39,763 nt of DNA from a bacterium (lineage in GTDB: Bacteria > JAJVIF01 > JAPKYR01). Positions 1-39,763 of the stretch are shown piece by piece (the first letter of the stretch is position 1; each line of letters opens with the position of its first letter). Under the pieces are notes generated by a model. It had not been told where the DNA came from. It saw only the letters and a list, made by a program, of their open reading frames with translations, and made no database searches. The translations under genes were made by a program, and so were the position numbers. The DNA is taken from the NCBI GenBank assembly GCA_026394215.1, contig JAPKYR010000186.1, positions 1-39,763 of the forward strand. The letters are read 5' to 3'.

Positions 1-1731
1 TACGAATGGGACTTGAATAACGACGGCACATACGATGCAACCGGCGAGAATATCGATTACACATGGACTTCACCAGGACCTTACTTAGTTCAACTCAGGA
101 TTACGGATGATGAATCGCAGACGGACATTCTTGATACGCCTCTCAGTGTGGAGATAACCTCGCGAAATCCCATCGCTGTCGCCGAAGCCGATCCAAACCC
201 GCAAATTGTTAATCTTCCAGTCAGTTTTTCGGGATCGGGTTCAAACGATCCCGATGGCGGGACCATCCAGCTTTTTGAGTGGGACTGGGATAATGACGGA
301 ACTTATGATGAAACCGGCGAGAATGTCGATCACACATGGACTTCACCGGGGACTTACTTAGTCCAACTTCGGGTCACCGACGATGAAAGCGAAACCGACA
401 CGCTGGATGAACCTGTGGAAATCGTTATTTTTTCTACATCAGGGATCCTTATGTGGGCTAAACGCGCCGGAGGAAGTACTACTGACAAGGTCTATGGAAT
501 CACGACACTTTCGGACAACTCGACAGTCGTGACAGGATGGTTTACCGGATCAGCCACATTCGGACCGGGTGATCCGAACCAGACAATCCTGACAGCCGCC
601 GATGGTTACGATATCTTCATCGCGCGATACAAACAGGACGGCACACTCGCCTGGGCGAAACGCGTGGGCGAACCGAACCAGACAATCCTGAATGCCGCCG
701 GATACGATATCTTCGTCGCGCGATATAACCCGGACGGTACACTCGCCTGGGCGAAACGCGCCGGAGGAGGTTCTTACTATAGCCTTGGTATCGCACCGCT
801 TGCTGACGATTCTGCAGTCATAACGGGAGGATTTTCCGGATCGTCCACGTTCGGACCGGGCGAGGCGCATCAGACAGTCCTGACTGCTACTTCCGGAGGG
901 ACCGATATCTTCGTCGCGCGTTACAACTCGGACGGCACACTCGCCTGGGCGAAACGCGCCGGGGGAAGTTATTACCAGGATTTGAGCTATGAAGTCACGG
1001 CGCTTGCGGACAATTCGACAGTCGTGACAGGAGCATATGGAATTTCAGCCACATTCGGACAGGGTGAGCCGAACGCGACAGTCCTGACTTCCATTGGAGG
1101 CACCGATATTTTCATCGCGCAATACAACGCGAACGGCACACTAGCGTGGGCGAAAAGCGCCGGAGGACCATTAAATGATTATGGTTCTGCAATCACGACG
1201 CTTTCGGACAGTACGACAGTCGTGACAGGTTGGTATGCCGGATCGGCCGTATTCGGAATGGGCGAGCCGAACCAGACAACCCTGAATGCAGTTGGAGGTT
1301 TCAATATCTTCGTCGCCCATTATAACCTGGACGGCACACTCGCCTGGGTTAAAGGCGCCGAAGGATCATTTGTCAATGAATGGGGCAATGGAATAACCAC
1401 GCTTTCGGACGATTCGACTGTAGTGACCGGAGGATATAATATATCGGCCACATTCGGACCGGGCGATCCGAACCAGACAGTTCTGAATTCCGCTGGAGGT
1501 TACGATATTTTCATCGCACGATACAACACGGACGGGACAATCGGCTGGGCGAAATCCGCTGGAGGACTATACCTCGATGAAGGCTCTGGAATCACGGCAC
1601 TTTCGGATGATTCGACAGTCATAACAGGAGTGTTTGAAGGATCGTCCACATTCGGACTTGGCGAGTCGGCCCAGACTATCGTTACTTCCGTTGGAGAGAG
1701 CGATATCTTTATCGCGCGGTATAATCCATAA
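1..1731 (+). CDS. Exported PKD-domain / SBBP-type beta-propeller protein (5' truncated by window)
   Basis: The frame is open from the first base, so the start lies outside the window. Residues 1-50 and about 52-140 are two PKD-type domains, with the cores DWDNDGTYDETGENVDHTW and GTYLVQLRVTDDES. From about residue 145 a beta-propeller-like array follows, each blade carrying WAKRAGG, an ITTLSDNSTVVTG strand, SATFGPGDPNQT and DIFIARYNPDGTLAW. Six full blades and one truncated blade are visible; the truncated one at 661-770 lacks roughly 40 residues. The protein stops shortly after the last blade with no sorting signal that I recognise. The family is typically extracellular or cell-surface, with a binding or structural role. 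Its substrate is unknown. Similar blades occur in the genes at 12119-14185 and 23509-26058. Confidence 0.85.
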   Translation, partial: YEWDLNNDGTYDATGENIDYTWTSPGPYLVQLRITDDESQTDILDTPLSVEITSRNPIAVAEADPNPQIVNLPVSFSGSGSNDPDGGTIQLFEWDWDNDGTYDETGENVDHTWTSPGTYLVQLRVTDDESETDTLDEPVEIVIFSTSGILMWAKRAGGSTTDKVYGITTLSDNSTVVTGWFTGSATFGPGDPNQTILTAADGYDIFIARYKQDGTLAWAKRVGEPNQTILNAAGYDIFVARYNPDGTLAWAKRAGGGSYYSLGIAPLADDSAVITGGFSGSSTFGPGEAHQTVLTATSGGTDIFVARYNSDGTLAWAKRAGGSYYQDLSYEVTALADNSTVVTGAYGISATFGQGEPNATVLTSIGGTDIFIAQYNANGTLAWAKSAGGPLNDYGSAITTLSDSTTVVTGWYAGSAVFGMGEPNQTTLNAVGGFNIFVAHYNLDGTLAWVKGAEGSFVNEWGNGITTLSDDSTVVTGGYNISATFGPGDPNQTVLNSAGGYDIFIARYNTDGTIGWAKSAGGLYLDEGSGITALSDDSTVITGVFEGSSTFGLGESAQTIVTSVGESDIFIARYNP

Positions 1732-1770
1732 ACTTCCCCTGGTACTAAATATGGGGCAGCTTATTTTATA

Positions 1771-1808
1771 TCCGATTATGAAGTCATAATCGGATTTTTA
1801 TTTTGTTG
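1771..1808 (+). terminator. Rho-independent terminator after the PKD/propeller gene
   Basis: An 11-bp perfect stem (TCCGATTATGA / TCATAATCGGA) with a two-base loop is followed directly by TTTTTATTTTG. It lies 40 bases past the stop codon at 1731 and fits a standard intrinsic terminator. The minus-strand carboxylase operon converges on it from the other side. Confidence 0.85.
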
Positions 1809-1956
1809 TGCTTAACCCGGTGGTAATACCAATTCCACTTGAAAAATCATGATTGAGCGGATTTTGTTTATCTGAACCGCGGCATAAACAATCCTGCGAA
1901 AAAAGTGTTTTCAAAAACCATTTGTTTTGTGGAATTGGTCTTAGAACGATAAAATA

Positions 1957-2481
1957 TTATCCAATTATCATAAGCGGCTGGTTTTCAAGAACGTTCTGCT
2001 GTTCCTTCACCAGAATTTCCTTGACGACGCCGTCCCGAGTGGCTAGGACCTCATTCAGCATTTTCATCGCTTCCATCTTGCATACAGTATCGCCCTTCAC
2101 GATCGTGTCCCCGACCTTGACCATGATCTCCATTATCTGGCCGGGAAGATGGGCCGCGATGACGCTTTCTGTAGGACCAATTTGCGTTGCGGATTTTTTT
2201 GGGGTGAGTTGTTCGAGCGCGCTTGCGCGTTTTTTCGCGGTTCCATTTTTGGGAGGTTCCGATTTTTTCGGAAGCGGGGTAGGTGTCGCGGTAGTTTGCA
2301 CTCCGAGCGCCGATCCTGTCGCGGCGGCGATTACAGGGCTGAAATCCCGCACGCCATCATCGCCTGCGATAGCGACCTGGAACTCCCACCCGTCAACATC
2401 GACAACCGCCGTGTTACCGACAAGGCTCTTGACAGTCACACTATATGTATTTCCATTAACTAAAACCTGGTAACGCTGCAT
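1957..2481 (-). CDS. Biotin carboxyl carrier protein of an acyl-CoA carboxylase/decarboxylase
   Basis: A 174-residue carrier subunit that would shuttle carboxybiotin to the carboxyltransferase encoded upstream at 3192-4739. The C-terminal 75 residues form a biotinyl/lipoyl domain with the classic motif CKMEAMKM; Lys140 would carry biotin. The N-terminal half has a short beta-rich segment (MQRYQVLVNGNTYSVTV), as in MmdC/OadA-type carriers, then a Pro/Ala/Lys-rich linker (about 62-100). I chose the start at 2481 rather than the longer 2556 frame, because homologous carriers begin with a short M-K/R-x-[FY]-x-V-x-V-N-G strand and the extra 25 residues do not look protein-like. It is the last gene of a four-gene minus-strand operon. 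No biotin carboxylase subunit is in the window, so propionyl-CoA carboxylase and methylmalonyl-CoA decarboxylase cannot be separated. Confidence 0.9.
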   Translation of the reverse strand: MQRYQVLVNGNTYSVTVKSLVGNTAVVDVDGWEFQVAIAGDDGVRDFSPVIAAATGSALGVQTTATPTPLPKKSEPPKNGTAKKRASALEQLTPKKSATQIGPTESVIAAHLPGQIMEIMVKVGDTIVKGDTVCKMEAMKMLNEVLATRDGVVKEILVKEQQNVLENQPLMIIG

Positions 2482-2507
2482 TTTTAAAGTCCCCGGTTCC
2501 TGAATTC

Positions 2508-2735
2508 TTACATGAACCACCTGTTTGTCATGCTGTGCCGACCCATCACAACCCATGCGGAGCCCGGCTGTATCCGGTGGATGCTCTCGGTATTTGCCTT
2601 ACCTTCCGCCTGAAGCGCAAGTTCAATTGAGACCGCAATTGATGCGGCCTGCTCCATTTCCTTTATCCGGTTTATCTGAACCTGTCCGGAAGGTTTCACT
2701 ATCGAAACCTGCCTGACGCTTGGATTCCATGTCAT
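2508..2735 (-). CDS. Small acyl-CoA carboxylase-operon protein B (75 aa, unknown)
   Basis: Not a family I can name with certainty. The ATG at 2735 overlaps the TGA of the upstream mini-ORF (ATGA arrangement), which argues for translational coupling, and the biotin carrier starts 26 bases after its stop. It has a predicted helix (EQAASIAVSIELALQAEG) and a C-terminal module HRIQPGSAWVVMGRHSM ending NRW. The module resembles the W-x(3)-GR segment seen in short accessory (epsilon- or gamma-like) proteins of biotin-dependent carboxylase operons. It has no transmembrane segment, unlike the gamma/delta subunits of Na+-pumping decarboxylases. The same helix-plus-RIQ-plus-W-x3-G design occurs in its neighbour at 2732-3013. 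Confidence 0.6.
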   Translation of the reverse strand: MTWNPSVRQVSIVKPSGQVQINRIKEMEQAASIAVSIELALQAEGKANTESIHRIQPGSAWVVMGRHSMTNRWFM

Positions 2736-3013
2736 TTAAGCGCCCTCCATTTACCGTGGGCCGCCTTCCATCCGGCAAGTTTACCCCACGTGTCCTGAAT
2801 TTGAAAACCCGACCTTTTGTAATTCATCTGAATGCGCGAACTTCCGGTCCATGGCGCCTCGACGGGTGAATTCGATGTTTGATTTATGCATGAGTTAGAT
2901 TCCAGAGCCAGCGTCAGCGCGGCTCCGATTGCGGCAGCAAGTGAACCGTCGCGCACGGATCGCGGGATCTGTGCCGTGCCGTTTGATGATCTATTTGTGC
3001 TCCGCTCTGACAT
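2732..3013 (-). CDS. Small acyl-CoA carboxylase-operon protein A (93 aa, unknown)
   Basis: A mini-ORF between the carboxyltransferase and protein B. Its stop TGA overlaps the start of protein B. A basic/polar N-terminus is followed by an Ala-rich helix (GSLAAAIGAALTLALES) and a C-terminal part SSRIQMNYKRSGFQ ... DTWGKLAGWKAA that matches protein B in design (RIQ, then W-x-x-x-G). This suggests an old duplication or two halves of one accessory subunit. The start ATG at 3013 has no clear Shine-Dalgarno sequence, and a 26-bp inverted repeat sits between it and the upstream gene, so the start is uncertain. A role in assembling or stabilising the carboxylase complex is inferred from context only. 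Confidence 0.55.
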   Translation of the reverse strand: MSERSTNRSSNGTAQIPRSVRDGSLAAAIGAALTLALESNSCINQTSNSPVEAPWTGSSRIQMNYKRSGFQIQDTWGKLAGWKAAHGKWRALK

Positions 3014-3037
3014 TTATCATTATTCCGGAAATCATTT

Positions 3038-3120
3038 ATGTAGGACAGGCTTTCCAGCCTGTTGCTGCCTGCCTTTAATGATCATGGTTTCAATAACAGG
3101 CTGGAAAGCCTGTCCTACAT
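3038..3120. repeat. Perfect 26-bp inverted repeat (REP-like) inside the carboxylase operon
   Basis: The arms at 3038-3063 and 3095-3120 are exact reverse complements, with core TAGGACAGGCTTTCCAGCCT, separated by 31 bases. Within each arm, AGGCT-TTCC-AGCCT is itself a short palindrome. It lies between the carboxyltransferase stop (3192) and the next start (3013). There is no T-tract, so it is more likely a REP/BIME-type mobile or mRNA-stability hairpin than an intrinsic terminator. Confidence 0.85.
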
Positions 3121-3191
3121 GGTTTTTAAAAATTTCAAGTATTTTCAACAGCCCCCGGTAAAGGCGCATCAGAATCCGGGAACAATCGGAA

Positions 3192-4739
3192 TTAAAGCGG
3201 GATGTTCCCGTGCTTCTTGGGCGGATTATGGTCCCTTTTTGTTTTGATGACATTGAACGTCTTTATAATATGCTGCCGCGTTACCGACGGCTTGATTACA
3301 TGGTCCACATACCCTTTCGATGCCGCGATATACGGCGTGGCGAAATGGCGGTTGTAATCCAGAATCAGCTCCTGGCGTTTTTCATTCGGATTTTCCGCCT
3401 CATCGATTTCTTTCTTGCGAATAATACTTACCGCGCCCTGCGATCCCATGACCGCGATCTCGGCGGACGGCCACGCGAACACCGCGTCAGCCCTGATATG
3501 GCGGGAATTCATTGCGCAGTACGCCCCACCGTACGCTTTCCTCGTGATAACGGTCATCTTAGGCACAGTCGCCTCTGCAAAAGCATAGATCAGCTTCGCG
3601 CCGTTACGGATAATCCCGCCATGCTCCTGATTCACGCCGGGAAGAAATCCGGGGATATCCTCAAGCACAAGAAGCGGGATATTGAATGCGTCGCAGAATC
3701 GCACAAATCGCGCGCCTTTAGTGCTCGAATTTATATCGAGACATCCGGCGAGATGATTCGGCTGATTCGCGATAATGCCGAACGTATAGCCCGCCATCCG
3801 CGCGAATCCAACCAGGATATTCCTTGCCCAGTGTTCGTGGACTTCGTAGAAATCGCCGTCATCGACCAGAAGGCGGATCACGTCCTTCATATCGTATGGG
3901 ATATTCGGGTCGTTCGGGATGATCTCGTCGAGGGCTGGCTCGGTTCTGTCCGCAGGATCGTCGGTCGGCGCGTACGGCGGTGAGTCCATGTTATTCGACG
4001 GGATAAAACTCAGCAACCGTTTTATTCCATTGAGACAGTCCTCATCGCTTTCGGACTCGAAATGCGCGACGCCGCTGATCTCGTTATGTACCGCAGCTCC
4101 GCCGAGCGATTCGAAATCGATATCCTCGTGCGTTACAGCCTTGATTACGGCGGGGCCGGTCACGAACATGTGCGACGTCCCGCTGACCATATAGATGAAA
4201 TCGGTAATTGCCGGTGAATAGACAGCACCGCCTGCGCACGGACCCATAATCGCGCTGATCTGCGGGATGACGCCGCTTGACATTACATTCTGCAGAAAAA
4301 TGTCCGCGTAACCCGCAAGCGACAGGACGCCCTCCTGTATTCTCGCGCCGCCGGAGTCATTTAATCCGATAACAGGAAGCCCGTTTTTCTGGCCGATGCT
4401 GTTAATCTTGACGATTTTCGATGCGAACATCTCGCCTAAGGAGCCTCCGAAAACGGTGAAATCCTGGCTGAATATCGCGACAGGGCGTCCGTTGACTGTC
4501 CCGGTTCCGGTCACGACGCCGTCGCCGTACGGTCGGTTTTTGAACATCCCGTAATCGTGGCACTGATGGCGGACGTATTTATCGACTTCCTCGAAACTGC
4601 CCGAGTCGAGAAGATAGTCGATACGCTCGCGAGCGGTCCATTTTCCGGATGAATGCTGTTTGTCGATACGGTTCTGCCCGCCGCCAAGCTCCGATTCGGA
4701 GGATAGCGCATCCAGCTCTTCTATTCGATCTTTAACCAT
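3192..4739 (-). CDS. Acyl-CoA carboxyltransferase subunit (PccB / MmdA family)
   Basis: A 515-residue carboxyltransferase, the usual length for PccB/MmdA. It moves CO2 between biotin and an acyl-CoA, probably propionyl-/methylmalonyl-CoA. Both crotonase-fold halves are present. The N-half has GDGVVTGTGTVNGRPVA, LNDSGGARIQEGV and the oxyanion glycine motif GPCAGGAVYSPA. The C-half has DINSSTKGARFVRFCDAFN, DIPGFLPG, RKAYGGAYCAMNSRHIRAD and AEIAVMGSQGAV. The residue after GGAY, which is linked to acyl-CoA choice in characterised PccB/AccB enzymes, is Cys here. The start at 4739 has GAGGT eight bases upstream. It is first in the operon, followed by two mini-ORFs and the biotin carrier. Whether it runs as a carboxylase or as a Na+-pumping decarboxylase is open, since no OadB-like membrane subunit lies in the window. 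Confidence 0.92.
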   Translation of the reverse strand: MVKDRIEELDALSSESELGGGQNRIDKQHSSGKWTARERIDYLLDSGSFEEVDKYVRHQCHDYGMFKNRPYGDGVVTGTGTVNGRPVAIFSQDFTVFGGSLGEMFASKIVKINSIGQKNGLPVIGLNDSGGARIQEGVLSLAGYADIFLQNVMSSGVIPQISAIMGPCAGGAVYSPAITDFIYMVSGTSHMFVTGPAVIKAVTHEDIDFESLGGAAVHNEISGVAHFESESDEDCLNGIKRLLSFIPSNNMDSPPYAPTDDPADRTEPALDEIIPNDPNIPYDMKDVIRLLVDDGDFYEVHEHWARNILVGFARMAGYTFGIIANQPNHLAGCLDINSSTKGARFVRFCDAFNIPLLVLEDIPGFLPGVNQEHGGIIRNGAKLIYAFAEATVPKMTVITRKAYGGAYCAMNSRHIRADAVFAWPSAEIAVMGSQGAVSIIRKKEIDEAENPNEKRQELILDYNRHFATPYIAASKGYVDHVIKPSVTRQHIIKTFNVIKTKRDHNPPKKHGNIPL

Positions 4740-4837
4740 TCCGATGACCTCTAACTAAAAATTACCACCCTCTCGCTGCATAAATACAGGAAGTGAGGGG
4801 AAATCGTAACCTGAAAGAGGGGAAAATAGCAAATGCA

Positions 4838-4894
4838 ACGTGTCATTCGCTTCCAGCGAATGGTTAAGCGTGTCATGTGCTTCCAGCACATACC
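4838..4894. repeat. Tandem hairpins with compensatory stems in a 306-base intergenic region
   Basis: The gene-free stretch 4740-5045, between the divergent carboxylase and 5046 genes, holds two adjacent hairpins sharing the frame GTGTCAxxxGCTTCCAGCxxx. The first pairs CATTCGCT with AGCGAATG (4844-4862). The second pairs ATGTGCT with AGCACAT (4875-4891). The loop TCC and the inner GCT/AGC pairs are constant, while the outer pairs differ on both arms, so pairing is preserved. The spacing is 30 bases. I see no clear promoter in the rest of the stretch. Confidence 0.7.
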
Positions 4895-5045
4895 CCGAAT
4901 AAAACCGCTAAAAGCCCTGCCGCATCCGGCAATTAACAACCCGCTTTGTTGGATATTATTATTGGTGGTAATGTCCTTCGACATAGATCGTTTGAATCTC
5001 TGACGGTATGTCGCAGGCTGAATCGAGAGCGGTCTGGAGGATATC

Positions 5046-5342
5046 TTGTCCGAGATCGGAAGAAGAGTTGCGATTATTTTCGGCGGGGGCGCTTTTACAA
5101 TAAGCGTTCTTGTCGGCGTTATTTCCAACAGCGACCTGATGTATACCTGCGTGCTGGGACTTCTTGCGGGGATTTTTTTCGGAACCGGCGGATTATTGAT
5201 CGGCAACCTGGCCGAAAAATATGTCTACCAGGCAGCCCAGCGTGAAGTTACGCGTCGCGCAATGGAACAAAAAATCGCTCAGGAACTTATCGGGGAAAAA
5301 GGACCGGATGAAACCGAAGAGGGATCGCAGGACGAAAATTGA
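5046..5342 (+). CDS. Small two-TM membrane protein upstream of a sigma factor gene
   Basis: A 98-residue protein of no family I recognise. The TTG at 5046 is chosen because GGAGG stands five bases upstream and the frame gives a clean membrane protein. Residues about 8-25 (IIFGGGAFTISVLVGVIS) and 31-54 (a Gly-rich stretch, LLAGIFFGTGGLLIGNLA) are two transmembrane helices. The remaining 45 residues form a charged helix with an acidic tail. It is followed after 31 bases by the tail-anchored protein at 5374 and then by the FliA-like sigma gene, so these three probably form one transcript. A link to motility or sigma control is inference from position only. Confidence 0.75.
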   Translation: MSEIGRRVAIIFGGGAFTISVLVGVISNSDLMYTCVLGLLAGIFFGTGGLLIGNLAEKYVYQAAQREVTRRAMEQKIAQELIGEKGPDETEEGSQDEN

Positions 5343-5373
5343 TCTCAAGTCCAACGGTCCGGCTTAACCTGTT

Positions 5374-6468
5374 ATGGAAGATGGAATCGTGACATGCCTG
5401 GCGAATGAGATGGACGTGACTGAGGATCTCGCCCTGATAGCCGTTACCGAAGCCAACGGGGAGATCGATAAGGCGCGCGAGATTGTCAAGGGGCTCATCC
5501 CACGCTATCTTTTCATCAAGGTTAAATTTATCGCAATCCGAAAAGAACAGGCAGGCTTGATTTTCCTTCTCACCGAAAAAGGCAGGCCGGATTTCATTCT
5601 CTTCCGTGCTATCGCCGAAACGGACACCGCATGGGTCAACAGCCATCCGGTTAATGTGCCACCGGCCAATTTTTTCAACACGATCAGGAAATATTTCACG
5701 GAGCAAACGACCGGACCCAAATTATTCGACTCACAGCAAATGCGCGCAGAAATTGCCAAAAGACTGAACGCTTCAGCGCTACAGTACCTTTTCTCGCTAT
5801 GGGACCAGCCGAAAACCGAGTTAATTCCCGAATCCATTCCATCTGAAGAAGTAACCAATCAGGTCGGCCCGATCATCAATGACCTGATTTCCAGGTTACT
5901 TGAAGACATTTTTATCGACAAAATCAAAGTCGATCTCGATTATGATTTTATGACGGATAAGAATTTCAGGACAATTGCCCAGGAACTTGGCCTCGAAACC
6001 ACAACATACAGCGCAGTTTTATCCCAGGAAGATCCGGAACATGCCGAGGGTTTGAAAGTATCTCTTAAAGGCCAGTTCATGATCGATCCCGTAAACGGCA
6101 TTCCTTCCCAGGAACTCAAAGTAAATGACAGCGCCTATGTGGAAGTCCTCGATCGCAGCGAATTAGGCGTATCAATCGGCAAATTAATAGGCGCATACAG
6201 GATGGGCATGTGGCGTCCGGTTCGATGCAGAATTGAAGAAATAGTCCAGCTTACCGGCGAACGATGGAGATTCCGTCTGAAGGTCACAAAGGGGATTTTT
6301 GTCGATGTGCTGTCTTACGAGAACATCCTGGTCAGGAATAAACCTTACACCAGGAGAATTACTCCCGTGAAAGCAGCCGAGGAAAAAAGCGAAATGAACT
6401 TTATGCCTCTCCTCGTGGGAATAGTCGTCATGATAGCCATAATCGTTCTTCTTGTAATATTGTTATAG
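5374..6468 (+). CDS. Unknown protein with UBA-like N-terminus and C-terminal membrane anchor
   Basis: 364 residues, not recognised. The first 40 residues contain MDVTEDLALIAVTEANG followed by EIDKAREIV, the pattern of a UBA/EF-Ts-like three-helix domain. Residues 45-115 form a compact alpha/beta region. The middle (about 150-300) is mixed and ends in a beta-rich module (AYVEVLDRSELGVSIGKLIG and RPVRCRIEEIVQLTGERWRF). The last 24 residues form one hydrophobic helix (LLVGIVVMIAIIVLLVILL), so the protein is probably a tail-anchored membrane protein with its bulk in the cytoplasm. An in-frame TAA just upstream (5365) excludes a longer start; no good ribosome site is seen, and ATG 5410 is an alternative. 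It lies 73 bases before the sigma gene. Confidence 0.75.
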   Translation: MEDGIVTCLANEMDVTEDLALIAVTEANGEIDKAREIVKGLIPRYLFIKVKFIAIRKEQAGLIFLLTEKGRPDFILFRAIAETDTAWVNSHPVNVPPANFFNTIRKYFTEQTTGPKLFDSQQMRAEIAKRLNASALQYLFSLWDQPKTELIPESIPSEEVTNQVGPIINDLISRLLEDIFIDKIKVDLDYDFMTDKNFRTIAQELGLETTTYSAVLSQEDPEHAEGLKVSLKGQFMIDPVNGIPSQELKVNDSAYVEVLDRSELGVSIGKLIGAYRMGMWRPVRCRIEEIVQLTGERWRFRLKVTKGIFVDVLSYENILVRNKPYTRRITPVKAAEEKSEMNFMPLLVGIVVMIAIIVLLVILL

Positions 6469-6541
6469 ATTAGCAATTGATTTTTACCATCAAACAGGTT
6501 AATGTGACTTAAACCTGCCAAAAACAGGCGATTGAAACTCT

Positions 6542-7333
6542 ATGCCACCAGACACCGACGTAACGGAACTCGCCCGCGCCTCAAGGCTCCAGTCTCTCTG
6601 GAACCGCTTCCTTAATAATGGAAGCCCCGAAGCCCGTGAAGAGCTTTCGATGAACTATATTTACCTGGTCGGCTATATTTACGGCCGTATCGCGATCAAC
6701 CTCCCCCCCCATATCGATCGCGAAGACCTTGAACACCAGGGAATTATCGGGCTTCTCGCCGCCCTCGACAATTTCGATCCCGGCAAAGAGGTCAAATTCG
6801 AGACCTACGCCTCGATCCGTATCCGAGGCTCGATTATCGACTACCTCCGCAAGCAGGACCTCCTCTCGCGCCCGTTAAGAAAACGAGCGGCGGAAATCGA
6901 ACGCGCAGCCGAGGAATATCAGAAAAAAATCGGCAGAGTCCCGTCCGTCTTCGATCTCGCCGACGCCATGAATACCACGGTCGACGAAATCTCCGACAAC
7001 CTCTGGAAAAGCAGCAACTCGTTTATCATCTCGCTCGAGAAGGAATTGTTCGACGATGATGAGGGCGCGGGGTCTACGGTCGGCGAAAATCTGGCCATCG
7101 CCATTCCCGATCCATACGACGAGACCGAAAAACGCGACCTCCTCGAATGCATGGCGCGGGCTATCGAGGACCTTCCCGAAAAAGAAAAGCAGATAATCGC
7201 GCTTTATTATCATGAGGAACTGACGCTGAAGGAAATCGGCGCCACGCTTGGAATATCGGAATCGCGTGTCTGCCAGATCCATTCAAGGGCAGTATTTAAT
7301 CTGAGGCAGAAGATGCAGATAGTGGTGAGGTGA
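6542..7333 (+). CDS. fliA: RNA polymerase sigma factor, FliA/WhiG (sigma-28) family
   Basis: 263 residues with the three-domain layout of sigma-28 factors. Region 2 (about 20-105) has NLPPHIDREDLEHQGIIGLL, FETYASIRIRGSIIDYLRKQ. Region 3 (about 110-180) has RKRAAEIERAAEE and GRVPSVFDLADAMN. Region 4 (about 200-258) has LPEKEKQIIALYYHEELTLK, EIGATLGISESRVCQIHSRA. Region 1.1 is absent, as in the family. It would direct polymerase to flagellar/chemotaxis-type or other alternative promoters. No flagellar structural gene or anti-sigma FlgM lies in the window, so the regulon is unknown. The codons for LPP contain a C8 run (6713-6720), a possible slippage site. The start ATG 6542 has no strong Shine-Dalgarno sequence. 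Codon use is strongly C-ending, unlike the preceding gene. Confidence 0.92.
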   Translation: MPPDTDVTELARASRLQSLWNRFLNNGSPEAREELSMNYIYLVGYIYGRIAINLPPHIDREDLEHQGIIGLLAALDNFDPGKEVKFETYASIRIRGSIIDYLRKQDLLSRPLRKRAAEIERAAEEYQKKIGRVPSVFDLADAMNTTVDEISDNLWKSSNSFIISLEKELFDDDEGAGSTVGENLAIAIPDPYDETEKRDLLECMARAIEDLPEKEKQIIALYYHEELTLKEIGATLGISESRVCQIHSRAVFNLRQKMQIVVR

Positions 7334-7334
7334 G

Positions 7335-7353
7335 AGAAGGCGTCCGGCCTTCT
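7335..7353 (+). terminator. Possible weak terminator hairpin after the sigma gene
   Basis: AGAAGGC (7335-7341) pairs with GCCTTCT (7347-7353) directly after the sigma stop codon, but only TTAAA follows, not a T-run. It may end the transcript weakly or protect the 3' end. The rest of 7354-7549 holds nothing I can identify. Confidence 0.35.
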
Positions 7354-7549
7354 TAAACATTACACTGACATTCTGTCTGCAATCCCCTGCTTGCGATATT
7401 CCCAATTAATATGCAAAATATGTCCAGGATTTGGACAAGGCAAGTGATTTGGATGGAAGCGTAAGAAAATCATTTATGGAATCTGGCATCGGAGATGCGG
7501 GGCTACGTTATTTGACAGGCATTGATAGTCAATAAATAAATATTATTCC

Positions 7550-8245
7550 CTAGAACTCAAAATACGTCTCTCCGTACTCGCGATCAAAACCGGCGGCACC
7601 GACCCCGTTATTCTGGAAATACACTCTGCACATAACCTCGTCTAAATCAAATGAGAATCTCAGATTTCCGGGATTGCTGTCATCGAACCGCAACGGTTCG
7701 AAGGTATATGGATTTAACTCGCTTCCATCAAAAGGCCAGAAACCCTTATCCTTCATATCGTCTATTGACGTTGGCAGATCCTGATAAACGCGCCAGTACT
7801 GGAAGAATGAAAACTGAACTCTATATCGATAATTAGCGACCCGAAGATCAGAACCTGTATAATTTGTAGTTGAATACATGGATGACTCAAGATCATTTTC
7901 AAATTCCTGACCGTTCGGTAACCCGATATACAATATCACATGCTGGTTATCGACTGGCGTAATTATGATTTCACCGGGACCTCTTTCGACCGAATTATAA
8001 TTAAACGGCTCATCCGTTACTGGATTTACTAGATTCCCGGGAATCCAACCCGTAGCGTAAAGCTCATTTACTGAGCCGGGAAGGCTTCCCGTGTCCAAGT
8101 AGTAGTAATTTACTCCGCCGCCTATCAACGAATTAATATAGCTTATCCTGTTGATCTCCTCGTTCAACTCGCTGTCTGCCAGTGCCGGGTTCATTATTAC
8201 CAGGCAGGCAAACAGGATTATTATTGCAGTCAAATTCTTAAACAT
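7550..8245 (-). CDS. Exported protein with two pseudopilin-like modules
   Basis: 231 residues. The signal peptide (MFKNLTAIIILFACLVI, cleavage near ALA-D) is an ordinary Sec type, not a prepilin leader. The mature part carries two similar modules. One has YYYLDTGSLPGSVNELYATG followed by NPVTDEPFNYN. The other has YWRVYQDLPTSIDDMKDKG followed by LNPYTFEPLRF. Each resembles the C-terminal half of type II secretion GspG pseudopilins (short helix, LP-x-S, NP-x-T-x-EP). The missing prepilin motif means it probably does not enter a pilus as a normal pilin. A Shine-Dalgarno sequence AAGGAG precedes ATG 8245. It sits 15 bases after the Cys-rich gene and is very likely co-transcribed from the promoter at 8642-8669. 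Function unknown. Confidence 0.7.
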   Translation of the reverse strand: MFKNLTAIIILFACLVIMNPALADSELNEEINRISYINSLIGGGVNYYYLDTGSLPGSVNELYATGWIPGNLVNPVTDEPFNYNSVERGPGEIIITPVDNQHVILYIGLPNGQEFENDLESSMYSTTNYTGSDLRVANYRYRVQFSFFQYWRVYQDLPTSIDDMKDKGFWPFDGSELNPYTFEPLRFDDSNPGNLRFSFDLDEVMCRVYFQNNGVGAAGFDREYGETYFEF

Positions 8246-8260
8246 CGCTTTCTCCTTTCT

Positions 8261-8608
8261 CTAGTATAGTTCTGAACACAATTTACGATAGGCAGAATAG
8301 GAATCGTTAACCCAGTCGCGCTCACATCCACACATGCCAAGTTCTTCGCAATCCTTCAGGATTGAATAGTATATAACCCAATTATCATCGCACGGCGGAT
8401 CATTAACAGTATAGTCATACCAGCAAATCTCAAAAAAGCATGATCTTGTGCAGCCAGTTTCCTGATTGCATATAACCAGAACCAATGACCCAATACAGCC
8501 TTCCACCTGATCAACGCAACAACTATCAGCCCTGACCGGCTGCTGGGCACCCATGACGAAAACCATCATTAACCCAATAAGGAATGAATAAGCCAGTTTT
8601 CTATTCAT
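8261..8608 (-). CDS. Cysteine-rich small exported protein
   Basis: 115 residues, not recognised. ATG 8608 is chosen over a longer frame because GGAGG lies nine bases before it. Residues 1-27 are a signal peptide (SFLIGLMMVFVMGAQQPVRA, cut before DSCC). The mature part has 12 cysteines in about 88 residues, an even number, including CC, C-x6-C and C-x-C spacings. This suggests a disulfide-stabilised extracytoplasmic domain. It is the first gene of a two-gene minus-strand operon with the pseudopilin-like gene. The promoter in front of it contains a G10 spacer (8642-8669), so its expression may switch on and off. Paired aromatic residues (WYDY, VIYY) suggest a beta-rich fold. No active-site motif is visible. 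Confidence 0.7.
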   Translation of the reverse strand: MNRKLAYSFLIGLMMVFVMGAQQPVRADSCCVDQVEGCIGSLVLVICNQETGCTRSCFFEICWYDYTVNDPPCDDNWVIYYSILKDCEELGMCGCERDWVNDSYSAYRKLCSELY

Positions 8609-8641
8609 TTTGATGCACCTCCTTTTTTTTATGTACATATA

Positions 8642-8669
8642 AATATACCCCCCCCCCGATAAATGTCAA
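8642..8669 (-). promoter_or_regulatory. Promoter with G10 homopolymer in the -35/-10 spacer (candidate phase-variable promoter)
   Basis: On the minus strand, TTGACA (8669-8664), a perfect -35, is followed by TTTATC plus ten G, then TATATT (8647-8642), a near-consensus -10. The spacer is 16 bases, one short of the optimum. Slippage of the G tract would change the spacer directly. It points at the Cys-rich/pseudopilin-like gene pair; the transcript would begin about 27 bases before ATG 8608. Confidence 0.75.
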
Positions 8670-8766
8670 CTAGGTTTTCAAATTGTACTTTCAGTTGACT
8701 GGAAATTATATAACCTGACTTTTTCTTATGGCCTGCTGAGCGAAGGATCGTTCAGCCACGGTAGCG

Positions 8767-8962
8767 AGTAGCCCGGGAAACCTTACAGAGACGATTTGAC
8801 AATTACCCATAGATGGCCCTTGGTTTCCCGGGTCCTAAGGTTGGAGCATAAAAAGGTCCCGGGAAACCGATTTCCACTTATAAAATTTGCAAGATAGTTC
8901 CTGTAAGGTTTCCCGGGCTACTAAACTCTCTAAAAATGCAGGAGCCGCCTGACGGCGGTTCC
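8767..8962. repeat. Nested inverted-repeat cluster (REP-like)
   Basis: A perfect 22-bp inverted pair, GTAGCCCGGGAAACCTTACA with one more base on each end, lies at 8767-8788 and 8901-8922. Inside it a second, imperfect pair GGTTTCCCGGG / CCCGGGAAACC lies at 8822-8832 and 8858-8868. A separate 9-bp hairpin, GGAGCCGCC-TGAC-GGCGGTTCC, follows at 8941-8962. The stretch 8670-9016 holds no gene. Confidence 0.75.
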
Positions 8963-9016
8963 GCTCCCCATTCGCCGAAGCGCCGGGGGGATATGTGAAA
9001 AAACTACCACACAAGA

Positions 9017-9130
9017 ATGAACCCGTCAATCGCTGCATCGAGACGGACGGATAGTCAAATTGACAAGGTGATATATGAACTGTATGATCTGATAGAGGAG
9101 GAGATAAGGATAGTGGAGGGGGATATATGA
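9017..9130 (+). pseudogene. C-terminal remnant of a type IIG/Eco57I-like restriction-methylase
   Basis: A 37-codon frame whose last 30 residues (TDSQIDKVIYELYDLIEEE followed by IRIVEG) match the tail typical of Eco57I/TaqI-type restriction-modification enzymes and related N6-methylases (DxxIDxLVYELYGLTEEEIxIVEG). Nothing of the catalytic body lies upstream: an in-frame TGA stands at 8996 and a repeat cluster precedes it. Its stop overlaps the start of the DUF4258-like gene (ATGA), so it may still be translated and coupled to it. The match to the R-M tail is from memory of the family. Decay to a scrap is the simplest reading. Confidence 0.55.
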
Positions 9131-9390
9131 TGAAATCCATTCGACTTTCGAAACATTCTCAGGGATATTCGAGCAGGCGAGGATTCACGCTCGATGAAGT
9201 CATAAATGCGATCCACAAGTCAACATGGAAACCGGTCAAACTGGGCGTGAATTGTTTTGAGTGTTCTGAGGAGTATCCCTTCAACAGCGACTGGAATGGA
9301 AAATACTACAAAACAAAGCGCGTTCGTCCGATTTTCGAGGAAAGGGACTTGGAGATCATGGTCATTACCGTTTATACTTATTATTACTGA
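9127..9390 (+). CDS. DUF4258-like small protein (putative toxin-type partner)
   Basis: 87 residues starting at an ATGATG pair preceded by GGAGGGGG. The N-terminal part SIRLSKHSQGYSSRRGFTLD followed by EVINAI fits the DUF4258 pattern (a basic helix with SxHA-like and RRGxxxxEV motifs). The C-terminal strand pair RVRPIFEERDLEIMVITVYT fits its VVVItVY ending. Such proteins are small RelE/BrnT-like folds often encoded next to DUF2283 proteins, exactly as here (20 bases to the next start). Toxin activity is inferred from these associations, not from a catalytic residue I can identify. Two cysteines (Cys-x2-Cys) and an aromatic YYK segment in the middle are not typical. Confidence 0.65.
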   Translation: MMKSIRLSKHSQGYSSRRGFTLDEVINAIHKSTWKPVKLGVNCFECSEEYPFNSDWNGKYYKTKRVRPIFEERDLEIMVITVYTYYY

Positions 9391-9409
9391 ACCCCTCATG
9401 GAGGACGAC

Positions 9410-9622
9410 ATGAAGATATCATACGATCCCGAAGTTGACGCTCTAAGCATAATTTTTCGTGAAACCACGGTTACCACAAAGGAGCTTGGCGAAGGTATCG
9501 CAGCCGATTATGACGCGGAGGGTCTGCTTGCGGGAATTGAAGTCCTGAATGCATCGGTTCGCTTTGGGGGGCGCGAGACTTTATCGCAGATTATCCTCGA
9601 AGGTGTAGGGCTGGCTGCATAA
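9410..9622 (+). CDS. DUF2283 family protein (putative antitoxin-type partner)
   Basis: 70 residues, the normal size of DUF2283. It opens with the hallmark MKISYDPEVDALSIIFRE, followed by ELGEGIAADYDAEGLLAGIE and VLNAS, which define the family. GGAGG stands five bases before ATG 9410; an in-frame ATG at 9398 is less likely. It follows the DUF4258-like gene closely, so both form one unit that may also include the R-M tail upstream. DUF2283/DUF4258 pairs are widespread in bacteria and are often listed as possible toxin-antitoxin modules, but a biochemical role is not established to my knowledge. Confidence 0.85.
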   Translation: MKISYDPEVDALSIIFRETTVTTKELGEGIAADYDAEGLLAGIEVLNASVRFGGRETLSQIILEGVGLAA

Positions 9623-9693
9623 GGGCACTAAACCGCTATTAATTACTTCAGCAATATATTAATAATCTCGACGAATGAATTGCCAGACTACAA

Positions 9694-11427
9694 CTACGGT
9701 CTGCTCAGCGTCTCATCCCCCAGCCATGGCAGTGCTTTTAACGGATCGGCAAGAAGCGACTCGATTGACACGTCGGTTCTTACACCAGTCTTTCGGACCT
9801 TGACCTCCGCGTTTCCGCTTTCAATAGCGCGTTTGCCGAGAATTATATGTATCGGTATCCCGAAAAGGTCCGCGTCCTTGAATTTGAATCCCGGCGACGC
9901 TTCGCGGTCGTCTATCAACGCTTCCACGCCCGATTCCCACAGCCTGCGATAAATCTCTTCCGCTTTCGACCAGATCTGCTCGTTACGTTTGTCGAGCGGG
10001 ATGACAATCACCTGAAACGGCGCGATGCTCATCGGCCAGATAATTCCGTTCTCGTCCGAATTGACCTCTATCGCGCCGGCCATAATTCTCTCGATCCCGA
10101 TCCCGTAGCAACCCATGATGATCGGCTTTTCCAGGTTATTTTCGTCGAGGTATGTCGCGCCCATGCTCTCCGAATATTTCGTGCCGAGTTTGAAAATGTG
10201 CCCGACCTCGATCGCGCGCTCGGTGCGAAGGGGGGCATCGCAATGAGTGCAGAAATCTCCCTCGCAAGCAAGCCTCAAATCCGCAGACTCGCCGTCGTAA
10301 TCGCGACCCCGTGTGACGCCTTTCGTATGGAAATTGTCCTTATTCGCCCCGCTGATAAACGGTACTCCCTCAGGAATCGAATCGTCGATAATTATCCGCA
10401 CGTCCTTCCTCTTCAAACCCACGGGACCGATAAATCCGGGTTCCGCCCCGCTCATTTCCTTGATTTCGTCTGGGTGCGCGGGACGATATTCATGCCCCTT
10501 CAACGCGATTTCCAGTTTGGCTTCCGAAACCTCGAGGTCTCCCCTGATCAAAACCAGGAGTGGAGTCTCTTCGGGCACGAGCATATAGATAACGCTCTTC
10601 ATCGTATCGAATTCAGGCACGCCGAGATATCCCGCGACCTCTTCAATCGTGTGACGGTCGGGGGTCGAGACGTTCTCCATCGGAACATCCATTTTTTCGT
10701 GATGTTCGATTTTACTTGTCGCGACTTCGAGATTGGCGAGATAGCCGCAAGTATCGCAGACCACGATGCTGTCTTCGCCGGTCGGCGTCGGGATCATGAA
10801 TTCCTCCGACCCGGAGCCGCCCATCGCGCCGGAATGCGCCCCGACAATATAAAATCGAAGCCCCGTCCGCGTGAAAATATTCGTGTATGCCTGCCGATTT
10901 TTAAGGTACCATTCGTTCAAATCTTCCTGGCTGGTGGAAAGCGAATAAGCGTCCTTCATCGTGAACTGGCGAATCCTGATAAGCCCGCCCCTCGGACGGA
11001 CCTCGTCGCGGAATTTAATCTGTATTTGATACCACTGTTGCGGAAGGTCGCGGTACGAATGCACAAACGATCGCGCAAGATCGGTTATAACTTCCTCATG
11101 CGTAGGCCCCAGACACATCCATCGCCCCTTGTGATCCTGGAACTTGAACATGATCTCGTCCATCACCGATGCGCGTCCGGACTCGATCCAGAGATCAAGC
11201 GGATGGAGTGCCGGCAGGTACAATTCCTGCGAACCGATCGCGTCCATCTCCTCGCGAACGATATTTTCTATTTTGCGAAGCACCCTCCATCCAAGCGGGA
11301 GATACGAAAATGCCCCGGATGTCAGTTGCTTGATCAGTCCGGCGCGAAGCATCAGCCTGTGCGAGATCGACTCCGCCTCGGCGGGAATTTCCTTGATAGT
11401 CGGAACGAGATAATGGCTCAGACGCAT
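9694..11427 (-). CDS. proS: Prolyl-tRNA synthetase (bacterial type, with editing domain)
   Basis: 577 residues, close to the usual bacterial length of about 570. It charges tRNA-Pro in the cytoplasm. Class II motifs are seen: motif 1 region RLMLRAGLIKQLTSGAFSYL, PLGWRVLRKIENIVREEMD; motif 2 FRDEVRPRGGLIRIRQFTMK; motif 3 GIGIERIMAGAIE. The INS editing domain between motifs 2 and 3 is present (about 220-400; ASTPDRHTIEEVAGYLG-like start, FISGANKDN-type element). The C-terminal anticodon-binding domain starts near MSIAPFQVIVIPLD and includes ALIDDREASPGFKFKDADL. ATG 11427 is chosen for the usual MRLSHYLVPT start and a GGAGG seven bases upstream. It stands alone between unrelated genes. Confidence 0.97.
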   Translation of the reverse strand: MRLSHYLVPTIKEIPAEAESISHRLMLRAGLIKQLTSGAFSYLPLGWRVLRKIENIVREEMDAIGSQELYLPALHPLDLWIESGRASVMDEIMFKFQDHKGRWMCLGPTHEEVITDLARSFVHSYRDLPQQWYQIQIKFRDEVRPRGGLIRIRQFTMKDAYSLSTSQEDLNEWYLKNRQAYTNIFTRTGLRFYIVGAHSGAMGGSGSEEFMIPTPTGEDSIVVCDTCGYLANLEVATSKIEHHEKMDVPMENVSTPDRHTIEEVAGYLGVPEFDTMKSVIYMLVPEETPLLVLIRGDLEVSEAKLEIALKGHEYRPAHPDEIKEMSGAEPGFIGPVGLKRKDVRIIIDDSIPEGVPFISGANKDNFHTKGVTRGRDYDGESADLRLACEGDFCTHCDAPLRTERAIEVGHIFKLGTKYSESMGATYLDENNLEKPIIMGCYGIGIERIMAGAIEVNSDENGIIWPMSIAPFQVIVIPLDKRNEQIWSKAEEIYRRLWESGVEALIDDREASPGFKFKDADLFGIPIHIILGKRAIESGNAEVKVRKTGVRTDVSIESLLADPLKALPWLGDETLSRP

Positions 11428-11542
11428 TATGTTTCCTCCATAAAGCATGGACACTATACCAGATCAAGCCGGGATTGTGGGAGTGGGGGAGGAAGATTTT
11501 TCTTAAACGGGTCAGGTATCCTGATTCTCGACAACCGATTAT

Positions 11543-12097
11543 ATGTATGAGGAAAACCATGATTTTCCCAGCAAATACGATTACCTTCGAAGGACCAAAC
11601 TCATGAACCTGTGGGCCGACCGTCAGGCGGTTCGGCTGAACAAGCGGAGGTTGATAATCGGGGCTTTTGCTGATGACAGGCTTTCGACACGGCTTGGTGA
11701 TTACCAGAGAGCAGTCAATGATGGCTACACCCCATACAATACCGCAATTAGAACACATGCGCAAAACTGGTATGTCCGGTCATCAAGGGAAGAACCTTAC
11801 TGCGACGGCGTCACATGGTTCTGGTGGGGTGCGGATAATAACCCCATATGGGACAATCCAGAAATATTGAATCCCTATTGGCCATGGAAAAATATGACAC
11901 AAATGAATGTTCTTAATTCTGTTAATTTGCCATTCGCCGTACCGCCTCAGGATCAACTATGGGGCACGGGATGGGGTCTCGATGGACCGCCACCACCAAC
12001 CGGTCCCTATATCCTTAAGGACTTCGCCTACATGCATTATATCCTTTACCATGCGTATCTCAACTGGCGAAAGGTCCTTGACGTTATTAAAGGATAA
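11543..12097 (+). CDS. Aromatic-rich protein of unknown function
   Basis: 184 residues, not recognised. No signal peptide or transmembrane helix is seen. The N-terminal third is basic (DYLRRTKLMNLWADRQAVRL, NKRRLIIGAF). The middle and C-terminus are unusually rich in Trp, Tyr and Pro (TWFWWGADNNPIWDNP, NPYWPWKNM, GLDGPPPPTGPY). An in-frame TGA (11522) limits the start to ATG 11543, which has no clear ribosome site; ATG 11603 is an alternative. It is divergent from proS and converges on the lipoprotein gene at 12119 with only about 20 bases between them. It could be a free-standing enzyme fragment or a degraded gene, so I assign no function. Confidence 0.55.
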   Translation: MYEENHDFPSKYDYLRRTKLMNLWADRQAVRLNKRRLIIGAFADDRLSTRLGDYQRAVNDGYTPYNTAIRTHAQNWYVRSSREEPYCDGVTWFWWGADNNPIWDNPEILNPYWPWKNMTQMNVLNSVNLPFAVPPQDQLWGTGWGLDGPPPPTGPYILKDFAYMHYILYHAYLNWRKVLDVIKG

Positions 12098-12118
12098 AAA
12101 AACGCCACACTATATGTC

Positions 12119-14185
12119 TCACCAATATCCTCCATCCTGAGGAAATTTGCTTAGAAACAAAATTTGAACGAGATCGTAAGGATGGGTAGGAACATGGATT
12201 TCAACTCCTGGTCCCGGATCAAAGTCGCAATCATCTCCCCAGAATGTTCCAACAACAAATACATTATTACTGAAACTCTCTATCCCATTAGTGAAAACCG
12301 CACTATCGAGTCCCCCCCAAACTCTTGACCATAAATAATCTCCTGAGGGATTATACTTACTTAAATATGATTTAGCATGCGACGGACCTATACTTTGAAA
12401 GTCACTTCCATCGCCTGGGTTCAGATCCACATCTTCATTAAAAAATCCGGCCATATATAAATTATCATGTTCATCAAAGCAAAGATGCATACTCAGTGGT
12501 TTCCAGAGATATACAAATTTATAATCTCCACTGGAATCATATCGGCATAAATATGGACCCCACCCCCCAATTGCTGATTGAATATCCTCATCCGGGCCAG
12601 GATTGAAATCAACCTGATTATAAAAACTTCCGCCTGCGTAAACTACTCCTGAAGAATTGGCTACGACATCGTAAACGGTATCATTTCCACTTCCTCCCCA
12701 TATCCTCGCCCATCGGAAGTTCCCAGCCAGATCGAATGAACTTAAAAAAGCATCACTTAATCCATTCGATATGTGCGTGTCCACGTTTAATCCGGGATCG
12801 AAATCCACAGTATTTTCGAAATCCCCACCTACATAAATATTACCATTTGGGTCAATCTCAAGCACATATGGCACATCAAATTCATTGCCACCCCATGTTT
12901 TAACCCATTTGAAAGTGCCCGATGAATCTAATTTTACTAAGAAACAATCACTACTCCCATTTGATGTATAAATGCCTTCACCCGAACCAGGATTAAAATC
13001 TATGGTATTAAAAAAATATCCAATAACATAAATATTATTGTATGCGTCAATAGCGACAGCTTCATTATGTACATATGCTGTTGATTGTGAATATGTGTAT
13101 AGGACTTTATCCCATATTTTATTTCCCTCATTATCAACTTTCAATAAATGAGTTTCATTATTATAACCAGCAAAAAAACAAACATAAATTTCATCATTTG
13201 AATCTATGCAGAATCCAACTTTACTGACCTGAGATGACTCTCCACCATTCGACATCTGCCCTGCCCACTGAAATTCACGGTCCGGATTAAGTTTGAGTAC
13301 AAACACATCTTCAAATGCGTTTCCGGGACCGTATGAAGTTCCAACGCTGGGATCATAATCGACGCCCCATTTCTTTTCCCCCATAATATATATGTTTCCC
13401 AAACTGTCAACCTGAACATTTTCATCCTGGAAATACCCATCCTTCCAATCCACTGTCCAGCCCCTGGGAATTGTCTCTGACATGAGGAAATTTTCATTGC
13501 TGTCGGCGTTTGGGACATCGGCGCTGTCGCGGCATCGTACGCCGAAAAGGTAGGCGATATTTGAAAACAGGTCCGTGAAGGTGTAGGGATCATTTGTTGA
13601 TAAGACAATCGGTTCCTGGTCCCAAGGATCGTCATCTTCATCCCTGTATAGAAGATACTCAACCGGCGGCGACTCTGCGTCCGTCGCTGTCCCCCATTGA
13701 ACCGTCACAGATCCCTCTCCCGGAACCACTGTGATTACTCCGACCGTTTCGTCCCAAACCGGCGGAGTCGTGTCCAAATTAACCTGACCCTCTTCAGGTG
13801 TCGCGGACATCACAACAACATTGTCATCGATATTCGGCGGATCCGCGCTGTCCATGCATCGAACACCGCACCAGTATTCCGTGGTGTTATCGAGATTCGC
13901 GAACACGTGCGGATCATTTGTCGGCTTTATAACTGGTGAAGTATCCCATGGATTTTCGTCGGTATCGATATAAACAAGGTATTCCACTGGCGGGCTCATA
14001 GAGTCGGTCGCAGTGCCCCAGGTCACAGTAACCTGGTTTTCTCCCGGCACGACACTTGTTACGCCGACGGTTGTATCCCATACAGGCGGAACAAAATCCC
14101 CCGGCGTTAGAACACCGCCTCCTGCACAAGTCACAAGAAACAAGCCCGAGATTATCAGTGAAGCATTAAGCCAGAATCCTTTCAT
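12119..14185 (-). CDS. Lipoprotein with two fibronectin-III-like domains and SBBP-type beta-propeller
   Basis: 688 residues. The signal sequence ends in a lipobox-like LVTC (Cys20), so a lipid anchor is likely although Thr at -1 is unusual. Residues about 32-120 and 124-215 are two near-identical FN3-like repeats (PPVWDTTVGVTSVVPGENQ, VTVTWGTATD, SPPVEYLVYIDTDENPWD). From about 230 on, propeller blades repeat with VDFDPGLNVDTHISNGLSDA, FLSSFDLAGNFRWARIWGG and NGNIYVGGDFEN. The blades carry DFxPG loops that could bind calcium. GGAG stands six bases before ATG 14185. It is followed downstream by an orphan on the other strand and preceded by the C39-like gene on the same strand. It is probably displayed on the cell surface or in the periplasm; its ligand is unknown. 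Confidence 0.85.
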   Translation of the reverse strand: MKGFWLNASLIISGLFLVTCAGGGVLTPGDFVPPVWDTTVGVTSVVPGENQVTVTWGTATDSMSPPVEYLVYIDTDENPWDTSPVIKPTNDPHVFANLDNTTEYWCGVRCMDSADPPNIDDNVVVMSATPEEGQVNLDTTPPVWDETVGVITVVPGEGSVTVQWGTATDAESPPVEYLLYRDEDDDPWDQEPIVLSTNDPYTFTDLFSNIAYLFGVRCRDSADVPNADSNENFLMSETIPRGWTVDWKDGYFQDENVQVDSLGNIYIMGEKKWGVDYDPSVGTSYGPGNAFEDVFVLKLNPDREFQWAGQMSNGGESSQVSKVGFCIDSNDEIYVCFFAGYNNETHLLKVDNEGNKIWDKVLYTYSQSTAYVHNEAVAIDAYNNIYVIGYFFNTIDFNPGSGEGIYTSNGSSDCFLVKLDSSGTFKWVKTWGGNEFDVPYVLEIDPNGNIYVGGDFENTVDFDPGLNVDTHISNGLSDAFLSSFDLAGNFRWARIWGGSGNDTVYDVVANSSGVVYAGGSFYNQVDFNPGPDEDIQSAIGGWGPYLCRYDSSGDYKFVYLWKPLSMHLCFDEHDNLYMAGFFNEDVDLNPGDGSDFQSIGPSHAKSYLSKYNPSGDYLWSRVWGGLDSAVFTNGIESFSNNVFVVGTFWGDDCDFDPGPGVEIHVPTHPYDLVQILFLSKFPQDGGYW

Positions 14186-14221
14186 CTTGCAGCTCCAATC
14201 ATTAGATGCACTAATTATACC

Positions 14222-16810
14222 TTATGGTCTATCAATCCATATCTCCCAGGTCCGCTGCGAGTAGCCGTCAATGCCGGGGAAATAACCGCTGGCTTCGACC
14301 ATATCGCTTCCCGAAATGCGCGTGCCACCGCCCGGATCATGCGTGACCTGTCCCCTGAAAATATTTGGCGCGCCGATTTCCTCAAGAGCTTCGTCCACAA
14401 ATTCTGGGGCTTCCTCGGAGACATATCCGAAATGGTGATTCGCCATGTGAAGGTAAAAATCATAAGTTGCAGTTCTTTCTATTCCGGGACCTGTCGTTGT
14501 AATTGTGTATGCCCCGACCCTTGGTTGGGTATCGGTGACCATCCGGTAATTATTGCCATCAACGCTGATTCGGACGCTTGCGAGTCCCTCGAGCGAACCG
14601 TAAGCATCGGCTCTTATCGTTCCGCCGGGGACGGGCATTTCGAAACCATCGTTCCAAAGCTCCCACTTGTAGGAATAAATATAATCGCTTGAGGAGTACG
14701 GTTGACCATTTTCGATATATAGAGTCTCACGCGTGGACATATGCGATCCGGGCAATCCCGTAATTTCCGATTCGGATTCGATTGTGATATAGCCTGTGAA
14801 GCAGAAGCGATTGAGAATCGCGAAATCATCCGCTTCCAGGAAACAATCCGTTTCGGTTCCATCATCGACGTAAAATCCATCTAAGTTTATGTCTTCGCAT
14901 CCATCGTTAACACTATCGTCTTCGGGATCGTCGTTATCCGGGTCAAGTTCCTTAGGCTTGCTGTCCCCGTCATAATCGCGTTCACGAAGATTGTATGTAC
15001 CATCGGGATCGAAAAGATAACCGTACATATCTATCATGTCATTTACATTATCTCCGTCAGAATCCTGCGAATGCGGATCGGTGCCAAGGCGTTCGGTTTC
15101 GTCGAAATCGACAAGCATATCGCCGTCGGAATCGTTGGAAACCCCCGGTTCATCGCACCGCATCGGTGTTCCTGTTGTCGGGGGGCAGTTATACTCAAGA
15201 GTGTCACCACCTTGAAAATTAACCCATGAAACATTATCGGGAGACGATGGGTCAAGAACATGGATAAAGTAGCGCGGGTCATCCGGCTCTGTGCTTAGCC
15301 TGATAATCGCATAACCATCTACGACGGTCGAGTGTGTTGGGGATTGCCGAATCAGCGGACGGTCGTCATCAAGGAATTCCCTGATTGAGTTTATGCTTGA
15401 GCGATCCCCGTCATCCCAGTTAAACATGCTGTTTTCTATTCTGACCGATGTGCCATGAGGCTGGCCGTAAATCCATTCGAGCGTATACATGGTCGATGAG
15501 GAAAATGTTCCGATGTTATGCCCAAGATCCATGAATGGATCGCCCTGATGTCCGGCTTCCTGGCCGCTGAGGTTATCATGCCCGGCTTCTTCAAAAATGT
15601 AATAGGTTATCCTGTCCTGGCTCAGATTGCAGCCGCCAAGGCCTGCGATCATTGCGAGGCATGCACGGCTGCAATAGAGGCGGCCATGTGTCCCGACAGA
15701 GTTATGTGGATCCTCCCACGACATCGCTCCCTCCATAGGGCAACCGTCCATACAGACCATATCTGTATCCTTGTGCTGAAGCAGATGCTGGACTCCGATA
15801 ACGTGGCTTTCGAGAACGGTTTCATCCGGCCCAAGCGCCAGATCCGGTGGGGTTTCACCTGCTTTTGCCGATGCAAGCCGGGTTCGCGAAATTCCGTCCC
15901 ATTCTCCGGTTTGCCGTCCTGAGGCTGCAATCAACGCGTCGATATCTATTCCCAATAAAGTAAATTCATGCGATGTGCTCCACGAATCCGGTTCGTTATT
16001 ACTTCCCCTTACGCGCCAGAAATATGTTCCTGCAGGGAGATTATCAATTGCCACGCTGTTTCCTTCGACGGTCTGCTCAAAAACGGTATCAGCAAAACCC
16101 TCGTCTTTCGCCACCTGGAATGTTGTTTCTCCAGTCCAGTCGGCCCCAAGGATCGCAAGATGTAGGTTGGACGCAATCTCCTCCCCGTCGCCCGGTGAAA
16201 AATGACTGGGTCCCGGATAATTATTGGGAGCCCCCGGAGTAGCTTGATCGCCCGACCGGTACGCCCATAAATCGGATCCGTAACTTCTGTCGCGCGATGG
16301 CGGCCATGTATCGGGAATGCGGATCAGCACATCGTCGTCCGTGAATAATTTGTCGGATCTCAGGACACCATATGGGGGGAATAACGGTGCACCGAATGGA
16401 AGCTCAGGAGGGTTTTCTCCTGTCTGCATTCCCCATGTGATAACATCCACCGCTCCATTGGGGTCTGTAAGGGTGCAACCGTCGCCGTCCGGATTGACTG
16501 CATTCCCCCCTGAAATTCTCAGAAGGTGAAGTCCTCCTGCCGGTATGGTTGGCGAATCGGATGGGAAGGCATATGAGTATCCGGAGGTGAATTCAATCGA
16601 CCAGCCTCCAAGTTCAACTGGTTGCCCGGTGTAATTTATGAATTCCACCCAGACGATTCCATCGGATGGCCACGGGCTGATCTCATTCAGAAGTAATGAT
16701 CCGCCTGAAGTCTGAGCGTGTGGGGATGAAGTATTGTCTATTGGCAGTGTGCCCGGTACAGTCAGAGAAATATATGCGCTGACCAGCAGGAACAGGTAAA
16801 TCCTGTACAT
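14222..16810 (-). CDS. Exported multidomain protein: lamin-tail domain, C39-like peptidase domain, calcium-type repeats
   Basis: 862 residues from ATG 16810, chosen because GGAGG lies six bases upstream. A signal peptide (about 1-24) is followed by a lamin-tail domain (about 35-195: LLLNEISPWPSDGIVWVEF, INYTGQPVELGGWSIEF). Next comes an Ig/FN3-like domain (about 205-285: AGTYFWRVRGSN). Residues about 340-535 fit a C39-type cysteine peptidase: GRLYCSRACLAMIAGLGG (Cys380), PTHSTVVDGYAII (His493) and FIHVLDPSSP (Asp520), in the order and spacing of that triad. After it, Asp-rich SDGDMLVDFDETERLGTDP, DSDGDNVNDMID repeats resemble thrombospondin type 3 calcium sites. The last 180 residues are beta-rich and unknown. 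It is likely a secreted protease or peptide-binding relative; activity is inferred from the triad. Confidence 0.75.
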   Translation of the reverse strand: MYRIYLFLLVSAYISLTVPGTLPIDNTSSPHAQTSGGSLLLNEISPWPSDGIVWVEFINYTGQPVELGGWSIEFTSGYSYAFPSDSPTIPAGGLHLLRISGGNAVNPDGDGCTLTDPNGAVDVITWGMQTGENPPELPFGAPLFPPYGVLRSDKLFTDDDVLIRIPDTWPPSRDRSYGSDLWAYRSGDQATPGAPNNYPGPSHFSPGDGEEIASNLHLAILGADWTGETTFQVAKDEGFADTVFEQTVEGNSVAIDNLPAGTYFWRVRGSNNEPDSWSTSHEFTLLGIDIDALIAASGRQTGEWDGISRTRLASAKAGETPPDLALGPDETVLESHVIGVQHLLQHKDTDMVCMDGCPMEGAMSWEDPHNSVGTHGRLYCSRACLAMIAGLGGCNLSQDRITYYIFEEAGHDNLSGQEAGHQGDPFMDLGHNIGTFSSSTMYTLEWIYGQPHGTSVRIENSMFNWDDGDRSSINSIREFLDDDRPLIRQSPTHSTVVDGYAIIRLSTEPDDPRYFIHVLDPSSPDNVSWVNFQGGDTLEYNCPPTTGTPMRCDEPGVSNDSDGDMLVDFDETERLGTDPHSQDSDGDNVNDMIDMYGYLFDPDGTYNLRERDYDGDSKPKELDPDNDDPEDDSVNDGCEDINLDGFYVDDGTETDCFLEADDFAILNRFCFTGYITIESESEITGLPGSHMSTRETLYIENGQPYSSSDYIYSYKWELWNDGFEMPVPGGTIRADAYGSLEGLASVRISVDGNNYRMVTDTQPRVGAYTITTTGPGIERTATYDFYLHMANHHFGYVSEEAPEFVDEALEEIGAPNIFRGQVTHDPGGGTRISGSDMVEASGYFPGIDGYSQRTWEIWIDRP

Positions 16811-16915
16811 ACGCATCCTCCTCGGTACTCTACTTATCAAATTTCATTAATTAAAGGATTTATTATGACTACAAAACTTGCAGAAATTCAATGACTTACT
16901 ATCATCAGTCCCGCT

Positions 16916-17296
16916 TTACCTTTTCCGCCCTGGGGGTCTGAGCAGGAACATTCCCAGCATTATCGCGCCGCCGAGAATCATCGCGGTCATGGGCGTGAAA
17001 AGAGTGGTGATATTCCCTTTCACTTCTCCCGCTGCAAGGATAAAGGTAACCGAATTATCCGCCCGGACCTCATCCGCCCGCACGATAAACCCCGCCGAAT
17101 CGCGCATCTCGACCACGTCGGCAAGCACGCTGAACGCGGCAGACTGGTGCATCTTTACATTATTCGCTTCGATTACCTGCACCGCCTCCAGCGATACCCT
17201 GACAGGCTCTTCATCTGAGAAATCCGCGACTACGGATTTTTCCGCCTCTATCGGAGCTTCATAAAATGTTTCCGGAACATCAACTTGACTTGTCAT
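16916..17296 (-). CDS. Solenoid-like repeat protein with C-terminal membrane anchor (copy 1)
   Basis: 126 residues, unknown function. The centre repeats with a period of about 15 residues: IEANNVKMHQSAAFSV, LADVVEMRDSAGFIV, RADEVRADNSVTFIL, AAGEVKGNITTLFT. This alternating pattern suggests a small beta-solenoid. One hydrophobic helix (TAMILGGAIMLGMFLL) and a basic tail RPPGRKR end the protein, so the repeats probably face one side of a membrane with the tail inside. GGAG precedes ATG 17296. It lies 93 bases after a paralogue (17390-17770) on the same strand. I recall similar repeat-plus-TM proteins in other bacterial phyla, annotated only as hypothetical. Confidence 0.7.
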   Translation of the reverse strand: MTSQVDVPETFYEAPIEAEKSVVADFSDEEPVRVSLEAVQVIEANNVKMHQSAAFSVLADVVEMRDSAGFIVRADEVRADNSVTFILAAGEVKGNITTLFTPMTAMILGGAIMLGMFLLRPPGRKR

Positions 17297-17389
17297 TTTC
17301 GTTTTTCTCCATTACACGTTTATAAATGCAGCCCGGCAAATATCCAGACGTCGATCTCAAATAAAATTCGCAGTACAGAAAGCCCGATC

Positions 17390-17770
17390 CTATCTTCTGC
17401 AGAACGGGCGGAAAATCATACTCAGCACGAAAATCGCGACACCGGCAGCAACACCGAATATCGCCGCGGTCTGCGGGGTGAAAACTGTCGAGTACTCGCC
17501 GTGAACCTCGTCCGCTATCACAAGGAACATGGATGACTTGTTTGCATCCACCTGATCTGCAAGTGTGATAAGCGACGTGGATTCAATCATTATTACCTCG
17601 TCTCCGGCTAATACAAGCGATGCCGACTGATTCATCTCGATACATTCCGCGGCAACCGAACAGGCCACCGAATTATCAAGCCCCTCGATATCGGTCATTT
17701 CGACTTCGTCAAAGCCCGGCATCTCATCGGAGCCGTCTCCCGTATGGGAGAAATATATTCTCGAAATCAT
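17390..17770 (-). CDS. Solenoid-like repeat protein with C-terminal membrane anchor (copy 2)
   Basis: 126 residues, the same length and design as its neighbour at 16916-17296. The repeats are VAAECIEMNQSASLVLAG, DEVIMIESTSLITLAD, QVDANKSSMFLVIAD and EVHGEYSTVFTPQTAA. They are followed by the anchor IFGVAAGVAIFVLSMIF and the basic tail RPFCRR. The two proteins share ADEV-x(4)-S at each turn and the [LV]FTP-x-TA junction before the anchor, so they arose by tandem duplication and then diverged. The N-terminal 40 residues differ and are acidic. ATG 17770 has AGAGGA close upstream. The two genes may form a heteromeric membrane structure; this is inference. Confidence 0.7.
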   Translation of the reverse strand: MISRIYFSHTGDGSDEMPGFDEVEMTDIEGLDNSVACSVAAECIEMNQSASLVLAGDEVIMIESTSLITLADQVDANKSSMFLVIADEVHGEYSTVFTPQTAAIFGVAAGVAIFVLSMIFRPFCRR

Positions 17771-17989
17771 TTTTCATCCTCTTCTCAAATTGGAATGCGA
17801 ACCAACGTCAAGATATTACCGTTTTAGCGCAACAATCGCAATGTTTACCGATCTGATGTCATTCATGAAACTGCCCGGAATTTCGTTTCGGGCTGAAAAT
17901 AGTGTAAAATATATGTTGCCAGTGGGCACGGACAAATTAGGAACAATTACAGTTTAGGACTAAATTCAGGTTGTGGAGGTAAAATCGAC

Positions 17990-20007
17990 ATGGTTCACTC
18001 ATTCCAGGAGAGGATTTCCCACCTTGTATTATTAATTTTTACAATTTTCGCCTTGGCTGGATGTTCCGGTGCGGCTGGAACCGACTCCCCCGCATCGCCA
18101 TCCGCATCCGGAATAATAATTCCCAGCGAATCCCCATCGGCAAACCGTTTCCTTCTCGGATACTGGGACGCGTACATCCCGGAATCGCATGACACGATGG
18201 AAATTATTCCCCGGCGGACAGACGCCATACATCTCAATGTGCGACGGTTGCTCGAATTCGCGCCATGCCAGGATTGCTTCCAGTTGGTATATTGGAGTCT
18301 CGACCAGCTGAACCAGATTCTAAGTGTCACAATCCAAATTACTCACCCGTTTCCGGGTCAGGATAAATTTACGATTTTCGACCCGAGGCTGGTGATCATC
18401 TCCGACGGCACAAAAAATTTTCCCGCTTTAAATGCGACGATTCCATGGATCGACAACGGAGATTTCACGACGGCTACACTCGATTCTGGAATACAGCTGA
18501 ATTTGGGGAAGGTACGGGGGCATTTAAGATACTTGAATACTCGCAGGGCAATCTTGCGTTTCCCGGCGATTTTACAGGCACTGTAAATCCATTTATTTCA
18601 TTCGGAGCACCTCCGAGAAACCATCTTGGCACTACCGAAGCGCCGTATCGTAATCTCGATTTCAAACTCGTGCCCGGTTCGATCCGATTCGGCTATGCAG
18701 TCGATGCGTGCTGGGAAATCCCCACTGTGATCCCGCCTTTAAATATCGAGACCGATTTCCCGGCATCCGCGAACGCGCTGGAATCGTCGTTGATTTATTA
18801 TGAAATTGCCAAAGTCCCCGAAGATTCACAGGGAAGCGATGGCGAGATCAAATTCCATATGTTCGATTTCCAGGGCGCCGATACAATTAAATCAGCAGCG
18901 CTTGAATGCCCGGATATCTGGAGCGGCGCGATCGATTCATCATCCATACAAATTTCCACCGCTACTGAAGCGGAGATTATTTTCAATATCACAAACGAAA
19001 ATGGAGTCCCGGAAGGGAAATACGACGCCCTTCTGCTCGTTAAGGATAAATATAACGATTTCTGGCTTGGGGATGTCAACCATTCATACACCATGGTTAA
19101 AATTCCAGTCGCAGAGGAAATTATCAACCCACAGATTAAAGGCGACGTTATATTCGTAGCTCCCGGACAACCTGACCCAAGCGGAAGTACAACAGCCAAT
19201 GTCTGGCTTCTGGATCTCGACACCGGAATCGAGACCCAGCTTACGAATTTCATGGGGGTGGGATATCTTTTCCATGAGCCGCGAATGAACCCAGTCGGTA
19301 CGCATCATCTTCATTGCGCCGGTCCAACCCCGTACTATAGCGACGTCCGGGTTTATGAGTTCGGAGGGACGGACTGGACAATTACCACTCCTGAGGTTGA
19401 CGATGATGCGGATTTTCATCCCGACGGGATACATATCATCACCGCATCCGGTACACAATGGCAAAACACTCCTGACCTTTTCATAATGGAATATGACGGC
19501 GCGAATCGTTCGAAAATCGCGACCGCGCCCGATACGATTCAGAATCCCGCCGTCAGTCCGGACGGAAAATTCATCGCCATGACCCTGGGAATCGATTATA
19601 GCGACCCGCCATCGAGCGAATTATGGCTTTACGATGTGGACGGAAACACCTTCAGCGAAATAATGGTGGCTCCGGGCGTCGATCTGAATCCCGGATGGAG
19701 CCCGGTGATGGTCGACGGGGAATACCTGTTAGTCTACGCGTCGGACCGCGATCATTACCCGTATTATGAGACTGACATTTATATCGTGAACCCGTTTACG
19801 GAAGAGATTGTCTATCACTACGATGCCGGTCTGCACGAGGAGCACCCATCTTTCTCGCCGGACGGATTATCGTTTATTTACGATGCGGTAAAGGATGGCG
19901 AATCGGATACCGAGTTGTTTATTTTCTCGTGGAAAACTGAAGAACTTATCCAGATTACCGATGATGATACTGGGGACGGATCGCCGTACTGGTGCTGGGG
20001 ATGGTAG
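17990..20007 (+). pseudogene. Lipoprotein with shared N-terminal domain and TolB-like (PD40) propeller, frameshifted
   Basis: The frame from ATG 17990 carries a signal peptide with lipobox LAGC and the first half of the shared domain (TDAIHLNVRRLLEFAPCQDC, ITHPFPGQDKFTIFDPR). It then leaves frame near 18467. The rest continues one frame over (DGYTRFWNTAEFGEG, GYAVDACWEIP) and runs through TolB-type propeller repeats (SPDGKFIAMTLG, SSELWLYDVDG, HPSFSPDGLSFIYDAV) to the stop at 20007. Adding one base at 18467 restores FNDGYTRFW, matching NPDGYT in the paralogues at 23509 and 26232. The repaired product would be about 672 residues. The cause is either a recent inactivation or a sequencing/assembly error. 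Everything else is intact, which favours a single recent event. Confidence 0.8.
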
Positions 20008-20106
20008 AGGATCGCTGGCGGGTTCATGAACTTAATGGCCTGAAAATCGTCATTTAATATAAATGTATCAAGTTATTTTCAGATTCATAATTTTTGCCTG
20101 TACCCC

Positions 20107-20134
20107 TTGACTGATTTGAATGAAATGGTAAAGT
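20107..20134 (+). promoter_or_regulatory. Probable sigma-70-type promoter for the zinc-ribbon gene
   Basis: TTGACT (20107-20112) and TAAAGT (20129-20134) are separated by 16 bases, about 110 bases before ATG 20244. The rest of 20008-20243 holds nothing else I can identify. Confidence 0.45.
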
Positions 20135-20243
20135 ATAGACAAGGAAAGAAGTTACATAACTGAGGAATGAGAAGCTCAGAATTTATAAAGGGCAATTTGA
20201 TTTGTCATTACTCTTTTGAATTCTTGTAAGGGAGGATTTTAAA

Positions 20244-20564
20244 ATGCGGCCACCTAGTTTCGAAGAGTTCATGGCAAAACATTCTACCGGCAAGGGAACG
20301 GAAGGATTAGAACCTCTCCCTCTGACAGAGTGCCCGATTCCGGAATGCAGCGGGGAAAAACTTTTCCCGAAATACAAGGACGGCCTGCTCATCAATTTCA
20401 CATGCGAGAACGGTTGCTCATTCTCGGTCCACCGGAACATTTTCACGAACGACATTGTTTTTTTTCAACTGGACAGTTTTGTGGAATCGCATTTTTTGAA
20501 ACCGCAGCATATTCGAGGTTTGAAGTTCAATCTTGTCGGCCAGAAATATGTCGACTGGTACTGA
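20244..20564 (+). CDS. Small zinc-ribbon-like protein (copy 1)
   Basis: 106 residues, unknown function, no signal peptide. Two cysteine pairs, TECPIPECSG and FTCENGC, about 30 residues apart, would form a C4 zinc ribbon. After them the protein continues with a beta-rich segment ending HIRGLKFNLVGQKYVDWY. GGAGG lies eight bases before ATG 20244. The gene at 20809-21186 encodes a protein of the same layout, which suggests a duplicated pair. A DNA-, RNA- or protein-binding role is possible for a cytoplasmic zinc ribbon, but nothing here decides it. The space 20565-20808 has a hairpin (CCCGATTC/GAATCGGG, 20700-20726) with no T-run. Confidence 0.65.
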   Translation: MRPPSFEEFMAKHSTGKGTEGLEPLPLTECPIPECSGEKLFPKYKDGLLINFTCENGCSFSVHRNIFTNDIVFFQLDSFVESHFLKPQHIRGLKFNLVGQKYVDWY

Positions 20565-20808
20565 AAGCACCGCATTTGTACAGGGCTTATTGGTCAGCTC
20601 AATCATTCACTTATTACCTAACTTCTATTTCAGCGCTTAATTATTTTTTTTCGGATATAACTGTTTCAAAATCGATTAAAACTGGCATCAACAAATTAAC
20701 CCGATTCTGGGTCTTTCGGAATCGGGAATCCGGTGGTACATTATATATAGGAAGACAACCGGAGGTTTCGAATCGGAGTCTAGTACTGATTTAAATATAA
20801 ATGGGGCG

Positions 20809-21186
20809 ATGAGATCGCAATGGACGATCATCAATCTCCCCACCGAAAGGACGAGTTGGGTTATGTTACAAAATACGGACAAGGGATCAACGCCTGCTGG
20901 GGATCAAGAGCATTCTGTGTCAGAAAAGGGAAAAAATCTCCTTCTGATCGAAAAATGTCCTACGCCTGGATGCAGGTGCGGTCAGGTTAACGCAAACTAC
21001 AATAGTAACGGCATTTTAACGGGCTTTTCTTGCCCAAAGGGGTGTGTATACAGGGCAAAAATCAACGCGCTTACGGGCAAGGTCGACTCATACGAGCTGA
21101 TAAAATTCAACCCGTACAAGGTCGACGCGAATGTGGGCGGCTACATAGTCGGTCCCGACGGATCGAAGTTATTCGGCTGGCTTTAA
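20809..21186 (+). CDS. Small zinc-ribbon-like protein (copy 2)
   Basis: 125 residues from ATG 20809. ATG 20863 (107 residues) would match the length of copy 1 better and has AAGGA eleven bases upstream, so it may be the true start. The cysteine pairs EKCPTPGCRCG and FSCPKGC match copy 1 in spacing, with one extra Cys. The C-terminal part (ALTGKVDSYELIKFNPYKVD, then GGYIVGPDGSKLFGWL) ends in an aromatic pair region as copy 1 does. A strong terminator follows at 21227. The two copies have diverged well beyond recent duplication. Function unknown. Confidence 0.65.
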   Translation: MRSQWTIINLPTERTSWVMLQNTDKGSTPAGDQEHSVSEKGKNLLLIEKCPTPGCRCGQVNANYNSNGILTGFSCPKGCVYRAKINALTGKVDSYELIKFNPYKVDANVGGYIVGPDGSKLFGWL

Positions 21187-21226
21187 CACAACCTCTGTCT
21201 TTTAAGCATTTCACATAGTAAAAGCC

Positions 21227-21259
21227 GGCCTCGCATTTCGATGCGGGGTCGTTTTTTTT
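21227..21259 (+). terminator. Rho-independent terminator after zinc-ribbon copy 2
   Basis: GGCCTCGCAT (21227-21236) pairs with ATGCGGGGTC (21241-21250) across a stable TTCG tetraloop, with two G-T pairs. After one G, eight T follow. Confidence 0.9.
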
Positions 21260-21268
21260 ACCTTTTTT

Positions 21269-21294
21269 CCCCCTCTCCAATTTTGGAGAGGGGG
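21269..21294. repeat. GC-rich hairpin repeat (CCCTCTCC type)
   Basis: CCCCCTCTCCAA pairs perfectly with TTGGAGAGGGGG around TT. A related, imperfect copy stands at 33590-33615 after another terminator. This low-complexity hairpin type is dispersed in many bacterial genomes. Here both copies sit just behind terminators. Confidence 0.7.
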
Positions 21295-21323
21295 GCAGGG
21301 GATGAGGTTATTCCCATTCTGTC

Positions 21324-21352
21324 TTGCCCGACCGCCCCTGCAATGGTACGAT
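21324..21352 (+). promoter_or_regulatory. Promoter for the 21407 gene
   Basis: TTGCCC (21324-21329) and TACGAT (21347-21352) are 17 bases apart. Transcription would begin near 21359, which excludes the longer frame beginning at 21302 and supports ATG 21407 as the start. Confidence 0.55.
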
Positions 21353-21406
21353 AGCAGTCCCGGCACGCATGCACGGGAACTAATTCAGACAGTACCAGGT
21401 GTAAGA

Positions 21407-22402
21407 ATGCTTCCAATTCCAGACGATTTACTTGCGTATTACCACGGAATCAAACCGCGCGTCGGTTATGTTTATTATTTTCTCGACGAGAATCTGAAAA
21501 AAATCTCGCGCGACCAGCTTAAAATCGGCATCGGTTTCTACCGCACCGACTTGCTCGATGGCGTTCACCTTTTTGAGGCCGATTCATACATGCTGAAAAG
21601 CCTGAAGGAATACCTGGCCGCCGTTTATCTCAGAAAGGGCGGCTTCGCGATCTGGGCCGAATGGACCGAATACTACACCCGTCTATGGGCAGCGGTTGGA
21701 TTCTGCCGTCTGATGGGCACCGGGAGTTTTTATCTTACCGGACAGGGTCCAACCATGATCCTTCGAAAAAAATTCGATGAGATCCCCGGCCCGGTCGAGC
21801 TTGAGATAGCCGAGGTCGAGGGGCACGATCCCACTGACAGAAACGAAGGCTATCTTGTCTATCGCGATCCCGGCGGCGGCGCACACCTCAGAAACTGGAA
21901 ACTCTTCTACCTTGTCCTTACGGAACTCCTGTCCAAAACCGGCGTTTACGATTTCGACGATGATTATATCCGCGCCATGTCGTCGGGCGACGCGGATGGG
22001 CGTTTCGTAATCAAAAAAGACGAGGCTATCTACGGTTTTCCGAGTTTCTACAAAGTTCAGCTGCTTTCGCCGGAGGAACAGAAAGAAGTCGATTCGGATA
22101 CAATTCCGGATATCAATCACTGGATTGAGACCGAAGCACAGTTCGATGCCGGTGGATTTACCGAAGAATTCAAAGCTTATTATATGTTCACGATGGATCA
22201 TTACGCGCGCGAGGACGGCTTCCCCGAACCCTTAAGCATTCTCGAACACGGCCTTACATGGTTTCTTGCAGTAATTCCGGATGAGCTCCGTCCCGCATAC
22301 AGGCAGCGTTATTACGACCTCGTCACAAGATACGCCAAAGATGAGGATACCGCAAAATCTCTCCACAACTGGCTCGACTCAATCACCGCAGTGAAGAAAT
22401 AG
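21407..22402 (+). CDS. Protein of unknown function (331 aa)
   Basis: Not recognised. From ATG 21407 it has 331 residues, no signal peptide and no transmembrane helix, and is probably cytoplasmic. It opens with MLPIPDDLLAYYHGIKPRVG, YVYYFLDENL. Later segments include GFAIWAEWTEYYTRLWAAVG, a beta-rich region (ILRKKFDEIPGPVELEIAEV), an acidic linker EEQKEVDSDTIPDINHW, and a helical C-terminus rich in Tyr and Arg (LRPAYRQRYYDLVTRY). It is a single gene with its own promoter, followed by a repeat cluster. Codon use matches the surrounding chromosome. The longer frame from 21302 overlaps the promoter and is rejected. Confidence 0.7.
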   Translation: MLPIPDDLLAYYHGIKPRVGYVYYFLDENLKKISRDQLKIGIGFYRTDLLDGVHLFEADSYMLKSLKEYLAAVYLRKGGFAIWAEWTEYYTRLWAAVGFCRLMGTGSFYLTGQGPTMILRKKFDEIPGPVELEIAEVEGHDPTDRNEGYLVYRDPGGGAHLRNWKLFYLVLTELLSKTGVYDFDDDYIRAMSSGDADGRFVIKKDEAIYGFPSFYKVQLLSPEEQKEVDSDTIPDINHWIETEAQFDAGGFTEEFKAYYMFTMDHYAREDGFPEPLSILEHGLTWFLAVIPDELRPAYRQRYYDLVTRYAKDEDTAKSLHNWLDSITAVKK

Positions 22403-22441
22403 AATTACTGAACCACGCATTTTATCTACATAGTCAATGGC

Positions 22442-22645
22442 AAATCCCGGTAGCAGCTATCCCTACGCGTCAGCGTAGGGTAGCTGCTATCCGGGATTTA
22501 AAGAATATACATGCATACGCAAATCATTTATAAAACACTCGGATAGCAGCTACTTTTTCGTGGACGAAAAAGCTAGCAGCTACCGAGTTTACTACCAGGT
22601 TGCTTAATCCAGGTAGCTTATCCCGGTAGCTGCTATCCGGGATTT
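22442..22645. repeat. Cluster of three related hairpin repeats in a 336-base gene-free region
   Basis: Hairpin 1 (22442-22499) pairs AAATCCCGGTAGCAGCTAT with ATAGCTGC-type partners and has the tip CCCTACGC/GCGTAGGG. Hairpin 2 (22537-22588) keeps CGG-A-TAGCAGCTA in its lower stem but has an unrelated tip, CTTTTTCGT/ACGAAAAAG. A third, shorter form (22619-22645) contains ATCCCGGTAGC and CCGGGAT only. Lower stem conserved and tip exchanged but still paired is the signature of a structure-conserved repeat. No gene lies in 22403-22738. Confidence 0.75.
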
Positions 22646-22660
22646 GCATAAAAAAATTCT

Positions 22661-22689
22661 TTGACAATGGGCGACTGGACTTTCATATC
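22661..22689 (+). promoter_or_regulatory. Possible promoter for the 22739 gene
   Basis: A perfect TTGACA (22661-22666) is followed 17 bases later by CATATC. A better -10 (TATACT, 22704-22709) has no good -35 at the right distance. One of the two probably drives the gene starting at 22739. Confidence 0.35.
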
Positions 22690-22738
22690 AACCAGACTTA
22701 ATTTATACTGCATTTAATCACACATAGGAGATAGAACT

Positions 22739-23284
22739 ATGACCATTGAAGAACGACTGGAAGCCCTTGAGCAAAAGCTGTCCGCGATTTCTAAGCCGGG
22801 CGAGAAAATCATTCAGGCTGAACAGTTTGTGTTGGTTAATTCTAATGGGGAGGCACGGGCCATACTGATGGTGCATGACGATAAGCCGTTGCTGGGTCTG
22901 AACGCCGCGAACGAGAAAGTCCGCGCCCAACTGGACCTAACGGGGCTGCACCTGTTCGACGAGAACGGGGAGGTTGTCCGCGCCTCACTAGACCTAAATG
23001 GGTTGAACCTGTTCGACGAGAACGGGAATCTCCGCGCCTCACTGGCCCTAAAAGCGCTATACCTGTTCGACGAGAACGGGAAGGACCGCGCCTTACTGAT
23101 CGTGGACGACCATGGGCCAGGGCTGTCCCTGAACGACGAGAATGGTAATCTCCGCGCCTTACTGACCGTGCACGACGATAAGCCGTTTCTGTCCCTGAAC
23201 GACGGGAATGAGAATCTTCGCGCCGGCCTGCAAGTGAGTGACCGTGGACCGTTGCTGACCCTGGACGACTGGTCTGCGCCTTGA
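22739..23284 (+). CDS. Repeat protein with FDENGxxRAxL units
   Basis: 181 residues; start GGAGATAGAACT-ATG, a good ribosome site. A short coiled-coil-like helix (TIEERLEALEQKLSAI) precedes eight to nine repeats of about 17-22 residues: FVLVNSNGEARAILMVHDD, LGLNAANEKVRAQLDLTG, LHLFDENGEVVRASLDLNG, LNLFDENGNLRASLALKA, LYLFDENGKDRALLIVDD, LSLNDENGNLRALLTVHD, LSLNDGNENLRAGLQVSD. The regular pattern of hydrophobic strand, DENG turn and R-A-x-L strand suggests a beta-solenoid with a coiled-coil trimerisation stub. The repeats are very close in DNA (cluster 22920-23220), which favours copy-number change by recombination. No export signal; function unknown. Confidence 0.75.
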   Translation: MTIEERLEALEQKLSAISKPGEKIIQAEQFVLVNSNGEARAILMVHDDKPLLGLNAANEKVRAQLDLTGLHLFDENGEVVRASLDLNGLNLFDENGNLRASLALKALYLFDENGKDRALLIVDDHGPGLSLNDENGNLRALLTVHDDKPFLSLNDGNENLRAGLQVSDRGPLLTLDDWSAP

Positions 23285-23508
23285 ACGCTTCCGTCCCCGT
23301 CCGCAATACCCGATTCGAATCCGCAGAAATCAAATAGACAGTATACCGGGTGGTTATGAGGATACTTAAATTCCAGAAGCATCTGGAAACCTTGGCGACC
23401 TGGCCTAAAATCTTCCCCCATTTGTCATTTCCACACTTTGTCAGTTAAAATGGTATTGTAAACCGAAAACCTTCCTTCCGCATTCCTCGTAAATTCAGAG
23501 GCAGCTTT

Positions 23509-26058
23509 ATGATATACAAACCCTATTACCGGCTTATCACGATTCTGATGATTGCAATGTCCATCGGATGTTTCAAAGGCCATTCACCCGTCGCGCCACC
23601 AGTAAATCACGATTCGGGCGGCACTCCAGAACTTTCACCCGATGCGCAGGGGCAATCATCAACCGGAAATCAGCGCGTACTTCTGACATATAACCTCCTC
23701 TACATAGACCCCTCCGATCCCACGAATATAGAGGTCGAAGCTATCCCGATGCGTGAAGCGGAGATCCACTTGAACATCCTTATTTTCCTAGAAAAATCAG
23801 CCTGCCAGAATTGCTTCGCGGTGACAGGGGCGTGGATCGTGTCGCCGGGCGTGATCGATGTGGATATCCGCATCACTCATCCCCTTACGGACGATTTATA
23901 CACTATTTTCGATGTGCGCGGGATAATGATGTTCCAGGCCGGATACACTTTCCAGGAATCGGGCTTAAGTTGCGCCGACCCGAGCGCAGGCAATTGCTAC
24001 CTCGCGAATCCCGACGGATACACGTCGCTTTACAACATCACCACACTCGGAATCCCGTTAATTCTTCAGAAATATCAGAAAGGGAAATATTCGACTGTCA
24101 CCCCGCCAGCAAGCACGGTTAACGGCTACATCCGTCACTGGTCCGATGTCGCCGGCAACGACCGTATGGCGTTCCTCGCGACCACATCGGATACAAAAAC
24201 ATACCGTCTCGGAATTGGCCCAGCCCCGCTTGTTATCGGCTATGCAGTCGATGCGAATTGGACGCTGCCTCTTGTCCAGCCGGTCGAGGATCCGCTGACC
24301 GATTTCGGGCCTGAGGCGAACTGCCCCGAACCATGGAAAATTAACGCGTGGGCCGACCCGGTCTGTGTTGGACATCAAACCGAAGTTGTTATCGACATTT
24401 ACGACTGGCAGGGCATGTCGACTTACCATGCGCCGGTTGTCGAATGTAACGAGCTTTTCAACGGCACCGCAACCGCGACATGGGAAAAGGACGGACCGGA
24501 TTTCAGCAGATGGAGGGCGACAATCTCCAACACAAAATTGCCAGCTCCCGGAATTTATAAATGCCTTGTAGGTGTCGAAGCGAATGAAAACGACCCAATT
24601 GGAAAACCCTGGCTCGACTTGACCGCTTACCAGATCGTGAATATCACCAATCTTCCCGACCCCATCTACGGCTGGGCACAGACATTCGGCGGTCCGGCTC
24701 TCGACATGTGCCGCGACATCGCGATCGACAGTTCCGGAAACCTTTATGTAACCGGCTACTTCCAGGAAACGGTCGATTTCGATCCCGGCGCAGGCAATGT
24801 CCCATATACTTCGAACGGCGGGAAGGATGTTTTTGTCGCGAAATACACATCCGCCGGAAATTTTGTCTGGGCGAAGGCCTGGGGCGCCGCGGAGGATGAT
24901 ATCGGACGATCGGTCGCGGTGGATTCGTTCGGGGATGTCTATATCACCGGCTCGTTCAGGGATGTCTGCGATTTCGATCCCGATCCAACCGATACTTTCT
25001 GGGGCAATTCCGGGGATATGGGCGATATTTTCGTGACCAAACTCGATTCCGATGGCAATTTTGTCTGGCTTCAGAACTGGGGCGGCGAGAAGGATGATTC
25101 CGGAAGGCGGATAATTATCGATAGCGCAAACAACGCGATTGTCGCGGGTTACGACTGTATCGGCACCTACAATTACAGAACATGGCTCGCAAGTTTCGAC
25201 ATCGACGGCAATCAAAACTGGCTCAAAATGTGGGACGGCAGCGGGGACCTTCTCGCCGACAGTAACGGCCTGGCTCTGGATGATTCGGGCAATATATATA
25301 TCTGCGGCGCGTACGAGGGCATGGTAGATTTTGATCCCGATAGCGGCACTGAGAACCACACATCGGCAGGGACTTACGATGGGTTCCTCTGCAAATATAC
25401 CTCTTCCGGAATTTTTACCTGGGTCCGGACTTGGGGCGGTATCTGCCATGACAACGCGGAATCGGTCGCGATCGACAAGGACGGGAATATCTACATGACC
25501 GGCGTGTTCGAGAACGTGAGCGATTTCGATCCCGGTCCGGGAACATGGATTCTCGAAGGAAATAACTGGGACGCGTTCCTCTGCAAATACGATCCCGACG
25601 GCGAATTCCTGTGGGCGACATCGTGGGGCGGCGATGATTTCTCCGATTTCATCACCACCTATTACGATGTCGGCTACGATCTCGATACCGACAGTTTCGG
25701 AGATATCTACGTCACCGGAACTTACATGGATAATTCAATAATGGATCCGATTTTCACCAATCTGACAAATGCTAATGGAAAAGCGGATATTTTCCTGAGC
25801 AAGTTCGGGTCGAACGGCGTATTGAAATGGTCGCGGACATGGGGCGGCGTGGACGGCAAGGTCGGTTCGACTTACTACATCGACCGCGGATATGGAATCT
25901 GCATTGATGATTCTGATTCGCTGTACGTATGCGGCCAATTTATCGACGATGTAACTCCTGTCGATTTCAATCCGGGTGCAGGCAACGATCCACACATGTC
26001 GAATGGGGGCCTGGATGCGTATGTCGAGAGGGTTCTGTTGAATGGGTATTGGGAGTGA
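23509..26058 (+). CDS. Lipoprotein: shared N-terminal domain plus SBBP-type beta-propeller
   Basis: 849 residues. Lipobox SIGC (Cys21) makes it a lipid-anchored surface or periplasmic protein. Residues about 55-380 form the domain shared with the genes at 17990, 26232 and 31403: AEIHLNILIFLEKSACQNC, IDVDIRITHPLTDDLYTIFD, NPDGYTSLYN, IGYAVDANWTLPL. The Cys pair is C-x2-C. From about 385 on, SBBP blades repeat with WAQTFGGPALDMCRDIAIDS, NLYVTGYFQETVDFDPGAG and DVFVAKYTSAGNFVWAKAWG; about seven or eight are present. The DFDPG loops suggest calcium binding. It is complete and ends NGYWE just as the last blade closes. It probably binds an extracellular ligand. Confidence 0.9.
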   Translation: MIYKPYYRLITILMIAMSIGCFKGHSPVAPPVNHDSGGTPELSPDAQGQSSTGNQRVLLTYNLLYIDPSDPTNIEVEAIPMREAEIHLNILIFLEKSACQNCFAVTGAWIVSPGVIDVDIRITHPLTDDLYTIFDVRGIMMFQAGYTFQESGLSCADPSAGNCYLANPDGYTSLYNITTLGIPLILQKYQKGKYSTVTPPASTVNGYIRHWSDVAGNDRMAFLATTSDTKTYRLGIGPAPLVIGYAVDANWTLPLVQPVEDPLTDFGPEANCPEPWKINAWADPVCVGHQTEVVIDIYDWQGMSTYHAPVVECNELFNGTATATWEKDGPDFSRWRATISNTKLPAPGIYKCLVGVEANENDPIGKPWLDLTAYQIVNITNLPDPIYGWAQTFGGPALDMCRDIAIDSSGNLYVTGYFQETVDFDPGAGNVPYTSNGGKDVFVAKYTSAGNFVWAKAWGAAEDDIGRSVAVDSFGDVYITGSFRDVCDFDPDPTDTFWGNSGDMGDIFVTKLDSDGNFVWLQNWGGEKDDSGRRIIIDSANNAIVAGYDCIGTYNYRTWLASFDIDGNQNWLKMWDGSGDLLADSNGLALDDSGNIYICGAYEGMVDFDPDSGTENHTSAGTYDGFLCKYTSSGIFTWVRTWGGICHDNAESVAIDKDGNIYMTGVFENVSDFDPGPGTWILEGNNWDAFLCKYDPDGEFLWATSWGGDDFSDFITTYYDVGYDLDTDSFGDIYVTGTYMDNSIMDPIFTNLTNANGKADIFLSKFGSNGVLKWSRTWGGVDGKVGSTYYIDRGYGICIDDSDSLYVCGQFIDDVTPVDFNPGAGNDPHMSNGGLDAYVERVLLNGYWE

Positions 26059-26079
26059 GAGATAATTTGAGTTCTTGCA

Positions 26080-26112
26080 TTGACAAATAAGCATAGGTGT
26101 GGTAGTTATAAT
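26080..26112 (+). promoter_or_regulatory. Promoter for the lipoprotein pair 26232/27446
   Basis: TTGACA (26080-26085) stands 17 bases before TAGTTA and 21 before TATAAT (26107-26112). One of the two -10 elements is probably used, giving a leader of about 115 bases. Confidence 0.5.
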
Positions 26113-26231
26113 TAGTACCCATTTCTCACCACGTGCCGGGGAAGGAGGGTTGAGAAAAAACCGCTACATTCTTAAAGTAGTGCTAAATCGCGAACAAGTA
26201 CAAGAAAATCCACATAACCGGGGGTGTCATT

Positions 26232-27419
26232 TTGAAATCCTGTTTATTGATTTGCTTGTTTGCCATCCTTGTAATTGGATGCGCAGGCGGCAATGGAAAC
26301 GCATTCGTGCCGGATACGTCAAGCGATCCCGTTAGTATGGATAGTAATTCGACCACACCGGGTCGCGACGTTTCCTTGCTCAATCCACACAAACTTTGGG
26401 CGGCGGGAAATTTAATTCTCGATGCGGATCGCGGGGAAGTCGAGCTGGTCCCGTTAAGATTTGGGGGCATACATCTGAATGTCCTCAAATTTTTCGAGAC
26501 ATCGTGCGACTACTGCCTGCAGATCACGAATTTTTACAACAACGGGGACGGCACATATGGCCTGACAATCCAGATTAAGCATCCGTTCCCAAACCATAAG
26601 GAATTAACGGTTTTCGATCCCAAGTTAATTCTTATGTTCCGCGGCTCTCACCAGATTCCAGCATACAGATACTACCCTCCCTATCCTTCGGATTCTTTCC
26701 TGTCATGGCGTATTCTTGGCGACCCGGAAGTAATGAATCCTGACGGGTACACGTACTTCTGGAGTCCCTGGTACGATTCCGGTTCCGATCTTGATATTTT
26801 CAAATTCTGGAAGGGGAAATATGCGTTTGGAGATCCGCCGACAGCGAACATTAACGCTTACCTCGATTATTATTCCAATGAGGAGCGTCACATGCTTGAA
26901 AGCGGGGAGATAGTTTCGCACACATTTATCCTTTCCCTTCCTGCAGGAATAACGACGGCAGGATATGCACTCGATGTATGCTGGGAAATACCGAATGTCA
27001 TGCCGGTAATTAATCCGGCAGATGATTTTCCGATTACCGCAAACCAACCGGAACTATATCATTTTAACGTTGTGTATAACAACAATGAAGTAATTAAAGA
27101 AAATTGTTGTTGGTTAGACATCAATGACGGATATGTCGAGTTCAACTATTGGTACAAGCTTCCAAAAGCATTAGAAAATTGTTACGCTGTTGGCAGCTGG
27201 TGCGAAGCATTTGCGATCCAGGCGGGCGGTTATTGCATTGATGAGTGCAATTCCCCCGATCCTGATCATCTCAGATGCGCTACAGGATTTTGGTTCTATG
27301 ATGTACCAGATGGCTTTTATCAGGTTCTGGCGTTTGAATACCACGAAAACTTCGGTCTTCCTGGGTTTGCTCCCTATCCATCGGTTGATGTTTTTGAAGT
27401 TGAGATTGATTACAATTAA
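26232..27419 (+). CDS. Lipoprotein carrying the shared N-terminal domain alone
   Basis: 395 residues from TTG 26232, preceded by GGGGTG at five bases. The lipobox LVIGC gives Cys17. The body matches the shared domain through FGGIHLNVLKFFETSCDYC, LTIQIKHPFPNHKELTVFD, MNPDGYTYFWSPW and GYALDVCWEIPNVMPV. The protein stops about 130 residues later with a Cys-rich segment (ENCCWLDINDGYV, NCYAVGSWCEAF, GGYCIDECNSP) instead of a propeller. It therefore shows the limits of the shared domain. Gene 27446 follows after 26 bases and is probably co-transcribed. The higher AT content from about 27060 on contrasts with the gene's first half, as if its 3' part and the next gene have another origin. Confidence 0.85.
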   Translation: MKSCLLICLFAILVIGCAGGNGNAFVPDTSSDPVSMDSNSTTPGRDVSLLNPHKLWAAGNLILDADRGEVELVPLRFGGIHLNVLKFFETSCDYCLQITNFYNNGDGTYGLTIQIKHPFPNHKELTVFDPKLILMFRGSHQIPAYRYYPPYPSDSFLSWRILGDPEVMNPDGYTYFWSPWYDSGSDLDIFKFWKGKYAFGDPPTANINAYLDYYSNEERHMLESGEIVSHTFILSLPAGITTAGYALDVCWEIPNVMPVINPADDFPITANQPELYHFNVVYNNNEVIKENCCWLDINDGYVEFNYWYKLPKALENCYAVGSWCEAFAIQAGGYCIDECNSPDPDHLRCATGFWFYDVPDGFYQVLAFEYHENFGLPGFAPYPSVDVFEVEIDYN

Positions 27420-27445
27420 TACTCTAGCTAAAAAGGAGGCAATTA

Positions 27446-29122
27446 ATGAAAAAAGTGATCATATTAATTCTCTTGTCTTTCATATTCATCTCATGTTCAA
27501 AGCATGGTCCAACAGAAACGGTAATTACTGAACCTGATCGTGGAAGCAATGCGTTCCTCGTAGAAGCTATAGTATTCGGATCTGCTACTGGAGTTCATTA
27601 TGATGCGGACATCGCTGAAATAATTCAAGGCCCCGCGACTATTCCTGCATCTGCTCTTGTTGGGCATTTATGGTTGGATGATACAAATGGAAATGGTTGG
27701 GCGATTGCCGTTGCTTTAAAAGAAGAAGATGGCATCGATCAGCACTCGATTAGCTATAAGTTCCTTTATGATGATGCGAATGGCCAGGCTGGCGTGATCC
27801 AAAGAGAATTCACTGTTCAGAATCAAGCCGGAAATGATGACCTGAAAGGCATTATCGGTCTTCCAAGAGTTGCGGCATGTTACATCAATCAAGTGGATGA
27901 AGTGCCGGAACCAGATGTGCCAATTCCATATGTTGAAATCTCAATTGTCTTTCAATACAAGGCAACCCAGAATGATTTGTGGCATTTAGGTCTTGCCCGT
28001 ATTAAATTTGACCTTGATGATAATGATAATATTTTCGAATATGATAACAATTGGGCCAATGTTGAACCGGATGAAGAGCAGACCATTATTTTCACCTTAC
28101 CCCAATTTCCATGGGTTATGCAAACCTCGGGAAGTGATGGGGCTATACAGCCGGATGTTGCCTACGACCCCAGAAATTGGGATGCGGGTGGAGGTGTCGG
28201 CAAAGGAGATCTGTACATTGTATTTTCTTGGAATAGTATCAACCTTCCTGGTCAGCGGGTTTACCTTTTACATTATCGTAGAGATGGGGGGGTTGGATTT
28301 TACAATTTGAATATTTCTTATCTTACTGCCCCATTTTTAATCCAGCGCTGGCATAAAGAAGATGATCCTAACGAAATATGTCTTGGGTACCAACCTCGAA
28401 TTGACATTGGTCCATGGAAGTTATTAACTGAATATGGTGCATCATGGCGAGTGACGATCGCTTACACAGGAGAGGATACAACCTTATTCCCGCATTTCGC
28501 ATTCCTTACATCAATTAACCCTCTAATTTCTGCGGATGTCAGGTTAGAAGTTCTTTTTCCTCAAATTAATTCGGAGCATAACATTATTGGGTTATCACCA
28601 ACATTAGACATAACCATCCCAGATAGTGATTTTTGCGCTGTAACCTGGACCCAGATACCAACTGGATTCAGTAAAGACGTCAATATAGGTTATGTCGACA
28701 CTTTCTTGAATGTAACAACTTTTAAAAACGAAATCCTATGTGGGACTCAGTGGCAATTCTCTTCTCCGTCAGTAACATGCATACCTGATCCTTACGAACC
28801 CACCCAAAATTTGGCATATGTTTCATATCTGAAGACGCTTAATCCAAGCTCTTTCTACTGGAAACCAACAGGGGTAATTATTACTGCTATACCAGGCCCA
28901 CCAATTTCAGTAGATTTTGGAGTAGAAACTGATGTCGATCAAGCGATTATTGGCGATGGAGGTTTCGATCTCATTTCAGAATATACAAGCTGGCATGGGA
29001 TGAGTTGCTCAGCAGCATTAAACTTAGGGTCATATTGGGTTTTGTGGTCTAGCCCGAGTGATGATAATGATGATAAATCCTTAACCGAGGTTTTTGGGGC
29101 ATTCGGCAGACCCAATTACTGA
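27446..29122 (+). CDS. Large lipoprotein of unknown function (558 aa)
   Basis: Starts at ATG 27446 with AAGGAGG seven bases upstream. Lipobox FISC gives Cys17. The mature protein is not recognised: there is no shared N-domain signature and no clear propeller repeat, although segments such as QPDVAYDPRNWDAGGGVG, KGDLYIVFSWNS and DFCAVTWTQIPTG suggest a beta-rich fold with sialidase- or propeller-like strands. It is markedly more AT-rich and less C-ending in codon use than proS, mnmG or aroKB, which suggests recent acquisition or a different selection on codons. It is second in an operon with 26232 and ends at a terminator (29151). It is probably surface-exposed or periplasmic; substrate unknown. 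Confidence 0.8.
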   Translation: MKKVIILILLSFIFISCSKHGPTETVITEPDRGSNAFLVEAIVFGSATGVHYDADIAEIIQGPATIPASALVGHLWLDDTNGNGWAIAVALKEEDGIDQHSISYKFLYDDANGQAGVIQREFTVQNQAGNDDLKGIIGLPRVAACYINQVDEVPEPDVPIPYVEISIVFQYKATQNDLWHLGLARIKFDLDDNDNIFEYDNNWANVEPDEEQTIIFTLPQFPWVMQTSGSDGAIQPDVAYDPRNWDAGGGVGKGDLYIVFSWNSINLPGQRVYLLHYRRDGGVGFYNLNISYLTAPFLIQRWHKEDDPNEICLGYQPRIDIGPWKLLTEYGASWRVTIAYTGEDTTLFPHFAFLTSINPLISADVRLEVLFPQINSEHNIIGLSPTLDITIPDSDFCAVTWTQIPTGFSKDVNIGYVDTFLNVTTFKNEILCGTQWQFSSPSVTCIPDPYEPTQNLAYVSYLKTLNPSSFYWKPTGVIITAIPGPPISVDFGVETDVDQAIIGDGGFDLISEYTSWHGMSCSAALNLGSYWVLWSSPSDDNDDKSLTEVFGAFGRPNY

Positions 29123-29150
29123 TCAATAAGATAAATTTTATAAAAATTTG

Positions 29151-29178
29151 AAGCCGAGGACATTGTTCTCGGCTTTCT
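29151..29178 (+). terminator. Terminator after lipoprotein 27446
   Basis: AAGCCGAG (29151-29158) pairs with CTCGGCTT (29168-29175) across a nine-base loop. The T-run is short, but an A-rich stretch precedes the stem. Confidence 0.6.
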
Positions 29179-29378
29179 GCTATCTAACTTGAGGGTCAAG
29201 CAGTCAGAATATACACGGAGGGAAAAATAGTGTACTCCTCGGAGTCTGTGAAATCGAAATCGTCCCCGTTATCATCGAATTCCGATTCCTGGAATATTTT
29301 TTATCATGCTCCTTTCCCCCAGGATACTCCCCTCACCCTTGATTGCCATCCCCGCAAAGATTATCCTTCACTTGCTGC

Positions 29379-31235
29379 ATGTACAACCATTTCGACATCA
29401 TCATCATCGGCGGGGGGCATGCCGGATGCGAGGCCGCGTGCGCGGTCGCGAAACTCGGCATGTCCGCTCTGGTCTGCGTTGTCAGGAAAGACCGTATCGG
29501 ATGGATGCCGTGCAACCCGTCTATCGGCGGACCCGCGAAGGGTCATCTCACACGCGAAATCGACGCGCTTGGCGGTATGCAGGCGATTGTCACCGACCGG
29601 ACAAGCATCCACGTCCGATGGCAGAACACAATAAAAGGTCCCGCGGTGCAGGCCCTTCGCGCGCAATGCGACAAATCCCTCTTCCAGAAGGAATGGGAGA
29701 GAATTCTCGACACGACCGATAAAATCACCATCCGCGAAGGAATCGTGACCGACCTGACATCCGATGGAAATTCGATTACCGGCATCAGATTCGAGGATGG
29801 AAGTTCATACACTGCAAGGGCGATAATTCTCGCGACAGGCACTTTCCTTTGCGGTTTGATTTTTCGGGGAGAAGTGAGAATCCCCGCGGGTCGTGAAGGC
29901 GAAGCTCCTGCGACAAAATTATCCACGTCGCTTAAGAATCTCGGACTGGAGCTTGCTCGTCTGAAAACCGGAACTGTCCCGCGCGTTCGCAAGGATTCTA
30001 TCGATTTCAAAAGCCTCGAAATCCAGCCCCCCGATCCGACCCATCCCGGATTCAGCTTTCTCAATCTTCCGGTAAACGACCTTCCGAAATATCCATGCTA
30101 TATCACCCATACGTCTCCCAAAACCCGCGAGATTATCCAGGCGAATCTGAATCGCGCCGCATTATTTTCGGGAGATATCACAGGCGCCGGCCCGCGCTAC
30201 TGCCCGAGTATCGAGGATAAATACCGCAAATTTCCAGATAAAATCAGCCATCCGGTTTTTCTCGAGCCGGAAGCATCGTCCGGACCTTACGCCGATGAAA
30301 TCTACCTCCAGGGCTTATCGACCAGCCTCCCCGCCGATGTCCAGGATCAGTATGTGAGATCAATTCCGGGACTTGATAACGCGGTAATTGCCCGCTACGG
30401 TTACGCTATCGAGTACGATTTCATAAATCCTCAAACTGTCCAGGTCTGGGGCGCATCGAAAAAATATCCAAACCTGTTCCTTGCCGGAAATCTTGTCGGG
30501 ACGACGGGTTACGAGGAAGCCGCCGGACTTGGACTTCTCGCAGGGATCAACGCTGTCAGATATCTCCGCGATGAAGAGCCTTTTATATTGCGTCGCGACC
30601 AGGCATATCTTGGCGTCATGACCGATGATCTTGCGGTAAAGGGAGTCACTGATCCCTACCGAATTCTCACCGGACGAGCCGAATGGCGTCTCCTTCTTCG
30701 GTTCGATGACGCTGACAGGCGCTTAACCCCGATCGGGCGCAGTATCGGGCTTGTCGATGACGAGCGATGGTCGAAATATCTTGAAAGGGAAAATCAAATC
30801 AAGGCGCTCACCGGATTTCTTGAGAATACAAGGGTGAAAGCCGATCTCATACAGGTCGAAAATGTCGGAGAGCCATTAACCCGATCACTTTCCGACTGGT
30901 TGAAAGTTCCAGCGGTTCACCTTCAGGATTTAATGAACGACGGACTCATCGAGAGTAACTACTCGCGCGACACTGTGATGACTGTCGAGGCTGAGATCAA
31001 ATACAGCGGCTATTTAAACAGGCAAATGAACGAGGTAAAACGTATTTCCAGAGCAGAAAAAGTAAAAATTCCGCCCGATTTCGAGTACGAGGGTATTGCA
31101 TCAATCAGCCGGGAATCGAGGGAAAAACTTTCAAAAATCCGCCCCCTCACCCTCGGACAGGCGTCGAGGATATCGGGAGTCAAGCCAAGCGATATCGCGG
31201 TACTGGATATACTTCTTGCGAGAAGAGCTGATTGA
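29379..31235 (+). CDS. mnmG: tRNA uridine 5-carboxymethylaminomethyl modification enzyme MnmG (GidA)
   Basis: 618 residues, normal for MnmG (about 620-630). With MnmE it installs cmnm5 at the wobble uridine of certain tRNAs, using FAD. The FAD site is at the N-terminus: FDIIIIGGGHAGCEAACAVA. Family motifs follow: GWMPCNPSIGGPAKGHLTRE, IDALGGMQAIVTDRTSI, ILATGTFLCGLIFRGEV, RLKTGTVPRV, GPRYCPSIEDKYRKFPDK, NLFLAGNLVGTTGYEEAAGL and the C-terminal helical MnmE-binding domain (IKYSGYLNRQMNEVKR, PLTLGQASRISGVKPSDI). ATG 29379 is chosen over a TTG at 29343 because the family starts just before FDIIIIGGG; neither has a clear ribosome site. MnmE is not in the window. It is an isolated housekeeping gene among lipoprotein genes. 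Confidence 0.97.
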   Translation: MYNHFDIIIIGGGHAGCEAACAVAKLGMSALVCVVRKDRIGWMPCNPSIGGPAKGHLTREIDALGGMQAIVTDRTSIHVRWQNTIKGPAVQALRAQCDKSLFQKEWERILDTTDKITIREGIVTDLTSDGNSITGIRFEDGSSYTARAIILATGTFLCGLIFRGEVRIPAGREGEAPATKLSTSLKNLGLELARLKTGTVPRVRKDSIDFKSLEIQPPDPTHPGFSFLNLPVNDLPKYPCYITHTSPKTREIIQANLNRAALFSGDITGAGPRYCPSIEDKYRKFPDKISHPVFLEPEASSGPYADEIYLQGLSTSLPADVQDQYVRSIPGLDNAVIARYGYAIEYDFINPQTVQVWGASKKYPNLFLAGNLVGTTGYEEAAGLGLLAGINAVRYLRDEEPFILRRDQAYLGVMTDDLAVKGVTDPYRILTGRAEWRLLLRFDDADRRLTPIGRSIGLVDDERWSKYLERENQIKALTGFLENTRVKADLIQVENVGEPLTRSLSDWLKVPAVHLQDLMNDGLIESNYSRDTVMTVEAEIKYSGYLNRQMNEVKRISRAEKVKIPPDFEYEGIASISRESREKLSKIRPLTLGQASRISGVKPSDIAVLDILLARRAD

Positions 31236-31299
31236 TCTCAGTACAGTCGTGTTTCCGAGATGTCTATAATAATTCAACAGGCGGGAAGAATAGATAATG

Positions 31300-31328
31300 T
31301 TGTTAGGTTGTCCCCGGTATGGTACAAT
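31300..31328 (+). promoter_or_regulatory. Promoter for lipoprotein 31403
   Basis: TTGTTA (31300-31305) and TACAAT (31323-31328) are 17 bases apart, a good sigma-70-type match. Transcription would start near 31335 and rule out the longer frame from 31319. Confidence 0.6.
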
Positions 31329-31402
31329 TTTACTACCACTCCGGATCGGACCGGTGCTGTTTTTTATGCGCCAACATTTCCCGGCTCGGGAGGATTTCCC
31401 TT

Positions 31403-33493
31403 ATGGTTTCAAAATCAAGGTTTACAAATCTGCTGAATTTACTGATGGTGGTCCTTGCGATCGGGCTGACAATCGGCTCCGCATCGTGCTCAAAAGGCGG
31501 CGGGAATACGGTTGCCCCTCAGGTGGACTCAAACCCGTCAGTACAGAATTTTAATCTGGAAAATGGGCGGAATACCGTCGGAATTGCGACCGCATATATC
31601 AATCCCGATACGCAGGAAATCGAGATCGTCCCGGATAGGACTACCGAGATCCATATTAATATTTCCTCATTTTTAAACAGCGCGGGTTGTCCGGGCAAAC
31701 AGTGTCTGGTCCTTAAAATTACGAGCATAGACACTGTAAACCGGTGGTTTTACATAGATATGGAGCTTTACAATCCCACCACGATCGCCGCTTACGATGT
31801 CCGCATTATCGTAACAGCCCTTCCATACAACGAGACAGCCCAGCAGTACTGGAAGATAGTAAATCCCGATAGCTTCACGCCATCGTACGATTCCAACCCC
31901 CTTTGGGATGAGGAAAATGAATGGATTAATCCGTTCATCGCATTTGAGAAGGAAGACCCGGACCGGAAGTTCCAACCCGATCCTGACGGCGCCGGACCTG
32001 GCGTCTACATGGACAAGGAACAATTGATCCTCTACGTTCCCCAGGGCTCCGGAAGCGGTGCGATTACACTGATCTGGGACGTGAATTACCCCGATCATTG
32101 CAAGGATCCGTACGAAATTTCGCGATTCAGCCAATCCGGCGATCTTCCAGTCGTAAATGATGTATCTACAGCGTACGTCGAATGCATTGTCGCCGACTGG
32201 CAGGAAGACATCATGGATGTCAGCCTTTACTGCCCCGACATCATTTCGGATACAACAAACGGTTTTATCCAGATGCACGAATGGCCGACAACCGGAGTTA
32301 ACGCATGGCCTCCGGGCGATGGCGCGCCGCCTTTCGATCAGGCTGAAATTGACTTCCTGATGGAATTCATGAATTACGACCGAAGTACATTACGAAAGTA
32401 CTGGTGCAATATTACAAACGAAAATCTGGCTGAAAAGGGGATTTACGACGCCATTATCGTAGCAAAAAGCGATGACACCGATTGGACCGGCAACCCGGAC
32501 GATGAGATTTTCGATACCCTCTATCAACGCTGCCAGATCGAGGTTGACGTCAGCGGTTCAGGCGGCGATCCTACCAGCAAACTCCAGATTGTCTACGCAA
32601 GTTATGAAAACGGCGACGATTCCGACATATATACTTATTACATGCTTGATAACGTAAATGTCAGGCTTACTAACGATGGCGGACGCGGTTCCAATGAGCT
32701 CGAAGCCTGCGTAAATTCAGCCGGAACTCAGATCGCTTTTATTTCAGATTACAATAAAGATACCGGCCTGATCGGCGATTTCGAGGTCTATAAACTTATT
32801 TTGCATTATGCCGGCAATCATGTTGTTCCGGCTAGTGTCGACAATACATCTGAATGGGTTCAATTGACCTCGAATAACTATGATGATCGTCTGCCGGATT
32901 TCTCCCCCAACTCCACAATGGTCGCATACGCCGGTTTCAATTACGGGCAATCCGAAATTTATACCGTGCAGAATGTCTCAAGCTTCCCGCCTCCAAACCC
33001 ATTCAGGGTGACATATAACTACGGTGATGACAGCGCGCCTAACTATGATCGCGCCAACTCGCTTGGCACAGGCCTTTACTTCCATTCAAATCGCGGAGGC
33101 GGCGGCAATTACGATATTTTCTTCATCGATCCAACCAGCAAGGAAGGGACCAGCAATCTGCCGACCAGATTGACATGGGACACGAATTTCGACGGCTATC
33201 CGTCGTCGTCCTCCGGATTAGACCCGGCTCTCACGTGGCAGAGCGACAGGTATCAACCGGGCAATATGGATATCCTCTACACCGATTTCGATAATCCAAC
33301 GGTCAGGCTCACAGAAACGCCGGCAATGGACTTGTTCCCGTCATTTTCAAAGAATGGTGAGTGGATCACGTTCTGTTCGGATCGCAAGGACGACAACATG
33401 GACATATTCAGAATGTTTTTCGATGGCTCTAATGTCACAAGGCTGACCAAGGGTGAGTTTCCGGACATTGATCCATGCTACGGCGGCGGATAA
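31403..33493 (+). CDS. Lipoprotein: shared N-terminal domain plus TolB-like (PD40) propeller
   Basis: 696 residues from ATG 31403 (GGGAGG nine bases upstream). The signal peptide ends in SASC. The shared domain is present but more divergent: TEIHINISSFLNSAGCPGKQ then CLVL, with the Cys pair now four residues apart, followed by FYIDMELYNPTTIAAYDVR and SGAITLIWDVNYPDHCKDPY. From about residue 420 TolB/PD40 repeats appear: NSAGTQIAFISDYNKDTG, DRLPDFSPNSTMVAYAGFN, GSGLYFHSNRGG-type and LFPSFSKNGEWITFCSDRKD, with MDIFRMFFDGSNVTRLTKG at the end. The layout is the same as the frameshifted gene at 17990. It is predicted to sit on the periplasmic or outer face; no enzyme motif is seen. A strong terminator follows (33546). 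Confidence 0.88.
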   Translation: MVSKSRFTNLLNLLMVVLAIGLTIGSASCSKGGGNTVAPQVDSNPSVQNFNLENGRNTVGIATAYINPDTQEIEIVPDRTTEIHINISSFLNSAGCPGKQCLVLKITSIDTVNRWFYIDMELYNPTTIAAYDVRIIVTALPYNETAQQYWKIVNPDSFTPSYDSNPLWDEENEWINPFIAFEKEDPDRKFQPDPDGAGPGVYMDKEQLILYVPQGSGSGAITLIWDVNYPDHCKDPYEISRFSQSGDLPVVNDVSTAYVECIVADWQEDIMDVSLYCPDIISDTTNGFIQMHEWPTTGVNAWPPGDGAPPFDQAEIDFLMEFMNYDRSTLRKYWCNITNENLAEKGIYDAIIVAKSDDTDWTGNPDDEIFDTLYQRCQIEVDVSGSGGDPTSKLQIVYASYENGDDSDIYTYYMLDNVNVRLTNDGGRGSNELEACVNSAGTQIAFISDYNKDTGLIGDFEVYKLILHYAGNHVVPASVDNTSEWVQLTSNNYDDRLPDFSPNSTMVAYAGFNYGQSEIYTVQNVSSFPPPNPFRVTYNYGDDSAPNYDRANSLGTGLYFHSNRGGGGNYDIFFIDPTSKEGTSNLPTRLTWDTNFDGYPSSSSGLDPALTWQSDRYQPGNMDILYTDFDNPTVRLTETPAMDLFPSFSKNGEWITFCSDRKDDNMDIFRMFFDGSNVTRLTKGEFPDIDPCYGGG

Positions 33494-33545
33494 TTAAAAA
33501 GAGTTTAACGGTTCACTCCCTGTAATTTTCCACGAATGTCATCTG

Positions 33546-33576
33546 CCCGGATATCGATAACGATCCGGGTTTTTTT
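33546..33576 (+). terminator. Rho-independent terminator after lipoprotein 31403
   Basis: CCCGGATATCG pairs with CGATCCGGG (two-base bulge) across ATAA, followed by seven T. Confidence 0.85.
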
Positions 33577-33589
33577 CCTCACCCCATAA

Positions 33590-33615
33590 CCCCCTCTCCA
33601 TAAATGGACAGGGGG
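33590..33615. repeat. GC-rich hairpin repeat (CCCTCTCC type), imperfect copy
   Basis: CCCCCTCTCCA pairs with TGGACAGGGGG around TAAA with one C-C mismatch. It is related to 21269-21294 and likewise lies right behind a terminator. Confidence 0.6.
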
Positions 33616-33630
33616 CGAGGTATTTTACAC

Positions 33631-33659
33631 TTTCACCCTAATCCATCCCAGTGTATAAT
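33631..33659 (+). promoter_or_regulatory. Promoter for aroKB
   Basis: TTTCAC (33631-33636) and TATAAT (33654-33659) are 17 bases apart. The leader to ATG 33707 would be about 40 bases and contains GGAGG. Confidence 0.6.
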
Positions 33660-33706
33660 TTCATTCTCTGGAGCATCGGACAATTACTGGAGGAAGCAAC
33701 TGAATT

Positions 33707-35389
33707 ATGACCGGACACCTATACCTCGCTGGATTTTCAGGATCGGGCAAAACATCGGTCGGAAAAGAACTCGCACAGCGCTTGAAAGTCTGTTTCATCG
33801 ACCTTGACGATGAAATCGCAAGACGCTGCGGGAAAACACTTATCGATCTTTTCACCGAAAAATCCGAGCAGACTTTCCGCACGATAGAAATGGAATTCCT
33901 GAACGAGCTTGCCTCCAAAGTTGAAGCAGGCGATCCCGGCAGCGTCGTTGCGCTTGGCGGCGGTACTCTGATAAATCCGGCGGCGCAGGAAATTGTCCGG
34001 GATTCCGGGAAACTTGTATGGCTTCGCGCGCGGTGGAACACTATTTTTGAGCGGCTCGCGGAAGTCTCCGACCGTCCGCTTATTCAAAAAGCTGAAAAAC
34101 TTCATGAATTCATTCAATACAATCGCCCATTCTACGAAGCGCGCCTTCCGGGATATGCGCACTGCGACCTTGTCCTCGACGTCGACCACATGAGTTCGAA
34201 TGCTACCGCGACTGCGATCACGCGCATTATGGATTCCGCATGGTTCCTGACAGTCAGCTTTTTCGAACGGACTCATTCGGTTCTCTGCGACTCCGGTCTT
34301 CTTGCGAGAACCGGTCAGATGCTTTACCAACTCGGTATTCTCCCGCGCGGACAAGTATGGCTTATCACAACGGGAACTCTCGACCGCGACAACCTTCCGC
34401 TCGCCCGGATAGTCAAGGAAGACCTCGAAAGTACGCGACAGGAAGTTCGGGTGCTTAGAATTCCCGACGGCGAAGAAGCGAAATCCATGGAGGAAGTGGG
34501 GCGGATTTACGATGCCCTGCTCGGGTCGGGCACATCGCGCGACGATTTGATCATTGCCCTCGGAGGCGGGACTGTTACCGATGTGGCCGGATTTGTCGCG
34601 GCCACATATCTTCGCGGAATCGACATTGTGCAGATTCCGACGACTCTGGTTGGGATGGTCGATGCCGCTCTTGGCGGAAAAACCGCTATCAATCACGAAC
34701 GCGGGAAAAATCTTATCGGCGCGTATCATCAACCGAAAACAATTCTGATCGATCCGGTTGTCCTGAATACTTCTGCCGACGAATATTACATGGCAGGCCT
34801 CGCCGAACTCATAAAATACGGCTGCATTTCAGATAGCACCATCATCGATGAGTGCGAGGAAAACTGGGCGGATATTCTGAATCGCCCGACATGGGAGGAA
34901 GCGTGGACTCGCGAGGGATGGGAAAAACTGAAAGGAAACCCGTGGATTCTTATCGACCTGATCCGAAGGGGTCTGCAGATCAAGTCGAGGATAGTCTCTG
35001 CCGATGAACGCGAGGTTACGGGCGAACGAACGCTCCTTAATTTCGGCCACACATTCGCGCATGGGTTTGAAAACGCGAGCGGTTACACAATCCCGCACGG
35101 GCAGGCGGTGGCGCTTGGGATGCGCGCGGCTTTCAGGCTCAGCCTCGATCGCAAGCTTGTCACAAAGGACGAGGTGGCGAGGATGGATCGGCTTCTCGAT
35201 GTGCTCGCGCCGACCGAATTGATCCGCAATCTGAAAATCGACAAAACCATGCAGGCAATCCGTTACGATAAAAAGCGAACCAGGGGCGGACTTAAATTCG
35301 TCTTGCCGGTGGGTCTTGGAGTCGTCGAGATATTCGATGATGTCTCTGAGGATCAGATCAAAAAGGCGTTGGATGATCTGGTGGTGTGA
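33707..35389 (+). CDS. aroKB: Fused shikimate kinase / 3-dehydroquinate synthase
   Basis: 560 residues joining two non-consecutive steps of the shikimate pathway to chorismate. Residues 1-175 are shikimate kinase: P-loop GFSGSGKTSVGKELA, FIDLDDEIARRCGK, the FRTIEMEFL arginine, ALGGGTLI and the lid RPLI. Residues about 180-560 are dehydroquinate synthase: LIIALGGGTVTDVAGFVAA, QIPTTLVGMVDAALGGKTAI, GLAELIKYGCI with catalytic and NAD/zinc residues, ERTLLNFGHTFAHGFE and IPHGQAVALGM. Both halves have the usual length and intact motifs. An insertion of about 25 residues (NRPTWEEAWTREGWEKLKGN) sits in the helical part. It has its own promoter and no other aro gene beside it. AroK-AroB fusions are known in several phyla. 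Confidence 0.95.
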   Translation: MTGHLYLAGFSGSGKTSVGKELAQRLKVCFIDLDDEIARRCGKTLIDLFTEKSEQTFRTIEMEFLNELASKVEAGDPGSVVALGGGTLINPAAQEIVRDSGKLVWLRARWNTIFERLAEVSDRPLIQKAEKLHEFIQYNRPFYEARLPGYAHCDLVLDVDHMSSNATATAITRIMDSAWFLTVSFFERTHSVLCDSGLLARTGQMLYQLGILPRGQVWLITTGTLDRDNLPLARIVKEDLESTRQEVRVLRIPDGEEAKSMEEVGRIYDALLGSGTSRDDLIIALGGGTVTDVAGFVAATYLRGIDIVQIPTTLVGMVDAALGGKTAINHERGKNLIGAYHQPKTILIDPVVLNTSADEYYMAGLAELIKYGCISDSTIIDECEENWADILNRPTWEEAWTREGWEKLKGNPWILIDLIRRGLQIKSRIVSADEREVTGERTLLNFGHTFAHGFENASGYTIPHGQAVALGMRAAFRLSLDRKLVTKDEVARMDRLLDVLAPTELIRNLKIDKTMQAIRYDKKRTRGGLKFVLPVGLGVVEIFDDVSEDQIKKALDDLVV

Positions 35390-35431
35390 AAATTATTGTG
35401 TAGTTCGTAGCTCAGCAAATGTGTGTGGCGA

Positions 35432-35450
35432 CGACAAGCGGAGCTTGTCG
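35432..35450. repeat. Short hairpin CGACAAGC-GGA-GCTTGTCG
   Basis: A perfect 8-bp stem with a three-base loop between aroKB and broken dinD. A half copy, GCTTGTCGGCGTAGTT, recurs at 36371 after dinD, so the dinD remnant is bracketed by pieces of the same repeat. Confidence 0.6.
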
Positions 35451-35488
35451 GCGTGGTTTTAGGTAAAGCTGAGACAAGGAGGATAAGC

Positions 35489-36288
35489 ATGAAAAAAGAA
35501 ATTATCGTAAAGTTGCACAGCCAGTTCGAAGCGCTTGTGCAAATTGAGACCGAAAACAACACGGAGTTTTGGCTTGCCAGGGATCTGCAGCAAGCGCTCG
35601 GGTACAAGGAATGGCGGAACTTCAAGCTGGTCATCGAGAAGGCGATGACATCCTCTGCGAACGCGGGCTTTGACACCAAGGACCATTTTGTTGAGGTTAA
35701 CAAAATGGTCGATATCGGCTCTGGCGCCACCCGAAGGAAGAGATCGCATTCGCGCAAACATATTTTGCCATACAGACTCGAAAAATGGAACTGATAGAGG
35801 CTCGCTTGGCTGAGATAGAGCGTCTCGGGGCACGGAAGAAGTTGTCGGTATCGGAAAAGGAATTATCGGGGATCATTTTCGAGCGCCTGGGCGAGGGTCA
35901 GAGCTTCGCAAGGATTCGCAGCAAGGGAGATGAAGCGTTATTTGGCGGGCATACTACGGCTGACATGAAGGCTAGGATGAAAGTTCCTGACAGCCGTCCC
36001 CTGGCTGATTTTCTGCCGACTATAACAATCAAGGCAAAGGATTTAGCGAACGAGATCACAAATTTCAATATTAAAAGAGACGATCTCCGAACCGAATACA
36101 GCATCACCGATGAGCATATTAAAAGCAGCAAGGGCGTCAGGAGAGCTTTGACCGACAGCGGGATTAAACCGGAAGCCCTGCCTGCGGACGAGGATATCAA
36201 GAAATTGGAGAGGCGGCTCGAATCGGAGCAGAAAAAGCTTCCTAAAACGGTTGATAAATTAGAGCTTCATGAAGAAGGAAACGAATAA
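35489..36288 (+). pseudogene. dinD: DNA-damage-inducible protein D (DinD), broken by an internal frameshifting deletion
   Basis: A perfect ribosome site (AGGAGG) precedes ATG 35489. The first frame encodes the DinD N-terminus (FWLARDLQQALGYKEWRNF, KLVIEKAM, DHFVEVNKMVDIGSGA) but then leaves frame near 35730. The rest lies in another frame from about 35737: EEIAFAQTYFAIQTRKMELI, then DEALFGGHTTADMKARM and EELRTEY-like ITDEHIKSSKGVRRAL. Roughly 15-25 residues that normally lie between GSxAxR and EIIALGQTYFAVQTR (containing the DYxLSRYACYLI element) are missing. It is therefore not only a frameshift but a deletion whose length is not a multiple of three. In E. coli dinD is LexA-controlled; no LexA box is seen here. 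Half repeats flank the gene. Confidence 0.8.
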
Positions 36289-36294
36289 GGTAAT

Positions 36295-36365
36295 TAGCCC
36301 GGTAATTCATTGGCTGGGAAATTAAGATATAAACAAAAAACCCGGCGGATGAGTCGCCGGGCTAC
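36295..36365. repeat. Double-hairpin REP element, copy A
   Basis: It begins TAGCCCGG and ends CCGGGCTAC. Hairpin 1 is weak here (CCCGG ... CTGGG). An AT-rich linker (AAATTAAGATATAAAC, then A-run) leads to hairpin 2, CCCGGCG-GATGAG-TCGCCGGG. Copies B, C and D lie at 37394, 37683 and 39254. Confidence 0.8.
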
Positions 36366-36469
36366 TTACTGCTTGTCGGCGTAGTTCAAAACAAAGGCGA
36401 AGCATAACAAATCCCGGTGACCGTTCGCTGGGAAATGCGGCTCTCTTCTCTTGCAAGGTGGTTACCATA

Positions 36470-37369
36470 ATGAATAATGACTTCTACTTGGTTTGTTCTG
36501 AAGCCCCACTTTTTTCCCCTCGTAAATGTCGTATACGCAGACGTCTTTTTAGTCAACATGGTGTAGGTCACGCACTTGTTGAATTAGACCCTCCTCTACT
36601 AGGCAATGTTATGGGGATTGGTGATGACATCACACATCTGGTTATGGAGCCACACGGACCATTGAGCATGTTTCTTCCCCGCTTTCTTTGGCGATGGCCA
36701 TTTGAAGTTCATTATTCTGGTATTCGAATATCCGAGATACCGTGGATTGGGTATTTCAATTCAGGCACTACTATTGGAGGCAATATTGGCCTTCTGTACC
36801 CCAGCGAAACAGAAGCTCTCGATAAAGCATGGAATACTATGGTGGCGGAGGATGGAGGCACGATACAGCTGATTATGGATCGTTCAGATATTTTAGAAAT
36901 CAAGACATCCTATCGAACATTCAAAATAGAGAGGATGGATTCAATCGAAAAAGTCCCATTTGACAAGCGCAGGAAAAACCTCCTCAAGCGGATAACTCAT
37001 GAATTTCCCAATTCGTATTTGCGATTTGTTCGTGACCCAGTTAGTGACGGGCTTAAAGGCAACTGGATCTCCGCGGACGGATTTTGGCAAATTCCAACCG
37101 GAGTAGATGTTGAGGAATTATATAGCTGGTTGGCCGAAGGATGTTGGTTTCTTTATGTTCCTAGAGGGGGAACCGTTGCCTTAAACAATGAGGACTTACA
37201 GAGCCTTGAGTTGTGTGTTCATGTCAAAATTATGAAGGATTTGAAAACCATTCTTCTCTTAAGCTCATCGGTTGGCAATAAGGAGTGGACTATTTCAACT
37301 GACTGGCGAATAAGATATAAAGAAATTTTCGATGAATCTCCCAAACATCTTGATTACCTTTCCCTTTGA
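36470..37369 (+). CDS. Protein of unknown function (299 aa), AT-rich
   Basis: Not recognised. ATG 36470 is chosen because AGGTGG stands eight bases upstream; a GTG at 36458 would add four residues. No signal peptide or membrane helix is seen. Features include GVGHALVELDPPLLGNVMG, GDDITHLVMEPHGPLSMF, a Trp-rich segment (RFLWRWPFEVHYSGIRI), a basic middle (FDKRRKNLLKRITHEFPN) and a beta-rich end (WTISTDWRIRYKEIFDE). The MEPHGP and IGYFNSG segments look like strands of a small enzyme or an immunity-type fold, but nothing is conclusive. Codon use is AT-rich compared with aroKB. It stands alone between two REP copies (A and B), so it may be a mobile passenger. Confidence 0.65.
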   Translation: MNNDFYLVCSEAPLFSPRKCRIRRRLFSQHGVGHALVELDPPLLGNVMGIGDDITHLVMEPHGPLSMFLPRFLWRWPFEVHYSGIRISEIPWIGYFNSGTTIGGNIGLLYPSETEALDKAWNTMVAEDGGTIQLIMDRSDILEIKTSYRTFKIERMDSIEKVPFDKRRKNLLKRITHEFPNSYLRFVRDPVSDGLKGNWISADGFWQIPTGVDVEELYSWLAEGCWFLYVPRGGTVALNNEDLQSLELCVHVKIMKDLKTILLLSSSVGNKEWTISTDWRIRYKEIFDESPKHLDYLSL

Positions 37370-37393
37370 GTATGTCCATTGTAGTCCAGTTTC

Positions 37394-37458
37394 GTAACCC
37401 GGCTGCCGGGAATGTTGATTAATAAACAAAAAGCCCGGCAAATGAATTGCCGGGCTAC
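37394..37458. repeat. Double-hairpin REP element, copy B
   Basis: Hairpin 1 is short (CCCGGC-T-GCCGGG). The linker contains TTAATAAACAAAAA. Hairpin 2 is CCCGGCAA-ATGAA-TTGCCGGG, ending GGGCTAC. The AA/TT pair replaces the G/C pairs of copies A and D while keeping the stem. It stands directly beside the duplicated pnp tail (37493). Confidence 0.85.
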
Positions 37459-37492
37459 ATAATTCCTTAATTTTTATCACACCGATTTTTCT

Positions 37493-37672
37493 CTACCGAT
37501 CTCTTCTATCCCGTCCGCCACCGCCACCGGGTCGTCGGTCACGGTCTCCGCCTCGTCCCCCACCGCCGCCACCTGGACGTCGGTCTCTGTCGCGGCTTCC
37601 CCCGCCATCACGATCTCTCGGAGGTCTTGAATCTCTGTCTCGGTCCCTGTCTCTTGGCGGTCTGTCGGGCAT
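37493..37672 (-). pseudogene. Duplicated 3' end of pnp (Arg/Gly/Asp-rich tail only)
   Basis: On the minus strand this 59-codon frame reads MPDRPPRDRDRDRDSRPPRD followed by RDGGGSRDRDRRPGGGGG and RDRRDR, nearly the same as the tail of the pnp gene at 39361-39549. The copies agree from the ATG of MPDRP, internal to pnp, to the stop codons. Outside this the sequences differ, apart from a REP element placed just beyond the stop in both (B here, D there). No promoter, ribosome site or S1 domain precedes it, so it is a duplicated fragment, not a gene. Confidence 0.8.
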
Positions 37673-37682
37673 ATTTTTCAGT

Positions 37683-37757
37683 GTAGCAGCCCGGCGATCC
37701 ATTCGCCGGGAAATTAATATATAAATAAAAAACCCAGCGAATGGGTCGCCGGGCTAC
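37683..37757. repeat. Double-hairpin REP element, copy C
   Basis: Hairpin 1 is CCCGGCGA-TCCAT-TCGCCGGG. The linker is AAATTAATATATAAAT plus an A-run. Hairpin 2 is CCCAGCGAATGGGTCGCCGGG with one broken pair, ending GGGCTAC at 37757. The stop codon of the membrane protein gene begins at the very next base (37758-37760). Confidence 0.85.
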
Positions 37758-39212
37758 CTACTGTGTATCCTTACGCTTGAAAAGCCAAAGATCACGGACA
37801 TTGTATGCCAACGTGTAGTCCCTGGTGAAGCTCGGGGACCGTAAGAGCACACGACAATATAAAAACCGGCTTTTCAATCCGTCCTCGGAAATTTCCCCTA
37901 AGAGCAGGATGTATCGAGGTCTCCTGGCTAAAACATATGACTCGTCGAACTTGTAGTGGATCTTGCCCGGTAGACGGGCTATGTGTTTGTCCATAAGACC
38001 GAAACAGTCAACGAGTCTAACCTGACCCACGTAAGGAATAAGCCCTGCTTCACCTGTCGCCAGATAGTCCTCTCTTGATGCGTTTCTTAGCAGCCATTCC
38101 CCCATCTGAAGATAATGCGAATACACAGGGGATTCCCAGGAGAGTCTCTCCCACACCCAGGGGCTTATCCCAAATTGTGCGTGGATGCGCTGGGCGGCAG
38201 GGAACCCTCCGATGATCATCAGCGGGAAGACAATAAAAAGAATTACATAGCGTGATCTAAACAATCTGGCAAAGCGGTCAAGACCATCCGCGATCACCCA
38301 TGCAATAAGTGGAGCTACATGAATCAGAAATCTCGCTGCCGGCATCCAATCGCCACCCGAAGCGACAATGAAAACAGTGTATGCTCCGAGCAGGATGAGA
38401 GAGATTTGCCTCCCAGGACGTCGCCCGGCGATTAGTCCTGTGAGTAACAGGGGAACCATTGAAAATAACATAGTGAACCAGGCAATAGAGACAAACAGAT
38501 ATTGTGCACCACCGACAATGTCCAGAGATGACGCCTTGGCGTAGTATGTATTCGGGAGGAGGTCCCCGAAAAATGATAGCCGAAACAGCAAGTACGCGAT
38601 GAATGGACCCGCGGCCAGCAGAAAGTCACGGACGATGAATGGTGATCGATTCTTTTTTAAATATCGTCTCCATATAAAATAAAACGGCAGAAGGAAGGGC
38701 ATCTCCGGACGAGTAACTGCGATCAGCCCCATTGCAAGGGGGCTGATCCAGGAGACGGCTCCTGCGACCTCCCCGTAGAGCAAGAGAGCAAACAGTAAAG
38801 AACTAAATGAAGTTTCAAGCCCTCCAACGCTCCACACCCAAAAGCAAGGGTTCAGAGCGAGGAAGATCGATGCGAAGGGCAGTCTGTCAGGTATTGCGCG
38901 ACGCTCAGCAAAATAAACGAGGAGTACAGTGCCGGCAGCGGCAAGAATCCCAAGGGCTTTCGCGATCCACAGCATGGCAAGCGGATGCTGACCCTTGAGC
39001 ACAAGACTGAACAGGGTCATAATAAGAACCCAGGTAGGATTGGAGTAACCTTCCACTCGCTCGCCCGGATTGTACACGGGACCTTCCCCGAGGGCGATAT
39101 TGTCTGCGTATCGGAAAGTTATGAAGGGGTCGTCAAGGTTGAAATTGATGAAGATCGTAGCTCCAATCAGGAGAGCGAAAAGCAAAGCCATTAGAGCAAG
39201 ACGACTGTACAT
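37758..39212 (-). CDS. GT-C-type integral membrane glycosyltransferase (AftB/ZomB-like)
   Basis: 484 residues with about ten transmembrane helices. The first loop carries NFNLDDPFITFRYADNIALG and VYNPGERVEGYSNPTWVL, the DD-x-F-I-[ST]-x-RYA and GERVEGY-[ST]-N hallmarks of a GT-C-like family that includes mycobacterial AftB and bacterial ZomB. The Asp pair is the likely catalytic or metal site facing the periplasm. The C-terminal soluble part has LATGEAGLIPYVGQVRLVDC followed by FGLMDKHIA, as in the family. It would move a sugar from a polyprenyl-phosphate donor onto an unknown acceptor. TACAAT lies only about eight bases before ATG 39212 with no ribosome site, so the mRNA may be nearly leaderless. 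It is flanked on both sides by REP plus pnp-tail copies, a sign of insertion. Confidence 0.85.
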   Translation of the reverse strand: MYSRLALMALLFALLIGATIFINFNLDDPFITFRYADNIALGEGPVYNPGERVEGYSNPTWVLIMTLFSLVLKGQHPLAMLWIAKALGILAAAGTVLLVYFAERRAIPDRLPFASIFLALNPCFWVWSVGGLETSFSSLLFALLLYGEVAGAVSWISPLAMGLIAVTRPEMPFLLPFYFIWRRYLKKNRSPFIVRDFLLAAGPFIAYLLFRLSFFGDLLPNTYYAKASSLDIVGGAQYLFVSIAWFTMLFSMVPLLLTGLIAGRRPGRQISLILLGAYTVFIVASGGDWMPAARFLIHVAPLIAWVIADGLDRFARLFRSRYVILFIVFPLMIIGGFPAAQRIHAQFGISPWVWERLSWESPVYSHYLQMGEWLLRNASREDYLATGEAGLIPYVGQVRLVDCFGLMDKHIARLPGKIHYKFDESYVLARRPRYILLLGEISEDGLKSRFLYCRVLLRSPSFTRDYTLAYNVRDLWLFKRKDTQ

Positions 39213-39253
39213 AATGCGTGATTGTAGTCGATAACGCGCTGAAAAAGAAGTAT

Positions 39254-39326
39254 GTAGCCCGGCATCACCGATGCCGGGATTTTAATAAATATATCAACAA
39301 ACCCGGCGAATGGATCGCCGGGCTAC
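39254..39326. repeat. Double-hairpin REP element, copy D
   Basis: Hairpin 1 is CCCGGCATC-ACC-GATGCCGGG. The linker contains TTTTAATAAATATATC. Hairpin 2 is CCCGGCGA-ATGGA-TCGCCGGG. It starts GTAGCCCGGC and ends GCCGGGCTAC, so the two ends are inverted repeats. It lies between pnp and the membrane protein gene. Confidence 0.85.
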
Positions 39327-39360
39327 ATAATCTCTAAATTAAAATCCCCCCCGATATTTT

Positions 39361-39763
39361 TTAACGGTCTCGTCTATCCCGTCCGCCCGAACCTCGATCT
39401 CCTCCGCCGGGTCGACGATCTCCGCCTCGTCCGCCACCGCCGCCGCCACCCGGACGTCGGTCTCTGTCGCGGCTTCCTCCGCCATCTCGATCTCTCGGAG
39501 GTCTTGAGTCTCTATCGTGATCTCTGTCTCTCGGCGGTCTGTCGGGCATATTATTAAGCCTTTCAAGTATCGGATCGCCGTCGGGGAAATCCAGATCGCG
39601 TCGGGATAGAGATATCTTCCCATTGTCCCTGTCGATTTCCTGAATTCTTACCCGCACGATATCGCCGACATGCAGACAATCTTCTATATTCTCGACCCGC
39701 TTCTCGCAGACCTGGCTGATATGCAGAAGCCCGTCTGTCGAAGGAGTCAATTTTACAAATGCG
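39361..39763 (-). CDS. pnp: Polyribonucleotide nucleotidyltransferase, C-terminal S1 domain and tail (5' part outside the window)
   Basis: The minus-strand frame is open to the window edge and gives AFVKLTPSTDGLLHISQV, GDIVRVRIQEIDRDNGKISL and SRRD: the end of an S1 RNA-binding domain as found at the C-terminus of PNPase. It is followed by a disordered Arg/Gly/Asp-rich tail (RPPRDRDGGGSRDRDRRPGG) of about 60 residues, which would add RNA affinity. A ribosomal protein S1-like gene is the alternative; the single S1 domain, the SRRDLD ending and the RDR/GG tail favour PNPase. The last 190 bases of the gene are duplicated at 37493-37672. No terminator other than REP D follows. Confidence 0.75.
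   Translation of the reverse strand, partial: AFVKLTPSTDGLLHISQVCEKRVENIEDCLHVGDIVRVRIQEIDRDNGKISLSRRDLDFPDGDPILERLNNMPDRPPRDRDHDRDSRPPRDRDGGGSRDRDRRPGGGGGGGRGGDRRPGGGDRGSGGRDRRDR

Follow-up and report, generated by a model that had tools for sequence, protein, structure and literature searches.

The window, a stretch of 39,763 nucleotides, contains a probable promoter on the minus strand in which ten consecutive G residues occupy most of the spacer between the -35 and -10 boxes. The arrangement of boxes and tract suggests a phase-variable promoter that slippage would tune in graded steps, as in porA and tp0126, a reading to which we give a probability of about 0.6.

Results

Promoter architecture and spacer length

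Read from 8669 to 8642, the minus strand is TTGACA-TTTATC-GGGGGGGGGG-TATATT; on the plus strand the same elements appear as AATATA (8642-8647), C10 (8648-8657), GATAAA (8658-8663) and TGTCAA (8664-8669). The earlier note had described these boxes with their coordinates, a tract of ten G and a 16-nt spacer, and all of this proved exact on direct reading. After the -10 box come A8, the GGAGG motif and, at 8608, the ATG of a gene encoding a Cys-rich secreted protein. A homopolymer of at least eight bases thus lies between the -35 and -10 boxes, as in promoters of the porA/tp0126 type. The positions of all the features are collected in the table.

In a generic promoter scan the two boxes matched the consensus at 11 of 12 positions, which made them the joint best site of the region. 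The scan as a whole returned 6 sites against 5.3 in shuffled sequences, i.e. no excess overall, as would be expected if the boxes were fortuitous and transcription started elsewhere. We regard that explanation as hardly credible, since 11/12 boxes stand directly ahead of a ribosome-binding site and an ATG, two homologous loci carry a TTGACA at a matching distance (see below), and consensus promoters are clearly present in the genome of origin. In the latter, TTGACA-N14-20-TATANT was found at 54 sites compared with 11 for the reversed control, and promoters of this type are therefore real in this genome. From the sequence, the TTGACA and TATATT boxes very probably constitute a genuine promoter.

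Among the 54 sites the commonest spacer was 17 nt (24 sites), the length that, as had been noted before, one additional G would produce at the window. It was followed by 16 nt (11), 19 nt (6), 14 nt (5), 18 nt (3), 20 nt (3) and 15 nt (2); spacers of 17 and then 16 nt were clearly above background, and those of 15 and 18 nt were near it. Tracts of G9, G10, G11 and G12 give spacers of 15, 16, 17 and 18 nt at the window, so that one-base changes carry the spacer across its optimum, as they do in the porA/tp0126 type. Since the genome prefers 17 and then 16 nt, the highest activity is expected with G11 and low activity with G9 or G12. On sequence grounds the assembled G10 allele should hence be active yet below its maximum.

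Two other elements were observed in the vicinity. A plus-strand TTGACA-N17-TATGAT (9060-9088, 11/12) lies about 40 nt ahead of a small ORF (9127-9390). Nested inverted repeats around GGTTTCCCGGG/CCCGGGAAACC occupy positions 8767-8922, some 100 nt ahead of the promoter, with 36-nt arms that are 83% complementary and inner arms of 28 nt; a second copy of them was not found in the approximately 400 kb of genome checked.

Features of the window promoter and its genes, and the f14 loci used for comparison
Feature	Position	Strand	Evidence or remarks
-35 box TTGACA, 6/6	8664..8669	-	sequence; TTGACA similarly far from the ATG at two homologous loci
Spacer, 16 nt, TTTATC + G10	8648..8663	-	sequence; spacing statistics of the own genome
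G10 homopolymer, proposed slippage site	8648..8657	-	sequence; homologous loci without the tract
-10 box TATATT, 5/6	8642..8647	-	sequence and promoter scan
Shine-Dalgarno GGAGG, just preceded by A8 (8623-8630)	8618..8622	-	direct reading; C275 paralogue has AAAGGAGG at the same place
Cys-rich protein, 115 aa, 12 Cys, Sec signal peptide	8261..8608	-	start MNRK (MNRKLAYSFLIGLMMVFVMGAQQPVRADSCC...)
Second secreted protein, 231 aa, two related halves, Sec signal peptide	7550..8245	-	
f14 loci L054, L128, L132, L133, L134	genomes G014, G408, G396, G407, G393		

The two secreted proteins

The ORF tool placed the start of the Cys-rich gene at 8638, upstream of the ribosome-binding site; this start is probably wrong for that reason, and 8608 was taken instead. 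The protein has a 39% identical paralogue on contig 275 of the same genome (G000:C275) and no match in Pfam or NCBIfam, and its structure model (pLDDT 50) was too poor for use. The second gene of the putative operon begins 15 nt after the stop of the first, and its product has homologues at G000:C275 (31% identity) and at locus G001:C477 of a genus mate (42-43%). This second protein is an internal duplication, whose halves align with E = 1e-4 in BLASTP and with 95% probability in a profile comparison. It had no match in Pfam, NCBIfam or PDB sequences, and a fold search with its structure model (pLDDT 85) recovered no PDB structure at E <= 0.001.

Gene order and leaders agree with the previous description, in which the promoter precedes genes for two exported proteins, the first of them Cys-rich. 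The same description had called the second protein pseudopilin-like, and this did not hold: the leader (MFKNLTAIIILFACLVIMNPALADSELNEE) is of the cleavable Sec type, the prepilin motif G|FxxxE is absent, and none of the sequence, profile or fold searches returned a match. An identity as a type II secretion or type IV pseudopilin was rejected on the same grounds. To call the two proteins surface antigens is a guess.

G tracts in the genome of origin

The genome (G000) is a 3.45-Mb draft of 321 contigs, 93% complete, in which the window is contig 300. It contains 16 runs of G or C of at least 9, where first-order composition predicts about 21, and 5 of at least 10, where it predicts about 5.3; two runs of 14 were observed where about 0.02 were expected, a clear excess. 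No genome-wide excess of G tracts of 9-11 was found. The existence of a G10 tract is thus unremarkable, and its position is what matters.

When both strands around the 16 tracts were examined for promoter boxes, the window scored 11/12 and the next best 9/12. The chance that any of the five runs of at least 10 falls inside a spacer of consensus quality is about 5e-4, or about 1.5% on the assumption of 1500 promoters, figures which are guides only as the site was chosen post hoc.

These counts bear on the possibility that the promoter is real and the G run in it fortuitous, i.e. that a young tract of near-constant or selectively meaningless length leaves the genes effectively constitutive. We consider this unlikely but far from negligible. 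The number of runs of at least 9 matches composition, and if about 10% of intergenic sequence is promoter (our estimate), the presence of one of about 8 intergenic tracts in such a place is unsurprising. However, the box quality at the window far exceeds that at the other 15 tracts, and a G10 tract can, for physical reasons, hardly avoid slipping at raised rates.

The other G tracts of the genome were considered as sister switches and rejected, none having boxes above 9/12; the weak candidates were a G14 on C122 (ATAACA-19-TATAAA) and a G9 on C206 (TTTAGA-15-TAGAAT).

This G14 on C122, an intergenic tract at G000:C122:5577-5590 (L017:2978-2991), is far above the length predicted from composition and represents a second possible slippage site. 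A G14 on C11 (L009, around 3000) and a G11 on C30 (L010, around 2710) adjoin a common repeat like CGACAAGCCTTTGCTAAAGCTACGGCTTGC, perhaps a small element of mobile or palindromic type.

Homologous loci and age of the tract

A paralogous copy of the two-gene module lies on C275, with identities of 39-40% for the Cys-rich protein and 31-33% for the second protein. In G001, the only genus mate examined, the second gene occurs alone. The distance from TTGACA to the ATG is 61 nt at the window, 56 nt at C275 and 60 nt at G001:C477; by our own arithmetic from the rate of TTGACA in the window, distances that match to within 5 nt at both other loci would have a chance of about 6e-6. The G001 promoter is TTGACA-N17-TAGATT, and at C275 a clear -10 box is missing at 17 nt.

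Comparison of the upstream sequences indicated that the G tract is absent from both homologous loci. It appears to fill a spacer that other members of the family possess without it. The tract looks recent for this reason and is not conserved by selection, which counts against the phase-variation reading and fits a fortuitous run. The simplest reading is that a pre-existing promoter spacer was turned into a G tract in the lineage of the window, its total length staying nearly unchanged. Neither a second copy of the locus nor its exact flank was found in viral contigs, and a sigma-factor scan of named genomes returned relatives with at most 42% identity.

The same comparison addresses two further explanations. 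As spacer sequence can affect promoter strength, a G-rich spacer might act through stiffness or DNA structure, or by binding a regulator, with no role for slippage. We find this improbable: nothing in the analysis pointed to it, both homologous promoters lack a G-rich spacer, and one run of ten G falls short of what a stable, looped intramolecular quadruplex requires. Even less probable is an artefact, whether poly-G from two-colour chemistry, a misassembly or a miscounted length. The assembly is a draft in 321 contigs and homopolymer counts may be off by one, but both sides of the tract are non-repetitive, many other assemblies carry similar tracts, and the agreement of the 61-nt distance with those of the homologues (56 and 60 nt) means that nothing large was gained or lost.

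G-tract spacers in other genomes

Across 385 mostly unrelated genomes, the pattern TTGACA-N0-9-G8-N0-9-TATA was found at 18 sites in 18 genomes compared with 1 for the reversed control, and the C8 version at 7 sites compared with 2. In 386 mostly unrelated genomes, a set that overlaps widely with the first, a run of G9 or longer between TTGACA and TATA occurred at 15 sites and in none of the reversed controls. Real promoters outnumber reversed boxes in any case (TTGACA-N15-18-TATAAT, 239 compared with 28 in 12 of these genomes), so that the margin of 15 to 0 for G9 sites overstates the excess that a promoter-matched null would leave. The bias of G over C in runs of at least 9 (12 compared with 4) was not significant (p = 0.08). 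Recurrence of G tracts between such boxes beyond the reversed control argues against a fortuitous run at the window. In the class mate G003, TTGACA-AAAAT-G10-TGA-TATAAT precedes an ORF with a signal peptide that is cut by the contig end.

The products encoded behind the 15 G9 sites and the window (16 sites) were compared with those behind matched promoters of the form TTGACA-N15-18-TATAAT without a tract in the same genomes. G8 matches located in GC-rich DNA ahead of genes resembling mreB, gcvT and EF-Tu look like chance and were left out of this count; these genes were named by eye. Exported products were found at 8/16 tract promoters and 8/28 non-tract promoters (Fisher p = 0.14), or at 7/15 once two homologues were collapsed (p = 0.20); the counts depend on signal peptides called by a simple rule and by eye, with the raw calls corrected by hand in both groups. 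Export bias was dropped as support. The exported products of the window are therefore compatible with phase variation and no evidence for it, and the lack of a significant bias is in line with a chance run.

Locus L080 (G172:C1:2017872-2017901) has a G14 between TTGACA and TATA ahead of a short peptide, followed by a membrane protein gene. The peptide has a leader of the double-glycine type (LNEVELMTIDGG) and is possibly a bacteriocin.

In another family, f14, orthologous lipoprotein promoters differ in their tracts. G014 has TTGACATTTCT-G10-TATAATTTACAATAAGG where G393 has TTGACATTTCT-GGGGGAG-TATAATTTACAATAAGG, with nearly identical flanks; the other orthologues carry G11 (G408), G7 (G407) and GGGAGG (G396), and the G396 lipoprotein is 86% identical to that of G408. 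These sequences indicate that related species do differ in the length of G tracts placed in such spacers. For the window this is an analogy rather than proof; the f14 lipoprotein promoter itself makes a good candidate for phase variation in an uncultured family.

Discussion

The preferred reading, that of a promoter graded by slippage, can be laid out as a sequence of steps. A sigma-70-type promoter would drive a two-gene operon for secreted proteins, with both genes presumably co-transcribed from these boxes, and a G10 tract would have taken over its spacer. Replication slippage in the tract would then shift the distance between -35 and -10 by single bases, and tract lengths would vary within the population. 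Expression is expected to follow spacer length: G9 (15 nt) would be nearly off, the assembled G10 (16 nt) intermediate, G11 (17 nt) strongest and G12 (18 nt) weak again. The population would thereby become a mixture of expression levels, on which selection may act.

Phase-variable promoters with a homopolymer in the spacer have been documented mostly in host-adapted pathogens. We propose, tentatively and with some doubt, that promoters with G-tract spacers have arisen repeatedly and independently as slippage switches in uncultured bacteria without a known host. They would set graded levels of exported proteins, in the manner of a rheostat, and immune evasion by pathogens would not be their main use. 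If so, the class to which the window belongs would contain several such promoters, the G10 promoter of G003 being another, and the f14 lipoprotein promoters would already document a difference in tract length between orthologues. A convincing demonstration in an uncultured lineage, combined with the recurrence of the design in unrelated genomes, would point to slippage-tuned promoters as a bet-hedging device of general use. The window promoter is of moderate interest, for its lineage and for the recurrence of its design.

The window promoter is likely a further case of the known homopolymer-spacer promoters and would work like those of porA and tp0126. In porA of Neisseria meningitidis, 11G gives high levels at the cell surface, 10G 2-fold lower and 9G 13-fold lower levels (PMC3639595). 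As at the window, a tract of 9-11 G lies inside the sigma-70 spacer of a gene for an exported protein and one G alters the spacing; the graded effect documented for porA (PMC3639595, PMC3899988) is proposed for the window promoter. The two differ in that porA encodes a porin whose variation and immune selection are documented in a human pathogen, whereas the window promoter precedes the gene of a small secreted Cys-rich protein and belongs to an uncultured lineage. In Treponema pallidum, the OmpW homologue tp0126 likewise has a poly-G between -35 and -10 and is transcribed best with a 17-nt spacer (PMC7864442), the same optimum that one more G would bring about at the window; there, the effect was shown with length assays and reporters, whereas at the window it is predicted from the sequence. 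The poly-G of tprL in the same species ranges from 7 to 11 within isolates (PMC7864442). In fetA/frpB of Neisseria, a homopolymer between -35 and -10 also alters expression (PMC5320596); it consists of C instead of G, and the gene encodes an iron-regulated receptor.

Follow-up and report, generated by a model that had tools for sequence, protein, structure and literature searches.

The window analyzed here is a whole contig (C300) of 39,763 bases from a single metagenome-type draft genome in 321 contigs (G000), which we compared with a second genome of the same genus (G001) and with two genomes of the same class from other families (G002 and G003). A congener record in GTDB (L115), 83% identical to our genome in the fused shikimate kinase/dehydroquinate synthase, carries the label Planctomycetota. 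Between aroKB, which ends at 35389, and pnp, which occupies the minus strand from 39361, the window contains a dinD-like gene, REP A, an orphan gene, REP B, a copy of the pnp tail, REP C, a GT-C-type membrane gene, and REP D. We consider this interval to be accessory since valS follows aroKB in L115, and since pnp is followed in G002 and G003 by an M16-type peptidase reading frame (assigned by eye) that is unrelated to the window sequence. The orphan gene (36458-37369, plus strand) encodes 303 aa and has a G+C content of 42.5%, as against 49% for the window; it belongs to no family that we could find, and it has no relative in 14 of the 15 other genomes, the genus mate giving one weak match. 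As for the dinD-like gene (35480-36288; PRK11525, E 4e-27 over the first 83 positions), it consists of two overlapping frames and is either a pseudogene or frameshifted.

A first-pass annotation of this DNA had described, on the plus strand, the order REP B, tail copy, REP C, membrane gene, REP D, and pnp tail, with direct repeats of about 280 bases around the gene. This layout is borne out, with REP A further to the left, and the repeats are real, spanning 37394-37681 and 39254-39558 (roughly 290-305 bp) with 242 of 280 aligned bases identical. In each, the ~60 codons at the end of pnp are followed by a 34-nt spacer and a double hairpin; between the two repeats lie the membrane gene and REP C. 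The tail joined to pnp (39361-39549, minus strand) runs for 62 codons plus stop from an internal ATG, and REP D (39254-39326, plus strand), a GTAG-tagged REP dimer of two inverted hairpins, lies 34 nt after the pnp stop. The second, displaced tail (37493-37672, minus strand) is an open frame of 59 codons plus stop, with REP B (37394-37458, plus strand) as the counterpart of REP D; the distance from stop to hairpin is the same 34 nt in both copies. As the first reading had it, the copy begins at an internal ATG of pnp and extends to the stop; ahead of the ATG, the match continues for no more than AAT and a few bases. Homology ceases within a few bases of this ATG, beside REP C (37683-37757, plus strand), a dimer that sits at the non-homologous junction, its left foot ~10 nt from the ATG and its right foot abutting, as had also been noticed, the TAG stop codon of the membrane gene. 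The longest exact repeats in the region measure 26 bp (direct) and 23 bp (inverted), the 26-bp match falling inside the repeat, and a 20-bp exact match is found at the boundary where homology starts.

No third copy of the pnp tail was found in a search of G000, and the repeat is thus not a chance match between low-complexity sequences; a weak tail-like match on contig C186 proved on inspection to be unlike a pnp tail. Serial insertion at one site, giving A-B and C-D units, is ruled out because no third tail lies beyond REP A (36290-36365, plus strand), the fourth dimer of the cluster, which directly follows the dinD-like stop codon.

The pnp gene was first taken to be intact, which it is not in the window. 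The contig end falls inside the gene, leaving 133 codons (39361-39762, minus strand) that encode the end of the S1 domain and a disordered Arg/Asp/Gly tail. The assignment is supported by Pfam S1 (E 4e-11) and by TIGR03591, of which positions 634-688 are covered; within the class, the S1 part is most similar to the pnp of G002, with 53% identity over 60 aa. When we checked for the RNase PH, KH, and S1 parts of pnp, the S1 end alone was present on C300, and a 5' fragment of pnp was found at the end of contig C78 of the same genome. In the genus mate, there is only the 5' part of pnp. That contig ends split pnp in each of the two genus members (C78 and C300 in G000; C409 in G001) may reflect chance or strain variation. 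Between genera, pnp tails are very different.

The membrane gene (37758-39212, minus strand) encodes 484 aa, and by sequence comparison it is a predicted GT-C-type, glycosyltransferase-like gene with a distant relation to the arabinofuranosyltransferase AftB over its N-terminal region. This region matches the AftB structure 9dlf (E 2.5e-6) and the AftB model NF041481 (E 4e-9 over 82 aa), and no Pfam family was found for the gene. It is not AftB proper, since its score of 34.9 bits falls far short of the full-length equivalog cut-off of 1050. Counting our own, 15 of 59 genomes contain a match at E up to 0.001, and the best foreign matches are 28-36% identical; the genus mate has no near homologue (34% at best), and viral contigs yielded no relatives of the protein. 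With a G+C content of 50.5% and a GC3 of 54%, the gene is close to its neighbors. The bases that precede the REP foot at its end (AGTA and then A, G, or T, followed by GTAG) recur in other REP copies, which suggests that the stop codon of the gene may have arrived with the REP.

All four double hairpins are GTAG-tagged REP dimers in head-head orientation, and thus REPIN-like. The ends of REP D read GTAG and CTAC, as do those of REP C after a shift of 2 nt; in REP B the outer foot reads GTAA, and in REP A it is decayed; the fold z-score of REP D is -5.4 as DNA and -6.3 as RNA. Using a covariance model built from eight dimers, we found at least ~17 REP places in G000, at least 11 in G001, and at least 45 in G003, the weakest of which may belong to other families, and none in G002 at E up to 0.01. 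The REPs are therefore not specific to the pnp locus but form a family dispersed in the genome and the class, intergenic in the copies inspected; of the top eight places in G000, four lie in the window, within 3.1 kb. A, B, and C resemble intrinsic terminators for minus-strand transcripts, and D and, weakly, B do so for the plus strand; their shape suggests that they probably serve to terminate transcription at these gene ends.

GTAG REPs are known as hairpins with a GTAG foot that form head-head dimers 20-100 bp apart (REPINs), lie near gene 3' ends, and, in REPtrons, surround a Y1 transposase gene in inverted orientation (PMC3733652, PMC8266576). G000 has eight genes for Y1_Tnp (RAYT-type) transposases, and at least one of these, on contig C211 (L080, C211:12000-22000; gene at 4947-5678), is flanked by inverted GTAGCCCGGCAT REP dimers that are also detected by our covariance model and are related, but not identical, to the REPs of the window. 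This locus has the anatomy of a REPtron, in a little-sampled lineage. Other Y1_Tnp genes (L081, L082, and L083, on contigs C97, C21, and C305 of G000) lie near inverted or repeated palindromes of different families, and G000 therefore seems to hold several REP/RAYT families. In the genus mate, two copies of a dispersed repeat on contig C35 (L121; 70-357 and 2800-3044) form a filled and an empty site, one with a REPIN and the other without, a sign of REPIN mobility. We also considered this place as a further example of a gene flanked by direct repeats, but it is not comparable, the repeats being members of a dispersed intergenic family with 61 matches in G001 and none in G000. Another candidate, C30 (L131), was rejected because its repeat resembles low-complexity intergenic sequence and not a gene end.

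How the two pnp tails differ turned out to be the most telling property of the locus. Over the 57 aligned codons, a low-complexity sequence, 19 differ, 18 of them silently and one with an amino-acid substitution (pS 0.40, pN 0.012, Fisher P 4e-10), and the reading frame is kept, every gap in the alignment of the two coding sequences being a multiple of three. In ~20,000 neutral simulations with 20 substitutions, none gave one or fewer non-synonymous codons. With differences at 40% of synonymous and 1.2% of non-synonymous sites, selection must have acted on both copies as coding sequence through most of the time since they separated; if the two sides changed at equal rates, it can have been absent from the displaced copy for ~13-18% of that time at the most (95% bounds, one or two events). 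Plain local duplication followed by drift, which would give mostly amino-acid changes, is ruled out by this pattern. An insertion flanked by direct repeats of the pnp end, as the first-pass annotation proposed, thus fits, whereas its duplication of that end, in the simple sense, does not. Two options are left: either the tails served until recently as functional ends of pnp in two lineages, which is the more likely, or the 59-codon copy was itself selected.

The most likely origin for one of the tails, as far as sequence comparison can tell, is thus another lineage. The divergence of the tails (Jukes-Cantor dS ~0.57) is well under that between G000 and its congener in aroKB (pS 0.67, dS ~1.6), so that the donor would be more closely related to G000 than the congener is. 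The 34-nt spacer and the REP dimer occupy the same position in both copies with comparable divergence, which indicates that the REP is older than the split of the tails.

The account that we favor, with a little better than even confidence, is that DNA from a relative replaced the end of pnp, brought in the GT-C gene, and displaced the old end. A segment composed of a pnp 3' end, 34 nt of spacer, a REP dimer, the GT-C gene, and a second REP dimer would have come from a related but distinct lineage and entered at the 3' end of pnp. Its first junction would have formed by homology within the pnp tail, the spacer, or the REP dimer, and its second without homology, right beside REP C, either from linear DNA, by homology-facilitated illegitimate recombination, or from a circle closed at REP C. 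The old tail, pushed downstream of the new gene, would be a displaced remnant, and pnp, the rest of which lies off the contig, would have received its working end from the incoming DNA. Either tail may be the foreign one, and the direction of the event could be the reverse. Several points count against this account: no donor genome or empty site turned up among the genomes compared, the pnp of the genus mate being broken; the tail comparison covers 57 codons of low-complexity sequence; the composition of the GT-C gene shows no foreign sign; and the silent pattern is also expected if the short reading frame is a selected gene.

It is unlikely that the locus is instead the remnant of a phage- or island-like element that integrated site-specifically at the pnp 3' end with a replacement tail and has since lost its integrase and most of its cargo. 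Such an element would account for the architecture and the silent substitutions, which are those of prophage e14 at icd, and direct repeats are indeed present, with a 3' end of pnp that would be element-borne and an exact 20-bp match where homology starts. This match is unremarkable, though, given the 26-bp match within the repeat, and the only gene between the repeats is the GT-C gene, with no integrase and no phage gene; in the literature searched, we met no case of an element integrating in pnp. We find it improbable to the same degree that the pnp end was duplicated locally and the 59-codon copy then selected as a short Arg/Gly-rich protein, possibly made together with the GT-C protein. 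The preserved frame, the gaps in multiples of three, the ATG start, and the single amino-acid substitution are what would be expected of such a gene, but no Shine-Dalgarno-like sequence is seen before its ATG, a G+C-rich REP hairpin ends ~16 nt upstream of it, no free-standing relative of the tail occurs in the four class genomes, and pnp tails differ greatly among genera.

More doubtful still is mobilization by RAYT and REPINs, in which REP C and REP D would be the ends of a composite single-strand transposon that took the GT-C gene and the pnp end and was inserted by recombination. The first-pass annotation had also entertained a REP-mediated event; the elements are true GTAG REP dimers, with one at the non-homologous junction, while a REP- or RAYT-driven event is inferred. 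The REP at that junction, the eight Y1_Tnp genes, one of them flanked by inverted GTAG REPs, and the paired sites with and without a REPIN in the genus mate would all suit it. Against it, known RAYT/REP systems move REPs, with no example of gene carriage in the literature searched, and REPINs favor gene 3' ends anyway, so that their presence at the junction may be a coincidence. The broader idea that REPINs and RAYT carry ordinary genes, as REP-ended cassettes such as that of the GT-C gene, which would move between related cells with the pnp end as homology arm and repair the gene they enter, we hold to be just as doubtful. A shade less probable is an old tandem duplication of the whole pnp gene, with both copies working until all but one tail was recently lost and the GT-C gene inserted. 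This would explain the silent divergence without a foreign donor, but it requires a long-lived duplicate, and in none of the class genomes searched were two near-full pnp genes present; next to the tail copy, no other part of a second pnp is left. Least probable of all is an assembly chimera, an error of the kind that the first-pass annotation had named as a possible objection, in which the pnp ends of two co-occurring strains were joined: this is a metagenome-type draft with contig breaks within pnp, but no exact repeat is long enough to produce such a join (26 bp at most for direct repeats and 23 bp for inverted ones), and the junction of REP C with the tail shares no long word with pnp.

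If tail replacement from a relative is the correct account, the 3' end of a core RNA-decay gene was the site at which a new gene was acquired, with the host end apparently swapped for one from another lineage and no integrase involved. Should REPINs help to make such junctions, they would have a role in gene gain besides their own spread. Silent-only divergence of a displaced end offers a simple test between foreign tail replacement and local duplication, for any gene end found twice.

The closest parallel is prophage e14 at icd (icdA/icdC) of E. coli K-12, where the end of the gene has been replaced with 12 SNPs, 10 of which are synonymous (PMC4759930). As in our locus, an incoming version of the 3' end is accompanied by the old end on the far side, with mostly synonymous differences; in contrast to e14, our locus has no integrase or phage genes, and its single cargo gene is bounded by REP dimers. 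In Vibrio T6SS and Rhs loci, displaced 3' regions have been attributed to homology-facilitated illegitimate recombination (PMC5361080). There too, a module is anchored by homology on one side and the old 3' part is kept downstream, but the tail of Rhs/T6SS effectors is variable and selected for change, whereas the amino-acid sequence is almost unchanged here. As for the gene gained, it can be aligned with the AftB-like GT-C arabinofuranosyltransferases at the N-terminal region, far under the family cut-off. Finally, the repeats share with known REPIN/REPtron systems the GTAG foot, the head-head dimers, the sites at gene 3' ends, and the Y1 transposase with inverted REPs, and differ from them in that G000 has few copies and that its REPtron carries a related, not an identical, REP.
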